From Psychrobacter nivimaris (GTDB lineage: Bacteria; Pseudomonadota; Gammaproteobacteria; Pseudomonadales; Moraxellaceae), in the NCBI RefSeq assembly GCF_009812035.1, contig NZ_VZIZ01000007.1, positions 1 through 64,000 on the forward strand: a stretch of 64,000 nucleotides of DNA, given 5' to 3'. The position numbers were made by a program, and so were the translations under genes. Position 1 is the stretch's first letter. Each line of letters begins with the position of its first letter. Under the pieces are notes generated by a model. The model was given only the letters and a program-made list of their open reading frames with translations. It did no database searches and had not been told where the DNA came from. Of the stretch, positions 1 to 64,000 are shown one piece after another.

Positions 1-176
1 AAAAACTTGGTAATCCGCCTCTTCAGTTTGATTTGCTTATTTCAAGTTGAGAGTGGGGTAGTATTTATTAGCGAGTATTGCTTATTAATGAATGCTGCTA
101 TCTTATGTCTTAGCATCCTTCTTTAAAACTTTATAAAATCGCTGACAGTCTTACGGTATAAATGTCTTTTAGGCAG

Positions 177-1436
177 TTAGCGGACACTTTGACTAGCTAG
201 TGCGTTATCACCCAACCAACCTTCTAAAGGATGCTCACCTTTTGGATAAGGATTGACAAAATGCTGATCGATATACGCTCGCCCTTCTACACTGAGACAG
301 TCTGCTAATGAACGCGACCATTTAGGATTTTTATCTTTATCAATCAATAATGCCCGCACGCCTTCTTTAAAATCAGGATTGGCTGCACAGTGCACTGCGA
401 CGTTGGTCTCTAAATACAGTACTTGTTCGATCGATAGGTCAGCGACTTTGTGATACAGCGCATAGGTCAATGCAGATGTTACTGGGCAGCCATGACGATA
501 AGTGGCGACTGCTCGCTGCGTCCAGCTGTCTTCTGCAAAGTCTTGGTTTAGCTGGGCGAGCGCAGTATCGCTTTGTAGCAACGCATCGATATCAGCCAGA
601 CCGCCACTATTCATCAGTTGCTGAATAGGCTGCCAGTATGTTGCAAGCTTACTATCAGGTAGTTCGGCTACTGGCAGCTCAGCAAGTGCCCCGCTGACAA
701 TACTATGTGCGCTATTGCTATGGCATTTATCTGCACCGCTCGTGTTATCGACTGCCTGCCAGTCGCTCTGTTTAAGACGCTGTATGACGGCATCATAGTC
801 ACGGCTAGCAACGGCATACTCTGCCAGATTGGCCAATAGCGCGTCACTGCCATTGCACATCGCGCCAGTTAGACCTAAAAACAAACCCGTCTTAGCAGGC
901 ATACGCTGCAAAAACCAACTACCAGATGCATCAGGGAACAGTCCAATTGTGACTTCAGGCATGGCAAAACGCGTACGCTCAGTGACTAGACGATGACTAC
1001 ATCCTGCCATCAGCCCCATACCGCCGCCCATGATGATACCGTCACCCCAAAGTATTAATGGTTTCGGATAAAAGTGCATTTGACGATAGAGACGGTACTC
1101 GTAACTAAAAAACTCAGTAGCATACGGGTTTGGTATTGGCGCATCAGTAGACATGCTGTCATAGAGCTTACGAATATCGCCGCCCGCACAGAACGCTTTA
1201 TCCCCTGCACCTTTTAATACAAGCGCAACCACTTGCTCGTCCGCTTGCCACTGCTCTAACTGCGCTGAGAGCAATTGACACATATCAACGCTGAGTGCAT
1301 TAAGCGATTTGGGTGTATTAAGTGTCATGATCCCAATCAAGTGCCCGCAATCTGTCAGCTCAGTATTGAACAATACAGAGGCCTCTTGCTCGGTATTGTT
1401 CGAAGAGTTTTGGGTATTGTCGGTAGCTGCTGTCAT
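177..1436 (-). CDS. 3-hydroxyisobutyryl-CoA hydrolase (HIBCH-type crotonase)
   Basis: This 419-aa protein should hydrolyse 3-hydroxyisobutyryl-CoA to 3-hydroxyisobutyrate and CoA in valine breakdown in the cytoplasm. Visible motifs are the N-A-L-S of the CoA pocket (residues 46-49), the oxyanion segment AFCAGGDI (81-88), a GGGMG loop (137-141), and PEVTIGLFPD, in which Glu161 and Asp169 have the 8-residue spacing of the catalytic pair in HIBCH. The length and the long C-terminal half separate it from ordinary enoyl-CoA hydratases. It is the last gene of a leftward run with the hydratase (60-bp gap), acyl-CoA dehydrogenase and mmsA, which fits isobutyryl-CoA oxidation. Some bacterial relatives are annotated only as enoyl-CoA hydratase; the neighbours favour the hydrolase. 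Confidence 0.85.
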   Translation of the reverse strand: MTAATDNTQNSSNNTEQEASVLFNTELTDCGHLIGIMTLNTPKSLNALSVDMCQLLSAQLEQWQADEQVVALVLKGAGDKAFCAGGDIRKLYDSMSTDAPIPNPYATEFFSYEYRLYRQMHFYPKPLILWGDGIIMGGGMGLMAGCSHRLVTERTRFAMPEVTIGLFPDASGSWFLQRMPAKTGLFLGLTGAMCNGSDALLANLAEYAVASRDYDAVIQRLKQSDWQAVDNTSGADKCHSNSAHSIVSGALAELPVAELPDSKLATYWQPIQQLMNSGGLADIDALLQSDTALAQLNQDFAEDSWTQRAVATYRHGCPVTSALTYALYHKVADLSIEQVLYLETNVAVHCAANPDFKEGVRALLIDKDKNPKWSRSLADCLSVEGRAYIDQHFVNPYPKGEHPLEGWLGDNALASQSVR

Positions 1437-1495
1437 AAAAGTGACCTACAAAGATTAAAGAATAAGTGTTATGGCTCAAGCGTTTTGACCGCTGT

Positions 1496-2278
1496 TTATT
1501 TGTTTTGCCAATTGGGTTTGCGTTTTTCTAAAAAGGCCTGTACCCCTTCGCGCTGATCGTTGGTATCAAACAACTTCACGAAAGCTTCACGCTCATGGAT
1601 GAGGTTCTGCGCAGGCGGGGTGTCTCTAGCCGCTTGAATAAGTTTCTTGGAATAACTGACGGCGACGGGTGATTGCTTAGCGACTTTTTTTGCCAAGGCC
1701 TGAGCGACTGGTAAACCTTCACCTTTTGCAGCGACCTCTTCAACCAGGCCGATATGCAATGCCGTATCTGCATCGACCCGCTCACCGCACAGTATCATGC
1801 GCTTAGCCCAACCTTCCCCTACTAACATAGGTAGATTTTGCGTGCCGCCAGCACATGGCAATAATCCCACGCCCGTCTCTGGCAGTGCCATCTGGGCGTG
1901 CACTTCTGCGATACGGATATCACATGCGAGCGCACACTCTAGCCCGCCGCCCATCGCATAGCCATTGATGACAGCGATACTGACGCCACGATAGGTAGAT
2001 AGCGCTTCAAATGCTTCACCAAATGCAATCGCCATACTTATTGCGCGGCCTTTATCGCCGTCTGAGAAGTTGTTTAAATCTGCACCAGCTGAGAAGAATT
2101 TTTCGCCATCTCCATGCACGATTAATGCGTAAACATCGTCGTTGGCATTGAGATCTGTGATGAGCTGCTTAAGTGCTTGCAGACTGTCCATCGTCCACGT
2201 ATGTGCCGGTGGGTTATTCAACGTCAACGTTGCGGTATGGCCATCAATTGATAGCTGTAGATTTGTATAATCTGTCAT
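1496..2278 (-). CDS. Enoyl-CoA hydratase, probably methacrylyl-CoA hydratase
   Basis: A 260-aa crotonase-fold protein of standard length. Oxyanion-hole elements are FSAGADL (residues 62-68) and YAMGGGLECAL. Glu114 and Glu134 (in LPETGVG) are 20 residues apart, as are the two catalytic glutamates of classical enoyl-CoA hydratases. It should add water to an enoyl-CoA. Between an acyl-CoA dehydrogenase and a 3-hydroxyisobutyryl-CoA hydrolase, methacrylyl-CoA is the likely substrate. It lies 32 bp downstream of the dehydrogenase on the same strand, so cotranscription is likely. A broader role in fatty acid oxidation cannot be excluded. Confidence 0.85.
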   Translation of the reverse strand: MTDYTNLQLSIDGHTATLTLNNPPAHTWTMDSLQALKQLITDLNANDDVYALIVHGDGEKFFSAGADLNNFSDGDKGRAISMAIAFGEAFEALSTYRGVSIAVINGYAMGGGLECALACDIRIAEVHAQMALPETGVGLLPCAGGTQNLPMLVGEGWAKRMILCGERVDADTALHIGLVEEVAAKGEGLPVAQALAKKVAKQSPVAVSYSKKLIQAARDTPPAQNLIHEREAFVKLFDTNDQREGVQAFLEKRKPNWQNK

Positions 2279-2310
2279 AAAACATCCTTGTTTCAGTAAA
2301 ACGAGATAAA

Positions 2311-3471
2311 TTAGCGTAGCTGGTTTAGTCCTTCATCTTGTAGAACTTGACGTGAAATAATCACACGCATGATCTCATTGGTACCTTCCAGAATTTGATG
2401 GACACGTAAGTCTCGTACATGGCGCTCAAGCGGATACTCATTTAGATAACCATAGCCGCCGTGCAACTGCAGGGCCTCATTAGCAACATCGAAACAAAGA
2501 TCTGTAGACAGACGTTTTGCCATTGCGCAGTAGGTAGACGCTTGTCCATCGTTATTGTCGACTTTGTCAGCTGCTAGATACAGCATTTGGCGTGCGGCGA
2601 TGGTCTGGGTCAACATATCAGCAAGTTTAAACTGTACCGATTGTAAGCTAGCAATCGGGCTACCAAACTGGCTGCGCTCTTGCACATAACTGGTTGCGGT
2701 CTCTAACGCCGCTTGTGCCGTACCTACCGCACAAATACCGATATTAATACGACCACCATCCAGTCCTTTCATCGCGATACGAAAGCCTTGGCCTTCCTCA
2801 CCTATCAGGTTTTCTACAGGGACTTTAACGTCTTTAAAACTAATCGTGCGTGTTGGCTGTGCTTTCCAGCCCATTTTATGCTCGTTTTTGCCATATTCGA
2901 TACCAGCACTATTGGCGTCTACGACGAATGCTGATACGCCTTTTGGCCCAGCGCTACCAGTACGTGCCATTACTACCAATACATCGGTTGAGCCTGCGCC
3001 AGAAATGAAGGTTTTTTCACCGTTTAGTACGTAATGCTCGCCTTGCTTCTCCGCTTTGGTACGTAAGGAGGCTGCATCAGACCCTGCATTTGGTTCTGTT
3101 AGGCAATAGCTGCCAAGCCACTCACCGCTGACCATATTGGGTAGATATTTTTTGCATAGCGTATCGCTACCATATTCACCAATCATCCATGCCGCCATAT
3201 TATGAATACTCATATACGCTGCTACAGCCGTGTCGCCCCATGCAAGCTCTTCGAATACCATCGCTGAGTCCAGTCTTGGTAGGCCCAAGCCATCATATTC
3301 TGGATTGGTGTACAGTCCCAAAAAGCCAAGCTCACCAGATTTTTTGATTATATCTATTGGGAAATGCGAGTTACGATCCCATTCAGCAGCATTTGGCTTT
3401 AGCTCTTTTTGCGCAAACTGACGAGCCGTCTGGCGAAAGGCGACTTGGTCATCGGTCAATGAAAAATCCAT
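2311..3471 (-). CDS. Acyl-CoA dehydrogenase, probably isobutyryl-CoA dehydrogenase
   Basis: FAD-dependent acyl-CoA dehydrogenase of 386 aa. I start it at the ATG at 3471, which has an AAGGA ribosome site about 7 bases upstream, rather than at an upstream in-frame start 9 codons earlier. The CLTEPNAGSDA segment (FAD/substrate binding), the LHGGYGYLNEYP motif and the C-terminal ILEGTNEIMR motif, which holds the likely catalytic glutamate, are all present. These are typical of short/branched-chain enzymes. It should oxidise isobutyryl-CoA to methacrylyl-CoA and pass electrons to electron-transfer flavoprotein. The chain specificity is inferred from the flanking valine-pathway genes. Confidence 0.85.
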   Translation of the reverse strand: MDFSLTDDQVAFRQTARQFAQKELKPNAAEWDRNSHFPIDIIKKSGELGFLGLYTNPEYDGLGLPRLDSAMVFEELAWGDTAVAAYMSIHNMAAWMIGEYGSDTLCKKYLPNMVSGEWLGSYCLTEPNAGSDAASLRTKAEKQGEHYVLNGEKTFISGAGSTDVLVVMARTGSAGPKGVSAFVVDANSAGIEYGKNEHKMGWKAQPTRTISFKDVKVPVENLIGEEGQGFRIAMKGLDGGRINIGICAVGTAQAALETATSYVQERSQFGSPIASLQSVQFKLADMLTQTIAARQMLYLAADKVDNNDGQASTYCAMAKRLSTDLCFDVANEALQLHGGYGYLNEYPLERHVRDLRVHQILEGTNEIMRVIISRQVLQDEGLNQLR

Positions 3472-3589
3472 AGGGTCATCCTTGTTCTTATAGATCAAAT
3501 AGAGGGCTTAAATCTCGGATAAACGTTGATAAAAGCGCTAATAAAAAGGTTGGTCAGAGATTTTATAAGACATTAGCGCGACATGATAG

Positions 3590-3649
3590 CGGTATAACGA
3601 TAATAAAATTGCGTTCAATATTACCGCAAGTCGCATTATCGTCATACCG
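3590..3649. repeat. Inverted repeat, 15-bp arms
   Basis: Arms at 3590-3604 and 3635-3649 are complementary at 14 of 15 positions, with a 30-bp spacer. It sits in the 219-bp gap between mmsA and the acyl-CoA dehydrogenase. No T-run follows either arm, so it is not a standard terminator. It could be an mRNA-processing or stabilising hairpin, or a remnant of a small palindromic element. Confidence 0.5.
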
Positions 3650-3690
3650 AAAACACAAAATGTCATACTGATAAAACAATGAGCTGACGA

Positions 3691-5175
3691 TTACATTGAA
3701 ATCGTTGTATTGACACCGCGGCTCGCTTCATCATCAAACCAACGTGCAGTCACTGTCTTTGTCTGAGTATAGAACTGTACGGCTTGCTTACCATAAGGAC
3801 CTAAGTCACCAAGCTTGCTGCCACGTGAACCTGAGAACGAGAACATAGGTAGTGGCACAGGGATTGGCAAGTTAATACCGATTTGACCAACTTGAATGTC
3901 TTGCTGGAATTTATGTGCAGCTGCCCCTGACTGAGTAAATATCGCCGTACCATTGCCATGTGGATTGGCATTGAGCATCTCAATCGCTTCATCAAGGTCG
4001 GCGGCACGCATGATACACAATACTGGCCCAAAGATTTCCTGCTGGTAAATCTGCATGTCGCTTGTGACGTTATCAAAGATAGTCGGGCCGACAAAATTAC
4101 CTTTCTCATACCCTTCAACAGTAATGCCGCGACCATCTAGAATCAAACTGGCGCCCTCTTCTACCCCAGTACCAATCAAGTGCTCGACACGGGCTTTTGC
4201 GGCAGGAGAGATGAGCGGGCCTAGATCTTTATCATGCTTACCTGCTGATACAACTAGTTTTTCTGCTTTGGCTTTAATGTCATCAATCCACTCACCTGCA
4301 GTACCGACCAATACCACCACTGACAGCGCCATACAACGCTGACCGGCAGCACCAAATGCTGCGCCTGCTAACTGATTGAGCGTTTGCTCTTTATTGGCAT
4401 CTGGCAGGATAACGCCATGGTTTTTGGCACCCATCATGCACTGGGCACGCTTACCTGATTGACTGGCACGCTCATAGACGTGTTTGCCTACATGAGTAGA
4501 GCCTACAAAAGAAACGGCTTTGATATCTGGATGGTCGCAGATAGCATCGACGGTTGCTTTGCCGCCATGTACTACGTTTAGCACGCCTTCTGGTACGCCC
4601 GCTTCAATCGCTAGCTCAACCAAACGCATAGTCACCATCGGATCTTGTTCAGACGGTTTTAGGATAAATGTATTACCCGTAGCAATCGCCATTGGGAACA
4701 TCCATAGTGGAATCATCGCTGGGAAGTTAAACGGTGTGATACCAGCGCAAACGCCGAGTGGCTGCCAAATACTATAAGTATCGACACCTGACGCCACGTT
4801 TTCTACGAAGTCGCCGATTTGCAGATTGGCAATACCAGCGGCATGCTCTACCACTTCTAGACCGCGGAACACATCACCGCGTGCATCTGCAATCGTTTTG
4901 CCTTGCTCTGCGGTCAAGATTTCTGCCAGCTCATCCATATGATCACGAATCAAAGATTGATACTTTAAAAAGATACGCGCACGCGTGGTGATTGGCGTTT
5001 TGCGCCAGGTTTCAAACGCTGTCTGTGCGGCGGCAACCGCTTGGTTAATCTCATCATTAGTAGTTTGTGGCACTTTGGCAATGACTTCTTGCGTCGCTGG
5101 ATCAGTGATATCAATCCATTCGTCGGTGTTTGATTGTACGAACTGACCATTGATAAGCTGTTGAACGTGGTGCAT
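3691..5175 (-). CDS. mmsA: Methylmalonate-semialdehyde dehydrogenase (CoA-acylating)
   Basis: A 494-aa aldehyde dehydrogenase of the MMSDH family, converting methylmalonate semialdehyde with CoA and NAD+ to propionyl-CoA in valine catabolism. The nucleophile is Cys281 in GQRCMALS, a family signature. The segment GAKNH near residue 250 replaces the general-base glutamate of ordinary aldehyde dehydrogenases, as expected for CoA-acylating members. [11 protein letters not shown] (146-156) is the NAD-binding loop. The start ATG at 5175 is preceded by AAGGATA. It heads the leftward valine cluster, and its product feeds the PrpE/propionyl-CoA branch. The usual partner, 3-hydroxyisobutyrate dehydrogenase (mmsB), is not in the window. 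Confidence 0.93.
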
Positions 5176-5292
5176 AAGATATCCTTATCTTTTTTGCGAG
5201 AGTACCGTGTGACGGCACCTATATATTTATTAGAAAAGTAAAAGCGATGAGGGTTTGTCTATAAAACATTCATAAAAAATTGAATTTTAAAA

Positions 5293-5342
5293 TGATTTAT
5301 TTTGTATCATTATTGACTATAACAATAAATCAATTTTACGGT
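5293..5342. promoter_or_regulatory. Inverted repeat upstream of mmsA, possible operator
   Basis: Perfect 9-bp arms TGATTTATT (5293-5301) and AATAAATCA (5334-5342) lie 118-167 bp upstream of the mmsA start in a very AT-rich stretch. The arms extend imperfectly outward and inward. The position suits a regulator site for the valine cluster, but no regulator gene is nearby and an AT-rich chance match is possible. Confidence 0.3.
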
Positions 5343-5421
5343 CAAGCGCTTTATCAAAATTTTATCTAAGTTTGTTTTGATGACACGTGTTTCTATAAAA
5401 ATTGTTTAAATAACGAAAACA

Positions 5422-5451
5422 AAAAAGCCCATGATGACTCATGAGCTTTTT
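5422..5451 (-). terminator. Rho-independent terminator after prpE
   Basis: The hairpin has arms GCxCATGA/TCATGxGC with one mismatch and a 4-base loop, flanked by A and T runs. Read on the minus strand, the hairpin ends in a T-run about 100 bp after the prpE stop. The rest of the 374-bp gap 5176-5549 holds the mmsA upstream region and nothing else recognisable. Confidence 0.75.
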
Positions 5452-5549
5452 GAGATTAAATTTATTTGTTATGTGAAATAAAGATCATTGCTGACTTATA
5501 GATGATTGGCTTATAGGTGGTTGGTTTATAGATCGATATATTGCACCGA

Positions 5550-7571
5550 TCAATAATCCTTCATCGCTTGCTTAATCGCATCAATAGCGGTTGGATTATC
5601 AAGCGTTGACATATCTCCTGTTGGCTGGTCTTCCGCTAAAGCACGAATTGAGCGACGTAATATTTTACCAGAGCGGGTCTTTGGCAGCGCCTGCGGGAAA
5701 TAAATCGCAGCGGGTCGGGCAATGCCACCCAAAGATTTGACGACTGCGCCTATCACTTGCTGCTCAATACGAAAACGGTTTTCGGTGGTTTCGACTTGCG
5801 ATTGATCTTTTAGGACGCAGAACGCAATTGGTAGCTCGCCTTTTAGCTCATCTTGGATGCCTACCACAGCGCATTCTGCCATCTCTGGATGGGTGCTGAT
5901 TGCTTCTTCTATCTCTTGTGTGCCTATGCGATGTCCTGCAACGTTAATCACATCATCGGTACGTCCTAAGATATAAAAATAACCCTCTTCATCTGTCACT
6001 GCATAGTCCGAGGTTGAGTACTGCTGACCATCAAACAGACCAAAGTAGCTGCTAATAAAGCGCTCGTCATTACGCCATACCGTGGTGAGACAGCCAGGCG
6101 GTAGTGGTGCTTTAATTGCAAGCAATCCTTTTTCGCCAGCCTGACAAGGATCGCCCGTTTCCTCGTTGATGACATGCGCTTCATAGCCATACATTGGGTA
6201 ACCAGGTGATCCCTGCTTGTGCGGCTTATGATTGAATTTTGGTGTATGGCTCAAGATTGGCCAACCAGACTCTGTTTGCCAATAGTGATCTAAAATTGGC
6301 ACGCCCAGATGCTGAGTCAACCAACTAGCCGTTGATTCATCAAGCGGCTCACCTGCCAAAAAGAACGACTTCACACTAGAGACATCGTAACGCGTCATCC
6401 AGCTTTCATCTTGTTTTTTGAGCATGCGCACACCTGTGGGTGCGGTGAATAGAATATTGACTTTATTTGCTTCAACGATACGCCACCAGATACCAGGGTT
6501 TGGCATATGCGGCAAGCCCTCATACATAATACTGGTCATACCCGCCAGTAACGGCGCATAGATCGTATAAGAATGCCCGACGGCCCAACCAATATCAGAT
6601 ATCGCCCAGAACGTCTCGCCAGCCTTGCCGTCATAGACATAATCTATCGACGTCGTCAGCGCGACTGCATGACCACCTGTATCGCGCTGCACCCCTTTCG
6701 GTGTGCCAGTAGTACCAGAAGTATAAAGCAAATAGGACGGGGTATTTGACTCGAGCCAAACTGGCTCTACGACTGCATTGGCCTCACAACTATGACGACG
6801 CTCAGTTGCATAATCAACATCGATCGCTTTGGTTTCGAATGGCAATATACCGCGATTGACCACCAGCACATGTTCTGGTTTGACAGTCGCTTGTTCGACG
6901 CCTTGATTGACGAGGTTTTTATAATTGACAACCTTACCGCCGCGTAGCCCTGCATCTACCGTAATGACCATTTTTGCCTCGGCATCATCCATACGGATAG
7001 CCAAGTTATGGGCGGCAAACCCACCAAATACGACTGAATGCACGGCACCAATACGAGCACACGCCAGCATGGCATAAGCCGCTTCTAATATCATTGGCAT
7101 ATAGATAATGACACGGTCACCTTTACCAATACCGTGACGCTGTAGCACATCGGCAAAATAATTAACTTCTTTATACAAGTCATTATAAGTCAGGCGGCGC
7201 TTGGTATAGTCTGTATAAAACTCGACGTTGTTACCTAAATCTTTAAACGAATCAACGACCGCTGGAAAGGTTTCTATCAATTCTTGATTAATCTCTGATG
7301 ACACCCACACAAAAGCGTCTTGCTCTGCCCGGTCTGCTAGATGGCGATCGACGCAGTTATAACAAAGATTTGTCTCACCGCCGACGAACCATTTGGCAAA
7401 AGGCAGATTACTGTCATCTAGAATTTGCTCAGGCTCTTTATGCCAATAGATACGCTTCGCCTGCTCAGCCCAAAACTGCTCTCGATCCGTAATAGACTCA
7501 TGATAAATATCAGCGAAGTTTGGCGTGTCTGTCGTTTGGGTGGAAACTGGGGATAGGGAATGGTCGCTCAT
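5550..7571 (-). CDS. prpE: Propionate--CoA ligase
   Basis: Adenylate-forming acyl-CoA synthetase of 673 aa that activates propionate with ATP and CoA. Start at the ATG at 7571 is chosen because AAGGACAG lies just upstream; a longer frame reaches 7607. An acetyl-CoA-synthetase-like N-terminal domain is followed by the P-loop YTSGTTGTPKGV, whose following residues QRDTGGHAVAL are typical of PrpE rather than Acs. Other motifs are WWRIVEANKVNILFTAPT in the core, YFYILGRTDDVINVAGHR at the hinge, and the C-terminal PKTRSGKILRR with the catalytic lysine that is acetylated in this family. It probably supplies propionyl-CoA alongside mmsA. Acetate could be a secondary substrate. Confidence 0.88.
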   Translation of the reverse strand: MSDHSLSPVSTQTTDTPNFADIYHESITDREQFWAEQAKRIYWHKEPEQILDDSNLPFAKWFVGGETNLCYNCVDRHLADRAEQDAFVWVSSEINQELIETFPAVVDSFKDLGNNVEFYTDYTKRRLTYNDLYKEVNYFADVLQRHGIGKGDRVIIYMPMILEAAYAMLACARIGAVHSVVFGGFAAHNLAIRMDDAEAKMVITVDAGLRGGKVVNYKNLVNQGVEQATVKPEHVLVVNRGILPFETKAIDVDYATERRHSCEANAVVEPVWLESNTPSYLLYTSGTTGTPKGVQRDTGGHAVALTTSIDYVYDGKAGETFWAISDIGWAVGHSYTIYAPLLAGMTSIMYEGLPHMPNPGIWWRIVEANKVNILFTAPTGVRMLKKQDESWMTRYDVSSVKSFFLAGEPLDESTASWLTQHLGVPILDHYWQTESGWPILSHTPKFNHKPHKQGSPGYPMYGYEAHVINEETGDPCQAGEKGLLAIKAPLPPGCLTTVWRNDERFISSYFGLFDGQQYSTSDYAVTDEEGYFYILGRTDDVINVAGHRIGTQEIEEAISTHPEMAECAVVGIQDELKGELPIAFCVLKDQSQVETTENRFRIEQQVIGAVVKSLGGIARPAAIYFPQALPKTRSGKILRRSIRALAEDQPTGDMSTLDNPTAIDAIKQAMKDY

Positions 7572-7761
7572 AGTAGCTGTCCTTAGCATAAACGAGAAAT
7601 GAGGCAATAGTATTTTATAGTTAAGGCACTCAATAAGTTGTCACGGTACTCACCTCGCACGGTGCACTGTCTGCGTGCAATTGGCTGTTACCAACTCTAA
7701 AATGCTTCAACTATAAAAAACCATGTCTTAGTAAATACTGGTCATCCTTGCCAGAATTAAA

Positions 7762-7786
7762 AAACCGATACGATATGTATCGGTTT
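7762..7786 (-). terminator. Terminator after the acyl-CoA ligase
   Basis: A perfect 10-bp stem AAACCGATAC/GTATCGGTTT with a 5-base loop. On the minus strand it is followed by a run of T. It lies about 100 bp past the stop of the ligase that ends at 7885 and separates it from prpE. Confidence 0.8.
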
Positions 7787-7884
7787 AAAATGTAGCAGAG
7801 CCTATCGGAAAGGTCAACTATTAAGCGTGTAATACGCACTACATTTTGACGAATACAAATATTTGAACATTTAATCAATACTAA

Positions 7885-9555
7885 TTATATCTCAGTTTGA
7901 TTGGCATACATCTCACGCATGACTTTTTTGTCGTGTTTGCCAACGGAAGTTTTTGGTAGCTCATCAACGAACTTAAACTGACTTGGCACGCCATATTTAG
8001 GAATGATACCGCGCTCTACCGCTTTTTCTGCAATCGCTTTAATATCATCAGCACTGGTATCCTTAGCATCAGGCTTTAATACCACCAAAGCCAATGGACG
8101 CTCACCCCATTGCTTATCACGCACCCCAATCACTGACACATCAGCCACTGACGGATGTAATGATAAAATGGTCTCAATCTCTAGTGATGAAATCCACTCA
8201 CCACCTGATTTGATCACGTCCTTTAAACGATCGGTAATTTTGATATAGCCATCAGGACGTATATAAGCGATATCTTGGGTATGCATATAGCCATTTTCCC
8301 ACAGCTCTTTGCCAGCATCGTCATTTTTAAGATAGCTTTGGGTCAACCAAGGCGCACGTAATACAAGCTCGCCTGTATTGTCTGGTCCAGTTCCCACTGA
8401 TTTGTTGCCTTCACCCCATACTTGAGCATCAACCATGAGCACTGGCTTACCTGTCATACAACGACGTTCAATATCCTCTTCTTCCGTCATTGCTGGCTCA
8501 TCTAAGCTAAAGTGGGTCAAACTAATGAGCGGTGCAGTCTCTGACATACCATAGCCTGTATAGACTTCGATACCTTGTGCCATTGCCGTCTTAGCTAGAC
8601 CTTCTGTCAATCGTGAGCCACCAATAATCATTTTTAGACCATTAAAGCTAGCGTCACGGTCTTGTGCTTCTTTGAGTACCATTTGCAAAATCGTTGGTAC
8701 ACAATGGGTGATACTGACCTTTTCATTGACAATTAAGTCCATCAACGTATCAGGCGCATAGCGACCTGGATAGACTTGCTTTAGACCTACCATCGTTGCT
8801 GTAAACGGAAAACCCCATGCATGTACATGGAACATTGGCGTCATAGGCATATAAACATCACCATAGCTCACGCCTTGCTTATCAGGCAGCATACCCAAAG
8901 TTGCCGCTTCTGCTAGTGTATGTAGGACTAGCTGACGATGACTAAAGAAGACCCCTTTTGGATCACCTGTCGTGCCTGAGGTATAAAAAGTCGTTGCGAT
9001 GGTGTTTTCATCAAAATCTGGGAAATCAAATTCGCTATTGGCAGCTTCTAATAGCGCTTCATACTCGCCTGTGACACGGCTTTGATTGCTACCAAAGATA
9101 CCTTCAGCAGTGACACCATTATCATCAAGCCAGATAATATGCTCGATACTTGAGTTCTCGAACTGATAGTCTTTAACCAATGGCGCAAACTCAGAATTGA
9201 GCATGAGTACTTTAGGCTTGGCATGGTTGATGGTATAAAGAATTTTCTCAGGCGATAGACGGATATTGACAGTCTGTAAAACGTACTCTGACATTGGCAC
9301 GGCAAAATAAGACTCAAGATAGCGATGACTGTCCCAATCCATCACGGCAACCACATCACCTGCATCGAGCTTTAGGTCTGCCAATACATTGGCCAAGCGA
9401 TTGATACGTTCAAATAGCTCTTTGTAAGTCAGGCGCTTTTTGTCCGCATACACAATCTCTTGATCTTGCGATACCGTTTTTGCACGGCTTAATAATTGCT
9501 TGACCAGTAGTGGATAATCGTAGGCAGATGGTGCACTGTGGTAAATGTTTGACAT
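7885..9555 (-). CDS. Fatty acyl-CoA ligase (AMP-forming)
   Basis: A 556-aa adenylate-forming ligase. The ATP motif is TFYTSGTTGDPKGVFFSH; the second core motif is EVYTGYGMSETAP; the hinge is PDGYIKITDRLKDVIKSGGEWIS; and the C-terminal KTSVGKHDKK carries the catalytic lysine. The spacing and the GGEWIS motif resemble AlkK-type medium/long-chain fatty acid:CoA ligases. It should activate a free fatty acid at the cytoplasmic face for beta-oxidation; chain length is not readable from sequence. It is followed by its own terminator, so it is a separate unit from prpE. Confidence 0.8.
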   Translation of the reverse strand: MSNIYHSAPSAYDYPLLVKQLLSRAKTVSQDQEIVYADKKRLTYKELFERINRLANVLADLKLDAGDVVAVMDWDSHRYLESYFAVPMSEYVLQTVNIRLSPEKILYTINHAKPKVLMLNSEFAPLVKDYQFENSSIEHIIWLDDNGVTAEGIFGSNQSRVTGEYEALLEAANSEFDFPDFDENTIATTFYTSGTTGDPKGVFFSHRQLVLHTLAEAATLGMLPDKQGVSYGDVYMPMTPMFHVHAWGFPFTATMVGLKQVYPGRYAPDTLMDLIVNEKVSITHCVPTILQMVLKEAQDRDASFNGLKMIIGGSRLTEGLAKTAMAQGIEVYTGYGMSETAPLISLTHFSLDEPAMTEEEDIERRCMTGKPVLMVDAQVWGEGNKSVGTGPDNTGELVLRAPWLTQSYLKNDDAGKELWENGYMHTQDIAYIRPDGYIKITDRLKDVIKSGGEWISSLEIETILSLHPSVADVSVIGVRDKQWGERPLALVVLKPDAKDTSADDIKAIAEKAVERGIIPKYGVPSQFKFVDELPKTSVGKHDKKVMREMYANQTEI

Positions 9556-9663
9556 AGATTTGACTTCCTTGTTTGTCGTACTTATAAGGGATAAATAACA
9601 ATAATAATCAAGTTAATAGCAGCATAAAATCTACTGCGCTAACCATTTTAATTTTTATAATGA

Positions 9664-9932
9664 TAGGGTCTGTTGAACATTCAAATGTGGTGCTGGCAGT
9701 CACTATTTTTTAGACAATATGCAGTGCAATTTTTGACGCCTAGTCATTCTAGGTTAGACAATTTCGCCATATACTGGCAAAAAATAGTACTGCCCTGAAA
9801 GGCTGATGCTAAAATCACCCCAAACGTTGTTGCAAGCCTAGCTAAGGTCTCGACATTATCGTCGGCTTGCGCCTCGTTTGGTGCACCTTTAGCAATCAGC
9901 AGCCCTAATATTTTAATGTTCAACAGACCCTA
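9664..9932. mobile_element. MITE 1, non-autonomous element with 18-bp perfect terminal inverted repeats
   Basis: TAGGGTCTGTTGAACATT at 9664-9681 is exactly the reverse complement of 9915-9932. With the terminal TA read as target duplication, the element is 9666-9930 (265 bp). It has no coding sequence. Inside, a second imperfect inverted repeat pairs a segment near 9800-9835 (GCTGATGCTAAAATC) with one near 9870-9905 (complement of TTTAGCAATCAGC). Known families: TA duplications occur in IS630/Tc1 and parts of IS5. This is a typical MITE, presumably moved by a transposase elsewhere. It fills most of the 479-bp gap 9556-10034, which otherwise has no gene. Confidence 0.85.
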
Positions 9933-10034
9933 GCATCGTTATTGATAGTAAGAAAAAAGCGGCGCTGTGTAAAGCGGTCTTACATTAAGTATCATAAGAT
10001 GGCCGACCAGACCTATGCTACATAATACAGCCAA

Positions 10035-11315
10035 TCACTTTACCCGTACTGTGGTTTTAATCATTCCAAAACTGGCTATTAATAACGCCAATACCTGCAC
10101 AAACAGTAATAACCATACGGTAAGAGACCACTGCCCTCGCGCATAAGCTATGCCACCCAGCCATGCCCCTAGCGTACCGCCTGTATAGTAGCCCATATAA
10201 TATAGACCCGAAGCTAATGAACGACCCTTTTTTACGTTGACAGCTATGTAGCTGATAGTCGCTGACTGCGTAATAAACACACCTGACGACATAATTGCTA
10301 GTCCTATGATCACTCCCCACAAAGGCGTAACCAAAGTTAATAACAATCCAACCATAGATACGACGATAGCCACCCGTACTGTACGCGCTGAGCCAAACCG
10401 ACGTAGCAATTTACTAGACAATGGCGTGATAACAACGCCCAATAGATATACCGCAAAAATATTGGCGAGCGCACCAGTACCAAGCTCATAAGGCTTATCC
10501 GCCAAATGTAAATTGATAAAAGTGAAGCAGCCTACAAGGGAGAACAGCACGCAAGCGCCAAGCAGATATGCTGTTACCACATAGCGATTGGTGACATGCT
10601 CACCCAGCGTCTGTATCGCTGAGCGAAAATTAGGATTGGCCACAAAGTGACGAGATGACGGTAGCATCTTGCCAACCCATATTGCCCCCAATAGCGTCAT
10701 CGCCGTCATCACATAGTAGCCATGACGCCAGCCAATCAGCTCATGCAAATGCCCCAACAAGAACCGACCCATAAAGCCACCAAGCACGCATCCTGACACA
10801 TAAAAGGACATCAGCTCAGTCATCGCCCGTCCCTCAAACTCCTCACCGATATAGGCAATTGTCACCACCGTAATACCCGGTACAGACAATCCTTGCATAA
10901 AACGCCAAATGCCGACCCATTCAATGCTCGAGCTCTGGGCAATAAGCGCTGTTGGTATCGCTAAAAACAATAAAGCGCCAACGATAAACGACTTGCGCCC
11001 GACTGCATCTGAGAGCATACCTAGAAATGGTGACATAATCGCAATGGCTAACACAGTGGCACCAACGATCATACCAGCCTGAACTTCGGTCGCAGCAAAG
11101 TCCACCATCATGACCGGTAGTACTGCCTGAATAGAATACACTTGCAAAAAAGCAAACATACCTATCAGGCCAATTGTGAGCTTCAATATCCACGACGTTG
11201 AATGATTGGAGGTGACTGGTGGCACAGCTGTTATATCTTGGATCTGATCTTTAGAATTATTCACAGGGGATCTGACTATATTGGTTATACCATGACTGTA
11301 AATAATAACCGTCAC
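10035..11315 (-). CDS. MFS transporter, YnfM-like
   Basis: A major facilitator protein with about 12 hydrophobic segments after a roughly 42-residue polar N-terminus. The loop 2-3 signature GMLSDAVGRKSFIVGA is clear, as is the R-x-x-Q-G motif in WRFMQGLSVPG. The pattern matches the YnfM/arabinose-efflux-type inner membrane exporters; the substrate is unknown. The start is uncertain: the longest frame begins with GTG at 11315 without a clear ribosome site, and another GTG at 11264 would also keep all membrane segments. It stands alone between MITE 1 and a divergent secreted hydrolase. Confidence 0.75.
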   Translation of the reverse strand: MTVIIYSHGITNIVRSPVNNSKDQIQDITAVPPVTSNHSTSWILKLTIGLIGMFAFLQVYSIQAVLPVMMVDFAATEVQAGMIVGATVLAIAIMSPFLGMLSDAVGRKSFIVGALLFLAIPTALIAQSSSIEWVGIWRFMQGLSVPGITVVTIAYIGEEFEGRAMTELMSFYVSGCVLGGFMGRFLLGHLHELIGWRHGYYVMTAMTLLGAIWVGKMLPSSRHFVANPNFRSAIQTLGEHVTNRYVVTAYLLGACVLFSLVGCFTFINLHLADKPYELGTGALANIFAVYLLGVVITPLSSKLLRRFGSARTVRVAIVVSMVGLLLTLVTPLWGVIIGLAIMSSGVFITQSATISYIAVNVKKGRSLASGLYYMGYYTGGTLGAWLGGIAYARGQWSLTVWLLLFVQVLALLIASFGMIKTTVRVK

Positions 11316-11749
11316 TGGCGTGGATGGTAGAGAGGAATAACGGTGATTGATGCTAAATGTATAAGCAAAAGCACCGTTATTAAACGATAAATGCTCATCA
11401 TAATGACAAGCAAATTATGGTAGCACATTCACTAATATACTCAGGTTTAAAAGTGTTATTAACGCTTGATAGATTCTTTATTTGGATTCGAGATTATCGT
11501 AGAAAAACTTGACTAGGAATCACATTTCGACTTGAGACGGTGAAGACAGTTTTCGACTCACGAGGTCAAGATCAACGTTACGTTTATTGCACATACAGGA
11601 TAGTATGGTTAGATGCTATTTGCGCACTTGTTAAGTACTTAACTGCTTTAACGATTGATGACGTTGACAGTTAACAATCACTACCTGCGTCTATCTTTTT
11701 TAGCCTAGAGACGTGCACGACCCCACAACCTTTGAGAATACGATTTACA
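11316..11749. other. 434-bp divergent intergenic region
   Basis: Upstream region of both the MFS gene and the hydrolase. I see no gene, no strong hairpin and no repeat matching elsewhere in the window. A TTGACT at about 11509 could be a -35 element facing the hydrolase, but no convincing -10 pairs with it. Confidence 0.5.
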
Positions 11750-12694
11750 ATGATGAAAAATATGGTGCTTTTAAAACTTATTATCGCGATGAGTACATTG
11801 GTTTTCTCTACGATGGCTGTAGCAGAAATAACTGTGTCCGAAACTAGGGTTAAAAGCCTTAATCCAGTCGTATCGACATTTAACTCTACAAACTCACTAG
11901 CGGCATTAGACTGTATAAAGGATGACGCTATCACTGCTACTGAGCTCACTAAAACACGTGATAACGGTCCGTTTTCTGTAAAGTCCAAGCATGTGAGTCG
12001 CCAATCAGCCAATGGCTTCGGTGGCGGTACCATACATTATCCAACGGATGCTGGTAGCTGTGGTCTGCTAGGTGGTATCGCGGTAGTGCCAGGCTACGTG
12101 TCTTATGAGTCTTCTATCAAATGGTGGGGACCGCGTCTAGCCTCTTGGGGTTTTGTCGTTATCACTATTAATACTAGCTCCATTTATGATAATCCGGATA
12201 GCCGTGCTGAGCAATTGAGCGCGGCTCTCGATCATCTCCTCGCTGATGAAACAGTGGGTCATATAATCAATCCAAATCGTTTGGGCGCGATTGGCTGGTC
12301 AATGGGCGGCGGCGGTGCGCTACGATTGGCAACTGAGCGCAGTACGGTGCAAGCCATCATTGCACAAACGCCCTATCACGATACGAGCTATGGTGCGATG
12401 AATACGCCTGCTCTATTCATCGCTTGTGAAAATGACCGTATCGCTCCGAATAAAAAATATACCAATACCTTTTATCAAAAAGCTGACGGTCCAAAAATGA
12501 AGGTCGAGATTAACAACGGCAGTCATTTCTGTGCCAGTCATCGTTTTAACGAGAAACTATTAAGTAAACCTGCTATCGCATGGATGCAACGTTATATTAA
12601 TGGTGATACCCGTTTCGATAAATTCTTATGTGGCAATGAAAACTACAAAGATGATCCACGTATCTCAGCCTATGATTACGAAGACTGTTTATAA
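11750..12694 (+). CDS. Secreted PETase-like serine hydrolase (cutinase/lipase, type II)
   Basis: Alpha/beta hydrolase of the dienelactone hydrolase/cutinase clan, exported by a Sec signal peptide (hydrophobic stretch then AVA-E). Start is ATG 11750 or 11753; an in-frame TTG at 11732 would add 6 residues and is used for numbering here. The triad is Ser190 in GWSMGGGG, Asp235 in ACENDRIAP and His265 in GSHFCAS. Cys232/Cys267 and Cys300/Cys319 match the two disulfides of Ideonella PETase; the first of these is absent from actinobacterial cutinases. The residue before Ser is Trp, as in PETase (His in type I), while the residue after His is Phe, as in type I. The arrangement matches type IIa enzymes such as the Antarctic Moraxella lipase Lip1. 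Natural substrates are probably lipids or cutin-like polyesters; PET activity is unproven. Confidence 0.88.
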   Translation: MMKNMVLLKLIIAMSTLVFSTMAVAEITVSETRVKSLNPVVSTFNSTNSLAALDCIKDDAITATELTKTRDNGPFSVKSKHVSRQSANGFGGGTIHYPTDAGSCGLLGGIAVVPGYVSYESSIKWWGPRLASWGFVVITINTSSIYDNPDSRAEQLSAALDHLLADETVGHIINPNRLGAIGWSMGGGGALRLATERSTVQAIIAQTPYHDTSYGAMNTPALFIACENDRIAPNKKYTNTFYQKADGPKMKVEINNGSHFCASHRFNEKLLSKPAIAWMQRYINGDTRFDKFLCGNENYKDDPRISAYDYEDCL

Positions 12695-12841
12695 GCTATT
12701 TTTAACCTCCTTATAAAAGGAAGGACAGCTTTCACTGCTGATGATGACATTTGAATAACAACTCTTTTTTATTTTTACACATTTACATTGCTTCTATCTT
12801 TTTTCTTACAGACTTTACTGCCATAAAGATTAATAATCGTA

Positions 12842-12947
12842 TAGTCAATTATCTATAAATTGGATATGGTATCAGGCTCGCTTAGTCTACAACTTGTAGT
12901 ACTATCACTCGCCTTCCTTGTATCCAAATTATATTGAACCGACTGTA
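12842..12947 (-). repeat. Palindromic intergenic repeat, copy 1
   Basis: About 105 bp in the 309-bp gap after the hydrolase. Its reverse complement matches 46815-46920 along the whole length at roughly 80 percent by eye. The outer ends are inverted repeats of each other (about 24 bp, imperfect), and the centre is the perfect palindrome CTACAACTTGTAG, so the strand can fold into one long hairpin. It has no coding capacity and resembles MITE or REP-type repeats. Confidence 0.8.
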
Positions 12948-13003
12948 GGGTGCTACAAACAAGTAAGATGATTGAATAAATGCACAATTAAGGAGCAATA
13001 TTG

Positions 13004-13750
13004 ATGACTGATGAAATGTATGATTTGGGCGCAGGGTTCTGGAGTATTCGAGGCTCTTTTATCAAAAACGGCATACTTGATATTGGGGTTCAATGTGCAC
13101 TCATAAGACTATCATCAGGACGGTTTATCTTTTTGGATAGCTATACATTAACTGGCAATATTCGTCAGCAGGTAATGGCATTGACCAATGATGGTCAAAA
13201 TGTCGAAGCTGTCCTCAATGTTCATCCGTTTCATACAGTACACTGTGCTCAAATGGCCAAAGACTTTCCGCAAGCCACATTCTATGGCAGTAGCCGACAT
13301 TCAGAGCAAGTACCTGAAGCCAACTGGGCAGACGACTTGGTCGAAAGCGATGCCGTTGCTGCGCGCTACCCTGAACTCAAATTCTCTATACCTCAAGGCA
13401 TCCATTACATCTCACCTGACGAGACGGTGCATGCCAGCTCCTTATTGGTCTATCATCCTGCTAGCCAAAGCATCTATATCGATGATACCTTTGAGATACC
13501 CCCTTCCAAGTTAATAAATGCCGTGCAGCCTAACCTAGGCTTACACCCTACTACCAAAAAAGCGCTCAAAGATGAGCCAAACGCGGCGAAGCATTATTGT
13601 GATTGGGCGGTAGAGCTGGCAAATGAGTGGCGTGATGTTCGTCATTTTTGCGGTGCACATTCAGGCTTAGTGGTATTTAAGGAAGGTCAGTTTGAGGCAG
13701 CACTTATCTCAGCGATTGATTTGGCTCGCCCTGAGCTTGAAAAATCATAA
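13004..13750 (+). CDS. MBL-fold-like protein of unknown function, copy 1
   Basis: A 248-aa soluble protein. Start at ATG 13004 is set by AAGGAG 8 bases upstream and by alignment with the next gene. The segment NVHPFHTVHC resembles a diverged metal motif of the metallo-beta-lactamase fold (HxHxDH), followed by an Asp in YIDDTFE and a His in FCGAHSGL at the places where later metal ligands are expected. I cannot name a substrate. It is the first of two tandem paralogues 119 bp apart and has no signal peptide. The pair sits next to a secreted hydrolase and upstream of nsrR without clear operon links. Base composition is like the neighbours. Confidence 0.7.
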   Translation: MTDEMYDLGAGFWSIRGSFIKNGILDIGVQCALIRLSSGRFIFLDSYTLTGNIRQQVMALTNDGQNVEAVLNVHPFHTVHCAQMAKDFPQATFYGSSRHSEQVPEANWADDLVESDAVAARYPELKFSIPQGIHYISPDETVHASSLLVYHPASQSIYIDDTFEIPPSKLINAVQPNLGLHPTTKKALKDEPNAAKHYCDWAVELANEWRDVRHFCGAHSGLVVFKEGQFEAALISAIDLARPELEKS

Positions 13751-13869
13751 AAGCGTGAACCTTTAGCAAACATACTATTAAAACAACTCGAAAGATGAAG
13801 CTTATAGTGAAAAATTAGCTTTGTTTTATTCATATGTTCTATTTAATTTACTAGATGAGGAAATTATAA

Positions 13870-14616
13870 ATGACTGATCACATTCATGATTTAGGCGCGG
13901 GATTTTGGAACATACGCGGAACATTCCGTCTCGGTGGCGTGTTAAATATTGGTACCCAGTGCTCGCTGGTCAAGTTATCTTCAGGACGCTTTATCTTTTT
14001 GGACAGTTACGCCTTAACAGATGAGGTTCGAAACGAAGTAATGGCGCTAACCAATAACGGTCAAGATGTCGAAGCGGTCCTCAATGTTCACCCATTCCAT
14101 ACGGTGCACTGTGCACAAATGGCAAAGGACTTTCCGCAAGCAACGTTCTATGGCAGCAGTCGTCATCATAAAAAAATACCAGAAGTGAGTTGGGCAGATG
14201 ATTTGGTCGAAAGTGACGCAGTCGCTGCACGCTATCCTGAGCTCAAGTTCTCAATGTCAGAGGGCATTTACTATATCTCGCCCAATGAGATGATTCATGC
14301 AGGCTCTCTATTGGCCTATCATCCTGCCAGCCAAAGCTTGCACGTAGATGATACTTTTATGAGTCCACCAATTAAGTTATTAGAAGCTGTATTGCCTGAG
14401 CTGATACTGCATCCCACGACCAAAAAAGCACTGAAAAATGAACCAAACGCTGGCGCGCAATACTGCGACTGGGCGACCAATTTGGCTCATGAGTGGCGTG
14501 ACGTTCGCAATTTTTGCGCAGCGCATTCTTATCTTGTTCAGTTCAAAGAAGGTGGGTTTGAGAAAGCACTGGTGAAAGCTGTTAAGAAAGCACGTCCAAA
14601 ACTAGAAAATGCCTAA
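13870..14616 (+). CDS. MBL-fold-like protein of unknown function, copy 2
   Basis: A 248-aa paralogue of the preceding gene with the same length and collinear blocks: LGAGFW, SSGRFIFLDSY, VEAVLNVHPFHTVHC, ADDLVESDAVAARYPELKFS and LHPTTKKALK. Differences concentrate in the N-terminal 60 residues and in the C-terminus (AAHSYLV in place of GAHSGLV). Preserved metal-type histidines suggest both copies are active. The ribosome site GAGGAAA lies upstream of ATG 13870. Function unknown. Confidence 0.7.
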   Translation: MTDHIHDLGAGFWNIRGTFRLGGVLNIGTQCSLVKLSSGRFIFLDSYALTDEVRNEVMALTNNGQDVEAVLNVHPFHTVHCAQMAKDFPQATFYGSSRHHKKIPEVSWADDLVESDAVAARYPELKFSMSEGIYYISPNEMIHAGSLLAYHPASQSLHVDDTFMSPPIKLLEAVLPELILHPTTKKALKNEPNAGAQYCDWATNLAHEWRDVRNFCAAHSYLVQFKEGGFEKALVKAVKKARPKLENA

Positions 14617-14654
14617 TTTCTCACACCTTAGACATATATTTTTTATAGATATAA

Positions 14655-14698
14655 AAATGGGTCGCTATTACTGTATTTATTAACGTAGCGACCCGTTT
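14655..14698. terminator. Terminator between convergent genes
   Basis: Stem GGGTCGCTA/TAGCGACCC, perfect over 9 bp and extended by 4 A-T or G-T pairs, with an 18-base loop. The minus strand continues into T-rich sequence, so it mainly serves nsrR, which ends at 14742. It may also stop readthrough from the MBL-like gene on the plus strand. Confidence 0.75.
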
Positions 14699-14741
14699 CC
14701 TGAGCTAATGACTTTATAGAATATAAGATTATCGAAGCCTA

Positions 14742-15257
14742 TTATCGAAATAGCAAAGTAGCCAGCTCATCCTCATTGTTCAGAATATCTGCTAATGTAT
14801 AACGCTCAAGCACATTGATAAATGCGGTGAGCGCTTCAAAGAACACGCTTTTAAGCTGACAGGCTGGACTAATCACGCAGCCTAGTGATTTATTCTTTTT
14901 TTCCTCAATGAATGTCACTGGCAAATCCGCCGGATGAGCGCCCTGCTCACTATCATTATGAGACACTGGTACGGCAAAGCACTCTACCAAATTAAAATCA
15001 GGCTCTATCTGTTTGATCAATACGCCCAAATTAATATCTTTAGGCGCACGTGCCAAGCGTATGCCACCGTTTTTGCCACGCACACTTTCTATATAACCAA
15101 GCTGACCCAGCTGATGAATAATCTTAGTCAAATGACTTTTAGAAATACCATAGCTGTCAGCAATATCGCTAATATTAGCCAATAGTGATGGATCTGGTCT
15201 TACGGCTAAATAAATCAATGAGCGTAGCGCGTAGTCACTATAATTGGTCAATCGCAT
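14742..15257 (-). CDS. nsrR: Rrf2-family nitric-oxide-sensing repressor, NsrR-like
   Basis: A 171-aa Rrf2 regulator with the family N-terminus MRLTNYSDYALR, a winged helix over residues 1-70 and a wing RGKNGGIRLA. Three cysteines (93, 127, 133) match the NsrR Fe-S ligands. The context LVECF...GCVISPACQLK is as in NsrR, but 33 residues separate the first two cysteines, where the E. coli protein has 4. NsrR holds a Fe-S cluster that reacts with NO, releasing repression. The neighbouring nnrS on the same strand, with an NsrR-type palindrome in front of it, supports the role. A MITE lies 40 bp upstream of the start codon. IscR is less likely given the nnrS context. Confidence 0.85.
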   Translation of the reverse strand: MRLTNYSDYALRSLIYLAVRPDPSLLANISDIADSYGISKSHLTKIIHQLGQLGYIESVRGKNGGIRLARAPKDINLGVLIKQIEPDFNLVECFAVPVSHNDSEQGAHPADLPVTFIEEKKNKSLGCVISPACQLKSVFFEALTAFINVLERYTLADILNNEDELATLLFR

Positions 15258-15296
15258 GTACTTGCGTTCCTATTTTTACAAATTTTATATATTAAG

Positions 15297-15472
15297 CTAG
15301 GGCGTGTCCTCATTTTAAAAATGGTGATAAAAATAAGATAAATTGCTGTCAAACGAGAAAAATAGTGCAGATAATATCGAGATATTGACCAACTATTTGA
15401 CGATATTTGGCAAAATTTAGCTATTTTTAGCCCATTTAAAGGACACTCGTTTGAATTGAGCACACGCCCTAG
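15297..15472. mobile_element. MITE 2 with CTAG target duplication
   Basis: The element spans 15301-15468 (168 bp) and is flanked on both sides by CTAG (15297-15300 and 15469-15472). Its ends are imperfect inverted repeats beginning GGCGTGT, then CTCA after one mismatch, then TT and AAA blocks over about 22 bp. It is AT-rich and non-coding. The 4-bp CTAG duplication points to an IS5-type transposase (inference). It fills the gap between nnrS and nsrR, ending 40 bp before the nsrR start codon, so the nsrR promoter must overlap its end, lie in those 40 bp, or be the nnrS promoter. Confidence 0.85.
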
Positions 15473-15541
15473 ACAAAGTAAGTCGCATTTTTGGTAATAA
15501 CGTTTAGACATAGCATTTGTAAACAGTATCGTTAGCCCGCT

Positions 15542-16801
15542 TCAACCAAATAAACCATCAGGCCGAGGACGTGCCAGCATGGGCAGATAACTGATGCAAA
15601 ATAGCACAAAACAAGCAATCCAAGCACCCTGTGCAATCATAATCCAAACTAGGTAATGACTCATATCTACTAATGGTAGCAGTACGCGGCTAACAAATAC
15701 CAATACCATCAAACCGTACATAAGATTTACCGTTTTGGGCGGTTGGTGAATGCTGCGACCCGTATGACCCAAAGATACTCGCGTCATCATTGCCACCGTC
15801 ATCATACCGATACCTGCAATCGCCAATCCATGCATGGCGAGGCTGTGCGGATAACCCAACCAAGGCTGTAGTGCGTATAATAAGAAACTCAAACACATGC
15901 CCAAAAACGCAATATACAATGACCAAAGTAATGGTTTTTGCCAAATACCGTGATGATACCACCCTATCAGACGAACGATATTAATGACTGCCACACCGAG
16001 CGCCGTAACCGTCAGCAAATACTGGTTTGGATAAAACACATCACTGATAAAAAAGGCGAAGAAAAACACTAAGCTTGCGATATCTTGTCCTTTACTATTA
16101 CGTAGCTTAACGGGTTCTGACGTTTCCATACCTATACCCATACTGAGACCACGTTCAATAAAAAATGGTACTACGCGTCGGCCAATCGTTAGTATTAACC
16201 CGATGATCAAATAGAACCCAAAATAAATGCCTATCTTAGTTGTGTTCATATCAGCATTGATAATACCCCAATAGCAGAGTCCGTTGCCAAAGGTCAGTAG
16301 TGCCAGTTTTGCCAAGATACCCGTTTGCTTGTATTGCTTAACTTGCCATACTGCTCGACATATTACATATGCCATCGAGGCGACAAATACCACATCAAAA
16401 AGGGCTGCTATATATAGCCACGATATACTATCACCTATGAGCGTTATGCCAAGCCCAAAACCCAACCAGCTCAGACGTGCCAGTAACCAACAGACAAAGA
16501 TACCTAGCAACTTATAACCATGCGGCATCATCACCCCTGTCCATGTCTTTACCGCAGTTAGCAAGAACCCGGCTACCACTGCCAGAGCATAACCATACAC
16601 CATTTCATGGCCGTGCCAGTATAACGGGTTCAAAACCTGTGCATCGATATCGGTGTGACCAGTGAACACAAATGCCCATAGCAACATCGTTACTACGGCA
16701 AATAGCGCAGCAGCACTAAAAAATATGCGAAAGCTTAAATTAAGGATAGGATGCGGAGATGTTGGTGGTTTGCTAGGTAACTTGGTAGATTGCATAGCCA
16801 T
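15542..16801 (-). CDS. nnrS: NnrS family membrane protein
   Basis: A 419-aa polytopic membrane protein with about 12 hydrophobic segments. The features HPILNLSFRIFF at the N-terminus, WHGHEMVYGYALAVVAGFLLTAVKTWTG and MHGLAIAGIGMMTVAMMTRVSLGHTGR are hallmarks of NnrS, a haem- and copper-containing inner membrane protein linked to relief of nitric oxide stress. It is preceded by a strong NsrR-type palindrome 27 bp upstream of the start and followed by nsrR on the same strand. The start could also be the second ATG, at 16795, which is better spaced from AAGAAG. Confidence 0.9.
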   Translation of the reverse strand: MAMQSTKLPSKPPTSPHPILNLSFRIFFSAAALFAVVTMLLWAFVFTGHTDIDAQVLNPLYWHGHEMVYGYALAVVAGFLLTAVKTWTGVMMPHGYKLLGIFVCWLLARLSWLGFGLGITLIGDSISWLYIAALFDVVFVASMAYVICRAVWQVKQYKQTGILAKLALLTFGNGLCYWGIINADMNTTKIGIYFGFYLIIGLILTIGRRVVPFFIERGLSMGIGMETSEPVKLRNSKGQDIASLVFFFAFFISDVFYPNQYLLTVTALGVAVINIVRLIGWYHHGIWQKPLLWSLYIAFLGMCLSFLLYALQPWLGYPHSLAMHGLAIAGIGMMTVAMMTRVSLGHTGRSIHQPPKTVNLMYGLMVLVFVSRVLLPLVDMSHYLVWIMIAQGAWIACFVLFCISYLPMLARPRPDGLFG

Positions 16802-16827
16802 CTTCTTAGAGGAATATAGATGGCTTT

Positions 16828-16862
16828 AATTATAACATTCATTTAAAATGAATGTTATAATT
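16828..16862. promoter_or_regulatory. NsrR-type operator upstream of nnrS
   Basis: Perfect inverted repeat with 15-bp arms (16828-16842 and 16848-16862) around a TTAAA centre. The core ACATTCATTTAAAATGAATG resembles the published NsrR consensus, which is built on ATGCATTTAAAATGCAT-like arms. It lies 27 bp in front of nnrS. Binding by the nearby NsrR would block the promoter until NO damages the Fe-S cluster (inference). Confidence 0.85.
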
Positions 16863-17006
16863 CTTTATTCTGATTATTGAAACATTCTATCCATTAAAGT
16901 GCAGTGCCTACGGAAATCTCTAAAATAAATGTCCCAATTATAAAAATAGAGAAATCAAGCTGGCTGTTCTTTAGCTATTATTTAGCCATGACTTAGTTAA
17001 TTTCAC

Positions 17007-17444
17007 TTACAACTGTAATGCCGCGATGACTAACGATATGACCACTATCACCGTGACATACTGCCTTACTTTGAAGTAAGCATGACTGATAATCTGCGCT
17101 CGATGCAGATTATAGTCGATAACCAACAGACTTATAAACCCAATCACTAATAGCCAAATAAAACTACTGGCGGATAAGATTAAAAAACCAAGCCAGAGGC
17201 CAAGCGCAATGATATTGCTATACAGTGGAAGTCTAATAGCCCACTTATTGTCATCAACCAAGTTCAAATGATTGCCCCAATGTGCGCCTGCCATAAATGA
17301 TGCAATCACTAGACCATAAGCACTCAATATATTGGCTACTGAGCCAAGTACAGGCACGGTAACAACGTCTATCATCAGTAAAAATGCACAGGCGACAAAC
17401 GGAATAGCACCTGCAAAAGTGAGATAAGGACTGGGCTTTTTCAT
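17007..17444 (-). CDS. DUF3429 family membrane protein
   Basis: A 145-aa protein with four to five transmembrane helices. PYLTFAGAIPFVACAFLL at the N-terminus and ASFMAGAHWGNHL in the middle are typical of DUF3429, a family of unknown function. It ends in a hydrophobic helix. It lies 70 bp downstream of the DASH cryptochrome on the same strand, so the two may be cotranscribed. Confidence 0.75.
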   Translation of the reverse strand: MKKPSPYLTFAGAIPFVACAFLLMIDVVTVPVLGSVANILSAYGLVIASFMAGAHWGNHLNLVDDNKWAIRLPLYSNIIALGLWLGFLILSASSFIWLLVIGFISLLVIDYNLHRAQIISHAYFKVRQYVTVIVVISLVIAALQL

Positions 17445-17513
17445 TGTTTAAACCTATCTTATGATTAGTCTAATAACGGTTGTCACGTGTTGAGTGGGAG
17501 TTTTCAACATACA

Positions 17514-18884
17514 TTAATCGCTCTTTTGAGGGTTGCCTTGCCACTGACGGATAAACTCACCGTTTGGATCGTATTGCTGAGTTTGCTTGTTGAGATTAAA
17601 CTGTCTGCATCCTCTTGGGTCAGCGCCGACGCCTGCCAGATATTGCCAATTGCCCCAATTACTGTCGACATCATAATCAACCAAATGTTGCTCAAAGTAA
17701 GCTGCCCCGTAACGCCAATCAAGCCCTAGCTCATGGATAAAGCAGCTAGCAACCAGTTGTCGTCCGCGATTCGACATATAACCTGTCGTACGCAATTGGT
17801 TCATGCATGCGTTGACGATAGGATATTGTGTTGTACCATTCTTCCATTGCGCTAACAGACTCTCAATCAATTGAGTTGAAGGCGCGTGCTGAGCGATGCC
17901 CTTAAACCAAAATAACTTTTGCTGATGGGTGACAGCATACCAATAGAAATACTCACGCCACAGCAGCTCGAACCATATCCAATAGGTAGAGTCATTTGCG
18001 ATCATATCGCGCTCATAACGGCGCAGACGATTCAATATTATATTTACAGACAGTGAGCCGTTTGCCAGCCAACCGGAGAACTTTGTGGAATGCGCCCACT
18101 CATCTAGCGCGTTTCGGGTAGTTTTATAAGTGCTGGGCGCATCGGAATCGAAATAGGCATCTAAGTGCTTGAGGCCATTTAACTCACCACCTCTAAAACT
18201 GGATGACGGCTGTGATGGCTTATCACGCCCTGCCTGATTAGACAACTGAGATTCAAAAAAGTACTCGTTCCTACTATGCATATTGTCAGGTAATGGAGCA
18301 AGTGTTTCTGGTGTTGGATAAATTGCTATATCTTTTTCTGCATGCAGCAAATCATAATCGGTTTCGATTTGTTTACGAAATTGCGTAAAGCTTTTGGGTA
18401 AGCTCTCTAGCGGTAACTCATCAAACAAAGTCGATGTTGTTTGAATGTGCCACTGTATCTCTGGATATTTCGCCTGTATAAGGTTATATACTTTGTTTTG
18501 ATTATAGTCTGCCGTCTGGCTGACGCAGATATCTGTCACTTGTTGCTGCGCTATTAGATCATTCAACTGAGTAAAGACGTCTAATGCTTCATCGCCTTTC
18601 TGTAAATAAAGCAACCTATTACCCTGCTGAATCAATGACGCATTTAAATCAGCCAAGCTCTCATGCAAAAACTGCTGACGAGCTTGCCCCATACTGTCGT
18701 AATGATAGGCATCGTAATGATCTTTATCGTCTAATACATCTGTCAACGATGAGGCATAAACCAATAGCAGCCTTCCATCAGTGGAGATTTCAGATGCTTT
18801 TAATAGAGTGGCATTGTCCGCCACTCTTAAGTCATTATGAAATAGCACCAATGTGACATTTCTGTTCGCTGCTTGATTTGACAT
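17514..18884 (-). CDS. DASH-type cryptochrome/photolyase
   Basis: A 456-aa flavoprotein. The N-terminal photolyase domain starts VTLVLFHNDLRVADNATLL. The FAD-binding C-terminal half holds FSGWLANGSLSVN, WFELLWREYFYWYA and the signature NWGNWQYLAGVGADPRGCRQFN, which points to the CRY-DASH group. The start ATG at 18884 has AAGGATAG in front. Members repair cyclobutane pyrimidine dimers in single-stranded or loop DNA using blue light, and some have regulatory roles. A UV-exposed cold habitat would fit, but that is inference. Confidence 0.88.
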   Translation of the reverse strand: MSNQAANRNVTLVLFHNDLRVADNATLLKASEISTDGRLLLVYASSLTDVLDDKDHYDAYHYDSMGQARQQFLHESLADLNASLIQQGNRLLYLQKGDEALDVFTQLNDLIAQQQVTDICVSQTADYNQNKVYNLIQAKYPEIQWHIQTTSTLFDELPLESLPKSFTQFRKQIETDYDLLHAEKDIAIYPTPETLAPLPDNMHSRNEYFFESQLSNQAGRDKPSQPSSSFRGGELNGLKHLDAYFDSDAPSTYKTTRNALDEWAHSTKFSGWLANGSLSVNIILNRLRRYERDMIANDSTYWIWFELLWREYFYWYAVTHQQKLFWFKGIAQHAPSTQLIESLLAQWKNGTTQYPIVNACMNQLRTTGYMSNRGRQLVASCFIHELGLDWRYGAAYFEQHLVDYDVDSNWGNWQYLAGVGADPRGCRQFNLNKQTQQYDPNGEFIRQWQGNPQKSD

Positions 18885-19094
18885 ACTCTATCCTTCTAGC
18901 TATTTAGCGCTAATTTATTATTTTTAATCTTGAAATATCATATACAGTGTAAAACATAGTTAGGGCGTATTGAAAATACAACTATGATGCGAGCCTAATA
19001 CTTGTAAGGCAATGCGCTCAGCCCCAGAAACTACTTATAAGCATTGACTCTCATGTGTCTGATTGCTTAAATGGCTTACCTCTAGGAGAACACC

Positions 19095-19343
19095 ATGACT
19101 CAAAATAATACTACGACTGAAGAAAATAAATCAGATGAAAAGCGTAAACTTATCAATCGTTTCTTGATGAGGTTGACAAAAGAGCAGCCTCAAATGTATT
19201 ACGCGACCACCTCTGAGATATCGCGAAGTATTCATACAATGATAAAAGAGCACACCAACCGCCTGTCGGTAGAAGAACAAGCACTGGTAAGACGAATGAC
19301 GATGGAAGAGATTGAAGGGTTACTTGGTTTTCATGCCAGATAA
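19095..19343 (+). CDS. Small conserved-looking protein of unknown function
   Basis: An 82-aa hydrophilic protein with a disordered, acidic N-terminal 15 residues, then a predicted helical region rich in charged residues (RFLMRLTKEQPQMYYATTSEIS and EEQALVRRMTMEEIEGLLGF). AGGAG lies 8 bases before the ATG, and a strong terminator follows, so it looks like a genuine gene transcribed alone. I do not recognise a family. Confidence 0.65.
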   Translation: MTQNNTTTEENKSDEKRKLINRFLMRLTKEQPQMYYATTSEISRSIHTMIKEHTNRLSVEEQALVRRMTMEEIEGLLGFHAR

Positions 19344-19396
19344 GGAATTGACCAATTTCAAATACGTCATTCTCAGTAAGTTGCCAAATATCACAC

Positions 19397-19427
19397 AAAA
19401 AAGACCGCTATCAAAGCGGTCTTTTTT
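19397..19427. terminator. Bidirectional terminator
   Basis: AAGACCGCT/AGCGGTCTT stem with a 5-base loop, flanked by six A on the left and T on the right. It serves the small plus-strand gene and the minus-strand aldehyde dehydrogenase that ends at 19458. Confidence 0.9.
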
Positions 19428-19457
19428 ATTAGCTATTAGCATTCCATTTTAGGACAA

Positions 19458-20936
19458 TTAGAACGGATATTCACGTGGCTCATTTTGCATTGAGATCCAA
19501 TGTGTTCTGGTGAATTCTTCTAGTACCCACTCACCGTTGAAACGGCCGATACCTGAATTTTTCTCACCACCAAAAGCCACGTTACTTTCATCGTTTACTG
19601 GAATATCATTTATATGGGTCATACCTGCTCGGATACCACGAGCGAAACGTAAACCTTTTTGCATGTCTGCGGTAAACACCGCACTAGATAAGCCATACAT
19701 AGAATCATTAGCTATCGACAAAGCATCCTCTTCATTTTTGGCTCGAATAATTCCTATCAATGGTCCAAATATTTCATTATAGGCAATATCCATCTCTCTA
19801 GTAACTTCGGTAAAGACATGGGGCGGGACTAATTGACCATTGATTTCACCGCTCAAGAGCATTTTTGCGCCTTCTTTCTGTGCCTCATCAATCTTATCTC
19901 TAAGTGACTGAACTTGTTTCTCATTGATGATTGGGCCAATAGCAGTACCTTGATCGTTAGGATCACCTACCTGTAACGTTTTAACATGAGACAAGAAACG
20001 CTCTACAAACTCATCGTACACTTCATTTTCAACAATAATTCGGTTAATAGCCATACAAATCTGGCCTTGATGCAAGAACTTACCGAACACGGCTGCTTTT
20101 ACTGCCTGATCAATATCTGCATCCTTGAGTACAACAAATGGACTGTTTCCACCTAACTCAAGTGCCACTTGTTTGATATGCTCACCACCATTAGCTAGCT
20201 CACCGATGTGTTTACCCACTGAAGTTGATCCTGTGAATGACACAAAACTTGATGCTTTGTGTTCAACGATTGCATCGCCTATCTCGCTACCTGAACCCAC
20301 AACCACGTTTAACAGGCCTTTTGGTAGACCCGCTTCTTCAAATACTTTGGCCAATAGCAAACCACCTGTCACTGGCGTATCGCTAGCAGGCTTGAGCACG
20401 ACAGCATTACCAAGTGCTAAGGCTGGCGCGATTGAGCGCTGCGTTAAATGTAATGGGAAGTTCCATGGGCTAATGACAGCGACAACGCCGATTGGCTCAC
20501 GATAAATGAAGTTTTCTTTACCAGGGGTATTTGATGGGCGAATCTCACCATGGACACGATTAGGGAATGTCGCTGCTTCAAGGGTAATCGCGCGCGTCGC
20601 ACCGAACTCGACCATGGCTTTGATACGGGTACTGCCCGACTCTTTGATTAGCCAATCGACGATTTCTTCTTGGCGCTGATCGAGTATGTTTACGACTTTA
20701 TACAGCACTGCAGCACGCGCTGCTGGTGTCTGCTTGGCCCACGCTTCTTGAGCTTGGGTCGCCGCATCATAGGCTTCGTTTAACTGATCTTTGGTCGCTT
20801 GCTGAATCTCTACCAGCGTATCACCGTTATATGGGTTGGTATTGGTGTTGGTGCTATCGTCTTTACCGGTCTGCCATTCACCAGCGATGAACTGCAAATG
20901 GAAATCACTGTATGCACTCGTAGTATTGGTTGACAT
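19458..20936 (-). CDS. NAD(P)-dependent aldehyde dehydrogenase
   Basis: A 492-aa aldehyde dehydrogenase of standard length. I start it at the ATG at 20936, where AAGGATG gives the ribosome site; an ATG two codons earlier overlaps that site. Catalytic parts are the loop [13 protein letters not shown], the nucleotide-fold [10 protein letters not shown], the general base in [13 protein letters not shown] and the nucleophile Cys in GQICMAIN. The family resembles benzaldehyde/salicylaldehyde-type enzymes with broad substrate range. It is divergent from the nemR-like gene across a region with a NemR-type operator, which suggests it oxidises toxic aldehydes as part of that regulon. Confidence 0.88.
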
Positions 20937-21364
20937 AATCATCCTTATTTTTAATTTATTATGTTAAGTATTGGTTTTCGATTATTAAAATAAAATTGTT
21001 AAGTCGGCGATATCTTAATGAGAAAATATCTGGCAAGTAGTAAGTCTAAAATCGTTACCAAGCTATCAATCAATAGTCATCAATTAAAAAAAGCTCTAAT
21101 GAAAAATGATCTTTAGCAATAAATACTAACGGTAACGGATAACAACAAAACCTACCTTGCTAGACGACTGGTCTAATGCTACCATAGCTACTAATAAAAC
21201 AAGACTATTTTGTCAGTGAATATTGTTGATAAAACGTAACACATATAACTATATCCTATTACAATACGCCATCAACGTGACGTTCAAATGAACGCTAACT
21301 GTTTTAACTGACTATCTAATGCATACGCTAATACAAGCAACTACTAAGGGAGATAATCCTGTTT
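20937..21364. other. 428-bp divergent control region
   Basis: The region between the aldehyde dehydrogenase and the nemR-like gene is AT-rich and non-coding. It contains the first TAGACGACTGGTCTA operator. Nothing else is recognisable. Confidence 0.6.
21161..21175. promoter_or_regulatory. NemR-type operator, copy 1
   Basis: TAGACGACTGGTCTA is a near-perfect palindrome (TAGAC/GTCTA arms). An 18-bp stretch around it (21160-21177) is identical to 22168-22185. It lies in the divergent region, about 190 bp before the nemR-like gene and 225 bp before the aldehyde dehydrogenase start. The arms match the TAGAC...GTCTA form known for E. coli NemR sites. Confidence 0.8.
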
Positions 21365-21964
21365 ATGTCTAATACAGACGCAACGACACCAGATACTAAA
21401 GCTCATTTACTTGCCACTGGCTACCAATTAATCGCCAAAAAAGGTTTTACCGCTGTTGGTTTAAAGCAAATTTTAGATACAGCAGGTGTGCCAAAGGGTT
21501 CTTTTTACCATTATTTCGCTTCTAAAGAAGCCTTTGGTGAAGCCATTATTAATCATTACTTTAGCTTATATAAGACTCGGTTGGATGTCATCGATGCACA
21601 AGATGTCAGTGCACAGCAAAAGCTATATGATTATTTTCAAAACTGGTATGACACCCAGCAGAATGGCTGTGACCATGAGAAATGCTTGGTAGTGAAGCTC
21701 AGCGCAGAGGTAGCCGATATGTCAGAAACCATGCGTAAGGCACTCGATACTGGCTATCAGCAGACGACCATGTGGCTCGCTAAGCAGATCAAAGCTGGCT
21801 GGCTCGATGAGTCCGTCCCTCGTCACGATAACATCTCGGCTGAGAGTATGGCCAAGCGTTGGTATTTTGCATGGCTTGGCGCAAGCTTGATTGCAAAGAT
21901 TAGCCAAACCAATACCCCTTTAGCAGAAATTTGGCAGATGACCACGACCCAAATGGGACGCTAA
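21365..21964 (+). CDS. nemR: TetR-family electrophile-responsive repressor, NemR-like
   Basis: A 199-aa TetR regulator. The N-terminal helix-turn-helix HLLATGYQLIAKKGFTAVGL...GVPKGSFYHYFASKEAFGEA is close to E. coli NemR. So is CLVVKLSAEVADMSETMRKA, which places Cys107 at the position of the redox-sensing Cys106, and LGASLIAKIS, which keeps the lysine (Lys178) that bonds with it in E. coli. A second cysteine, Cys102, is nearby. In E. coli NemR is inactivated by hypochlorous acid, quinones and methylglyoxal. Here two identical operators flank the gene and the surrounding genes are carbonyl-detoxifying enzymes, so the same role is expected. Confidence 0.88.
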   Translation: MSNTDATTPDTKAHLLATGYQLIAKKGFTAVGLKQILDTAGVPKGSFYHYFASKEAFGEAIINHYFSLYKTRLDVIDAQDVSAQQKLYDYFQNWYDTQQNGCDHEKCLVVKLSAEVADMSETMRKALDTGYQQTTMWLAKQIKAGWLDESVPRHDNISAESMAKRWYFAWLGASLIAKISQTNTPLAEIWQMTTTQMGR

Positions 21965-22012
21965 TCGTCAACTGTTCGGATTTCTAGCGACTGCACTTCT
22001 AACGTAACCATT

Positions 22013-22101
22013 AAGGCACATTGAATATTCATAACGCTCATAGATAGTAGCTGTCAGTACTATGCTTGAGTATTCAGTGTGCTTCATTGCCTTCTCTTTT
22101 T
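22013..22101 (+). terminator. Long hairpin terminator after nemR
   Basis: Arms at 22016-22030 and 22068-22082 pair over 15 bases as RNA, including three G-U pairs. AAGGC/GCCTT can extend the base, and an inner stem ATAGTA/TACTAT lies inside. CTCTTTTTT follows. The long loop makes it unusual, but the T-run and the position 50 bp after the stop support termination. Confidence 0.6.
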
Positions 22102-22168
22102 TAAACGAATTTCTTAAAGACATTTGAATACGGCTTAGACAGTTATACGAGAGTTTTGTAAATATAAC

Positions 22169-22183
22169 TAGACGACTGGTCTA
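22169..22183 (+). promoter_or_regulatory. NemR-type operator, copy 2, over the yqhD promoter
   Basis: TAGACGACTGGTCTA again. A TACAAT -10 hexamer sits at 22191-22196, so the operator covers the -35 and spacer positions of a promoter that reads toward the alcohol dehydrogenase at 22332. That is the expected position for repression. The rest of the 367-bp gap 21965-22331 holds the terminator above and an untranslated leader of about 130 bp. Confidence 0.82.
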
Positions 22184-22331
22184 ATTGGTGTACAATGCGC
22201 AAATATTAAGAATGAATGTCTATACGAGCATTGCTTATCATTCATTCATTGATATCAGACAATATCCCATGTCAAAACCATTTAATTGAACCGTTTTTAC
22301 TAATCACTTTTTATTACTAATTAGGAATCTT

Positions 22332-23546
22332 ATGAATAACTTCCAATACTACAACCCAGTCCGTATCGTTTTTGGTGAAGGTCAAATCGAGCAATTATCC
22401 GATCTAGTCCCTACTGATGCGCGTGTCCTCATTACGTACGGTGGTGGTTCAGCACAGCGTACTGGTACTTTAGACGAAGTAAAGACTGCACTAGCGGCAA
22501 GCGGTAACCGTACGGTATTTGAATTTGGTGGCATTGAAGCCAACCCAGAATTCACCACACTACTTAAAGCCGCTGATATGGTTAATGAGCACAACATCGA
22601 CTTCTTATTAGCAGTTGGCGGTGGTTCTGTGATTGACGGCAGCAAATTTGTGGCACTAGTATCTTCATTGACTGAAGAAGACGGCACTGTCTCACGTGAC
22701 CAAGCTTGGGATGCCTTAACTGGTTATTGCAAAAACATTGATTCTGCTGTCGACTTGGGCGCGGTATTGACTATTCCAGCAACAGGTTCTGAGATGAACT
22801 CAGGCGGCGTGATCAACTATAGTGAACGTCAAGCAAAACTACCGTTTGGTAACCCACTTGCCTTCCCTAAATTCTCGATTCTAGATCCAATCAAAACACT
22901 TACCCTGCCTGAACGTCAGGTTATGAATGGTGTTGCTGATGCATTTGTTCATGTAATGGAACAATATCTGACTTACCCAGTAAACGCTAAAGTACAAGAT
23001 GCCTTTGCTGAAAGCTTGCTTAAAATCCTTATTGATGAAGGTCTAGTTGTTAAGCAAGATCCAGAAAACCTAGAAACACGTAAGAACATTATGTGGACAG
23101 CGACCATGGCATTGAACGGTCTGATCGGTACTGGTGTGCCACAAGACTGGACAACCCATATGGTCGGTCATGAGCTGACGTCACTACACGCTATCGATCA
23201 TGCACGTACGCTAACCATCGTATTGCCATCAGTCATGCGTGAGCTCAAAGAAAGCAAAAAAGAAAAACTGCTTCAGTATGCACGTAACGTATGGAACATT
23301 ACCGATACTGACCTAGACGACGATGCCATCATCGAAACGGCTATTGTCTACACTGAAAACTTCTTCCGCGAGCTTGGCTTGCCAGTTAGCCTAGAAGACG
23401 TTGACTTGACGGAATCAGCGATTGATCCAATCATCAAGCAGCTTGAAGTGCATAACATGGTTAAGCTTGGTGAACATGGTACCAACGACCTAGAAGTATC
23501 ACGTCGTATCTTGCAGCGCGCTGTAACTAGCAAAGCGTCTTCATAA
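22332..23546 (+). CDS. yqhD: Iron-containing aldehyde reductase/alcohol dehydrogenase, YqhD-type
   Basis: A 404-aa group III alcohol dehydrogenase. The N-terminus MNNFQYYNPVRIVFGEGQI, the nucleotide site GGGSVIDGSKFVA (NADP type) and the metal ligands Asp and His in NGVADAFVHVMEQ plus His in MVGHELTSLHAIDHAR match YqhD/BdhA. In E. coli YqhD reduces toxic aldehydes such as methylglyoxal, acrolein and lipid peroxidation products with NADPH. The NemR operator lies directly in front, and three further detoxification genes follow on the same strand with gaps of 164, 239 and 30 bp. AGGAATCTT before the ATG is a weak ribosome site. Confidence 0.9.
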   Translation: MNNFQYYNPVRIVFGEGQIEQLSDLVPTDARVLITYGGGSAQRTGTLDEVKTALAASGNRTVFEFGGIEANPEFTTLLKAADMVNEHNIDFLLAVGGGSVIDGSKFVALVSSLTEEDGTVSRDQAWDALTGYCKNIDSAVDLGAVLTIPATGSEMNSGGVINYSERQAKLPFGNPLAFPKFSILDPIKTLTLPERQVMNGVADAFVHVMEQYLTYPVNAKVQDAFAESLLKILIDEGLVVKQDPENLETRKNIMWTATMALNGLIGTGVPQDWTTHMVGHELTSLHAIDHARTLTIVLPSVMRELKESKKEKLLQYARNVWNITDTDLDDDAIIETAIVYTENFFRELGLPVSLEDVDLTESAIDPIIKQLEVHNMVKLGEHGTNDLEVSRRILQRAVTSKASS

Positions 23547-23710
23547 GCGCTCTAGTAAGAACTGTCAGAACAATTATAAGAAAAATCGCGACAGTAATAA
23601 TAAGTACATATCGTTATGCTATTTATAGTAGTAGCTATTCCATGCTGAGTAGCTGCTACACTTAACACCACTATAATAATGACAATTAATAAATATAAAG
23701 GAGTCCTACA

Positions 23711-24760
23711 ATGAGCTTCGACAAACAACAGAATCAACAAACAAACCGTCAAATCAAATTGGCTAGCCGTCCTAATGGCGAGCCAACTGCTGACAACTTT
23801 GACATGGCGACTAGCGACATTCCTACGCCAAAAGATAACGAGATGCTACTACGCACGGTATATCTGTCACTAGATCCATATATGCGTGGACGTATGAGCG
23901 ATGCAAAAAGCTATGCAGACCCATTAGAAGTCGGTGACGTCATCATGGGTGGTACCGTAGCGCAAGTGGTCGAGTCAAATATTGACAACTTCTCGGTAGG
24001 CGACTTAGTCGTATCAAACTCAGGCTGGCAAGACTACAGTGTCAGTGATGGCGAAGGCGTCCTGAAACTGGACAAAAACATGTCAAACCCTTCTTATGGT
24101 TTAGGCGTGTTAGGTATGCCAGGGTTCACCGGTTACATGGGTCTGACTGATATCGGTAAACCACAGAAAGGCGAGACTTTAGTTGTGGCAGCAGCAACTG
24201 GACCGGTCGGTGCCACTGTCGGTCAAGTGGGTAATCAATATGGTCTGCGCACTGTCGGTGTGGCAGGCGGTAAAGAGAAATGCGACTTTGCGGTCAATGA
24301 GCTTGGCTTTGATATCTGTATCGATCACAAAGCCGATGACTTCACTGAGCAATTAAAAGCAGCATGTCCAGATGGTATCGACATCTACTATGAAAATGTT
24401 GGCGGTAAAGTATTTGATGCGGTAATGCCATTACTTAACGACCACGCACGTATTCCAGTATGTGGTCTGGTATCACAGTACAACGCAACTGATTTACCGG
24501 ATGGCAAAGATCGCCTAGGTATGTTAATGGGTCTTATCTTAAGCCAACGCCTAACTGTCAGAGGCTTCATTATCTTTGAAGAGTACGGCGATCACTTCCC
24601 AGAGTTCTTAGAAACCATGAGCAAATGGGTGGAGTCAGGCGAAGTAAAAACCAAAGAGCACATTATTGACGGTCTAGATAATGCCCCAGATGCATTTGTC
24701 AGTATGTTAAACGGTGATAACTTTGGTAAGACTGTAATCAAAGTATCTGACGTCAAATAG
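23711..24760 (+). CDS. NADP-dependent alkenal reductase (CurA/YncB-type MDR)
   Basis: A 349-aa zinc-independent medium-chain reductase. Signatures are LSLDPYMRGRMSD, MGGTVAQVVES, the Rossmann loop VAAATGPVGATVGQVG and YYENVGGKVFDAVMPLL. These define the leukotriene B4 dehydrogenase-like/CurA group, which reduces C=C bonds of alpha,beta-unsaturated carbonyls with NADPH. AAAGGAG is close before the ATG. It probably detoxifies alkenals within the NemR regulon, complementing YqhD, which acts on the carbonyl itself. Confidence 0.88.
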   Translation: MSFDKQQNQQTNRQIKLASRPNGEPTADNFDMATSDIPTPKDNEMLLRTVYLSLDPYMRGRMSDAKSYADPLEVGDVIMGGTVAQVVESNIDNFSVGDLVVSNSGWQDYSVSDGEGVLKLDKNMSNPSYGLGVLGMPGFTGYMGLTDIGKPQKGETLVVAAATGPVGATVGQVGNQYGLRTVGVAGGKEKCDFAVNELGFDICIDHKADDFTEQLKAACPDGIDIYYENVGGKVFDAVMPLLNDHARIPVCGLVSQYNATDLPDGKDRLGMLMGLILSQRLTVRGFIIFEEYGDHFPEFLETMSKWVESGEVKTKEHIIDGLDNAPDAFVSMLNGDNFGKTVIKVSDVK

Positions 24761-24999
24761 TTACTGGTTAAACATTCGCTAGTTAAGTAGCTACTGACAG
24801 TTAGCAATCGTTGTGAATAACTACTTAACAACATAAATTGCTAATATCACTACTGAAAATTGATTACAAAGCAGGAATAATGCTAACAGTCATTATTTGC
24901 ATTTAGGCTAATTAAATGAAAACAGCTAGTGATGCAACGGAAAACTTATGACTGTTGGCTATATCGTTACTAACACATAAATAATAAACAAGGATAATT

Positions 25000-25677
25000 A
25001 TGAACATTTTAATGGTACTAACTTCTCATGACCGTTTAGGCGATACTGGCAAGAAAACTGGCTTTTGGCTAGAAGAATTTGCTGCGCCTTACTACGCATT
25101 TCTTGACGCTGGCGTAAATGTAACTCTAGCCTCTCCAGCTGGCGGTCAACCACCACTAGATCCTAGTAGTGACACAGAAGACACGCAAACCAAAGACACC
25201 ACTCGTTTTAAAGAGGATAAAGACGCTCAGGAGCATTTGGCTAATACCAAAAAACTTGCTGATATGAACGCTGAAGATTTCGATTCAGTATTCTACCCTG
25301 GTGGTCATGGCCCGTTGTGGGATTTGGCAGTAGATGAAAACTCTATCAATCTGATCGAGACTTTTGTTAAGCAAGATAAGCCTGTTGCTTTTGTTTGTCA
25401 TTCTCCTGCAGCGCTTAAAAACGTTAAAGTCGATGGCGAGTACTTAGTAAAAGGCAAAACAGTGACTGGTTTCACTAACTCTGAAGAAGACGCAGTTGGC
25501 TTAACAGACGTAGTACCGTTCTTAGTAGAAGACGCATTGAAAGCCAATGGCGGTAACTACGAAAAAGCGGCTGATTGGGAATCATTTGTTGTTGAAGATG
25601 GTCTGCTAATCACAGGTCAAAACCCTGCATCATCAGAAGAAGCTGCTAAGCGTCTAATGGCGAAGCTGCAAGGTTAG
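25000..25677 (+). CDS. DJ-1/PfpI family protein, possible glyoxalase III or deglycase
   Basis: A 225-aa class I glutamine amidotransferase-like protein. Cys133-His134 in FVCHSPAAL forms the nucleophile elbow, GGHGPLWDL (101-109) the preceding loop, and Glu25/Glu26 in GFWLEEFAAPYY the acidic partner. The pattern is that of Hsp31-like glyoxalase III enzymes, which convert methylglyoxal to lactate without glutathione. AAGGATAAT precedes the ATG. Its place between an alkenal reductase and a GST in the NemR regulon supports a carbonyl-detoxifying role. An inverted repeat (24782-24790 with 24821-24829) lies in its 239-bp leader. Confidence 0.82.
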   Translation: MNILMVLTSHDRLGDTGKKTGFWLEEFAAPYYAFLDAGVNVTLASPAGGQPPLDPSSDTEDTQTKDTTRFKEDKDAQEHLANTKKLADMNAEDFDSVFYPGGHGPLWDLAVDENSINLIETFVKQDKPVAFVCHSPAALKNVKVDGEYLVKGKTVTGFTNSEEDAVGLTDVVPFLVEDALKANGGNYEKAADWESFVVEDGLLITGQNPASSEEAAKRLMAKLQG

Positions 25678-25707
25678 TCAAACTCACTACGCAATAAGGT
25701 CGATACC

Positions 25708-26337
25708 ATGATTCGCTTACATCATCTCAATCAATCACGCTCATTACGTACGCTATGGCTTTTAGAAGAGCTAGGCGTTCCTTATGAAGTCGTTAGTCAT
25801 CAGCGCGATGCCAAAACTCACTTAGCACCAGATTCTCTAAAGGCGGTACATCCACTCGGTAAGTCTCCGGTTATCGAAATGGATGGACAGATTTATGCTG
25901 AGTCAGGTGCTATCACTGAGTTATTGATTGAACGGTTTGCGCCAGAGCGTCTGCGCCCTGCTACAGGAAGCTCAGACTATGGCTATTATCTACAGTGGAT
26001 TGATTTTGCAGAAAGCTCGCTCATGTTGCCATTAATGCTTGAATTATTTACTAACAAAGCAGGCATCAATGACAATGAGTTTTTAAATGGCTATATCGAA
26101 ACAGAAAAAACCAGACTATTTAAATATCTGGATACTTCGGTTGAAGGTAAGTCGTTTATTGTAGGTGATAAGCTAAGCGGTGCCGACTTTATGCTGTCAT
26201 TCGATTTGATTATTCTTGCTAAGCGTCAGAAACTTGACGCCTATCCGCATATCAAACAGTATGCTGAAAAGCTGGCCGGTCTTGATAGCTATCAGCGTGC
26301 GATGCAGCTAGAAGCAAAATATGATGAATCGATTTAG
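25708..26337 (+). CDS. Glutathione S-transferase
   Basis: A 209-aa GST. The thioredoxin-like N-terminus RLHHLNQSRSLRTLWLLEELG contains the Ser region that activates glutathione. HPLGKSPVIEMDG and ESGAITELLIERF bind glutathione, and the helical C-terminal domain has GDKLSGADFMLSFDL (N-capping motif). It starts 30 bp after the DJ-1-like gene, so they are cotranscribed. It probably conjugates electrophiles. A terminator follows at 26425. Confidence 0.88.
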   Translation: MIRLHHLNQSRSLRTLWLLEELGVPYEVVSHQRDAKTHLAPDSLKAVHPLGKSPVIEMDGQIYAESGAITELLIERFAPERLRPATGSSDYGYYLQWIDFAESSLMLPLMLELFTNKAGINDNEFLNGYIETEKTRLFKYLDTSVEGKSFIVGDKLSGADFMLSFDLIILAKRQKLDAYPHIKQYAEKLAGLDSYQRAMQLEAKYDESI

Positions 26338-26735
26338 TACTTAGTATTATTAGTACTTAGTATTAATTGATACCTCGGTATTAGCCACAATACTATGTAT
26401 TGACTGACCAATTTTTCGATACACAAAAACAGCTCTGTATAGAGCTGTTTTTATGCGTATAGCATTTTTTGCTTGTTGCATCGTTTGTTTTAATGTTTGT
26501 CACATTGCACGGAATACTGCTATATCTTTATTCAGCAGCGCCAATGACAAAAGCGCTGTAGAAGTTATGATAAAATATGCCCTGCATTTCTTAGGTTATC
26601 TTTCAAGTTTGACCAGCATTTATATCAGCTACCCCACTGCGTTTTAAGCTATGAACATTCATCGTACTGACCTGATTTTGCGTCTGGAATCTGTTCTATG
26701 CCATTCTATTTCCTTATACAGATTATGGTACGTCC
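26338..26735. other. 398-bp intergenic region
   Basis: It holds a direct repeat TTAGTACTTAGTATTA right after the GST stop (two copies in tandem), the terminator at 26425-26452, and then about 280 bp before the efflux genes. A 64-codon open frame at 26453-26647 begins inside the terminator and is unlikely to be a gene. Confidence 0.5.
26425..26452 (+). terminator. Terminator of the detoxification operon
   Basis: AAAAACAGCTC/GAGCTGTTTTT perfect 11-bp stem with a 6-base loop and a T-run on both strands. It ends the transcript that includes the GST gene. Confidence 0.9.
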
Positions 26736-28424
26736 ATGAGTAACGAATATCAGTTTAAGCCCCACGAACAACCGATAATGGTGGGCTCTCCTGCCAATCC
26801 TGATCATCCTGCACGCCGTAAATTATTTTACTTACTGATTGGAATTTTCGTTGGTCTCACTGCTAGCTTTCAAAACGGTCTGCTCGTCGCAAATCTTACT
26901 CAAATTCAAGGTCAACTGGGCTTAACGCCAGCCGAAGGTGGGTGGATATCTGTCAGCTACAATATGACCAATGCCTGTATCACCGTTCTGCTGTACAAAA
27001 TTCGCCAACAATTTGGCATGTCACTTTTTAGTAAAATCACTCTGTTCTTTTTGTTAGCCGCCACGAGTCTACAGTGGCTAATCAGTAGTCATTTGCTAGA
27101 TACGCCTAATATTGGAATTGAGCCTTATTACCTAGAAATTGTCGCCAGAGGACTTAGTGGTATGGTCGCAAGTGGCATGACCATCTTGGGGTTATTCTAC
27201 TGTCTGCAAGGTATGCCAACCGTCAAGCGTACTAGTGGCTTAATATTGGGTTTTGGCTTGGTACAGTTTGGTATTCCATTATCACGAATCATCTCGCCCT
27301 ATCTCGCCATCGATGGTCAGCTTGAGAATTTATTTTTATTTCAATTTGGTTTGGCACTGATTTGTTTTGGACTGATTAATATATTGGAGCTACCACCAGG
27401 CAATACAGAAAAAGTATTTGAGAAACTCGATTTTTTAAGCTTTGCTTTTTTTGCGAGCGGGCTGGCGGCATTGGCTGTTATTTTGGTGCAAGGTAGGATT
27501 TTATGGTGGACGACGCCTTGGCTTGTCTATCCACTGATGATTGCTATCGTTGGGATTGGCATCGCTCTATGGATTGAAACACATCGAAAGAACCCAATGT
27601 TACAAGTCCGCTGGATGCGTAGTCGCAATATTATTGCCTTTATGATTACCGGCGCGGTCATGCGAATTTTACTATCTGAGCAAAATGTTGGTGCTGCAGG
27701 GTTACTTGCCAATTTGGGCTATGGTAACGATCAGTTAGTTACTTTTTATGCTGTCATAATGGCTGCCAGTGTGTTGGCTTTGGTGATTAGTATTTTTAGT
27801 ACCAACCCGATGGACTTGCGCCGTCCCGTTATTTTTGCAGTGGCATTGATTGCCTTGGGCTCTTGGATGGACGTTGGGGTTTCTATTAATTCTGCCCCCT
27901 ATATGTTTTATATTAGCCAGTTTTTGATTGCATTTGCCGCGGTATATTTCATGGGACCTTTGGTTTTTGAAGGATTTTTGCGGGCTATTGCTAGTGGCCC
28001 TGCTTATATCATTAGTTTTTCGGTTATCTTTGGTATTTCTCAAACGGTTGGCGGATTGGCAGGTGCAGCGGCTATTCAGGCATTTACGACCATTCGTACA
28101 CAAGTGCATTATGCAGATATGGTCAGCTCACTGAACTTGGGTAATCCTACGTTCAGCGCTCAAATTGCTGGTACTCGTAGTATATTGTCAAACCAAACGA
28201 CGGACGCAGCACAAGCGAATGTGGCCGCGATGAGCCAAGTGTTGCAAGGGATTCAGCGCCAAGCAACTGTCTCCGCTTATAGCGATCTGTTCTTTTTAAT
28301 GGCCAGTTTTGCTACTTTCGTTACAGCCATTTTATTGATCAACTATTTTTATAACCGTTACCACAAGCGCAATCCACTTGCTAAAGAGCTTGCCGTTATT
28401 GCAAAAATGCGTGAGTCAAAATAA
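26736..28424 (+). CDS. DHA2-family MFS multidrug efflux transporter (EmrB-like)
   Basis: A 562-aa polytopic protein with about 14 membrane segments, longer than EmrB (512 aa). NGLLVANLTQIQGQLGLTPAEGGWISVSYNM is in the place of the DHA2 motif D in helix 1. RGLSGMVASGMTILGLFY and FGLVQFGIPLSRIISPYL are core helices. It pairs with the membrane fusion protein encoded 85 bp downstream. The pair should pump drugs or other toxic compounds from the inner membrane through an outer membrane channel encoded elsewhere. The ribosome site is weak. Confidence 0.82.
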   Translation: MSNEYQFKPHEQPIMVGSPANPDHPARRKLFYLLIGIFVGLTASFQNGLLVANLTQIQGQLGLTPAEGGWISVSYNMTNACITVLLYKIRQQFGMSLFSKITLFFLLAATSLQWLISSHLLDTPNIGIEPYYLEIVARGLSGMVASGMTILGLFYCLQGMPTVKRTSGLILGFGLVQFGIPLSRIISPYLAIDGQLENLFLFQFGLALICFGLINILELPPGNTEKVFEKLDFLSFAFFASGLAALAVILVQGRILWWTTPWLVYPLMIAIVGIGIALWIETHRKNPMLQVRWMRSRNIIAFMITGAVMRILLSEQNVGAAGLLANLGYGNDQLVTFYAVIMAASVLALVISIFSTNPMDLRRPVIFAVALIALGSWMDVGVSINSAPYMFYISQFLIAFAAVYFMGPLVFEGFLRAIASGPAYIISFSVIFGISQTVGGLAGAAAIQAFTTIRTQVHYADMVSSLNLGNPTFSAQIAGTRSILSNQTTDAAQANVAAMSQVLQGIQRQATVSAYSDLFFLMASFATFVTAILLINYFYNRYHKRNPLAKELAVIAKMRESK

Positions 28425-28509
28425 CTCAGTTTATTCTATTAATCATGTTTCACCCCATTCATTTATAGCCAGTCTATTTTAATATTTATTAAAAATTTAG
28501 GAGCACGTC

Positions 28510-29781
28510 ATGAGCCAAGAAAAACCAAATGAGCTTAGTCAAACACCTCAGACGGCCACTGGCGCTCCAGCAACAGACACACCTATAGCGTCCGATATAA
28601 GTAAAGAAGAGTCTGCTACAACTTCTTCTCCATCAGTAACTAAGACAGCAGAAGGTGATGTAGAAAACAGTTCAGATAGCAATGAACCACCAATGCCACC
28701 AATGCCACCAAAAGAGCCAATACCCGATACTACTGGTTGGTCGCCCAAGAAAAAGTCCTATCTAAACTTAGGCTTATTAATTTTATTGATTGTCATTGGC
28801 GTAGCATTGATTTTGTATGCATGGAAGCTCCCACCGTTCACCCCAACGGTACAGCAAACCAATAATGCCTTTATTAAAGGTCAGACGACTATTATTAGCC
28901 CGCAAGTTTCTGGCTATGTCACCAAAGTAGCTGTGCAAGATTTCGCCAACGTAAAAGCGGGCGACTTACTCATAAAGATTGACGATCGAACCTTTCAGCA
29001 GCAGCTCGAACAAGCACAAGCGAATACCGAAGTAGCTCTTACTAACCGCTCTACTAATGAGCAAGATACGCAAACCAGCCAAGCACAAATTGAAGCACGT
29101 AGAGCTGATTTATATAGTGCCAAAATCAATGTGGAGAGTGCACGTGAAGATGTTAACCGTTATCAAGGTTTAGATGCTATTGGTGCGGTATCTAAAGCAG
29201 AAGTTGCTCATATCAAGGCGCAATTGGCTCAAGCGCAGGCAGGTGTACAGCAAGCAGAGGCTAATTTGCAAGCCGCTCAAGAAAACCGTGAAAAGACCAG
29301 TGGCAGTCGCTCATCGCTGGACGCAAATATTAAAAATGCTGAGGCAGGCGTCAAGCAAGCGCAAATCAATCTAGACAATACTATCATCACTGCGCCTGAA
29401 TCTGGCCAGCTAAGCCAAGTCAGTGTCAAAGAAGGTCAATACGTCAGCGCTGGTACGCAGCTCATGTATATCGTACCAAAAGGCATTTGGATAATTGCAA
29501 ACTTTAAGGAAACTCAAATAGCCAATATGGCAATCGGTGAGCCTGCGACCATTCATGTCGATGCGCTTGGCGGTGCCAAATTTAATGGTCACATCAGTAA
29601 TATCTCGCCAGCGACTGGCAGTGAGTTTAGTGCAGGTGCAGCCAACCCTGCGACTGGTAACTACATAAAAATCGCTCAACGTATTCCTGTACGCATCGAC
29701 CTAGACCAAGATCAGCCTGAACTGGCACGCTTACGCCCTGGCATGTCAGTCTCAGTGGATGTCGATACCAATATTAAATGA
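28510..29781 (+). CDS. HlyD/EmrA-type membrane fusion protein
   Basis: A 423-aa periplasmic adaptor. The N-terminal 78 residues are polar, acidic and low-complexity, with a PPMPPMPPKEP stretch, in the cytoplasm. One membrane helix follows (LNLGLLILLIVIGVALILYA). After that come a lipoyl/barrel-sandwich half NNAFIKGQTTIISPQVSGYV, an alpha-helical coiled-coil hairpin rich in Ala and Gln (about residues 160-280), the second half TIITAPESGQLSQVSVKEGQYVSAG and a beta-barrel. AGGAGCACGTC precedes the ATG. The long cytoplasmic tail is larger than in EmrA. Partner of the upstream transporter. Confidence 0.88.
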   Translation: MSQEKPNELSQTPQTATGAPATDTPIASDISKEESATTSSPSVTKTAEGDVENSSDSNEPPMPPMPPKEPIPDTTGWSPKKKSYLNLGLLILLIVIGVALILYAWKLPPFTPTVQQTNNAFIKGQTTIISPQVSGYVTKVAVQDFANVKAGDLLIKIDDRTFQQQLEQAQANTEVALTNRSTNEQDTQTSQAQIEARRADLYSAKINVESAREDVNRYQGLDAIGAVSKAEVAHIKAQLAQAQAGVQQAEANLQAAQENREKTSGSRSSLDANIKNAEAGVKQAQINLDNTIITAPESGQLSQVSVKEGQYVSAGTQLMYIVPKGIWIIANFKETQIANMAIGEPATIHVDALGGAKFNGHISNISPATGSEFSAGAANPATGNYIKIAQRIPVRIDLDQDQPELARLRPGMSVSVDVDTNIK

Positions 29782-29838
29782 AAGGTTAAATAAAAAGTTA
29801 AATACGAGATGATGCTAATTAAGGTCAATAGCTAACGT

Positions 29839-29888
29839 AAAAAAGCCACCCTAGATACCAAAGAAATTGGATTTAGAGTGGCTTTTTT
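29839..29888. terminator. Bidirectional terminator, convergent genes
   Basis: Fifteen-base arms beginning AAAAAAGCCAC and ending GTGGCTTTTTT pair with one mismatch. A small inner stem CCAA/TTGG lies in the loop. It lies between the adaptor gene and pdxH, which face each other. Confidence 0.85.
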
Positions 29889-29923
29889 AGTTTTGTATAA
29901 TCTATAGCTTCAAACTATAACAA

Positions 29924-30601
29924 CTATGGCAATAAACGTTTGGTCGTCCAGCTTGTATTGCCTTCATTGACTTTACTATCATCGCCGCTACTCTGCGTAT
30001 ACACAATTCGGTCATGCATCCGATTGGCTCGACCTTGCCAAAACTCAATACTTTCAACCGTAATCTCATACCCACCCCAAAACTCTGGCGTTGGTACAGT
30101 AGTATTGTCAGGGTGCGCTGCTTGAAGCTGTTCAAACGTTTGCTCCATGATTTCACGATTGGCCACTTCACCACTTTGCGGTTGACTGACCCAAGCGCCT
30201 ACTTGACTATCATGAGGACGTTTTTGAAAGTAAGCAGCAGATTTATCAGCATCTATTTTAGCGATACTACCGCTGATACGGACTTGACGCTCCAGCTCAT
30301 GCCAAAAGAATAACGCTTCAGCGTTAGGGTTTTCTGTAATATCCTGGCCTTTTGCGCTTTCATAATTGGTATAGAAAACAATACCCGTCTCAGTAATCTC
30401 GCGTAGTAACACAATACGGACGCTAGGCTTATTGTCTGCGCCACATGTTGCCAAACTCATTGCATAAGGCTCTTGCACCTTTTGCACTAACGCTTCATTC
30501 ATCCAAGCTTTTAAAAGCTCGAATGGTGACGTTGGTACTGACTGTTGGTCAAGCTCACCTTTCTCGTATGAGAGGCGTTGGTCGGTAAAGTCCATGCTCA
30601 T
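29924..30601 (-). CDS. pdxH: Pyridoxamine/pyridoxine 5'-phosphate oxidase
   Basis: A 225-aa FMN oxidase that makes pyridoxal 5'-phosphate, the last step of vitamin B6 supply. Typical blocks: PYAMSLATCGADNKPSVRIVLLRE (FMN site), FYTNYESAKGQDI, FFWHELERQVRISG, YFQKRPHDSQVGAWVSQPQS, and the C-terminal WQGRANRMHDRI(V)Y. The last part normally ends RLxP, and here it reads TTKRLLP. Length is as in the family. It stands alone between a terminator and glmM. Confidence 0.95.
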   Translation of the reverse strand: MSMDFTDQRLSYEKGELDQQSVPTSPFELLKAWMNEALVQKVQEPYAMSLATCGADNKPSVRIVLLREITETGIVFYTNYESAKGQDITENPNAEALFFWHELERQVRISGSIAKIDADKSAAYFQKRPHDSQVGAWVSQPQSGEVANREIMEQTFEQLQAAHPDNTTVPTPEFWGGYEITVESIEFWQGRANRMHDRIVYTQSSGDDSKVNEGNTSWTTKRLLP

Positions 30602-30704
30602 GGCAGCTCCTTATTTGAAAACTATAATGTTGTTGTCTCGAATACCAGTCATTATCTTAAATACCAGTTACTATTTTGAATACCAGTTATTGCCTAGAAT
30701 GCTA

Positions 30705-32072
30705 TTAGCCTAGTACCGACTTTATAAGATCAGCTAAGTCATTAGCCATTACATCACATTCTATTTCATCATCTGATTCCACCATCACACGAATCATAGG
30801 CTCTGTACCTGACTGACGTATCAATAGACGACCTCGACCTTCTAGTGTTGCCTGTGCTTTATCAAAAGCAGCAACCAACTCCTCATGTTTGAATGGATCT
30901 TGCATTTGAGACAAACGTACATTGACTAGCTTTTGCGGTAACACTTCAAAACCTTCAACAAGCTCACTCAACGCACGCTCTTTGGCTTGCATCACTGCCA
31001 GTACTTGCAAACCAGCAATGATAGCGTCCCCTGTGCGACTTTTATCTAAGCAGAGAATATGACCAGATGGCTCACCGCCCAATATCCAACCATTGGCTTC
31101 TAAATCCTGCATCACATAGCGATCACCCACTTTTGCACGAGTAAACTGAATATTTGCATCTTTTAGTGCCAACTCTAACCCCATGTTACTCATGAGTGTA
31201 CCCACTACGCCTTCAGCTTTGGTTTTACCTTGGGTAGCAAGCACATATAAAATACCGTCTCCGTCGACTAACTTACCCGTCTCATCAACCATTACGATAC
31301 GATCGCCATCACCATCTAGTGCAATACCGACATCTGCTTCATGCTCAAGCACAGCCTTTTGTAAGCTTTCAGGATGGGTAGAGCCACATTCAGCATTTAT
31401 ATTGATGCCATCTGGCGTATTATTAATGGCAATCACGTTGGCACCCAACTCGCGCATTACTCTAGGTGCTACGCTATAGCCTGCACCATTGGCACAATCC
31501 ACTACTACCGTCAGATGACTGAGGTCATATTGATAAGGAAAACTGCCTTTGCAAAACTCAATATAGCGACCTTTAGCATCATCAATACGATTATTCTTAC
31601 CTAAATTTGCAGGATCAAGAATAGGCATTATGGCAACATCACTACCAACGTCGTTCATAATTGCCGTCAATTTATCATTGATTGCAGTTTGCATCTCATC
31701 ACTTATCTTTTTGCCATCACCTGAGAAAAACTTGATGCCATTATCATAATAAGGGTTGTGCGAGGCTGAAATAACCACACCAGCATCTGCATTAAAGCTA
31801 CGGGTCAAATGCGCAATCGCTGGAGTCGGCAATGGACCAAGCATATAGACATCAACACCAGCCGCATTAAAACCTGCTTGTAATGCTCCCTCTATCACAT
31901 AGCCTGACAGACGCGTATCTTTACCAATCACCACACTTGGCTTACGCGTAGGATTTTCATTTTTTTCTATGAGGACAAGCCCAGTGACGTAGCCTAGTTT
32001 TAAAATAAAGTCTGGTGTAATTGGTAATTCACCAAATTTTCCGCGAATTCCATCAGTGCCAAAATAGCTCAT
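30705..32072 (-). CDS. glmM: Phosphoglucosamine mutase
   Basis: A 455-aa alpha-D-phosphohexomutase converting glucosamine-6-phosphate to glucosamine-1-phosphate for peptidoglycan and lipopolysaccharide. YFGTDGIRG at the N-terminus, catalytic Ser104 in [14 protein letters not shown], the metal loop DGDGDR, the sugar-binding GGEPSGHI and the phosphate-binding [14 protein letters not shown] are all intact. Length is close to the usual 445. It lies downstream of the guaB terminator and is probably transcribed on its own. Confidence 0.96.
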
Positions 32073-32163
32073 TATGTTTTCCTCAAGTCAAAAAAATAAA
32101 AGGCCAAACGTATACGCAGGCAATACTATTGTTGTAATAATCTGTTTCTGTATTTTACAAAAA

Positions 32164-32199
32164 AAACAGCCAACAATAACAGAGCATTGTTGGCTGTTT
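32164..32199 (-). terminator. guaB terminator
   Basis: A perfect 14-bp stem AAACAGCCAACAAT/ATTGTTGGCTGTTT with an 8-base loop. On the minus strand it is followed by a long T-run, about 90 bp past the guaB stop. Confidence 0.92.
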
Positions 32200-32284
32200 G
32201 TATCTTAAGCTCGCTGCAGCCTTACGTCTCAGCTAACATTAATACGATTTAAAACCATAAAAGATAAGCATTTTACGGAACGAT

Positions 32285-33775
<1,491 letters not shown>

Positions 33776-34034
33776 TTATTTTGATGGGTAGGAGCTCAGG
33801 GTAAAGCGTATCAATCATTGCAGCTGCATACACAGTGCTGACTCATCGCTAACCACTCAGTTATCCTATAAAAATAACGCCACATTATAACAAATAAGCA
33901 CCTCACTGACACACTATATTTGTCAGATTATTTTACACAAGTAAGTCTTTATCGATGACAATCATGCTTCAAACCATGAATACCTCGCTTTTAAAGCTAT
34001 TCAAGTTCGCAAAGCTCATCGCTACTCCCAATTT

Positions 34035-36020
34035 CTAGTCATCTTTTGTTAACGTAAAGCGCTCTGTAGGTAGATACTTGTTCTGCTGTGCGTGCAGGTA
34101 ACCAAGCATTTTCTCTCGTATCTCACAGGCCAGCGTCCATGCTTCTATAGGCCCTACCGATGAAACAGCGCCGCGCAGCTGAATAGTATTTTCGGTCACA
34201 TCAACCACATACATCTCAGGTTCTGTTTTATTATCCCAAAGCTTATTGTCCTTGACCATCGATATAAATGCCTCTCGGATAGCGTCGATATCTGCGCCAT
34301 AATCGATATACAAAAACACAGGACAGGTCTGATGAACCTCTGTATGCGACCAGTTTTCCACTCGTTCAGTGATTAGCTCACGCATCGGCACGATCAATCG
34401 ACGCTCGTCCCATGTTTTTAACACGGCATAAGTATAACGCAGGTCTTCGACCGTACTAAAATTGCCATCCATTATCACACTATCACCAATCCGCACTGGC
34501 TGCGTCACTGCCACCTGTACACCAGCGATGATATTCCCCAATATCGGCTGTGCTGCAATACCGATAACCACACCTGCAATACCCGCTGAAGTCAGTAACG
34601 TCTTGCCAAGGCCTTCCATATTGGCAAATTCACTAAGACCTATCCAGAAACTTCCCAAAATCATCACAAAAATAAACACACGACGGAATATTGATACATA
34701 AGTACGGCGACGACGTTCTTTATCAAAATGCTCTGCAGCCAGATTCTCAATCTGCATGTCTTGATAGCGATTGGCAAAAAAGTTAATGATACGAATACCC
34801 AACCACATAGTACTAAATACCAGTCCAATCCAAATCAATGGACGCGTAGATGAGGCAACTGCATCTAAATAAGGAAAACCACCTGAAACCAAGGTAAAAA
34901 CCAGTGAAAAACTGATGGTAAAGGTTAATGGTACTGTTAGCTTGCTAACCAAATCTGCGACGCCATTGGTACTGCCAACATACACGCTGTATTTTTCTTC
35001 ATCGATATAATGATTGATGATTTTTGCAGTACCTTTACTCAGTAGCCAACCCATCCCCATGGTTAATAAAAAGAACAATATCAGCGCTGAGAATTCCCAT
35101 AGCGCAATTCCAAAAAACTTTAGCTTTAACCAAGTGGGCAAATAACGCTCGAACTCAGCTGGATGATACTGCTCATAGAGATTATCAATATTGCCTACTG
35201 TCTGCGCCGAAAACACCCAAACAGGGGCTTCATCCCCTACTCGTACTCGTTGCAAATAAATAGGAACACGGCGCTCGCGATAATCAATATAGCCAAGCTG
35301 AATAGAACGTCTGGCAATACCCATGACACTGCTATTATTACCAAGCGGTGGTTCAATTAAGCCATCGGGACGATCTGGCATATCATCGAATACATATAGC
35401 TCCTTTTCAGACAATAAAAAATCCAGTCGTTTTGTGAGATCAAGCGCACGACTACGTTGGCTTTTCTCATCAATCAAGTTCATATTTAGTGCGTAAGCGG
35501 CCAAATCATACTGCTGTTTCATTAATGCTGATTGAAAAAACTCTAAGGCTGCAAGCGGTGTTTCTAAGTTAGCTGGCTCAGATAACGGTGGCAACCCAGC
35601 ATTTAGTTTATCGAGAATATAGTAGCTCTCACTATATTCTCCGGTCAGTGCCGTATCCCCTTGTAGCCTGCCTGCCTGCTCTACTGCGTTACGTTCAGTA
35701 GGATCAAAGATCTCTTCAGTAATACCAGAAATACTAACACTTTCATCTTTAAGCGCATTGACTTGCTGAGCGGCATATTCAGAAAAACTATCAGGCTTAC
35801 TAGGCGTTTGTTTTTCCGGCTCGCTCGTGCTCTGTTCATTTTCACTATTTGCTGCATAAGCGGGTGAATAGATGACACTTATAGCGACAATCAAAAAGCC
35901 CAACAATACTTGCAGCACATGGCTTTTAAAACGACTTTTCTCTACATCTACTTGATGATTATCATCTGAGCGCAAAACGGCACAATGATGGTTCATAGGA
36001 TTGTCTTTAAGTGTATTCAT
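34035..36020 (-). CDS. Large MscS-family mechanosensitive channel
   Basis: A 661-aa membrane protein. After a hydrophobic signal-like segment (about residues 33-55) there is a large polar, periplasmic-type region of about 250 residues, then four to five transmembrane helices, then the MscS pore-lining and beta domain (TSAGIAGVVIGIAAQPILGNIIAGVQVAVTQPVRIGD) and the alpha/beta tail (TEVHQTCPVFLYIDYGAD...). It should gate under membrane tension. The size resembles YnaI/YbdG-like or larger paralogues, so substrate-specific regulation is unknown. Two possible starts exist (36020, or the ATG 8 codons later); neither has a strong ribosome site. Confidence 0.85.
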   Translation of the reverse strand: MNTLKDNPMNHHCAVLRSDDNHQVDVEKSRFKSHVLQVLLGFLIVAISVIYSPAYAANSENEQSTSEPEKQTPSKPDSFSEYAAQQVNALKDESVSISGITEEIFDPTERNAVEQAGRLQGDTALTGEYSESYYILDKLNAGLPPLSEPANLETPLAALEFFQSALMKQQYDLAAYALNMNLIDEKSQRSRALDLTKRLDFLLSEKELYVFDDMPDRPDGLIEPPLGNNSSVMGIARRSIQLGYIDYRERRVPIYLQRVRVGDEAPVWVFSAQTVGNIDNLYEQYHPAEFERYLPTWLKLKFFGIALWEFSALILFFLLTMGMGWLLSKGTAKIINHYIDEEKYSVYVGSTNGVADLVSKLTVPLTFTISFSLVFTLVSGGFPYLDAVASSTRPLIWIGLVFSTMWLGIRIINFFANRYQDMQIENLAAEHFDKERRRRTYVSIFRRVFIFVMILGSFWIGLSEFANMEGLGKTLLTSAGIAGVVIGIAAQPILGNIIAGVQVAVTQPVRIGDSVIMDGNFSTVEDLRYTYAVLKTWDERRLIVPMRELITERVENWSHTEVHQTCPVFLYIDYGADIDAIREAFISMVKDNKLWDNKTEPEMYVVDVTENTIQLRGAVSSVGPIEAWTLACEIREKMLGYLHAQQNKYLPTERFTLTKDD

Positions 36021-36092
36021 GTTTTCAAAGCCATCAGTCTACAAAAGGAAAGTATAAAAAATATATCGCTGCTGCTTTAACCTAATTCAGTA

Positions 36093-36122
36093 AGCAAAAA
36101 AAAGCCAGCCTAAAGCTGACTT
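36093..36122 (-). terminator. cysS terminator
   Basis: Arms AAGCCAGC/GCTGACTT (one G-U on the RNA), loop of 5. The minus strand runs into eight T. It is about 50 bp past the cysS stop. Confidence 0.8.
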
Positions 36123-36174
36123 AATTTATTACGAGATTTGTAGCTATTTACCATATAGACGGCAAAAAATTATT

Positions 36175-37635
36175 TTAAGCGCGGCGCCATGTCGTGCCAG
36201 CACGGCTATCTTCGAGCTCAATACCCGCCTCTTTTAATTGCTCACGTATCTCATCAGCACGGGCAAAGTTTTTGTTGGCTTTAGACTCTGCACGTTCGAT
36301 GATTAAATTATCAATAACGGCATCCGTTAGACCATCTTCTGCCTGATCACCAATCACTGCTTGCAAAAACTGCTGCACTGGCTGCTGTAAAATATTTAAT
36401 ACCTGAGCCAATGCTTTTAGTTGCTGGGCTAATTGCCATGCGGTATCGACGTCTTCCGCTTTAATGGCTTTGTTGATATCACGAGCCAATCCAAATAAGA
36501 CACTGATAGCCGTCGAGCTATTAAAGTCGTCATTCATCGCCTTGATGAAGTCTTGACCAACCGCGCTATTGTAAGCTTCAGCCACTAAATCTTCATTGAT
36601 TATGATTGACTGTCCTTTTTGCTGCTCAGCCAATTTTAGTGCATTATACAGTCTACTTAGGCTATTATGCGCTTCATCTAAGGCGCTATCAGAGAAGTTA
36701 ACTTGGCTGCGATAATGGCTCGATAATAAGAAAAAACGTACCGTCTCGGGTAAGTACTTTGCCATGACATCGCGAATGGTAAAAAAGTTGCCTAATGATT
36801 TAGACATTTTTTCGCCATCGACATTGATAAAACCAACATGCATCCAGTTGCGTGCATACTCACAACCAGTCGCTGCCTCAGACTGCGCGATTTCGTTTTC
36901 GTGATGCGGGAACTGTAAGTCATGACCACCGCCATGAATATCAAAGGTACTACCTAAGCACTTAGTCGACATCGCTGAGCATTCAATATGCCAGCCTGGA
37001 CGCCCTTGACCCCATGGTGATGCCCACTGCGGCTCGTCAGGTTTTGCCGCTTTCCATAGTACAAAGTCAAATGGATTACGTTTATCATTTTCAACTTCGA
37101 CTCGCGAACCTGCCTGCATATCATCCAGATTACGCTTCGATAATTTGCCATAACCGTCAAAGCTATCAACAGCATAGTAGACATCACCATTGTCGCCTGC
37201 ATACGCGTAGTTGCCAGTGACTAACGTCTCAATCATATCCTGCATATCATCGATATGATCGGTTGCACGTGGCTCAGCATTTGGCATCTCACAACCAAGC
37301 GCAGTCGCATCTTCATGCATTGCTTCAATAAAGCGCTGCGTCAATGTACCAATCTCTTCACCGTTTTCAGCAGCACGGGCAATGATTTTATCATCGATAT
37401 CAGTGATATTACGTACGTAATTCACGTTGTAACCCAAACGTGCCAACCAACGAACGGCCATATCAAAACCGACCATCACTCGCGCATGACCAATATGACA
37501 ATAGTCATAAACAGTCATGCCGCACACATACATACCAACCTGCCCTGCTTTGAGTGGTACAAACTGACGCTTGCTGCCAGTCAATGAATCGTAAATGGCA
37601 AGTTGGGACATCGCATCTGCAAGTGGTGTGGTCAT
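36175..37635 (-). CDS. cysS: Cysteinyl-tRNA synthetase
   Basis: Class I synthetase charging tRNA-Cys, 486 aa from the ATG at 37635. An upstream in-frame extension to 37707 is not supported, since the family begins at about the [11 protein letters not shown] segment. Motifs: Zn and HIGH region [26 protein letters not shown], and the C-x8-H Zn ligands near [43 protein letters not shown] appears as [13 protein letters not shown], with a C-terminal DALR-like anticodon domain. The ribosome site is weak (AAGG 14 bases upstream). Confidence 0.97.
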
Positions 37636-37867
37636 AGTAAAAAAGCCTTGTAACGTAAATAAAATAGAGAAATGGGAAATCTCAGCCGCCGTGTATGAAT
37701 AAGCCATACCAACGACTGTAACTATAAATCAAGAAAATAAAAAATTCAGACCAAAAAACGTCGTGATATAAAACGTAACCCATTATCTTAGCGAAAACAG
37801 GCGTAAAATACTACAATGAGCGTGCAACTAACGCTATTCAATCATAAAAACCGTTAAGGATGTAAAG

Positions 37868-38464
37868 ATGGGCAATCGCTTAAGCAAAATATACACACGT
37901 ACTGGAGATGACGGCAGCACTGGTATGGCTGATGGCAGCCGCCTTAGTAAAGCGGACGATCTATTTAGCGTCATGGGTGACATCGACGAGCTCAACTCAC
38001 ATATCGGCTTGGTACGTGCGCAATTAAAGCACAATAAAGGGCAATCTATAGAAAAAGAGTTCTCTGAAGCCTTGGTCATCATTCAGCACCTGTTATTCAA
38101 TATAGGCGGCGAGCTTGCTATGCCAGAGTATGAAGGAGTTAATGCCCCTCATATTGAATGGTTAGAGCAGCAAATAGATATGATGAATGCCACATTGCCA
38201 CCGCTAAAAGACTTTATTTTGCCGACAGGTTCTATATTGGTGAGTCAATTACACGTGGCGCGTAGTGTATGTCGCCGTGCTGAACGCCAAGCTGTGATCT
38301 TGCAGCAGCAGCGTCCACAAGCGATTCGCAGTACTGCCGTCAGCTTTATTAATCGCTTATCTGATTGGTTATTTGTCGCTGCACGCTTTTGTACAGACCC
38401 AGAAAAAGTCTCTGAGGTGTTATGGGACAGTCAAGCATTGGAGACGTTCACTGACAGTCAATAA
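37868..38464 (+). CDS. ATP:cob(I)alamin adenosyltransferase, PduO-type
   Basis: A 198-aa enzyme that transfers the 5'-deoxyadenosyl group of ATP to cob(I)alamin. KIYTRTGDDGSTGMADGSR is the N-terminal ATP-binding signature and ARSVCRRAERQAV is the conserved helix with the catalytic Arg/Glu. NRLSDWLFVAARF near the end is typical. AAGGATGTAAAG precedes the ATG. It could support methylmalonyl-CoA mutase or another B12 enzyme in propionate metabolism, since propionyl-CoA is made by the valine cluster; no mutase is in the window. Confidence 0.9.
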   Translation: MGNRLSKIYTRTGDDGSTGMADGSRLSKADDLFSVMGDIDELNSHIGLVRAQLKHNKGQSIEKEFSEALVIIQHLLFNIGGELAMPEYEGVNAPHIEWLEQQIDMMNATLPPLKDFILPTGSILVSQLHVARSVCRRAERQAVILQQQRPQAIRSTAVSFINRLSDWLFVAARFCTDPEKVSEVLWDSQALETFTDSQ

Positions 38465-38502
38465 TACAAACTAAGTATTTGACAATAAATAGCTTAAACA
38501 CA

Positions 38503-38536
38503 AAAAACCCCGCGACATGATTGTTGCGGGGTTTTT
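38503..38536. terminator. Bidirectional terminator, convergent genes
   Basis: Fifteen-base arms AAAAACCCCGCGACA / TGTTGCGGGGTTTTT with one G-T pair and a TGAT loop. It lies between the adenosyltransferase and the lipoprotein gene, which converge. Confidence 0.92.
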
Positions 38537-38596
38537 ATTATTGAGCGATAACAATTCGGTTTACTGGATATCGCTACCTCTTATTACAATGACCAA

Positions 38597-39571
38597 TTAA
38601 TAAGTCGCGCTGTTGTCTTCAATGATGACCATATCAATGGTTTCATCTTTAGGTACGGCTTTTGGTGTTGCAGGCTTGCTAGGCTCGGCAGCAGCTGCTT
38701 GGGTGTTTGCAGTCGAACTGTTCTGACTTTCAGCAGGTTTGTTGATGGTTGGCGGCGGCGTAGGTTCAGTTGGACGAATTGGCTCAACTGGCGTTACGGT
38801 TCTTGGCTGACGGATTGGCTCAACTGGCGTTACAGTTCGTGGCTGACGGATTGGGGCTGTTTGAGTCGTATCGTTGTTCTGTGTTGCACGGCGCTCAGCA
38901 GCACGTTGGGCACGTTGCTCATCCATTGCAGTTTTAAAGACAGAACCTGCCATCACATCTGCAACAACAGTAATCAAAGCAGGTTGACCTGCAATACGCG
39001 TACGCACTTGACCGCCTTGGGTACCGACGATGTAAGTGAAAGCGTCATCAACGAGCATATTGTTATTGATACGGATATTGTCTTGCGCTAAACGTGATTG
39101 TAGACTTGGCTGATTATTGGCCGCTTGTACCTGACTGGCTTGATACAAGTCTTCACTTGGTAGCGTCATGCTGACACTTGCTTGACAAGTGGTCATGCCG
39201 TTCTCATTGGCTTGTTGCAAGATAGCAGCGTTTTGAACGTCAATGACAACGCCATTGGTTTTTTCGCTAACCACACCGTTTGCTAAACTGATTTCAGCAT
39301 CATTTGCATAATTGGCAGCCAATGACTGTGCTTGTTGGCTGAGCGTATTCTTTAGAGCTGACTTAAGGCGATCTTGCACCATAGGATCATCACAACTGAT
39401 CGCAGGCGCAACGCTATTTTCAGCATCGACCGTCTCTTGTTCTGTTAGCTCTGCCTGCTCAGTAGTGTCTTCTTTATCTGAGCGATCACAGCCTGCAAGC
39501 GCCAAACCACATACCAATCCAATCCCAGCAACTTTATGCCACTTGCTCAAACTTATATTTGCTACGCTCAT
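38597..39571 (-). CDS. Lipoprotein of unknown function
   Basis: A 324-aa protein with a lipoprotein signal: ALAGC, lipidated Cys28, followed by an acidic linker rich in Glu, Thr and Gln. The middle (about 60-210) looks like a globular domain with two Cys (SCDDPM and TTCQAS) that may form a disulfide. The C-terminal third is low complexity, with two near-identical copies of PIRQPRTVTPVE and a Pro/Thr/Ala-rich stretch. I do not recognise the family. It probably sits in the periplasm anchored to a membrane, possibly with the Pro-rich tail crossing peptidoglycan (inference). Confidence 0.75.
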   Translation of the reverse strand: MSVANISLSKWHKVAGIGLVCGLALAGCDRSDKEDTTEQAELTEQETVDAENSVAPAISCDDPMVQDRLKSALKNTLSQQAQSLAANYANDAEISLANGVVSEKTNGVVIDVQNAAILQQANENGMTTCQASVSMTLPSEDLYQASQVQAANNQPSLQSRLAQDNIRINNNMLVDDAFTYIVGTQGGQVRTRIAGQPALITVVADVMAGSVFKTAMDEQRAQRAAERRATQNNDTTQTAPIRQPRTVTPVEPIRQPRTVTPVEPIRPTEPTPPPTINKPAESQNSSTANTQAAAAEPSKPATPKAVPKDETIDMVIIEDNSATY

Positions 39572-39902
39572 ACTAACTCTACTCCCAATTTACAGGTTCG
39601 TACCGCCACTGACTGACAGTGTTCAACATTCAAATCGCAACGCTAGCTGCTACAGATATGAAAACCACATCATTATACGGTGTTTAAATCAAATGGTCAT
39701 TAGTGTAGCCCATGGATATACAAATAGTGCCCCTCATTGTGGAAAAAACCTGCATTTGGTTGCAAAAACATAACAAACATTCGCAGATTTGGACTCTAAA
39801 AAGTCATATTTAAAAAAGTACGGATTGCATCGCAGTTTTTGTTAGACGTCGTTGATATGACGCTATATGATTGGGCATAAAAACCATCAATAATCGGTGC
39901 AT
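39572..39902. other. 331-bp divergent intergenic region
   Basis: Between the lipoprotein and the GDPD gene, transcribed outward. I see no gene, hairpin or repeat of note. Confidence 0.5.
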
Positions 39903-40631
39903 ATGATAAATTTTAGAGATACGTTGTTATTAGGTCATCGAGGCGCACGCGGTGAGGCGTTAGAAAATACCTTTTCAGGCTTTCAATACTCTCAAAACCT
40001 CAAGTCAAGAGGCTTAGCAGGCATAGAATTTGATATACAACTAAACGCTGACGGTCACTTAATCGTATTCCATGATGACGATCTAGAGCGTATGTGCGGT
40101 CGGCAATCACGTATTGATCAGTTAAAACTGACTGAGATTCAGTGCCAATTGCAGTTTGGCCAACCTATTATGACATTGGCGAGCATGGCACCTGCGCTTA
40201 GCGGGTTTAACGTTATTGAGCTTGAAATTAAGACGCATAGCCGTACCAACTACGCGGTGTTGATTGCAGCGCTTCGGCAGGCATTTATTAATACACCTCT
40301 TGCCAGCTTACCAGTTGTGTTGACGAGCTTCGATGTCGAGTTACACAACCGTTTGCAACGTCACAGACTATTATCTCATATGCCTCGCGGCTTGCTTATT
40401 CGTACGCCAGAAGCGTTGGCAAGCGCGACCAATACCGCATTGCAACTTGGCTGTATTCAACTGGGCATTCATTATCCGCTTTTGACCCAAGCTGTCATCA
40501 AGCATAGCCACCGTTATGGATTGCCCGTAAGTGCTTGGACGGTTAATGATATTCCCACCATTGAGAAACTCATAAAATGGCAGACCGATGTCATCATTAC
40601 GGATTTTCCAAGTCATTTGCTGTTGCCTTAA
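39903..40631 (+). CDS. Glycerophosphodiester phosphodiesterase
   Basis: A 242-aa GDPD/UgpQ-type protein that hydrolyses glycerophosphodiesters to glycerol-3-phosphate and an alcohol. Motifs: GHRGARGEALENTFSGF (catalytic His and metal-site Glu/Asn), GIEFDIQLNADGHLIVFHDDDLERM, and the later VIELEIKTH. The C-terminal VSAWTVNDIPTIEKLI and VIITDFPSHLL are typical. No signal peptide, so it is cytoplasmic. The ATG at 39903 is used; an upstream GTG at 39897 is possible. The ribosome site is weak. Confidence 0.88.
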   Translation: MINFRDTLLLGHRGARGEALENTFSGFQYSQNLKSRGLAGIEFDIQLNADGHLIVFHDDDLERMCGRQSRIDQLKLTEIQCQLQFGQPIMTLASMAPALSGFNVIELEIKTHSRTNYAVLIAALRQAFINTPLASLPVVLTSFDVELHNRLQRHRLLSHMPRGLLIRTPEALASATNTALQLGCIQLGIHYPLLTQAVIKHSHRYGLPVSAWTVNDIPTIEKLIKWQTDVIITDFPSHLLLP

Positions 40632-40804
40632 TTGACTTATCCGTACTTTTTTGATATTTAATCAGTTTTTCGTTAAACGCATTCTTTCCTACATATCTAC
40701 CCTCCTTGTTACACTTCTCCTTCATGTCTGATAAGTCACTCATATTTTTGACCAATACATTCTATAATCCATACAAGTTATTGTTATTTAGCAATATTTT
40801 TATA

Positions 40805-40827
40805 GTGTATAAGTGTTCACTTTACAC
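40805..40827. promoter_or_regulatory. Possible operator upstream of the desaturase
   Basis: GTGTATAAGTG then TT then CACTTTACAC: an inverted repeat with one bulged base, ending 50 bp before the desaturase start, where a repressor site would be expected. TetR-type regulators such as DesT control desaturases in Pseudomonas. The match to any published box is not claimed. Confidence 0.4.
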
Positions 40828-40877
40828 GCATTTTAAGGTACTATGGTGGCTTAAATTAATACCGTTAGGGATATTAT

Positions 40878-42281
40878 ATGATTGCAAAAAAAGCACTTGG
40901 CTTACCGCTTAAAGGCTTACGTTTCGCTATCAAATCTGGTGACACGCTTGTAAAGACCGCCAGCACTCAAGTAACGCGTTTTAAAACTCGTTTTGATGAG
41001 AAAAAAGCGCAAATGGCGCTTGATGAGCAGCCTGTTGCCAAACGCAATTATGCGAAAGCTTCTGAGCAAGCGGATCTTTCTGCGCAAGAGCAAAGCATTG
41101 ATATGCGCGAGTTTGAATTTACCAAAGCACCGATCAACTGGATTCCAGCGACTATTTTGGTAGCGACGCCGATTGCTGCTGCTATCATTACGCCATGGTA
41201 CTTGTTCACTCATCAAGTGAGCGCACCTGTTTGGGGTGTATTTGGTGCCTTTATGGTATGGACTGGTATCAGTATTACGGCAGGTTACCATCGTCTAATG
41301 GCGCATCGTGCTTATAAGGCGCATCCAATTGTCAGAAACTTTTTATTGCTTGGTTCTACCCTAGCGGTACAGGGTTCTGCGTTTGACTGGGTTTCTGGAC
41401 ATCGTACTCATCATCGTCATGTAGATGATCGTTTAGATGACCCGTATTCAGCACAGCGTGGATTCTGGTTCAGTCATATTGGCTGGATGCTACGTAACTA
41501 CCCTAGCGGCAAGTTCGACTACAAAAACATTCCTGATTTGACTAAAGATAGAGTCTTACAGATTCAGCATAAATACTACGGTTTATGGGTAGTTGCCATG
41601 AACGTTGGTATGGTTGCCGCTATCGGTTGGTTGCTTGGGGATGTTTGGGGTACGTTGGTTATTGCAGGCCTACTACGTTTGGTATTGACGCATCACTTTA
41701 CGTTCTTTATCAACTCGTTCTGTCATATGTTTGGTACACGTCCTTATACGGATACCAACAGTGCTCGTGATAACTTCTTCTTGGCTATCTTTACGTGGGG
41801 TGAGGGTTATCATAACTACCATCACTTCTTCCAATACGACTATCGTAATGGCGTGAAATGGTGGCAATATGACCCAACCAAATGGTTAATTGCTGGTTTA
41901 TCAAAACTTGGTTTAACCTCTGAGCTGCGTACTGTTGATGATACGACTATCAAACATGCAGAAGTACAAATGCAGTTTAAGAAGGCTCAGCAGCAAATCG
42001 ATACAGCAGCAGTAAGTGGCATTGATCTTCCTCATGCGATGAAGAGCTTCCAAGACCGTATTAAGTTTGAATATGATGCCTTTACGCAGACTGTTGAAGA
42101 ATGGCAAGCGCTAAAAGCAAAAACTATCGAGCTTAAGAAAACAGAGTTTGCTGATCGTTTGCATGAAGTTGATGATAAGTTAAAGCATGATTATGCCAAA
42201 ATCGAACAGAAAATCCTTGAGCATAACAGCAATCTAAAAACTGCCTTCCGCTCTATCGGTGCAAACGAAAAAGCGGCTTAA
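40878..42281 (+). CDS. Acyl-CoA/acyl-lipid delta-9-type fatty acid desaturase
   Basis: A 467-aa membrane di-iron desaturase introducing a double bond into saturated acyl chains, central to membrane fluidity in the cold. Three histidine clusters: HRLMAH, HRTHH (GHRTHHRHVDD) and HNYHH (GEGYHNYHHFFQYD). Four hydrophobic segments surround them. There are extra regions: about 80 charged N-terminal residues and a C-terminal tail of about 110 residues rich in Lys, Glu and Ala that looks like a coiled coil (KHAEVQMQFKKAQQQID onward). TTAGGGATAT precedes the ATG. A terminator follows. Confidence 0.9.
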   Translation: MIAKKALGLPLKGLRFAIKSGDTLVKTASTQVTRFKTRFDEKKAQMALDEQPVAKRNYAKASEQADLSAQEQSIDMREFEFTKAPINWIPATILVATPIAAAIITPWYLFTHQVSAPVWGVFGAFMVWTGISITAGYHRLMAHRAYKAHPIVRNFLLLGSTLAVQGSAFDWVSGHRTHHRHVDDRLDDPYSAQRGFWFSHIGWMLRNYPSGKFDYKNIPDLTKDRVLQIQHKYYGLWVVAMNVGMVAAIGWLLGDVWGTLVIAGLLRLVLTHHFTFFINSFCHMFGTRPYTDTNSARDNFFLAIFTWGEGYHNYHHFFQYDYRNGVKWWQYDPTKWLIAGLSKLGLTSELRTVDDTTIKHAEVQMQFKKAQQQIDTAAVSGIDLPHAMKSFQDRIKFEYDAFTQTVEEWQALKAKTIELKKTEFADRLHEVDDKLKHDYAKIEQKILEHNSNLKTAFRSIGANEKAA

Positions 42282-42616
42282 TTAATCTCTGATTTGTTTT
42301 ATAATTTTGAAGCTTCTCCATCCCCCTATCCGTCCTAGATAGGGGGATTTTTTTGCTTATAATTTATCGCTTATGTCATTCCAGCTACTTCTAATAATTT
42401 TATTATCATAATAAATGGTCAAATACATCGGCTAAACTGTGACGACCTGTAATCTAAAAACAATAAAAATCTCGTCCACTAGAATCAATTGATTGAGGAC
42501 AGATAATTTTATTTTTTGGATAGATATTACAAGAGACGGACAGAGTGCAACGATGACATATGAGAGCTATGCTATAGTGACATTCTCACTTTTATATTTT
42601 AATGGAAACGGCCTGT
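42282..42616. other. 335-bp intergenic region
   Basis: It holds the terminator at 42320 and an AT-rich stretch before selO. No other structure was recognised. Confidence 0.5.
42320..42355 (+). terminator. Desaturase terminator
   Basis: ATCCCCCTATC/GATAGGGGGAT, a perfect 11-bp GC-rich stem with a 7-base loop, followed by seven T. Confidence 0.95.
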
Positions 42617-44083
42617 ATGCGTTATCAAAACACTTACGTCAACCTAGACACGCGCCTTTATCATGAGCAGCCACCGACGCCACTAGACAATCCTCGTGCC
42701 GGTCACTTCAATACCCAAGTTGCACAGCAGCTTGGCTGGATAGAAGATAAAGAGTTGATGACCAACTGGGTTGAGATCGTAAGTGGCCAATACGTGCCAG
42801 CGAGTTTTAAACCATTAGCCATGGCGTATGCAGGTCATCAGTTTGGACAATGGGCAGGACAGTTGGGCGATGGGCGCGGATTACTCATGGCACAAGTACT
42901 TGATAATGATGATCAACCACAAGACTTGCACCTCAAAGGAGTTGGTCTCACACCTTACTCACGCATGGGTGATGGACGCGCGGTGCTGCGCAGTACCATT
43001 CGAGAGTATCTCTGTGGTCATGCACTCACAAAGCTTGGCATACCATCGTCTAATGCCTTAGGTTTTGTGGTCTCTGATACACGGGTGCGCCGTGAGCGCA
43101 TCGAAACAGGTGCGGCATTGATGCGTGTCGCTGACAGCCATATCCGCCTTGGTCATGTTGAATGGATTGCAAGCTTTGCACCTGACCTGCTCGATACATT
43201 TACTGATTATATGATTGATACTTATTATCCAGAGTACCGTGATAGCGACGCACCTGTAGCGGCATTTTTGACAGCAGTCGTTGAGCGCACAGCTCGGATG
43301 ATTGCGGACTGGCAATTGATTGGTTTTGCACATGGTGTGATGAATACAGACAATCTCTCTATCACGGGTAGCACGCTGGACTTCGGGCCGTTTGGCTTTA
43401 TGGAGCGCTTCAATCCTGCATGGATTAATAATCACTCTGACCATACGGGTCGTTATGCTTATCAGAATCAACCTGCTATCGGACATTGGAACCTAAACGT
43501 TTGGCTGCCACACTTTATGCGCCTAGAAGGCGTTACACGTGAGACGCTCGCTGATTGTTTAGCGCCTTATGAAGCAACCTTTATGCAGCACTATCAGCAA
43601 GGTCTGTGCCGTAAGCTTGGCTTACCGCATCAAAGAGAAAGCCTCGGCTTGGCCTTTGAATGGTTGACGCTATTAGAAGACAACTTGCTCGACTATACCA
43701 ATAGCTTTCGCGCCCTACTCGGTTTGGTCGCACCAGCAGATCATCCTTATGAGCAAAAGCTGTTGGCTACTATGACCACTGAATTAAGCAGCGATGCGCA
43801 ACAAGTATGGCAAGACTGGTCAGCACGTTATCTGGCACAGATTGAGCAGCTACCACTTGAGCAGGCAGTCAACGACATGCAGACCAACAATCCTGTTTAT
43901 GTCCTTCGTAATAGCATGGCGCAGCGTGCAATTACTGCCGCAGACCAAGGTCAGTTTGAAGAAGTTGATCGAGTGTTTCGCTTATTAGCCAATCCTTATA
44001 GCGTGCAAGATATCGCTAATGATTTAGATAGCAGTGCGCCTGCACCGGATACACCGCAAGTGCCTATTAGTTGCTCGTCTTAG
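42617..44083 (+). CDS. selO: Protein adenylyltransferase SelO (YdiU)
   Basis: A 488-aa pseudokinase that transfers AMP to target proteins. The kinase-like fold has flipped ATP: FGQWAGQLGDGRGLLMAQ (glycine-rich loop), LHLKGVGLTPYSRMGDGRAVLRSTIREYL, HGVMNTDNLSITG (catalytic-loop equivalent) and LDFGPFGFMERFNP (metal Asp). The protein ends in ISCSS. A terminal C-S-S is the bacterial counterpart of the Sec-S-S end of animal SelO, important for redox control in that family. I take the ATG at 42617; one at 42602 is possible. Roles in oxidative stress are known for E. coli SelO. Confidence 0.92.
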   Translation: MRYQNTYVNLDTRLYHEQPPTPLDNPRAGHFNTQVAQQLGWIEDKELMTNWVEIVSGQYVPASFKPLAMAYAGHQFGQWAGQLGDGRGLLMAQVLDNDDQPQDLHLKGVGLTPYSRMGDGRAVLRSTIREYLCGHALTKLGIPSSNALGFVVSDTRVRRERIETGAALMRVADSHIRLGHVEWIASFAPDLLDTFTDYMIDTYYPEYRDSDAPVAAFLTAVVERTARMIADWQLIGFAHGVMNTDNLSITGSTLDFGPFGFMERFNPAWINNHSDHTGRYAYQNQPAIGHWNLNVWLPHFMRLEGVTRETLADCLAPYEATFMQHYQQGLCRKLGLPHQRESLGLAFEWLTLLEDNLLDYTNSFRALLGLVAPADHPYEQKLLATMTTELSSDAQQVWQDWSARYLAQIEQLPLEQAVNDMQTNNPVYVLRNSMAQRAITAADQGQFEEVDRVFRLLANPYSVQDIANDLDSSAPAPDTPQVPISCSS

Positions 44084-44116
44084 TAGCTGCTCATCTTAGT
44101 AGTTGCCCGTCTTAAC
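44069..44116 (+). repeat. Tandem repeat, three 16-bp units
   Basis: AGTTGCTCGTCTTAGT is followed by two degenerate copies. The first unit includes the end of selO and its stop codon. It is a short local duplication, perhaps by slippage. Confidence 0.7.
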
Positions 44117-44453
44117 ACCTTTCAATTCTGTAATATTTTGAAATATTATGAAATTAAGGTTGATATTTAGACGCATTTTTTGGCATTATCAACGAGATAA
44201 ATAACGAATATCATTTTATTATATTATTCGCACAATTCACCGTTGTTGACTAGGCAGTGAATTGGCAATAATGCTAGAATGAATATTTTAGCTAGTTTGC
44301 TTTTTTGACCTGATCTTTGATCGTCGACCATGATTCTGATGGTCGTGAGTCGTTTAACGTTTTTAACCCTTTCAGTTATTATCATTCAATGATTTTTGGA
44401 GGGTTAGACGTTGTTTTTTATCACCATTTAATTTATTCCAATTTATTCCAACC
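44084..44453. other. 370-bp intergenic region before maeB
   Basis: Besides the tandem repeat at its left edge, it contains a hairpin CGACCAT/ATGGTCG (44325-44331 with 44339-44345) without a T-run and then a long leader for maeB. No gene seen. Confidence 0.5.
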
Positions 44454-46784
44454 ATGGCAATTATTATGAATGACGATACCACTTCGAATACGGATAACCT
44501 CAGTACAGAAAAAGAGCAGTTTGAACAAGCTGCCTTACATTACCATGAGTTTCCACGCCCAGGTAAAATTTCGGTAACTCCTACTAAGCAGCTAGCCAAC
44601 CAACGTGATTTAGCACTCGCCTACTCTCCAGGCGTTGCTGTACCTTGTCTTGAGATCCAAAGAGATCCAAAACTTGCGTCCAAATACACGGCACGTAACA
44701 ACCTAGTTGGTGTTATCACTAACGGTACTGCTGTATTGGGTCTAGGTAATATCGGTCCATTGGCATCGAAGCCAGTTATGGAAGGTAAAGGCGTTCTATT
44801 TAAGAAGTTCGCAGGTATCGACGTTTTTGATATTGAAATTGCTCAAAATGATCCAGACAAATTTATCGAAGCGGTTGCCTCGCTTGAGCCTACCTTTGGT
44901 GGTATCAACTTAGAAGACATCAAAGCACCAGAATGTTTCAAAATCGAGCGCGTATTACGTGAGCGCATGAACATTCCTGTGTTCCATGATGATCAACATG
45001 GGACGTCAATCATTGTTGCTGCAGCCATGCTAAATGCTTTGTTGATTACTGGCAAAAAAATCGAAGAGATTAAAATTGTTTGTTCAGGCGCAGGCGCAGC
45101 AGCCATTTCTTGCCTAGATATCATCTGCGCACTTGGCGTTAATAAGAACAACATTATTGTTTCAGATTCACGCGGTATCATCAGTACTAGCCGTGAAAAC
45201 CTTGATGAAACCAAACAGCGTTATGCTCGTGATATCACGGCTACTTCTATCGAAGAAGTCATGGACGATGTCGATATGTTCCTAGGCTTATCAATGCCAG
45301 GTACACTATCAGAAGATATGGTTCGCCGTATGGCAAAAGACCCTATCGTCTTTGCACTTGCCAACCCAACACCTGAAATCATGCCAGAATTGGCCCATGC
45401 GGTACGTCCAGACGTCATCATGGCAACTGGTCGTTCAGACTATCCAAACCAAGTAAACAACGCGCTATGTTTCCCGTATATCTTCCGCGGCGCATTGGAT
45501 GTTGGTGCAACCACTGTTAACGAAGAGATGAAAGTTGCCTGCGTAAAAGCAATCGCTGCGATGGCACACGTTGAAGCTACTCCAACTACTAGCGCTAGAA
45601 ACATCGAAAAGATGCAGAGCTTTGGTCGTGACTACTTAATTCCAGGCCCTCTAGAGCCAAATCTAATCATTGAAATCGCATCAGCTGTGGCCAAAGCAGC
45701 GATGGATTCAGGCGTTGCCACGCTACCTATCGATGACATGCAAGCCTATCGTCAGCGTCTGTCTGAGTTTGTTTATAACTCTGCGTTTGTGATGAAGCCA
45801 ATCTTTGCTCGTGCTAAAGCCGATCCAAAACGTATTGTGTACTGTGAAGGTGAAGACAACAACATCTTGCTTGCTGTGCAAGTCGTCGTTGATGAGAAGC
45901 TAGCACAACCTATCTTGGTTGGTCGCCCTTCAGTTATCGAAGCCAATATCAAAAAGCTAGGCCTACGTCTAAAAGCTGGCGAGAACATTACCATCGTCAA
46001 CGTTGATGATGATCCTCGCTACAAAGACTACTGGCAGGGCTACTACGAGAAGAACAAACGCCGCGGTGTAAGCATTGAGCTTGCGCGTCGTGATGTTCGC
46101 CGTAAGACGACTTTGATTGGTTCTTTGCTGGTCGAAAACGGTGCAGCAGATGGCATGGTATGTGGTACCTTTGGCCATTACCAATTGCATCTAAAATACG
46201 TTGAAAGCGTCATTGGCAAAAAACAAGGTATGAACGACTTCTATGCAATGAATGCGGTACTCATGCAAGATCGTAATATCTTTATCGCCGATACCTATGT
46301 CCATGAAGACCCAACGGCTGAACAATTGGCTGAAATGACTGTCCTGGCAACGGATCAGTTACGTCGCTTTGGTATCACGCCACGCGTCGCGCTAGTGTCT
46401 CATTCTAATTTTGGTGCTTCAGATCGTGCCAGCGCTGTCAAAATGCGTAAGGTTCATGAGCTATTGACCAATATGAACGTCGACTTTGAGTTTGAAGGCG
46501 AAATGCAAGGTGATGCCGCGCTTAACGAAAATATTCGTCTAAACGATATGCCATCAAGCCCATTGAAAGGTGCAGCGAACCTGCTTATCTTGCCAACCCT
46601 TGATGCCTCAAACATCGCTTTCAACCTGCTTAAAACAGCGACTGGCAGTGCTTCTATTGGCCCTATCCTATTAGGTACTAATAAGCCGGTACACATTTTG
46701 ACGCCATCAGCGACAGCACGTGGTATCGTCAATATGACTGCATTGACCGTCACTGAAGCGCAAGACCTAGAAAACGAAAAATAG
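44454..46784 (+). CDS. maeB: NADP-dependent malic enzyme with phosphotransacetylase-like domain
   Basis: A 776-aa fusion typical of MaeB. The N-terminal malic domain (about 25-175) has [15 protein letters not shown] and the catalytic [15 protein letters not shown] and [11 protein letters not shown]. The NAD(P)-binding domain (about 175-400) has [13 protein letters not shown]. The C-terminal phosphotransacetylase-like domain is at about 440-770. It decarboxylates malate to pyruvate and supplies NADPH. In MaeB the PTA-like domain is regulatory and binds acetyl-CoA. The start may be 4 codons later (ATG 44466); no strong ribosome site. Confidence 0.95.
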
Positions 46785-46814
46785 TCATATATCATACCCA
46801 GTATGAATGCACTG

Positions 46815-46920
46815 TAGTCGGTTCAAGTTAATTTGGATGCAAGGAAGCCGAGTGAAAGTACTACAAATAGTAGACTGAGCGAGGCTGACACCCTACCCAA
46901 TTTATAAAGGATTGACCATA
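46815..46920 (+). repeat. Palindromic intergenic repeat, copy 2
   Basis: About 106 bp, matching the reverse complement of 12842-12947 over its full length. It begins TAGTCGGTTCAAG and ends with the complement of TATGGTCAATCC, and can fold into a hairpin. Non-coding, located after maeB and directly before a strong terminator. Confidence 0.8.
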
Positions 46921-46923
46921 TTA

Positions 46924-46958
46924 AGAAGGGCTCTGTCATCCATTGACAGAGCCCTTCT
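46924..46958 (+). terminator. maeB hairpin (terminator)
   Basis: AGAAGGGCTCTGTCA/TGACAGAGCCCTTCT, a perfect 15-bp stem with a 5-base loop. No T-run follows (GCTATAC), so it may act only partly as an intrinsic terminator or mainly stabilise the 3' end. Confidence 0.7.
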
Positions 46959-47062
46959 GCTATACTAAAACCAGTCAATGCAACTTATAAAGCATTGGCT
47001 GTTTTTTTGATTTATAGAAATTGGGCTAGTGATATAAAGCTCAATAATAATAAGAGGCTTTT

Positions 47063-48241
47063 ATGCAAATTTACCTTGTGGGCGGCGCTGTACGCGATCG
47101 ACTGCTTAAGCGTCCTATCAAGGACAAGGACTTTGTCGTCGTTGGCGCTACTGTTACAGAGATGATTGATGCTGGGTTTCAACAAGTGGGCGCTGACTTT
47201 CCTGTGTTTTTGCATCCGACCAGTCATGAAGAGTATGCGTTGGCACGTACAGAGCGCAAGCAAGGCTCAGGCTACAAAGGTTTTAGCGTACATGCCAGCC
47301 CTGATATTAGTCTAGAGGATGATTTGCGCCGTCGTGATTTAACCATCAACGCGATGGCAATCGAAGTTACCAGCTTAACCGATGATACCCCTATTGACGG
47401 ACAGGTCATCGACTACTATGGCGGACTGCAAGACTTAGAAAGCAAGACATTACGTCATGTATCTAATGCTTTTAGCGAAGACCCATTACGTGTACTTCGA
47501 ACAGTGCGTTTCTATAGCCGTTACTACGATTTGGGGTTCAGCATCGCGGATGACACTTTAACACTGATGCGTCAATTGGTCGATACAGGAGAGCTGGCTC
47601 ATTTGAGTGCCGAGCGTATCTGGCAAGAATCAAGCCGTGCGACTATGCAACTATCACCGCAAGTCTATTGGCAAAAACTGTTTGAAATTGGTGCATTCAT
47701 AGAGTATTTCGCGCCTTTGCATCATGCTTGGGACAATGTCCAAATAAGAGAAACAGTGCAGACTGCGTTATACTTTGCAGGACAGATGCGTTTGAATTTA
47801 TCACAGCGTTGGGCGCTACTAATGACTAGCCTGTCTTCATCATTATTTAATAGCGAAAACTCTGAGTCTACCTCTAACGTATCAACCGCTATAAAAAATA
47901 TTAGCGGTATCGGTAATAAAGCCAAAGTCCCAAAAGCACATACTCAGTTCGCGACTTTATTCGTTCAGCAAGCTGAAAAACTAAGCACAATAAACAACCT
48001 AAATGCGGCTGAAAAAATTGATCTAATCCAAGCCTGCGGTGCGCATAAAGAGCCTGACAAGCTCTCTCAACTGCTAGTGTGCAGTCATGTGTTACAGCTA
48101 GCAACACAGCATTGCCAAATGATGTTGGCACTAAACAGCTTTCACGCTGTCAGCATGACTGACATTGCGCCAGATCTCAAAGGCCCCGCTATTGGTGCAG
48201 CCTTACGCCAAAGCAGGATTGAACACTTGCAAGTACAATAA
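47063..48241 (+). CDS. cca: CCA-adding tRNA nucleotidyltransferase
   Basis: A 392-aa class II enzyme that adds or repairs the 3' CCA of tRNA. The N-terminal nucleotidyltransferase head has YLVGGAVRDRLL and DKDFVVVGA (metal DxD), then EYALARTERK, SLEDDLRRRDLTINAMA and EDPLRVLRTVRFYSRY. These are canonical for residues 1-170. The C-terminal half lacks the HD phosphohydrolase motif of the E. coli enzyme: where the HD Asp/His would be, the sequence reads WALLMTSLSSSLF. A loose, Ser/Asn-rich linker around 270-295 breaks the domain. Nucleotide-adding activity should be intact, but phosphatase activity is doubtful. Confidence 0.9.
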   Translation: MQIYLVGGAVRDRLLKRPIKDKDFVVVGATVTEMIDAGFQQVGADFPVFLHPTSHEEYALARTERKQGSGYKGFSVHASPDISLEDDLRRRDLTINAMAIEVTSLTDDTPIDGQVIDYYGGLQDLESKTLRHVSNAFSEDPLRVLRTVRFYSRYYDLGFSIADDTLTLMRQLVDTGELAHLSAERIWQESSRATMQLSPQVYWQKLFEIGAFIEYFAPLHHAWDNVQIRETVQTALYFAGQMRLNLSQRWALLMTSLSSSLFNSENSESTSNVSTAIKNISGIGNKAKVPKAHTQFATLFVQQAEKLSTINNLNAAEKIDLIQACGAHKEPDKLSQLLVCSHVLQLATQHCQMMLALNSFHAVSMTDIAPDLKGPAIGAALRQSRIEHLQVQ

Positions 48242-48281
48242 CGATATAGACAAGGGCCCTAGAGAAAAAAGTAGTATTGCT

Positions 48282-49094
48282 ATGAACCAAGAACTTAATG
48301 CCTACCAAGCAGAAAATATGAATAACCAAGCGCCAGTGATGCTTGTCACAGGTAGTGCTAGGCGCATTGGAGCGGCTATTGTTAAAGCGGCTCATAGGCA
48401 AGGTTACCGCGTCATTATTCATTGTCATCGTAGTGAACAAGACGCTAATGACTTGGCTGACCATCTGAACGACATCCGTGCTAATAGTGCAAAAGTTATC
48501 GTTGCTGATTTAACGATAGTCAACGATGGTATGGCTTTAGATAGCTTCGTTAAAAGTATCGTAGAGGCGTTTGAACAGCTTGATGTACTGGTGCATAATG
48601 CTTCGCGGTTTTATCCTAGCCCACTCGGTAGTATCAATCATGCACAGTGGGATGAGTTGCTTTTGACCAACGCGAAAGCCCCTTTATTACTAAGCCAAGC
48701 CCTACTACCTTATCTGAAGCAACAACAAGGCTGTATTGTCAGTTTATTGGACATACACGCGCATGATAGACCGTTTAACAACTATACTGTCTATAACATG
48801 GCAAAGGCTGCGCATCGAATGATGGTACAGTCGCTAGCGTTAGAGATGGCGCCAGAAGTACGGGTCAACGGGGTTGCTCCTGGGGTCAACATTTTACCTG
48901 ACCCTACTAGTGACCAAGCTATTGATAACGAGCAACAGAAAAGTATCATCGATGCTATCCCTATGCGGCGAATAGGCCAACCTGATGAGATTGCTCATAG
49001 TGTGCTGTATCTTGTGCAGGCAAATTATGTCACAGGAGAGATCATCACTGTGGATGGAGGTCGTAGTCTAACCATAGCTGGTGGTCACCTGTAA
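48282..49094 (+). CDS. Short-chain dehydrogenase, pteridine reductase/FolM-like
   Basis: A 270-aa SDR from the ATG at 48282; the longer frame overlaps cca and is not used. The nucleotide loop is TGSARRIGAAIV, whose TGxxxRIG form is typical of pteridine reductases and FolM. NAS (HNASRFYPSP), the catalytic Tyr and Lys in YTVYNMAKAAH, and the C-terminal VNGVAPG and VTGEIITVDGGRS are present. It probably reduces dihydromonapterin or another pteridine with NADPH. It follows cca by 40 bp. Some similar SDRs have other substrates. Confidence 0.75.
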   Translation: MNQELNAYQAENMNNQAPVMLVTGSARRIGAAIVKAAHRQGYRVIIHCHRSEQDANDLADHLNDIRANSAKVIVADLTIVNDGMALDSFVKSIVEAFEQLDVLVHNASRFYPSPLGSINHAQWDELLLTNAKAPLLLSQALLPYLKQQQGCIVSLLDIHAHDRPFNNYTVYNMAKAAHRMMVQSLALEMAPEVRVNGVAPGVNILPDPTSDQAIDNEQQKSIIDAIPMRRIGQPDEIAHSVLYLVQANYVTGEIITVDGGRSLTIAGGHL

Positions 49095-49145
49095 TACAAA
49101 AATACGGCTCAATAAAAAATATCTTGATTACTGCCTATCTTTTAC

Positions 49146-49173
49146 TTGAAAAATTAAAAAAATCAGGTATCAT
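49146..49173 (+). promoter_or_regulatory. tRNA promoter
   Basis: TTGAAA at 49146-49151 and TATCAT at 49168-49173 with a 16-bp spacer, ending 16 bp before the tRNA. Confidence 0.75.
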
Positions 49174-49189
49174 TGTGCGTCTAACGTTA

Positions 49190-49266
49190 GGGCCCATAGC
49201 TCAGTTGGTTAGAGCAGAGGACTCATAATCCTTTGGTCGTAGGTTCAAGTCCTACTGGGCCCACCA
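49190..49266 (+). tRNA. tRNA with CAU anticodon, probably tRNA-Ile2
   Basis: A 77-nt tRNA with a 7-bp acceptor stem (GGGCCCA/TGGGCCC), AGCTCAGTTGGTTAGAGC D arm, anticodon arm reading CTCATAA (anticodon CAT), GGTTCAAGTCC T arm and encoded CCA. The anticodon stem and loop sequence (GGACTCATAATCC) and the TTGGTCG variable region are like E. coli ileX (the lysidine-modified tRNA-Ile2) more than elongator tRNA-Met. Assignment needs TilS recognition to be sure. The prophage begins at its 3' end. A terminator follows. Confidence 0.88.
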
Positions 49267-49284
49267 CATATAAGCTATACCATT

Positions 49285-49316
49285 AAAGACTTTCAAGCAA
49301 TTGAAGGTCTTTTTTA
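49285..49316 (+). terminator. tRNA terminator
   Basis: AAAGACTTTCAA/TTGAAGGTCTTT, 12 bp with one G-U pair, GCAA tetraloop and then T-run, 18 bp after the tRNA. Confidence 0.88.
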
Positions 49317-49406
49317 TTGTCTGCTATTTTCCGTCAGCATGTAAAAAGTAATCAAATAGTAATCGTTGTTGAGACTTTTAAAATGGATCAGACCAAATTC
49401 CAGGCG

Positions 49407-49436
49407 CAAAAAACGCCCCGCCAATTAAGGCAGGGC
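49407..49436 (-). terminator. Terminator of the phage late operon
   Basis: On the minus strand GCCCTGCC/GGCGGGGC (one G-U) with a 6-base loop is followed by GTTTTTT, directly after the endolysin gene. It probably ends late transcription before the chromosomal tRNA. Confidence 0.88.
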
Positions 49437-49446
49437 TTATATATTT

Positions 49447-50028
49447 TTACTTTGGGTATTTTGACCACGGTAATTGATAATGTGGCCCATCTTTAAATTT
49501 TGACCAATCGCCGCCCCATTCAATCGAAACGCCTACATCTTTGGCAGCTTGTTTCATTACCGCAGCTAATGGATGATAGTACTTCCAATCCCACGAAACT
49601 TTGCCGTCTTCATCAAGTGCAATTAGGTCTACAGCGTGCCCAGTTAAGTGACGGCTATTCATTGTCGTGGTAGCACCTTGCTGATATAACTCTTTTTGCC
49701 GTGTAATTGAGCGCAGACCTTCGCCTACACTAAAATCGATAGTCGTAATCTCGATAGCTCGTTCAACGATTTTTACTAAATCAGGATGCAAGCCCTTTAG
49801 TCGATTTAGTGATTTTTCGGACAAACTGTACTTACCTGTCGACTCAACTGGTTTGTCTTCATCGTTCACCGCGTCTTTGTCGCTATGCGCTTGGCAGTGT
49901 GTGGCCGCTTCAGCCATTGCATAAAAACCCGCGTGCGATTGATTGCCCCATGTACCATCAACTTCACCACCATAAAATCCATGTAGTTTCATAGTCGCTT
50001 GTAGGTTTTTGATTGTAGATTCTTGCAT
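49447..50028 (-). CDS. Phage endolysin, M15-family peptidase with peptidoglycan-binding domain
   Basis: A 193-aa lysis enzyme from the ATG at 50028 (AAGGTGAG upstream). Residues 1-40 resemble a peptidoglycan-binding domain: ESTIKNLQATMKLHGFYGGEVDGTWG. The C-terminal half is a VanY/endolysin-type M15 zinc peptidase with the S-R-H-x-x-G-H-A-V-D motif and the downstream GGDWSKFKDGPHYQL holding the third zinc ligand. It should cleave peptidoglycan peptides at host lysis. No signal peptide, so export by the upstream holin-like protein is expected. Confidence 0.88.
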   Translation of the reverse strand: MQESTIKNLQATMKLHGFYGGEVDGTWGNQSHAGFYAMAEAATHCQAHSDKDAVNDEDKPVESTGKYSLSEKSLNRLKGLHPDLVKIVERAIEITTIDFSVGEGLRSITRQKELYQQGATTTMNSRHLTGHAVDLIALDEDGKVSWDWKYYHPLAAVMKQAAKDVGVSIEWGGDWSKFKDGPHYQLPWSKYPK

Positions 50029-50052
50029 ATATCTCACCTTATTTTAGACATT

Positions 50053-50074
50053 AAAAAAGCCCCAAATTTGGGGC
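50053..50074 (-). terminator. Terminator between holin-like and endolysin genes
   Basis: GCCCCAAATTTGGGGC is a perfect 16-bp palindrome. Read on the minus strand it is followed by six T. Confidence 0.8.
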
Positions 50075-50092
50075 CGTACTTAATGCTGATTG

Positions 50093-50485
50093 TTACTTGC
50101 CAAAAATCGCAAACGCTGCATCTTTGATCTCTTTGATTACCTCGGCAATCGTCTTGCCCTGCCATAAGGCTATGGCTTGATAAACAATACCTATAGCCAA
50201 CATGCCAAAAACAGCCCAAACGAGCATGATTGCGCCTTGTGTCATAACGCTATAATCTTGATAGCCCATAAACTCGATATGAGCTGCCCCGCCAAACAGC
50301 GAGATTGTGACAGCAATAGTAAATTTGATTATCACTGACATATTTACTTGTATCTTGCCGTCTTTGCCGATGTCGCCTGACAGCATCAATCCAAATATTG
50401 CACCGATGACAGCTGCGAATACTTTCGGAAGGAATACCATTAGCTTTAGTATGATTAGTTCTAAAAATGGTGTGTTCTGTGGCAT
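50093..50485 (-). CDS. Holin-like phage membrane protein
   Basis: A 130-aa protein from the ATG at 50485 (GGGGGCGGT in front); a longer frame reaches 50518. It has three to four hydrophobic helices: FLELIILKLMVFLPKVFAAVIGAIFGLMLSG, VIIKFTIAVTISLFGGAAHI and AIMLVWAVFGMLAIGIVYQ. A short basic/acidic C-tail ends it. Directly upstream of the endolysin gene, a holin role is inferred. I do not recognise a specific holin family. Confidence 0.6.
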   Translation of the reverse strand: MPQNTPFLELIILKLMVFLPKVFAAVIGAIFGLMLSGDIGKDGKIQVNMSVIIKFTIAVTISLFGGAAHIEFMGYQDYSVMTQGAIMLVWAVFGMLAIGIVYQAIALWQGKTIAEVIKEIKDAAFAIFGK

Positions 50486-50495
50486 ACCGCCCCCT

Positions 50496-50514
50496 AATTT
50501 TAGATAATAAAAAA
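50496..50514. repeat. 19-bp direct repeat, left copy
   Basis: AATTTTAGATAATAAAAAA, identical to 51632-51650. Together they flank the acyltransferase gene, and each is attached to a terminator hairpin. Confidence 0.85.
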
Positions 50515-50530
50515 GCACCCGAAGGTGCTT
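50507..50530 (-). terminator. Terminator after the acyltransferase gene
   Basis: AAGCACC/GGTGCTT stem with a CGAA loop, followed on the minus strand by six T. Confidence 0.82.
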
Positions 50531-50549
50531 ATGACTTGAAAATATATTT

Positions 50550-51530
50550 CTATTTAAATATTTTCATTATAGGTTTAGATAATCGAGCGATAACTCTCCC
50601 AAAAAACTGTTCTTTTAAAATAATACAAGTGGCCAGGGATAATACAAAACATACTATTAGCATTAAACAATCCGGTTGAGAGAAATAAACGTACTTGGAG
50701 CTTAAAATAACAACAAAGCCATGAAACAAATAAATTGATAAGCTTCTTTTCCCAAATATTTCAAAGAAACTTGGCAGTACTTTCGACAATCTCATTACAG
50801 ATAAAATAGATAATATTGATGTTGCCAATAAGCTAATTTTTATGAAAATTCCAAAAACGACACTGTCATAATAATCATTAATATTTGCTACACCAAACAA
50901 CCAAGAAGGTTGCATATCAATAAAATAACTCGCTATTCCAAGTGCAATTAATACCGCTATCGAAATGATAACTGCATACCATTTTTCAAATAAAGCACTG
51001 TATATCTTCTTACCGTATAAAACACCAAGAATGAAAAATGGTAAGAACGATAAAGTTCGACCTATTGAATAGGGGTAGTTATCTGTCTCAACTAATCCTA
51101 TATAAATAGCCAAACATACCGAAATAAATAAAACTTGCTTTTGTCTGATGAGAATGGGCGTAATTAAGCAATAGATACTTAATGTGAACATAAACCACAT
51201 TATCCAATATGGCGTACTCAACCATCTAGAAACATCACCACCATTAACAATATAATCAAATATAATATAAAGAAACTGAAAGGCTAAAAAAATAGAAAAA
51301 TATCTATAAGAACTTTCTTTCCACTTTTCTATATTAAAAAACATACCTGAAATAAAAATAAAAGCAGGCATATGAATAGCATAGATAAATTTCAATAAAG
51401 AACTAGATAGATCGCCATGCCACCCCATATATTTTTCTAAAAAGTGTCCAAATACAACTAAGAATATTAACAACCCTTTTATCTTGTCAATATTAGAATT
51501 TCTTCCAATTTTATGCATTTGAGTACTCAT
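50550..51530 (-). CDS. Acyltransferase-3 family membrane protein (phage cargo)
   Basis: A 326-aa polytopic membrane protein from the ATG at 51530. The N-terminus SNIDKIKGLLIFLVVFGHFLEKYM places the family's key His in helix 1, and AIHMPAFIFISGMFF is the second motif of acyltransferase-3/OafA-type O-acetylases. About ten hydrophobic segments follow. The gene is visibly more AT-rich than its neighbours. It sits between tape measure and holin-like genes, with its own terminator and 19-bp direct repeats on both sides. It may acetylate host surface glycans and so change serotype or block superinfection (inference). Confidence 0.8.
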   Translation of the reverse strand: MSTQMHKIGRNSNIDKIKGLLIFLVVFGHFLEKYMGWHGDLSSSLLKFIYAIHMPAFIFISGMFFNIEKWKESSYRYFSIFLAFQFLYIIFDYIVNGGDVSRWLSTPYWIMWFMFTLSIYCLITPILIRQKQVLFISVCLAIYIGLVETDNYPYSIGRTLSFLPFFILGVLYGKKIYSALFEKWYAVIISIAVLIALGIASYFIDMQPSWLFGVANINDYYDSVVFGIFIKISLLATSILSILSVMRLSKVLPSFFEIFGKRSLSIYLFHGFVVILSSKYVYFSQPDCLMLIVCFVLSLATCIILKEQFFGRVIARLSKPIMKIFK

Positions 51531-51631
51531 TATTGATAACTTTCTTACTCTACAAGAGATGCCATCCAATTTTCAATATTTATTTTTTTAAATAGTTAGT
51601 TAATCAAATACGTCACCAGCCAAACTCCTCA

Positions 51632-51650
51632 AATTTTAGATAATAAAAAA
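51632..51650. repeat. 19-bp direct repeat, right copy
   Basis: The same AATTTTAGATAATAAAAAA sequence as at 50496, again followed by a hairpin. Confidence 0.85.
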
Positions 51651-51665
51651 CCACTCAATGAGTGG
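51645..51665 (-). terminator. Terminator of the tape measure gene
   Basis: CCACTCA/TGAGTGG, 7-bp stem with a one-base loop on strict pairing (smaller stem in practice), followed on the minus strand by a run of six T. It sits at the tape measure stop. Confidence 0.7.
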
Positions 51666-54600
51666 CTAGTAACCTGCGATTGCTTTACTGTCTTGTAGTT
51701 GTTGCAGTAGAGCTGTAAGCGATGCTTCTTGGCTCTCTGGCATACTCATCGATGCCGTTGCACCGCCAAGTTTGAAGTTAACATTAATTGTTTTGCTTGA
51801 GCTTGGCTGACTATCATAACGATTGTACTCTTGCGTTGTGATTTGAGCCGTCGCTGTCCTTGCCACTTCGTAGTTGTCACGCTGACGATCTACTTGACGT
51901 GCTTTTTCAGCAATTTCAGCCAAGTACACTGAAGCAGACTTATAGCGATTAATATCAGCAGCCGTTAGCATCTGGCCGTCACTAAAACCTTGCAGCTCAC
52001 CAAAGTTCAAAGCACCGCTTGATGTGCCCTGCTTGGCGTACAGCTTACGCGCTTCCTCGATAGCTGATTCCTCAGACAAGCCCTGCGACTTCAAGAAGTT
52101 CTCAACACCAAGCCTTGTGCCAAACTGGTTGCCCTCGATGGGTGCATCCTCAGTGCCATATTGCCGTAAGTTCCTAAGTGTCTCGTCAGCGTTTTTAAGC
52201 TCCTGAGCTTCTTTGACTGACTTAATTTTCTGCTGCAACTTATCGTAAGCTGATGACGCCTCATTTGCGGCGCGTACCATGGCATTACCTGCACCGCCGG
52301 CACTACTAGATATGCCATCGTAAGCTGTACGAATGTTATTGACTGAGCGCGTGACATTATCGTTTGCACTAACTGCCCGACCTGCCTTTTCGACCACTAC
52401 GCGCCCGTTTTCGTCAACTTCAACCGTGTACCCTTTGGCTGCTGCTTGCGCTCGAGTAAAGCTATCAATAACCCCGCCATTTGCTGCGATGTTGGCCTTA
52501 GCTGTTTTTGTAAAGACTTCTTCTTGCTGCTGCGCTGTCAGCTCGCCTTGTTTCATAACGAGGCTATAAGACTCTGTGTAGGCTTGAGCGTCTTTGGCTA
52601 ATTCCTCACGAGTCTTTAATCCCAAGAAGCCGTATGCCTCAGTCACACCATTGATGCCGTCCTTGAGTATGTCAACTCGGTTTTTTACTCCCTCTAAGCC
52701 GTCGGCAAGTTCTTGACCTGTGATTTTCCCTTCTTTGTAAAGCTCATTCCATGTGAGAGTGAGGTTTTCTATCTCAGCGGTATTGGATGCCTTGTTGGAC
52801 ATTTCGGTTAGCGCGTTAATTACTGCGCCACCTGCGTCATAACCCGCTTTTTCCAAGTCGTCGTAGCCATCTACTAACTCATCAAGCCCTTCTTTGGATT
52901 TAATAAATCCTGCGGACAGACCTACACCTGCTGCCCCTGCTAGCTTGTCGATCTCATCTTTAGTACGACCACTAGCAACCGTTGACTTATCAAGCTGTGT
53001 GACTATCGCACCACCTGTCTCATTAGCCTGTATTGCAAGCCCCTGTAATGCTGCCGTTTTTTCAAGCTCAGATGTCACAATTCCGCCATTGTCGGCCATT
53101 GTTTTTGCAGCATATCTTGCAAAGTTGCTTTCAATCTCTTTGTAGCGCTCATTGGCAAGGTTGATACCAAACGCCATATCTTCACCAGATATTTTGCCTT
53201 GGCTACCAAGTGCACTAAGAGACGATATAATGTCGTCAACTGCGCCAATGGTTTGTGCTTTTGGTACTGCGTCCGTCAGCGATTCACGCATTGATGTACC
53301 AGAAACTTGCGCTTTAAGTGCTACTTCAGCAAAGCTCTGACCAACGCCAAGATAAGCAGCCTGTACGCCTTTAGATGACTCAACAATCACATCGTTTGTA
53401 TCACTGATTGACGCCTGCAACCCTTGTCCCGCTAATTCAAGCCGCATATCATCAGTGATAATCATGTTATTGGCTTCAATCTTAGCTTTTGCGACTTTAA
53501 TATATTGTTCTTCCATCGCTGCTGCTGATATATCGCCCTTAGCAACCATCTCATCGTAATTTTTAACGACTTCCACCACGGTTTCATCAAGTCTGTCTTG
53601 GGCTGTCTTATTCATCTCAGCCCATGCTTCGCCAGACTTAGATTTAAAGTCCATCATCTTTTGTTCTGATCGTGCGTATAGCTCTTCTTGTTTGGCGATT
53701 AATGCTTCGCCCATTGTCGAGGTTTCACCGTTGAGCTTAGCAATACCGATCAACACGCTACCAATAATGCCGCTGATTGTGCCAAAAACACTGTCAGCTG
53801 CGATTGATAGACCGCGTATGCCGTCAATCGCTACCCCTGTAGTTACTGCAAACTGCTGCATAAGCTTGGTGATTAAGCCGACATCATTACCCGCTGCAAC
53901 CGTACCGTTAATGATCGAGGTTAAGTCACTAAACGCGCCGTAAATGTCTTTAACGAGAGTAAATAACGCGGCGGACTGCTCTAATACAAAATCAAACGAC
54001 TGACCAAGGGCTGCCATTGTCGCAGGGTCGATATTATCAATAGCATCGCTAATGTACTGTATGCCCTGAGCCAATCGACCAGATTGATTGACCGTTTCAT
54101 TTAAGCTGCCAACGAGTTCAAACACCGTCGTTTTCATGTTCTGAACGGAGTTTGCAAAAGTCGTTGGTAGTGTCGCAAATTCATCATTAATGGTTTGCGT
54201 TTGTGAGCGTACCGCATCAATGACCACCTCACTTGTCAGCTTACCTTCAGCGGCCATTGCTCGCAGTTCGCCTTTGGTCACTCCTAGACCGTCAGCCATT
54301 GCCGTGGCCAAGCGCGGCGCTTGCTCCATAATGGAGTTAAACTCTTCACCGCGCACTACGCCTGATTGCAAGCCCTGTACTAGCTGAATGATTGCAGCGT
54401 CCGCACTGGCGGCACTACCACCTGATAGTTTGATCGCTTCATTGATTGTCTTGGTGACTGACAGTATTTCGCCTTGTGCCAAGCCTAACGACTCAGAAGC
54501 TTGTGTGATACGTGCGAAAAGCTCCCCTGTGTTTTCAATGCTGGTGAAGGTTTCTTTTGCGATATCGGTCACACCTTGAAAGCCTGTGACGAATGCTGCG

Positions 54601-55490
54601 CCTTCACCTGTTGCCAGTTTTACTTTAGCTTCTAACGTGACGAACGCATCTGACATCTCGATAATTTCAGCCGCACCAATACCAATGCCAGCTGCCGCCA
54701 ATAGCCCTGTTAATCCGCTCATGGCTGTTCTGAGCTTACCAACGTTGCCGCTAAAGCTGTTTGTACTAACATCCGTGCGTCTTATTGTGTCATCAACGCC
54801 GTTAAGCTCATTCTCAAGCCGTCTGATCTGCTCCTCGGCTGCGCGTGTTGCTCGTTCAATCTCCGCCGCTGGTCTTCCGCTGTTCTGTTGAAAGTTGACC
54901 AGTGTGCGGTTGATTTGGTCAATCTCACCGCGGATAGTTTCAGGTACTCGTATGTTAGCCATACGATATAAGGCATTGCGTGCATTGTCTGCGGTTGTGC
55001 TTGCTCTATTCATAGCGCCCGAAAGCTCGTTAGCAAGACTGACACTAGCACTACGAGCCTGATTTAGCTCTTGCTCTAATCGATTGACATTAGCCGCTGC
55101 TTGTTCAATATCTTCAGGACTTGCACTTGTCTGGCTTAGTCTTAATGCTTCAGACCTTGCTACTTCCAGCTGTCTGCCAAGCCTTGTAACTTGCAGTGCT
55201 GATGCTTCCATGGCCTGTTCAATTTGGTCGCCTGATATGTTGGCACCTGCGCCCATCTGTCTTAACTGGTCAGCTGTGGCTTGTAGCTCGCTAGTCAAAC
55301 GGCTAGAGTCAACATTGGCAAGCCCTGCTAGCATTGTAGATGCTCGCTCGGTATCAGTATTCATCTGCTGTACGTTGCGCTGTACTGACTGCGCGTATTG
55401 CGTAAACTTATCGCGCGCACTATCAATACCACGGTTAAACTGCTCATTGAGCACGCGCAACTGCACGTTAAAATCTAAATCACCTGCCAT
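51666..55490 (-). CDS. Phage tail tape measure protein
   Basis: A 1274-aa protein from the ATG at 55490 (MAGDLDFNVQL). Residues 1-230 are helical and coiled-coil (many Gln, Ala, Arg). A Gly/Ala hydrophobic segment LTGLLAAAGIGIGAAEIIEM follows. The tape measure domain (about 260-460) has LEAKVKLATGEG, GGSAASADAAIIQLVQGLQSGVVRGEEFNSIMEQAPRLA and GVTKGELRAMAAEGKLT. A long repetitive helical tail follows, with several DEL/GITGQELADG-like segments. It sets tail length and is located in the tail tube before DNA ejection. The size suggests a tail of the order of 190 nm, using the usual 1.5 angstrom per residue rule. Confidence 0.92.
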   Translation of the reverse strand: MAGDLDFNVQLRVLNEQFNRGIDSARDKFTQYAQSVQRNVQQMNTDTERASTMLAGLANVDSSRLTSELQATADQLRQMGAGANISGDQIEQAMEASALQVTRLGRQLEVARSEALRLSQTSASPEDIEQAAANVNRLEQELNQARSASVSLANELSGAMNRASTTADNARNALYRMANIRVPETIRGEIDQINRTLVNFQQNSGRPAAEIERATRAAEEQIRRLENELNGVDDTIRRTDVSTNSFSGNVGKLRTAMSGLTGLLAAAGIGIGAAEIIEMSDAFVTLEAKVKLATGEGAAFVTGFQGVTDIAKETFTSIENTGELFARITQASESLGLAQGEILSVTKTINEAIKLSGGSAASADAAIIQLVQGLQSGVVRGEEFNSIMEQAPRLATAMADGLGVTKGELRAMAAEGKLTSEVVIDAVRSQTQTINDEFATLPTTFANSVQNMKTTVFELVGSLNETVNQSGRLAQGIQYISDAIDNIDPATMAALGQSFDFVLEQSAALFTLVKDIYGAFSDLTSIINGTVAAGNDVGLITKLMQQFAVTTGVAIDGIRGLSIAADSVFGTISGIIGSVLIGIAKLNGETSTMGEALIAKQEELYARSEQKMMDFKSKSGEAWAEMNKTAQDRLDETVVEVVKNYDEMVAKGDISAAAMEEQYIKVAKAKIEANNMIITDDMRLELAGQGLQASISDTNDVIVESSKGVQAAYLGVGQSFAEVALKAQVSGTSMRESLTDAVPKAQTIGAVDDIISSLSALGSQGKISGEDMAFGINLANERYKEIESNFARYAAKTMADNGGIVTSELEKTAALQGLAIQANETGGAIVTQLDKSTVASGRTKDEIDKLAGAAGVGLSAGFIKSKEGLDELVDGYDDLEKAGYDAGGAVINALTEMSNKASNTAEIENLTLTWNELYKEGKITGQELADGLEGVKNRVDILKDGINGVTEAYGFLGLKTREELAKDAQAYTESYSLVMKQGELTAQQQEEVFTKTAKANIAANGGVIDSFTRAQAAAKGYTVEVDENGRVVVEKAGRAVSANDNVTRSVNNIRTAYDGISSSAGGAGNAMVRAANEASSAYDKLQQKIKSVKEAQELKNADETLRNLRQYGTEDAPIEGNQFGTRLGVENFLKSQGLSEESAIEEARKLYAKQGTSSGALNFGELQGFSDGQMLTAADINRYKSASVYLAEIAEKARQVDRQRDNYEVARTATAQITTQEYNRYDSQPSSSKTINVNFKLGGATASMSMPESQEASLTALLQQLQDSKAIAGY

Positions 55491-55513
55491 ATGGTGCACC
55501 TCAAATTATGGGC

Positions 55514-55544
55514 ATAAAAAAAGCCCACTAATTAAAGTGAGCTT
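55514..55544 (-). terminator. Terminator after the 105-aa gene
   Basis: AAGCCCACT/AGTGAGCTT with one mismatch and a 6-base loop. The minus strand runs into seven T. Confidence 0.7.
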
Positions 55545-55562
55545 GTTGATTTATTCGTTTTA

Positions 55563-55880
55563 TTATTTAAAGGCGCTTGCCCTATCAGGCTTTGGCAGCT
55601 TGCCATCTTTAATATGACGTTCGCTAATGTGGTAGCGGTTTAAACTATCGCAGTCGATAAAGACGACTGGTGTTTTACCTGCCTTGCTTTTATTCTCTGA
55701 CAGTCCAGCATAGTGAGGCGCTTCGTTGGGCGCTTTTCTGCCAACCAAATGCACTGCTTTATCTAGCAATTGATTAATGCGCTCAAAACCATCATCGCCC
55801 CATACTTCATGAGCTTTCGGCCATTCTTTTAGCGTCATGTAATTTATATCAGGTGATATTTTTTCTACCTCAGTTTTCAT
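55563..55880 (-). CDS. Phage protein of unknown function
   Basis: A 105-aa, soluble, basic protein with an AAAAGGAACAGG ribosome site before the ATG. It contains VVFIDCDSLNRYHISERHIKDGKLP near the end. I do not recognise a family. It lies between the lipoprotein and the tape measure, each pair separated by a terminator. It could be a tail or cargo gene. Confidence 0.6.
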   Translation of the reverse strand: MKTEVEKISPDINYMTLKEWPKAHEVWGDDGFERINQLLDKAVHLVGRKAPNEAPHYAGLSENKSKAGKTPVVFIDCDSLNRYHISERHIKDGKLPKPDRASAFK

Positions 55881-55903
55881 GACCTGTTCCTTTTAATTTA
55901 TAA

Positions 55904-55930
55904 TAAAAACCCACCGATTAAATGGCGGGT
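55904..55930 (-). terminator. Terminator after the prophage lipoprotein
   Basis: Minus-strand hairpin ACCCGCC/GGTGGGT with one G-U pair and an 8-base loop, then TTTTTA. The bases after it, TTATAAATT, resemble the flank of the 19-bp repeat at 50496. Confidence 0.75.
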
Positions 55931-55941
55931 GTTTAACGTAG

Positions 55942-56544
55942 TTACAAACTATCTATATTTAGTTTCATTCTATCTGCCTCGTAACCTCTGAGGTTAAATT
56001 CAGACTCAACATTGTCACTAAGACCAATAATAGGCAGTGTTATTACTGCTGAATTGGATTTTGTAAATTTATCAAATAAATCTTTACCTACTTCTGCGCT
56101 AACGGGCACCAAAACCTCATCAAGAGTGCTGTACTGCATCAAATAACTTTGCCTGTTACTATTAAATTTTATAGGTATCTGGCACGTTGGCACACAAGCC
56201 ACTGCTGATCCCGCAAATATCTTTATCGATTCCGATACAGTGCCAGGTAATAGTCGTTGTCTTTCAGCAATAATAAATGGCCTTGCATTTAATCCACTAA
56301 CTTCAGGATCAGGATATGTGTTTATCGCATTATTTTCCGCTTTCGCATTGAACACCTCACCCGCGCTATTATCAACTGACGAATAACGCCATTCCCCATC
56401 TTCTTTAGAACCACCAGAGCCTATAGTGCCGCCTGCGCCAATAGTACCGCCACCACCATTGCTTACTTGCGGTGGCAAGCTGTCATATCCACCACCGCAG
56501 CCACTAAGTATCGCCACCAAACCTAATGCAAACAGTCTTTTCAT
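55942..56544 (-). CDS. Prophage lipoprotein, possible cargo gene
   Basis: A 200-aa protein from the ATG at 56544 (a TTG two codons earlier is possible). The lipoprotein signal is MKRLFALGLVAILSGC, with lipid Cys at 16 and GGG after it. A Gly-rich linker (about 28-46) with two copies of GGTIG follows, then a mixed domain of about 150 residues with two Cys (ACVPTCQIP). It lies between the tail chaperone and the tape measure genes, an unusual place for a structural gene. It may act in superinfection exclusion or host surface change, as some phage lipoproteins do (inference). Confidence 0.75.
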   Translation of the reverse strand: MKRLFALGLVAILSGCGGGYDSLPPQVSNGGGGTIGAGGTIGSGGSKEDGEWRYSSVDNSAGEVFNAKAENNAINTYPDPEVSGLNARPFIIAERQRLLPGTVSESIKIFAGSAVACVPTCQIPIKFNSNRQSYLMQYSTLDEVLVPVSAEVGKDLFDKFTKSNSAVITLPIIGLSDNVESEFNLRGYEADRMKLNIDSL

Positions 56545-56598
56545 AACCAATCACCAAAATTATATTTACTCAATTTTAGTTGATTAAGCATTGTTACG

Positions 56599-57209
56599 CT
56601 AGCTTTTCATAAACTCTTTCCAGCCTTTCGCATCTGCTTGTGATACTCGCATTGCAATAGCCATATCTTTAATGCTTTGCTGCTTATCTTTAGCCATTGC
56701 TTTAGACAGTTCCCACCACTCGCCAAACGCCATATCTAAGACATCGTGCTCTCTGAGTCCGATTTTGTAGAATGGTAGTAAGCTGTCGAACCAAGTAAGG
56801 CTAACTGTGCCCCCAGACTTTTTAGGGGCATGAAAATCTGACGCATAAAAAAATCGCCACTATGGGCGACGACCTCCTGCATCACTTGCAGCATTTCAAG
56901 CGGCTCAAGCTCTCGGTAAAAGGTAGGCGTTTGGTCTGTTAGTACCGATGCCAGTATGACCGTCTCGTCTGTATAGCTGCCAATCAGCGCCAGTAATTCA
57001 CTCTCAGGCAAGCCTTTATTTGCTTTTACAATACGCTCAAACTCAGCGACAAAAGGCGTAAATGCTCGTGTCACTTCGTTTAGGTTTTTAACCTTGACGC
57101 GCTTAACACCAACATCCTTTTTTTGCTTCTCTAATTTTTTCGTATCTCCGTTCCAAACGCTATACGTCAGCTCAAAGCTGTAATCAATATCATCTTTTTT
57201 ATCTGTCAT
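56599..57209 (-). CDS. Tail assembly chaperone, -1 frameshift product
   Basis: Predicted 203-aa fusion. The first 121 residues come from the 57209 frame. After T TTT TTT (56853-56847) a -1 slip continues in an uninterrupted second frame of 82 codons to TAG at 56599-56601. The new tail begins YASDFHAPKK and contains GLREHDVLDMAFGEWWELSKAM and VSQADAKGWKEFMKS. Long-tailed phages such as lambda make two chaperones (G and G-T) from one gene by such a slip. Direct evidence of slippage is lacking. The second frame has no good separate start; an internal ATG (DMAFGEWW) would give about 43 aa. Confidence 0.75.
56736..57209 (-). CDS. Tail assembly chaperone, unshifted product
   Basis: A 157-aa protein, the major product if no slip occurs. 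It has a basic middle segment (KKLEKQKKDVGVKRVKVKNLNEVTRAFTPFV) and an acidic, helical C-terminal half (ELEPLEMLQVMQEVV). Located upstream of the tape measure gene with two other genes between. Family assignment rests on position and the frameshift. Confidence 0.7.
   Translation of the reverse strand: MTDKKDDIDYSFELTYSVWNGDTKKLEKQKKDVGVKRVKVKNLNEVTRAFTPFVAEFERIVKANKGLPESELLALIGSYTDETVILASVLTDQTPTFYRELEPLEMLQVMQEVVAHSGDFFMRQIFMPLKSLGAQLALLGSTAYYHSTKSDSESTMS
56847..56853 (-). promoter_or_regulatory. Slippery heptamer T TTT TTT
   Basis: Seven T on the minus strand in the frame T TTT TTT relative to the chaperone (codons GAT TTT TTT ATG), the correct form for -1 slippage. Other, weaker candidates downstream are A-rich (CCTAAAAAG) and G-rich (CTGGGGGCA). 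Confidence 0.7.
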
Positions 57210-57210
57210 A

Positions 57211-57444
57211 CTAAACCTCTATTTCTGTAAAAGGCAGGTCAGGCGCATCACTGACTATCTGCCCTTCTCTGATAAAAACCTTTGATTGCAGCTCGTAAGC
57301 CGCGCTTGATTGCACAATCGTATTACCGCCACCTTGCATAGTGACGGTATAGTTTGAGCTGTTACGGTCAATGACAGTGGCCAATTGCTTGGCTCCCTGC
57401 TCAGTGACGCCTTTAAATAACTGCCATAGATTGCCGCTAGCCAT
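57211..57444 (-). CDS. Phage protein of unknown function, 77 aa
   Basis: A small soluble protein of 77 aa with MASGNLWQLFKGVTEQG and the Gly-rich TMQGGGNTIVQSS. It starts in overlap with the stop of the 816-aa gene (TAATG), which implies translational coupling, and ends next to the chaperone start. Likely a head-tail or tail tube accessory. Confidence 0.65.
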   Translation of the reverse strand: MASGNLWQLFKGVTEQGAKQLATVIDRNSSNYTVTMQGGGNTIVQSSAAYELQSKVFIREGQIVSDAPDLPFTEIEV

Positions 57445-59894
57445 TAGACAGACTCCTTATCAAAATGACGCTCAACATCAATAGACTGGTCAATCTCTAA
57501 TGCTCGATTGCTTGATAGACGACCTGTGATGGTTGTCCCCCTGACCATGCCAACCCACGACTCACCATCATTGACACCGATTAAGGTTGATGGTTTTAAC
57601 ACACCAAAATCGCTATGCAGTGGCATTGAGATACCGATGTTACCGATATCGCCTATGTCACTCAGTATCATCTTGCCTCGGCTAATAGCGGCTGCTGTGT
57701 CAGTCATCAAATCACTTGTTACCATTGGCGGCTGATAGCCACCGCTAGTGCCTGTACGCTTAATCAGGGCGTGTATGCCATTGTCATTGTCACCGTACAG
57801 CGTGACACCATTGTAAGTAGGCTTGTTGACACGCCCACGGCTGCGACTGGTGATAAGCGACATTGGCAAGGTTAACAACGGTGTTTGATCGCTCCACTCC
57901 CAAGATGGGACCGGATAATTAGCAAGCACATGGATAATATCCTCACTCATGTGAGCATTGATAAAACCACCTGCGGCTTCGGCTATCCACTGCAATGAGT
58001 TGATAGGCGTCTTGTTTGAGTAGCTGTAGCTGTTGGCTGGAATATTCCAACCGTTGATACCTGCGAGCTGCCAATCAAGCGTAAAGCCTGACGGTACGCC
58101 AAAGCGGTTTAATTCATCTTCGGCTATTTGTCTTGCGCTCATAGCTGTATCGTATTTAAAGCCGCGCTGGGCTGAATACGGACTCGCTAACAACATCGCT
58201 CGTGATTTACCCTTGATTGTTAGCGAGCTTTCACCAAATGACGCGCTATCATCGCAACCATCTAAGATAAATCGCCATAGATTGCCGTTACACGTAAACT
58301 CAACACCTATCTGCTGCTCATGTGCGGTATCGACTTTAGATAGCTCTGACAACGGTACGGTGGCGCTAAACGTCCAGCAATAGCTGTTGCTATCAATGCC
58401 CACGCTAAAGCCTAGCAGCTTAATCTCACGCCCATCATCTGAGCGCGTTAATGACACACTGTTTGTCACAAATATAACTCCTTTGCCGTAAAGATCGTCT
58501 TTCTCGCTAGCTAACAACTCAAGATAAGCAATAGCGTTAAGTGTTGCTTGACTACTGATAGCTATGCCAGGCGACCGACCGAACACTTTAGGCTGGCACA
58601 TAACCACGTCAGGCGATGGATTGACGCCTAGCGTTGGTTTGTTGCAAGGTCTGTTGGGTAGCGCATTAGCCACTTCGGCAGGTAGTTGCAAAACACCACG
58701 CGGCATGGTCAGCGGTATTGCTAACTGACTAGATGCGCCCCTGTCAGCGATACGCCTGTGCATCGGTAACGCAAGCTCGTCATTGTAAGCATAGACACTA
58801 ACATCACCAGTGCCACAATCAACTATAATTTCTTGCTTTTTGAGTATGACGGTCTGTGATAGTGGCGGCGGTACATAGCGTAGCTTTGAATACGGCAGTC
58901 GTGCTGTCTCAATGAGCGCATCACATCTAAGTGCAGTAAAGCGGTTGTACTCGCTAGACGTATCGAGATTATCTGTTACCAGCTCGGCATATTCAGCGCC
59001 CAACGTGCGCTCGATTTGACGCTTGAGCATCGCCTCAAAACTGTACCAGTTGCTGTGACTGATGCGCTTTGCTGTCTCGGTTTTTAGCGTAGATTTATCA
59101 GCGATAAACCGCTGCGACTCATATAGCTGCTGACTATCGGTGCCGACTAATTTTGACGACTCAAACAATGGCGTTGTATCAGTATCGAGGCGTTTATTTG
59201 CTTCAAATTGCGCTTGATTGTCAGCGCCTATGAGTTTTGATTGCTGCCAGTCTGCTGTTGTACTGCTGACTAGCTGCTCGTTATCCTCAAACTGCCCGCT
59301 TTTGTCAACGCCTTGTAGCTTAGCGTTTTGCATATCACTAGATACGTCAGCGACCATCCCTCTAAATACGTTTGCATCATAATCGACCGATGCGCTTGCG
59401 GTAGCGCTTAGATCGCAATGAGCAACGACCGAGACACTGACCTCTACCGCATCTGATGTTATAGATGCTGACGCGGCAGGCGCTATCTCTGCTACTGCTG
59501 CGATAGCGACCGATACATCATCATTGACTGGCGGCGTAACAGGTGGTACATAACCACCTGTGGTCGTGCCAAGTTTGCGCGTAAGTCCTAACGGTAGCGC
59601 ATTGCTAGGCGACTGATTGCTGATGCGCTCAGATAGCGGCAAGGGTAGCGCGCTTGATGTAACGTACAGCACTGGCGCAAGCGTGCCAAGCGGCTGACTC
59701 AGCGCAAGATATAAGGCGCTCGCACTAGGCTGCTCGCTAATCTTACGCTCTAATCGTAGCGGTAGCGCATCAGCATAGGCATACGTGTAGCGCGATAAAT
59801 CTCCTAATTTACGATCAAGCGGTAACTCAAGCGCATTAGATAAGCGATTAGCGCTAATGACACGCTCAAGCCGTAATTGTAATGAGCTTGCCAT
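57444..59894 (-). CDS. Large phage protein, probable tail hub/minor tail
   Basis: An 816-aa protein. Residues 1-115 hold four degenerate repeats of the type ALPLxLxRKLG. Residues 115-170 are Ala/Ser/Val-rich, and a series of 20-residue modules follows (SKLIGADNQAQFEANKRLD type). The C-terminal half (about 420-816) is a folded domain with YWSFSATVPLSEL-like beta segments (YCWTFSATVPLSEL), EDELNRFGVPSGFTLDWQL and GVTLYGDNDNGIHALIKR. It resembles phage hub or distal tail proteins by composition and position; no named family is recognised. ATG 59894 overlaps nothing upstream. Confidence 0.7.
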   Translation of the reverse strand: MASSLQLRLERVISANRLSNALELPLDRKLGDLSRYTYAYADALPLRLERKISEQPSASALYLALSQPLGTLAPVLYVTSSALPLPLSERISNQSPSNALPLGLTRKLGTTTGGYVPPVTPPVNDDVSVAIAAVAEIAPAASASITSDAVEVSVSVVAHCDLSATASASVDYDANVFRGMVADVSSDMQNAKLQGVDKSGQFEDNEQLVSSTTADWQQSKLIGADNQAQFEANKRLDTDTTPLFESSKLVGTDSQQLYESQRFIADKSTLKTETAKRISHSNWYSFEAMLKRQIERTLGAEYAELVTDNLDTSSEYNRFTALRCDALIETARLPYSKLRYVPPPLSQTVILKKQEIIVDCGTGDVSVYAYNDELALPMHRRIADRGASSQLAIPLTMPRGVLQLPAEVANALPNRPCNKPTLGVNPSPDVVMCQPKVFGRSPGIAISSQATLNAIAYLELLASEKDDLYGKGVIFVTNSVSLTRSDDGREIKLLGFSVGIDSNSYCWTFSATVPLSELSKVDTAHEQQIGVEFTCNGNLWRFILDGCDDSASFGESSLTIKGKSRAMLLASPYSAQRGFKYDTAMSARQIAEDELNRFGVPSGFTLDWQLAGINGWNIPANSYSYSNKTPINSLQWIAEAAGGFINAHMSEDIIHVLANYPVPSWEWSDQTPLLTLPMSLITSRSRGRVNKPTYNGVTLYGDNDNGIHALIKRTGTSGGYQPPMVTSDLMTDTAAAISRGKMILSDIGDIGNIGISMPLHSDFGVLKPSTLIGVNDGESWVGMVRGTTITGRLSSNRALEIDQSIDVERHFDKESV

Positions 59895-59903
59895 ATACCC
59901 GCC

Positions 59904-60227
59904 TTAGTTAGTTTGCCATGATGTCCATAATGCCTGTTGCTCAGCGACAGTTAAATCGTCAGCAGGTTTGACGTAGTCCCACGCAAACGGCTCAAACTCT
60001 TTTTTGTAGTCGCGTGCCATTACTAGGTACTCACTATCATGATTAAGACCCGCAAAAATATAATGACCGTTTGGTAGCGATGTTGCTACCCTTGCAATTT
60101 CCATTGTTTGAGCATCTAACAACCAAACCCTTCGACTTGCAGGCTTGCCTAGCGCTGTAACGATGCCGTCCTTCGCCCCTGCAATATATGCTGTGCCGGA
60201 TAGAACCGTATTAATGCCTAAATACAT
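59904..60227 (-). CDS. Phage protein, 107 aa
   Basis: From the ATG at 60227 (GGAG overlapping the stop region of the preceding gene). Contains YIAGAKDGIVTALGKPASRRVWLLDAQTMEIARVA, GHYIFAGLNHDSEYLVMARDYKKEFEPFAWDYVKP. The pattern of a beta-rich carboxypeptidase-regulatory-like or tail-fibre-associated domain is plausible but not proven. Confidence 0.65.
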   Translation of the reverse strand: MYLGINTVLSGTAYIAGAKDGIVTALGKPASRRVWLLDAQTMEIARVATSLPNGHYIFAGLNHDSEYLVMARDYKKEFEPFAWDYVKPADDLTVAEQQALWTSWQTN

Positions 60228-60228
60228 T

Positions 60229-61113
60229 TTAGTAGCTCCAAAAATCAGCGCTAACATACATATTCATATCTGTGTATGCACCTGTGCCAACTACAATTGC
60301 GTTTGTTACAAAACCATCTGTCTCTATTAATTTTGTTGTGTAATTAGGGTCTTTGGCACCGCAAGACGGTATTGCCAAACCGGGCAGTATAGATATATCC
60401 TTATTTGCGATAAAAAATACTGGCGAGGAATACTCATGGTTTGTTAGTACGGTATCTCCGTCAAAAAGTGAGCTAAAAGATATTGTATCAACAACTAAAG
60501 ACTGACCTCTCATAGCTTTCCCATAAACATATCCAGCCTTATCTTTGTAAAGACGTGACGATCTATTGCCTAAAATATCCGAAAAATCACTCGAAGTACC
60601 GCCTGTGTGTTGTATCGCTACGGATCGGAAGGCTTGTGGACCAGGTTTGCTATCCCCCACATAAAAGTACGCCCCTTTTTTATCAAGACCTCCATTTACT
60701 GATTGTTCGCAGCTAAAAAACATACCGCGTGGTGTAGCTATTAATATCCATTTATTTGATACCGAAGCCTTAGCGTAAGCAAACGGGCGGCTACCCTCTA
60801 ACTTCAAATCACCCGTATTTGCGTCAGTCATATTAAGATAGACCTGCGCCGCCATCTCTCTACCAGTGTCTGCCGACAATCGCAGATAAAAATCAGTGTG
60901 TGGGCCAACCTCTGGGCGTAGCACCTTAACCCCCGCAGTGGTATCCTCAAACGGCATTGTCCAACCCGCACCCTCTTTTGTGCCGTAGCCTGTGACCAGG
61001 CACGCCTTAAAGATAGTCGCCATGCAATTAGGAGTCTCATCAAGCGCTGGCGCATCAGCATCATCCCAGCGGTAAACTTTAACTGGCACGCGCTCTGGTG
61101 TTAATAAACTCAT
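60229..61113 (-). CDS. Phage structural protein of unknown function
   Basis: A 294-aa protein, beta-rich by eye, with repeated aromatic/Gly stretches (KGAYFYVGDSKPGPQAFRSVAIQ, GTSSDFSDILGNRSSRLY). It is part of a tightly packed run with the 107-aa gene and the 48-aa frame. No family recognised; a tail or capsid decoration role is likely by context. Confidence 0.65.
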   Translation of the reverse strand: MSLLTPERVPVKVYRWDDADAPALDETPNCMATIFKACLVTGYGTKEGAGWTMPFEDTTAGVKVLRPEVGPHTDFYLRLSADTGREMAAQVYLNMTDANTGDLKLEGSRPFAYAKASVSNKWILIATPRGMFFSCEQSVNGGLDKKGAYFYVGDSKPGPQAFRSVAIQHTGGTSSDFSDILGNRSSRLYKDKAGYVYGKAMRGQSLVVDTISFSSLFDGDTVLTNHEYSSPVFFIANKDISILPGLAIPSCGAKDPNYTTKLIETDGFVTNAIVVGTGAYTDMNMYVSADFWSY

Positions 61114-61122
61114 CTCTCTCTC

Positions 61123-61269
61123 CTAAGCTTTAATTTCGGTAGTATCACCATACAAGCACATCGTATAACCATCAGTGCCTGTCGGTGGATTTGGATTTGG
61201 TTGCACAGCACACAGCACCAAGATTGGTAGTAGAGTGCCCCACGTATTAAACCTGAACAACAAACTCAT
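61123..61269 (-). CDS. Small overlapping reading frame, 48 aa
   Basis: An uninterrupted 48-aa frame starting at an ATG inside the end of the 74-aa gene (23-bp overlap, +1 frame) and ending 10 bp before the 294-aa gene. Sequence starts MSLLFRFNTWGTLLPILVL and has a hydrophobic segment, then a Pro/Asn stretch and CLYGDTT. No ribosome site is visible, so it would depend on coupling. It fills an otherwise empty gap in a tightly packed operon, which supports it modestly. Confidence 0.4.
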   Translation of the reverse strand: MSLLFRFNTWGTLLPILVLCAVQPNPNPPTGTDGYTMCLYGDTTEIKA

Positions 61270-61471
61270 ACGGCCCATGCGTTATCGGCTCACAACCATC
61301 AGCGACATAGGTAATACCAACTATCATGTTTGTGTCGTACTTATATAACCAGTTACCCGCGTTATTAGGTATCGACTTACCTAAACACTTGCCATCTTTC
61401 CATCGAAAAATCAGCACATAGTCAATCGGCAAGCCGTCATAGCGTTTTGCCCTGCCTGTGATTGTTGCCAT
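61247..61471 (-). CDS. Phage protein, 74 aa
   Basis: A small protein with ITGRAKRYDGLPIDYVLIFRWKDGKCLG and VADGCEPITHGPYEFVVQV. Short immunoglobulin- or carboxypeptidase-like folds with this look occur in phage tails, but no family is recognised. Starts 2 bp after the preceding stop. Confidence 0.65.
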   Translation of the reverse strand: MATITGRAKRYDGLPIDYVLIFRWKDGKCLGKSIPNNAGNWLYKYDTNMIVGITYVADGCEPITHGPYEFVVQV

Positions 61472-61472
61472 A

Positions 61473-61817
61473 TCAGATACCCATTGTTAGCGCTGTCAGC
61501 GTGACATAGCCGCCTTGATACACTTGCGACTTATCAAGCGTGACCTCTGTTGCTACATCAAGCTCAGCGATTAGCGTACCATCTGCCGCCAGCACTTTTG
61601 CCGATGTCAGCACGCCTGATGCTATCGCCAGCACTTTAGGCGGTACTCTAAAAGTCATCACCGCATTAGCTATTGATTGCTGCACTGGATTTGTTAGCGC
61701 AATCTCAGCGGCAAGCGTTGCGCCCACATAGATTGATAAGACAGAGTTTGTGCCGACATTTAGCTTGTCGGCAATCCCTTGTAAGGCTGCGTTTTTCGCA
61801 TCAATACTTAACTGCAT
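61473..61817 (-). CDS. Phage protein, 114 aa
   Basis: A small Ala/Thr/Val-rich protein (LQGIADKLNVGTNSVLSIYVG, VLTSAKVLAADGTLIAEL) whose ATG overlaps the stop of the large gene upstream. Probably structural. No family recognised. Confidence 0.65.
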   Translation of the reverse strand: MQLSIDAKNAALQGIADKLNVGTNSVLSIYVGATLAAEIALTNPVQQSIANAVMTFRVPPKVLAIASGVLTSAKVLAADGTLIAELDVATEVTLDKSQVYQGGYVTLTALTMGI

Positions 61818-64000
61818 TACTCACCTCGCTCGCGGTCAATGTTGGCATGATAGCCGATTGTAAAATCATAGTTATCTTTACTACTGCCCTGATGTTGTTG
61901 AATAGCGTTACCTATCCAAACTGGGTATTTAGCGGCGGCGGTATTGATACGCACTACGTTATTAGCTGACCAACCTGTGCCCCATGCTGCTGACGGTATA
62001 GTAAAGTACGGATAACCTGTCATTGGGTTAATTGGCGCTGTCAGTGTAGTCGTTGAGCCTGCACCTATTTGACCAACTGTTTGACCGATAATGTTAAACG
62101 AGGTGGCATTCGTAAACACTAGCGCCCAGCGTTCTTCAATTGCATCACGATTAGTCACCACAATCGGATTATTAACAATCTGCAATTGTGCCGTTGCCGC
62201 ATCACCAATCAGCGTATTACTAAATATACTTGTCCATGACTTTTGACTAAACACGTTAAACGCTCGCGCTTGCATATCGCCTGCAAGTAACATCGAGCTA
62301 AAAACCGCTGCCGTGCTGTAGTCATGAGTAATAGGCGTTGATAGCGTCACACGACCTGATATATCAGTCTCAATAACCAACGCAATATCCATAATGCGAT
62401 ATTTAGCAGTCAGCGGCGCAGTATAAAACGACATATCAAACATGCCGTTTAGCGTCAAAGCGCCAGCATCTAAATCAACATCGAGATAGTCTGTGTCAAC
62501 CTTTAAACCATTGGCATCAACCACGCTCACGTCAGACAAACGCTCAAAGCCTAAATCAAACGTATCGTTTGGCGCATTGGTTGGTAGCTGCATTGTTTTA
62601 AGCTCAGTGATAGCTATCGAGTCACCTTTACGGACAAACGGCACACGACCATCAGTCGGCAAGCGCACTGGATCAAGTCCGATAAGCTCTTTATCAAGCG
62701 GCAAGTAACTGTAAGCAATCGCGTTATAACGTATTGAGTCAGGCTTAACGTAAACAGGGCGATTGATATACTGCGTGTTATCGCCAGATGACAACGTATA
62801 GATGTTATTTGCGTCATACCACGGCTCATTAACCACACTAGGATTGGCAGTTACACCTAGTCGCTCGTAAAAATACAGCGCCACCACACCAGCTTTAAAA
62901 TCAACAGTACCGTGTGCAAAACTATGACCAGTGATATTGCCCTGTTCATCTGTTGATAGCGATATAGGCGTACCATCTGCAAGCTCGGCACTGATCTGCA
63001 AAGACGCTTCTTTAAGTGGTGCTACTGGCGTTCTAAAAATCAAGTTAGCAAGCGGTACGGGGTCATTTTCACGCAACATTGACTTGAGGTTCACTATGTT
63101 GGCTTGCCCTGCTTGCCATGTATCAACCGATACGGCGCCAAAGCGATAATCGATATTACCTACCACTAAGTCACCACTTTTCACTTTACTGTTGCTATCT
63201 CTTAGACTAATGCCTAGCGCATCCAAAAATAACGAACCATTAACCACTGCGTCAGTCGTATCTTGAGGTAGTCCGATATGTAGTGTTGTTGCTGTACCTG
63301 TTGATGTCGCAGCCTCAGTTGTGGGTGCCGTCACTGCACTAGCATTTATCAGCACATCAGACTCTTGCATATTTTTAGTGACTACTGTGCTTTTAAAGAC
63401 TGGTGAAACACCTGGTCTAGTAATAACTTCAACACCGCTTGATTGTCTCGATACATTGATGAGCAAATCCACACGGCCTGAAGACTTATTGACCGTTCCA
63501 CTGACCAAAGCTGCCTTCCAAACATTAGAATCGGACGAAGCATTTTTGACCGATATCCAATCCTCAATATTACTTTGGGTAAATATAGCGTTACCTTGCT
63601 GATAGGTTTCGGTCGTATAAAAAGGGCGTAGTACATCCTTAATAACAACAGTTGAGCTTGACTCGGGTATTGATAACACCACTTTCAACTCACTACCAAG
63701 ATATAAAACTACTTCGGCGCTCGTAAATGATGCTTCAAAATCCAAAACACCGCCATAATTACCTGATCCATTGGACGCAGTATAAGATAGGTTGGTTTCT
63801 ATTTTATTAGCGTTCAATATGCGCTGATAAGACAAGGCAAATTCAGTGCCTTTTTCTACTGTCTCATTTGGCGCAATATTTAATTTTCCATCGATAAAGG
63901 TGCCTGTTGCATCACCAGTGACAACGCCATTGCTGACTGTCGCTGTCTTTCCTGTCGCCCATGTGACAGTGATATTGCCACTCACTTTATCTGCCACGCT
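61817..64000 (-). CDS. Large phage structural protein, 5' end outside the window
   Basis: At least 726 aa, open through the right edge. A GTG at 63997 is in frame but is only an internal codon or a possible start; no ribosome site can be judged. The protein is beta-rich and Ser/Thr-rich, with SGNITVTWATGKTATVSNGVVTG near the N-end and GYPYFTIPSAAWGTGWSANNVVRINT near the C-end. Composition suits a tail or capsid surface protein. It is the most upstream late gene seen. Confidence 0.75.
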   Translation of the reverse strand, partial: SVADKVSGNITVTWATGKTATVSNGVVTGDATGTFIDGKLNIAPNETVEKGTEFALSYQRILNANKIETNLSYTASNGSGNYGGVLDFEASFTSAEVVLYLGSELKVVLSIPESSSTVVIKDVLRPFYTTETYQQGNAIFTQSNIEDWISVKNASSDSNVWKAALVSGTVNKSSGRVDLLINVSRQSSGVEVITRPGVSPVFKSTVVTKNMQESDVLINASAVTAPTTEAATSTGTATTLHIGLPQDTTDAVVNGSLFLDALGISLRDSNSKVKSGDLVVGNIDYRFGAVSVDTWQAGQANIVNLKSMLRENDPVPLANLIFRTPVAPLKEASLQISAELADGTPISLSTDEQGNITGHSFAHGTVDFKAGVVALYFYERLGVTANPSVVNEPWYDANNIYTLSSGDNTQYINRPVYVKPDSIRYNAIAYSYLPLDKELIGLDPVRLPTDGRVPFVRKGDSIAITELKTMQLPTNAPNDTFDLGFERLSDVSVVDANGLKVDTDYLDVDLDAGALTLNGMFDMSFYTAPLTAKYRIMDIALVIETDISGRVTLSTPITHDYSTAAVFSSMLLAGDMQARAFNVFSQKSWTSIFSNTLIGDAATAQLQIVNNPIVVTNRDAIEERWALVFTNATSFNIIGQTVGQIGAGSTTTLTAPINPMTGYPYFTIPSAAWGTGWSANNVVRINTAAAKYPVWIGNAIQQHQGSSKDNYDFTIGYHANIDRERGE

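Follow-up and report, generated by a model that had tools for sequence, protein, structure and literature searches.

PETase-like enzymes have been divided by Joo et al. (2018) into type I and type II, with type II defined by an additional disulfide and an extended loop, which in IsPETase is three residues longer than in TfCut2, and type IIa set apart by either Phe or Tyr at IsPETase position 238; position 159 is His in all type I enzymes, and all four type IIb enzymes in that set come from Burkholderiales (PMC5785972, excerpt). The solved structure nearest to the protein analyzed here is that of Lip1/Mors1 from 'Moraxella' sp. TA144 (UniProt P19833, PDB 8SPK), an Antarctic strain that one review places in Psychrobacter. 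P19833 is annotated as a triacylglycerol lipase (PMC12224614, partial text), and the accessible portion of a review handles Mors1 with type IIa enzymes and reports a third disulfide (Cys60–Cys109), clearing of a PCL nanoparticle suspension, a weight loss of 1.98% from amorphous PET film over 6 days at 25 °C, and product release close to that of IsPETase when four times more enzyme was used (PMC11509169). Psychrobacter PET-hydrolase candidates have been listed before, including PET9 (A0A0D4L7E6, 313 aa; PMC8540959, excerpt) and a protein of 314 aa from P. nivimaris LAMA 639 that is 69.5% identical to P19833 (PMC8857425, excerpt).

The window, the whole 64,000-nucleotide stretch of P. nivimaris DNA analyzed here, encodes a type IIa PETase-like hydrolase related to Lip1/Mors1 at positions 11750..12694 of the + strand. 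The preliminary description had placed this gene correctly: the open reading frame runs from ATG 11750 to a stop at 12694 and encodes 314 aa with no internal stop. An alternative TTG start lies 18 bases upstream at 11732; close relatives also open with MMKN or MTKN, more distant copies in the genus start differently, and we favor ATG 11750 because of the start shared among close relatives. The protein scores 278.8 bits (E 5.4e-83) with the Pfam profile PF12740 (PETase), whose curated cut-off is 28, and its best PDB match is 8SPK (E 3.6e-141), with 76.2% identity over 261 residues. A Foldseek search with a predicted structure, built from 18 sequences with a mean pLDDT of 75.4 and values below 50 for residues 1–50, likewise returned 8SPK as the top match (TM 0.93 by target length), in agreement with the comparison to Moraxella Lip1 that had been proposed. 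As also proposed, the N-terminus resembles a Sec signal peptide, with a hydropathy peak of 2.2 across residues 7–18 and AVA preceding Glu26, and residues 1–25 (11750..11824, + strand; cleavage site judged by eye) make secretion probable. Together, these data identify the gene, with high confidence, as the Psychrobacter counterpart, most likely the orthologue, of Lip1/Mors1, encoding a probably secreted type IIa serine carboxylic-ester hydrolase.

We aligned the window protein with IsPETase, Mors1, LCC, a TfCut2-type cutinase whose sequence is identical to PDB 5ZOA/5LUI (TfCut2 4CG1 scored slightly lower) and other relatives, and every residue singled out in the preliminary description held against IsPETase, Lip1 and the TfCut2-type row. 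The GWSMGGGG motif (residues 182–189; 12293..12316, + strand) contains the subsite II residue Trp183 directly before the nucleophile Ser184, followed by Met185, corresponding to IsPETase Trp159, Ser160 and Met161, and the remaining catalytic residues Asp229 and His259 align with Asp206 and His237. Cysteines for both PETase disulfides are present by alignment: Cys226, three residues before the catalytic aspartate (Cys226 to Asp229, 12425..12436, + strand), and Cys261 match the PETase-specific active-site pair Cys203/Cys239, and Cys294 and Cys313 in the C-terminal region (12629..12688, + strand) match the general PETase/cutinase pair Cys273/Cys289. His259, Phe260 and Cys261 are consecutive (12524..12532, + strand), and Phe260 occupies the position of IsPETase Ser238, where both type I rows also have Phe.

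Three further features, all common to Mors1, were absent from the preliminary description. The remaining two of the six cysteines (55, 104, 226, 261, 294 and 313), Cys55 (11912..11914, + strand) and Cys104 (12059..12061, + strand), align with Mors1 Cys60 and Cys109 and form a third, N-terminal cysteine pair; Tyr209 (12374..12376, + strand), equivalent to the subsite I residue Tyr214 of Mors1, replaces the IsPETase clamp residue Trp185; and the extended β8–α6 loop (12533..12562, + strand) has 13 residues, two more than the 11 of the type I rows and one fewer than the 14 of IsPETase. IsPETase Ser214 and Asn241 are replaced by Tyr237 and Ser263, and the type I rows have His at position 214, as do PET6, Ple628 and two Halopseudomonas rows. 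Both the window protein and Mors1 have Asn in place of the first Asp of the M5 motif DxDxR(Y)xxFxC, which is given incompletely in the available text of PMC12224614, whose authors count P19833 as M5.

We collected named relatives with two peptide patterns, one containing GWSMGGG, which gave 98 confirmed sequences of which 80 were kept, representing 79 loci (41 Psychrobacter and 38 others). The Psychrobacter rows form one clade in the resulting tree and Mors1 falls inside it; an exclusive grouping of the window protein with Mors1, named after the tree had been seen, is rejected (p-AU 6.3e-05), and the two belong to different Psychrobacter subclades. Cys55 and Cys104 are present in all 41 Psychrobacter rows, compared with 23 and none, respectively, of the 38 others at the same columns. 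Position 185 is Tyr in 41/41 Psychrobacter rows, and Trp in 29 and Tyr in 9 of the others; position 214 is Tyr in 37/41 Psychrobacter rows and His in 38/38 others. The loop is 13 residues long in all 40 readable Psychrobacter rows (the reading frame of locus L050 is broken and this locus was taken unmodified, so some counts are out of 40), against 14 in 36 and 17 in two of the other rows, and position 238 is Phe in 36/40 Psychrobacter rows. Trp precedes the catalytic Ser in 38/38 non-Psychrobacter rows, which is partly a matter of selection since one search pattern held GWSMGGG. The position of Mors1 Asp153 is not group-defining because it varies within Psychrobacter (19 Asp, 16 Asn and 6 other residues among 41 rows).

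One tentative reading, which we regard as possible but doubtful, sets the Psychrobacter/Lip1 clade apart as a natural type II PETase subtype in its own right, including a basal P. glacincola paralogue with a type IIb-like Ser after His. The marks of such a subtype would be a clamp Tyr replacing Trp185, Tyr at 214 in most members, a loop extended by two residues, a clade-specific Cys104 paired with Cys55, and residence mainly at one locus; if correct, the subtype would deserve its own label and would provide at least 34 natural variants to compare for cold polyester hydrolysis. The paralogue in question, from P. glacincola ACAM483 (L068:7908-8792, the same gene as L006), is a second Psychrobacter copy whose catalytic His is followed by Ser and whose loop reads NSG, both features shared with type IIb IsPETase; the usual MFS neighbor is absent from its available flanking DNA, and the same downstream pair follows. 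Ser also follows the catalytic His in Proteobacteria bacterium 005FR1 (L082), and five further relatives (L065-L067, L099 and L113) have Leu, Thr or Trp there, outside the type descriptions in the excerpt of PMC5785972.

The hydrolase gene lies between conserved neighbors, with a divergent MFS transporter gene (PF07690; 10035..11315, − strand) upstream and a tandem pair (13001..14616, + strand), predicted from a model of the second copy to have a metallo-β-lactamase fold, downstream. The same MFS gene is found upstream in 39/41 Psychrobacter loci and one or both members of the downstream pair likewise in 39/41, and neither occurs in the 38 other loci within the flanking DNA available, which is short for some; in Psychrobacter locus L035 the neighbors are 87–100% identical to those in the window. 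In P. frigidicola (L047) the gene copy is located elsewhere. The seven neighbors scanned show no sign of a polyester-degradation gene cluster: besides the MFS transporter they comprise NnrS, an Rrf2 regulator, a pair of AMP-binding enzymes, of which one is acetyl-CoA-synthetase-like, and the two downstream proteins, which fall in no family. The MFS protein scores 69.7 bits against an aromatic-acid symporter model, far under the cut-off of 418.55, and the genome contains one match to a ring-hydroxylating oxygenase. Promoter-like sites (5 against a shuffle mean of 6.2) and terminator-like sites (1 against 1.1) show no excess.

A PF12740 profile search of 96 genomes, 60 of them from the same genus, found strong matches (E below 1e-80) in 33/60 same-genus genomes, the window's own included. 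There are two copies in genome G043 and one in G000, and paralogy exists within the genus because G043 carries two. GWSMGGGG is present in all 34 same-genus copies found by profile, the window protein included, under a pattern that fixed G.S.GGGG. A strong copy is lacking in 27 same-genus genomes; in 15 of them both flanks lie within 2.4 kb of each other, and nine of the 15 have a flank-to-flank interval of 351–645 bases. Sixteen intervals, these 15 and that of G012, whose copy lies elsewhere, gave no match to five family query proteins at E below 0.01. The interval holds a putative lipoprotein-like open frame of 266–270 aa, called mechanically, at gene-less sites L123, L124, L126 and L129, and a putative 377-aa frame, called in the same way, at L125 and L127.

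The type IIa assignment made in the preliminary description is borne out by the active-site cysteine pair, whose bond is predicted, by Trp183, by Phe260 at position 238 and by the position of the protein in the tree; the loop agrees with the type II description in part, with two extra residues, as in Mors1, where IsPETase has three; Trp as the type II counterpart of type I His159 is read from the present alignment. That description had also presented the protein as a mixture of type I and type II features, and the residue mixture is indeed present, but it is not unusual because it corresponds to the published definition of type IIa. We consider it scarcely credible that the protein is a true mosaic or intermediate of type I cutinases and type II PETases: the type I-like Phe260 alongside IsPETase-like Trp183 and Cys226/Cys261, together with a loop length that falls between both types, would suit such an origin, yet Phe or Tyr at 238 belongs to the type IIa description (PMC5785972, excerpt) and the whole clade groups with type II. 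The preliminary description had named placement outside the type II branch as a refutation; in the tree the window protein lies on the type II side, with support of 100/98 for the type I/type II branch, and a constraint that groups this clade with type I is rejected (p-AU 0.0135). This support is moderate, coming from a sample with two type I rows, one type IIb row and long branches. The tree program flagged long branches meeting for the type I rows and where PET6 and a Vibrio relative adjoin the Psychrobacter clade. Since the residue combination is the published type IIa signature and the tree agrees, we reject the mosaic reading and retain type IIa. The patchy spread across 33 of 60 same-genus genomes could suggest recent horizontal transfer, for instance of a trait linked to plastic, but the gene sits beside the same upstream MFS gene at nearly all named Psychrobacter loci, the Psychrobacter rows make one clade, and the gene-less genomes with closely spaced flanks suggest that a stable site has gained or lost the gene. 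Recent transfer is therefore very improbable, and the favored interpretation is of an accessory gene with a stable position in the chromosome.

Hydrolysis of esters by a Ser-His-Asp triad through an acyl-enzyme is the established chemistry of the PETase family, and Psychrobacter is a cold-adapted genus. By analogy with these enzymes, the signal peptide would direct export by the Sec pathway, three disulfides would form outside the cytoplasm as suggested by alignment with Mors1, and Ser184, activated by His259 and Asp229, would attack the ester carbonyl to give an acyl-enzyme resolved by water. Alignment places Tyr116, Trp183, Met185, Tyr209 and Phe260 along a predicted open surface cleft, which would be expected to accept both simple lipid esters and polyester chains at about 25 °C, with PCL among the latter and amorphous PET as a slow substrate. 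In nature, the role of the enzyme is most probably to exploit natural lipids or polyesters instead of plastic. Homology with Mors1 predicts slow polyester hydrolysis in the cold and makes the window protein a good, and likely, candidate for a cold-active polyesterase, although its activity may differ from that of Mors1 because Asp153 is replaced by Asn148. We weighed this against the alternative of a secreted lipase or esterase of the same fold that inherited the type IIa signature and drifted in substrate use, without useful polyester activity. The lipase annotation of Lip1, the change of clamp Trp185 to Tyr, Tyr at 214, a loop shorter than that of IsPETase, and immediate neighbors with no obvious polyester catabolic cluster are all compatible with such an enzyme; the genome also yielded no tannase-family (MHETase-type) hit, which says little as 14/14 controls were equally silent, and no terephthalate or MHET pathway emerged from the neighbor and genome searches. 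Mors1, however, shares the Tyr, the loop length and the third cysteine pair and is nevertheless reported to degrade PCL and PET (PMC11509169, partial text), and we judge the alternative unlikely, though worth keeping in mind beside the favored reading as a cold-active polyesterase.

Among known enzymes, those of type I, represented by the TfCut2-type cutinase (5ZOA, 41.2% identical) and LCC (44.0%), share with the window protein the fold, triad, Phe after His and C-terminal cysteine pair, but have His where the window protein has Trp before Ser and lack the active-site cysteine pair and extended loop. Type IIb IsPETase (42.9% identical) shares the fold, GWSMGGGG and both cysteine pairs, and differs in Ser238, Trp185, Ser214 and its three-residue loop extension. 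PE-H (read from Halopseudomonas aestusnigri VGXO14, L112), PET6 of Vibrio gazogenes and Ple628 (43–52% identical) have the type IIa signature and active-site cysteine pair in common with the window protein, but carry the clamp Trp, a loop of IsPETase length and no cysteine at the position of Cys104. The available text of the review PMC11509169 likens the third disulfide of PET6 to that of Mors1. A Vibrio ruber PET6 relative (L086) carries a close pair of N-terminal cysteines (CSDC) and lacks one at the position of Cys104; judging from this sequence, the extra bonds of the PET6 group and Mors1 may be different. Within Psychrobacter, PET9 and the P. nivimaris LAMA 639 protein resemble the window protein, as described, in genus, length and annotation; a PET9 has been reported with an acetyl xylan esterase domain match (PMC5881046, excerpt), and PET9 may belong to another group. 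We set aside the PSL2 lipase as a relative, since its source, in the portion available, concerns a family IV enzyme. Closest is Lip1/Mors1, which has in common with the window protein the triad, all three cysteine pairs, the loop length, Phe next to His and the Tyr at Tyr214/Tyr209, but differs at Asp153 of subsite I and belongs to another Psychrobacter subclade. As a characterized close relative with a crystal structure exists, the window protein carries little weight alone; in practice it is of use as part of a collection of natural Lip1/Mors1 variants for tracing low-temperature activity and stability, a collection that could reveal which substitutions matter, among them Asp153/Asn, the Tyr/Trp clamp and loop length. 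The window protein is thus an ordinary relative, probably the orthologue, of a known enzyme, with a predicted polyester activity of its own.
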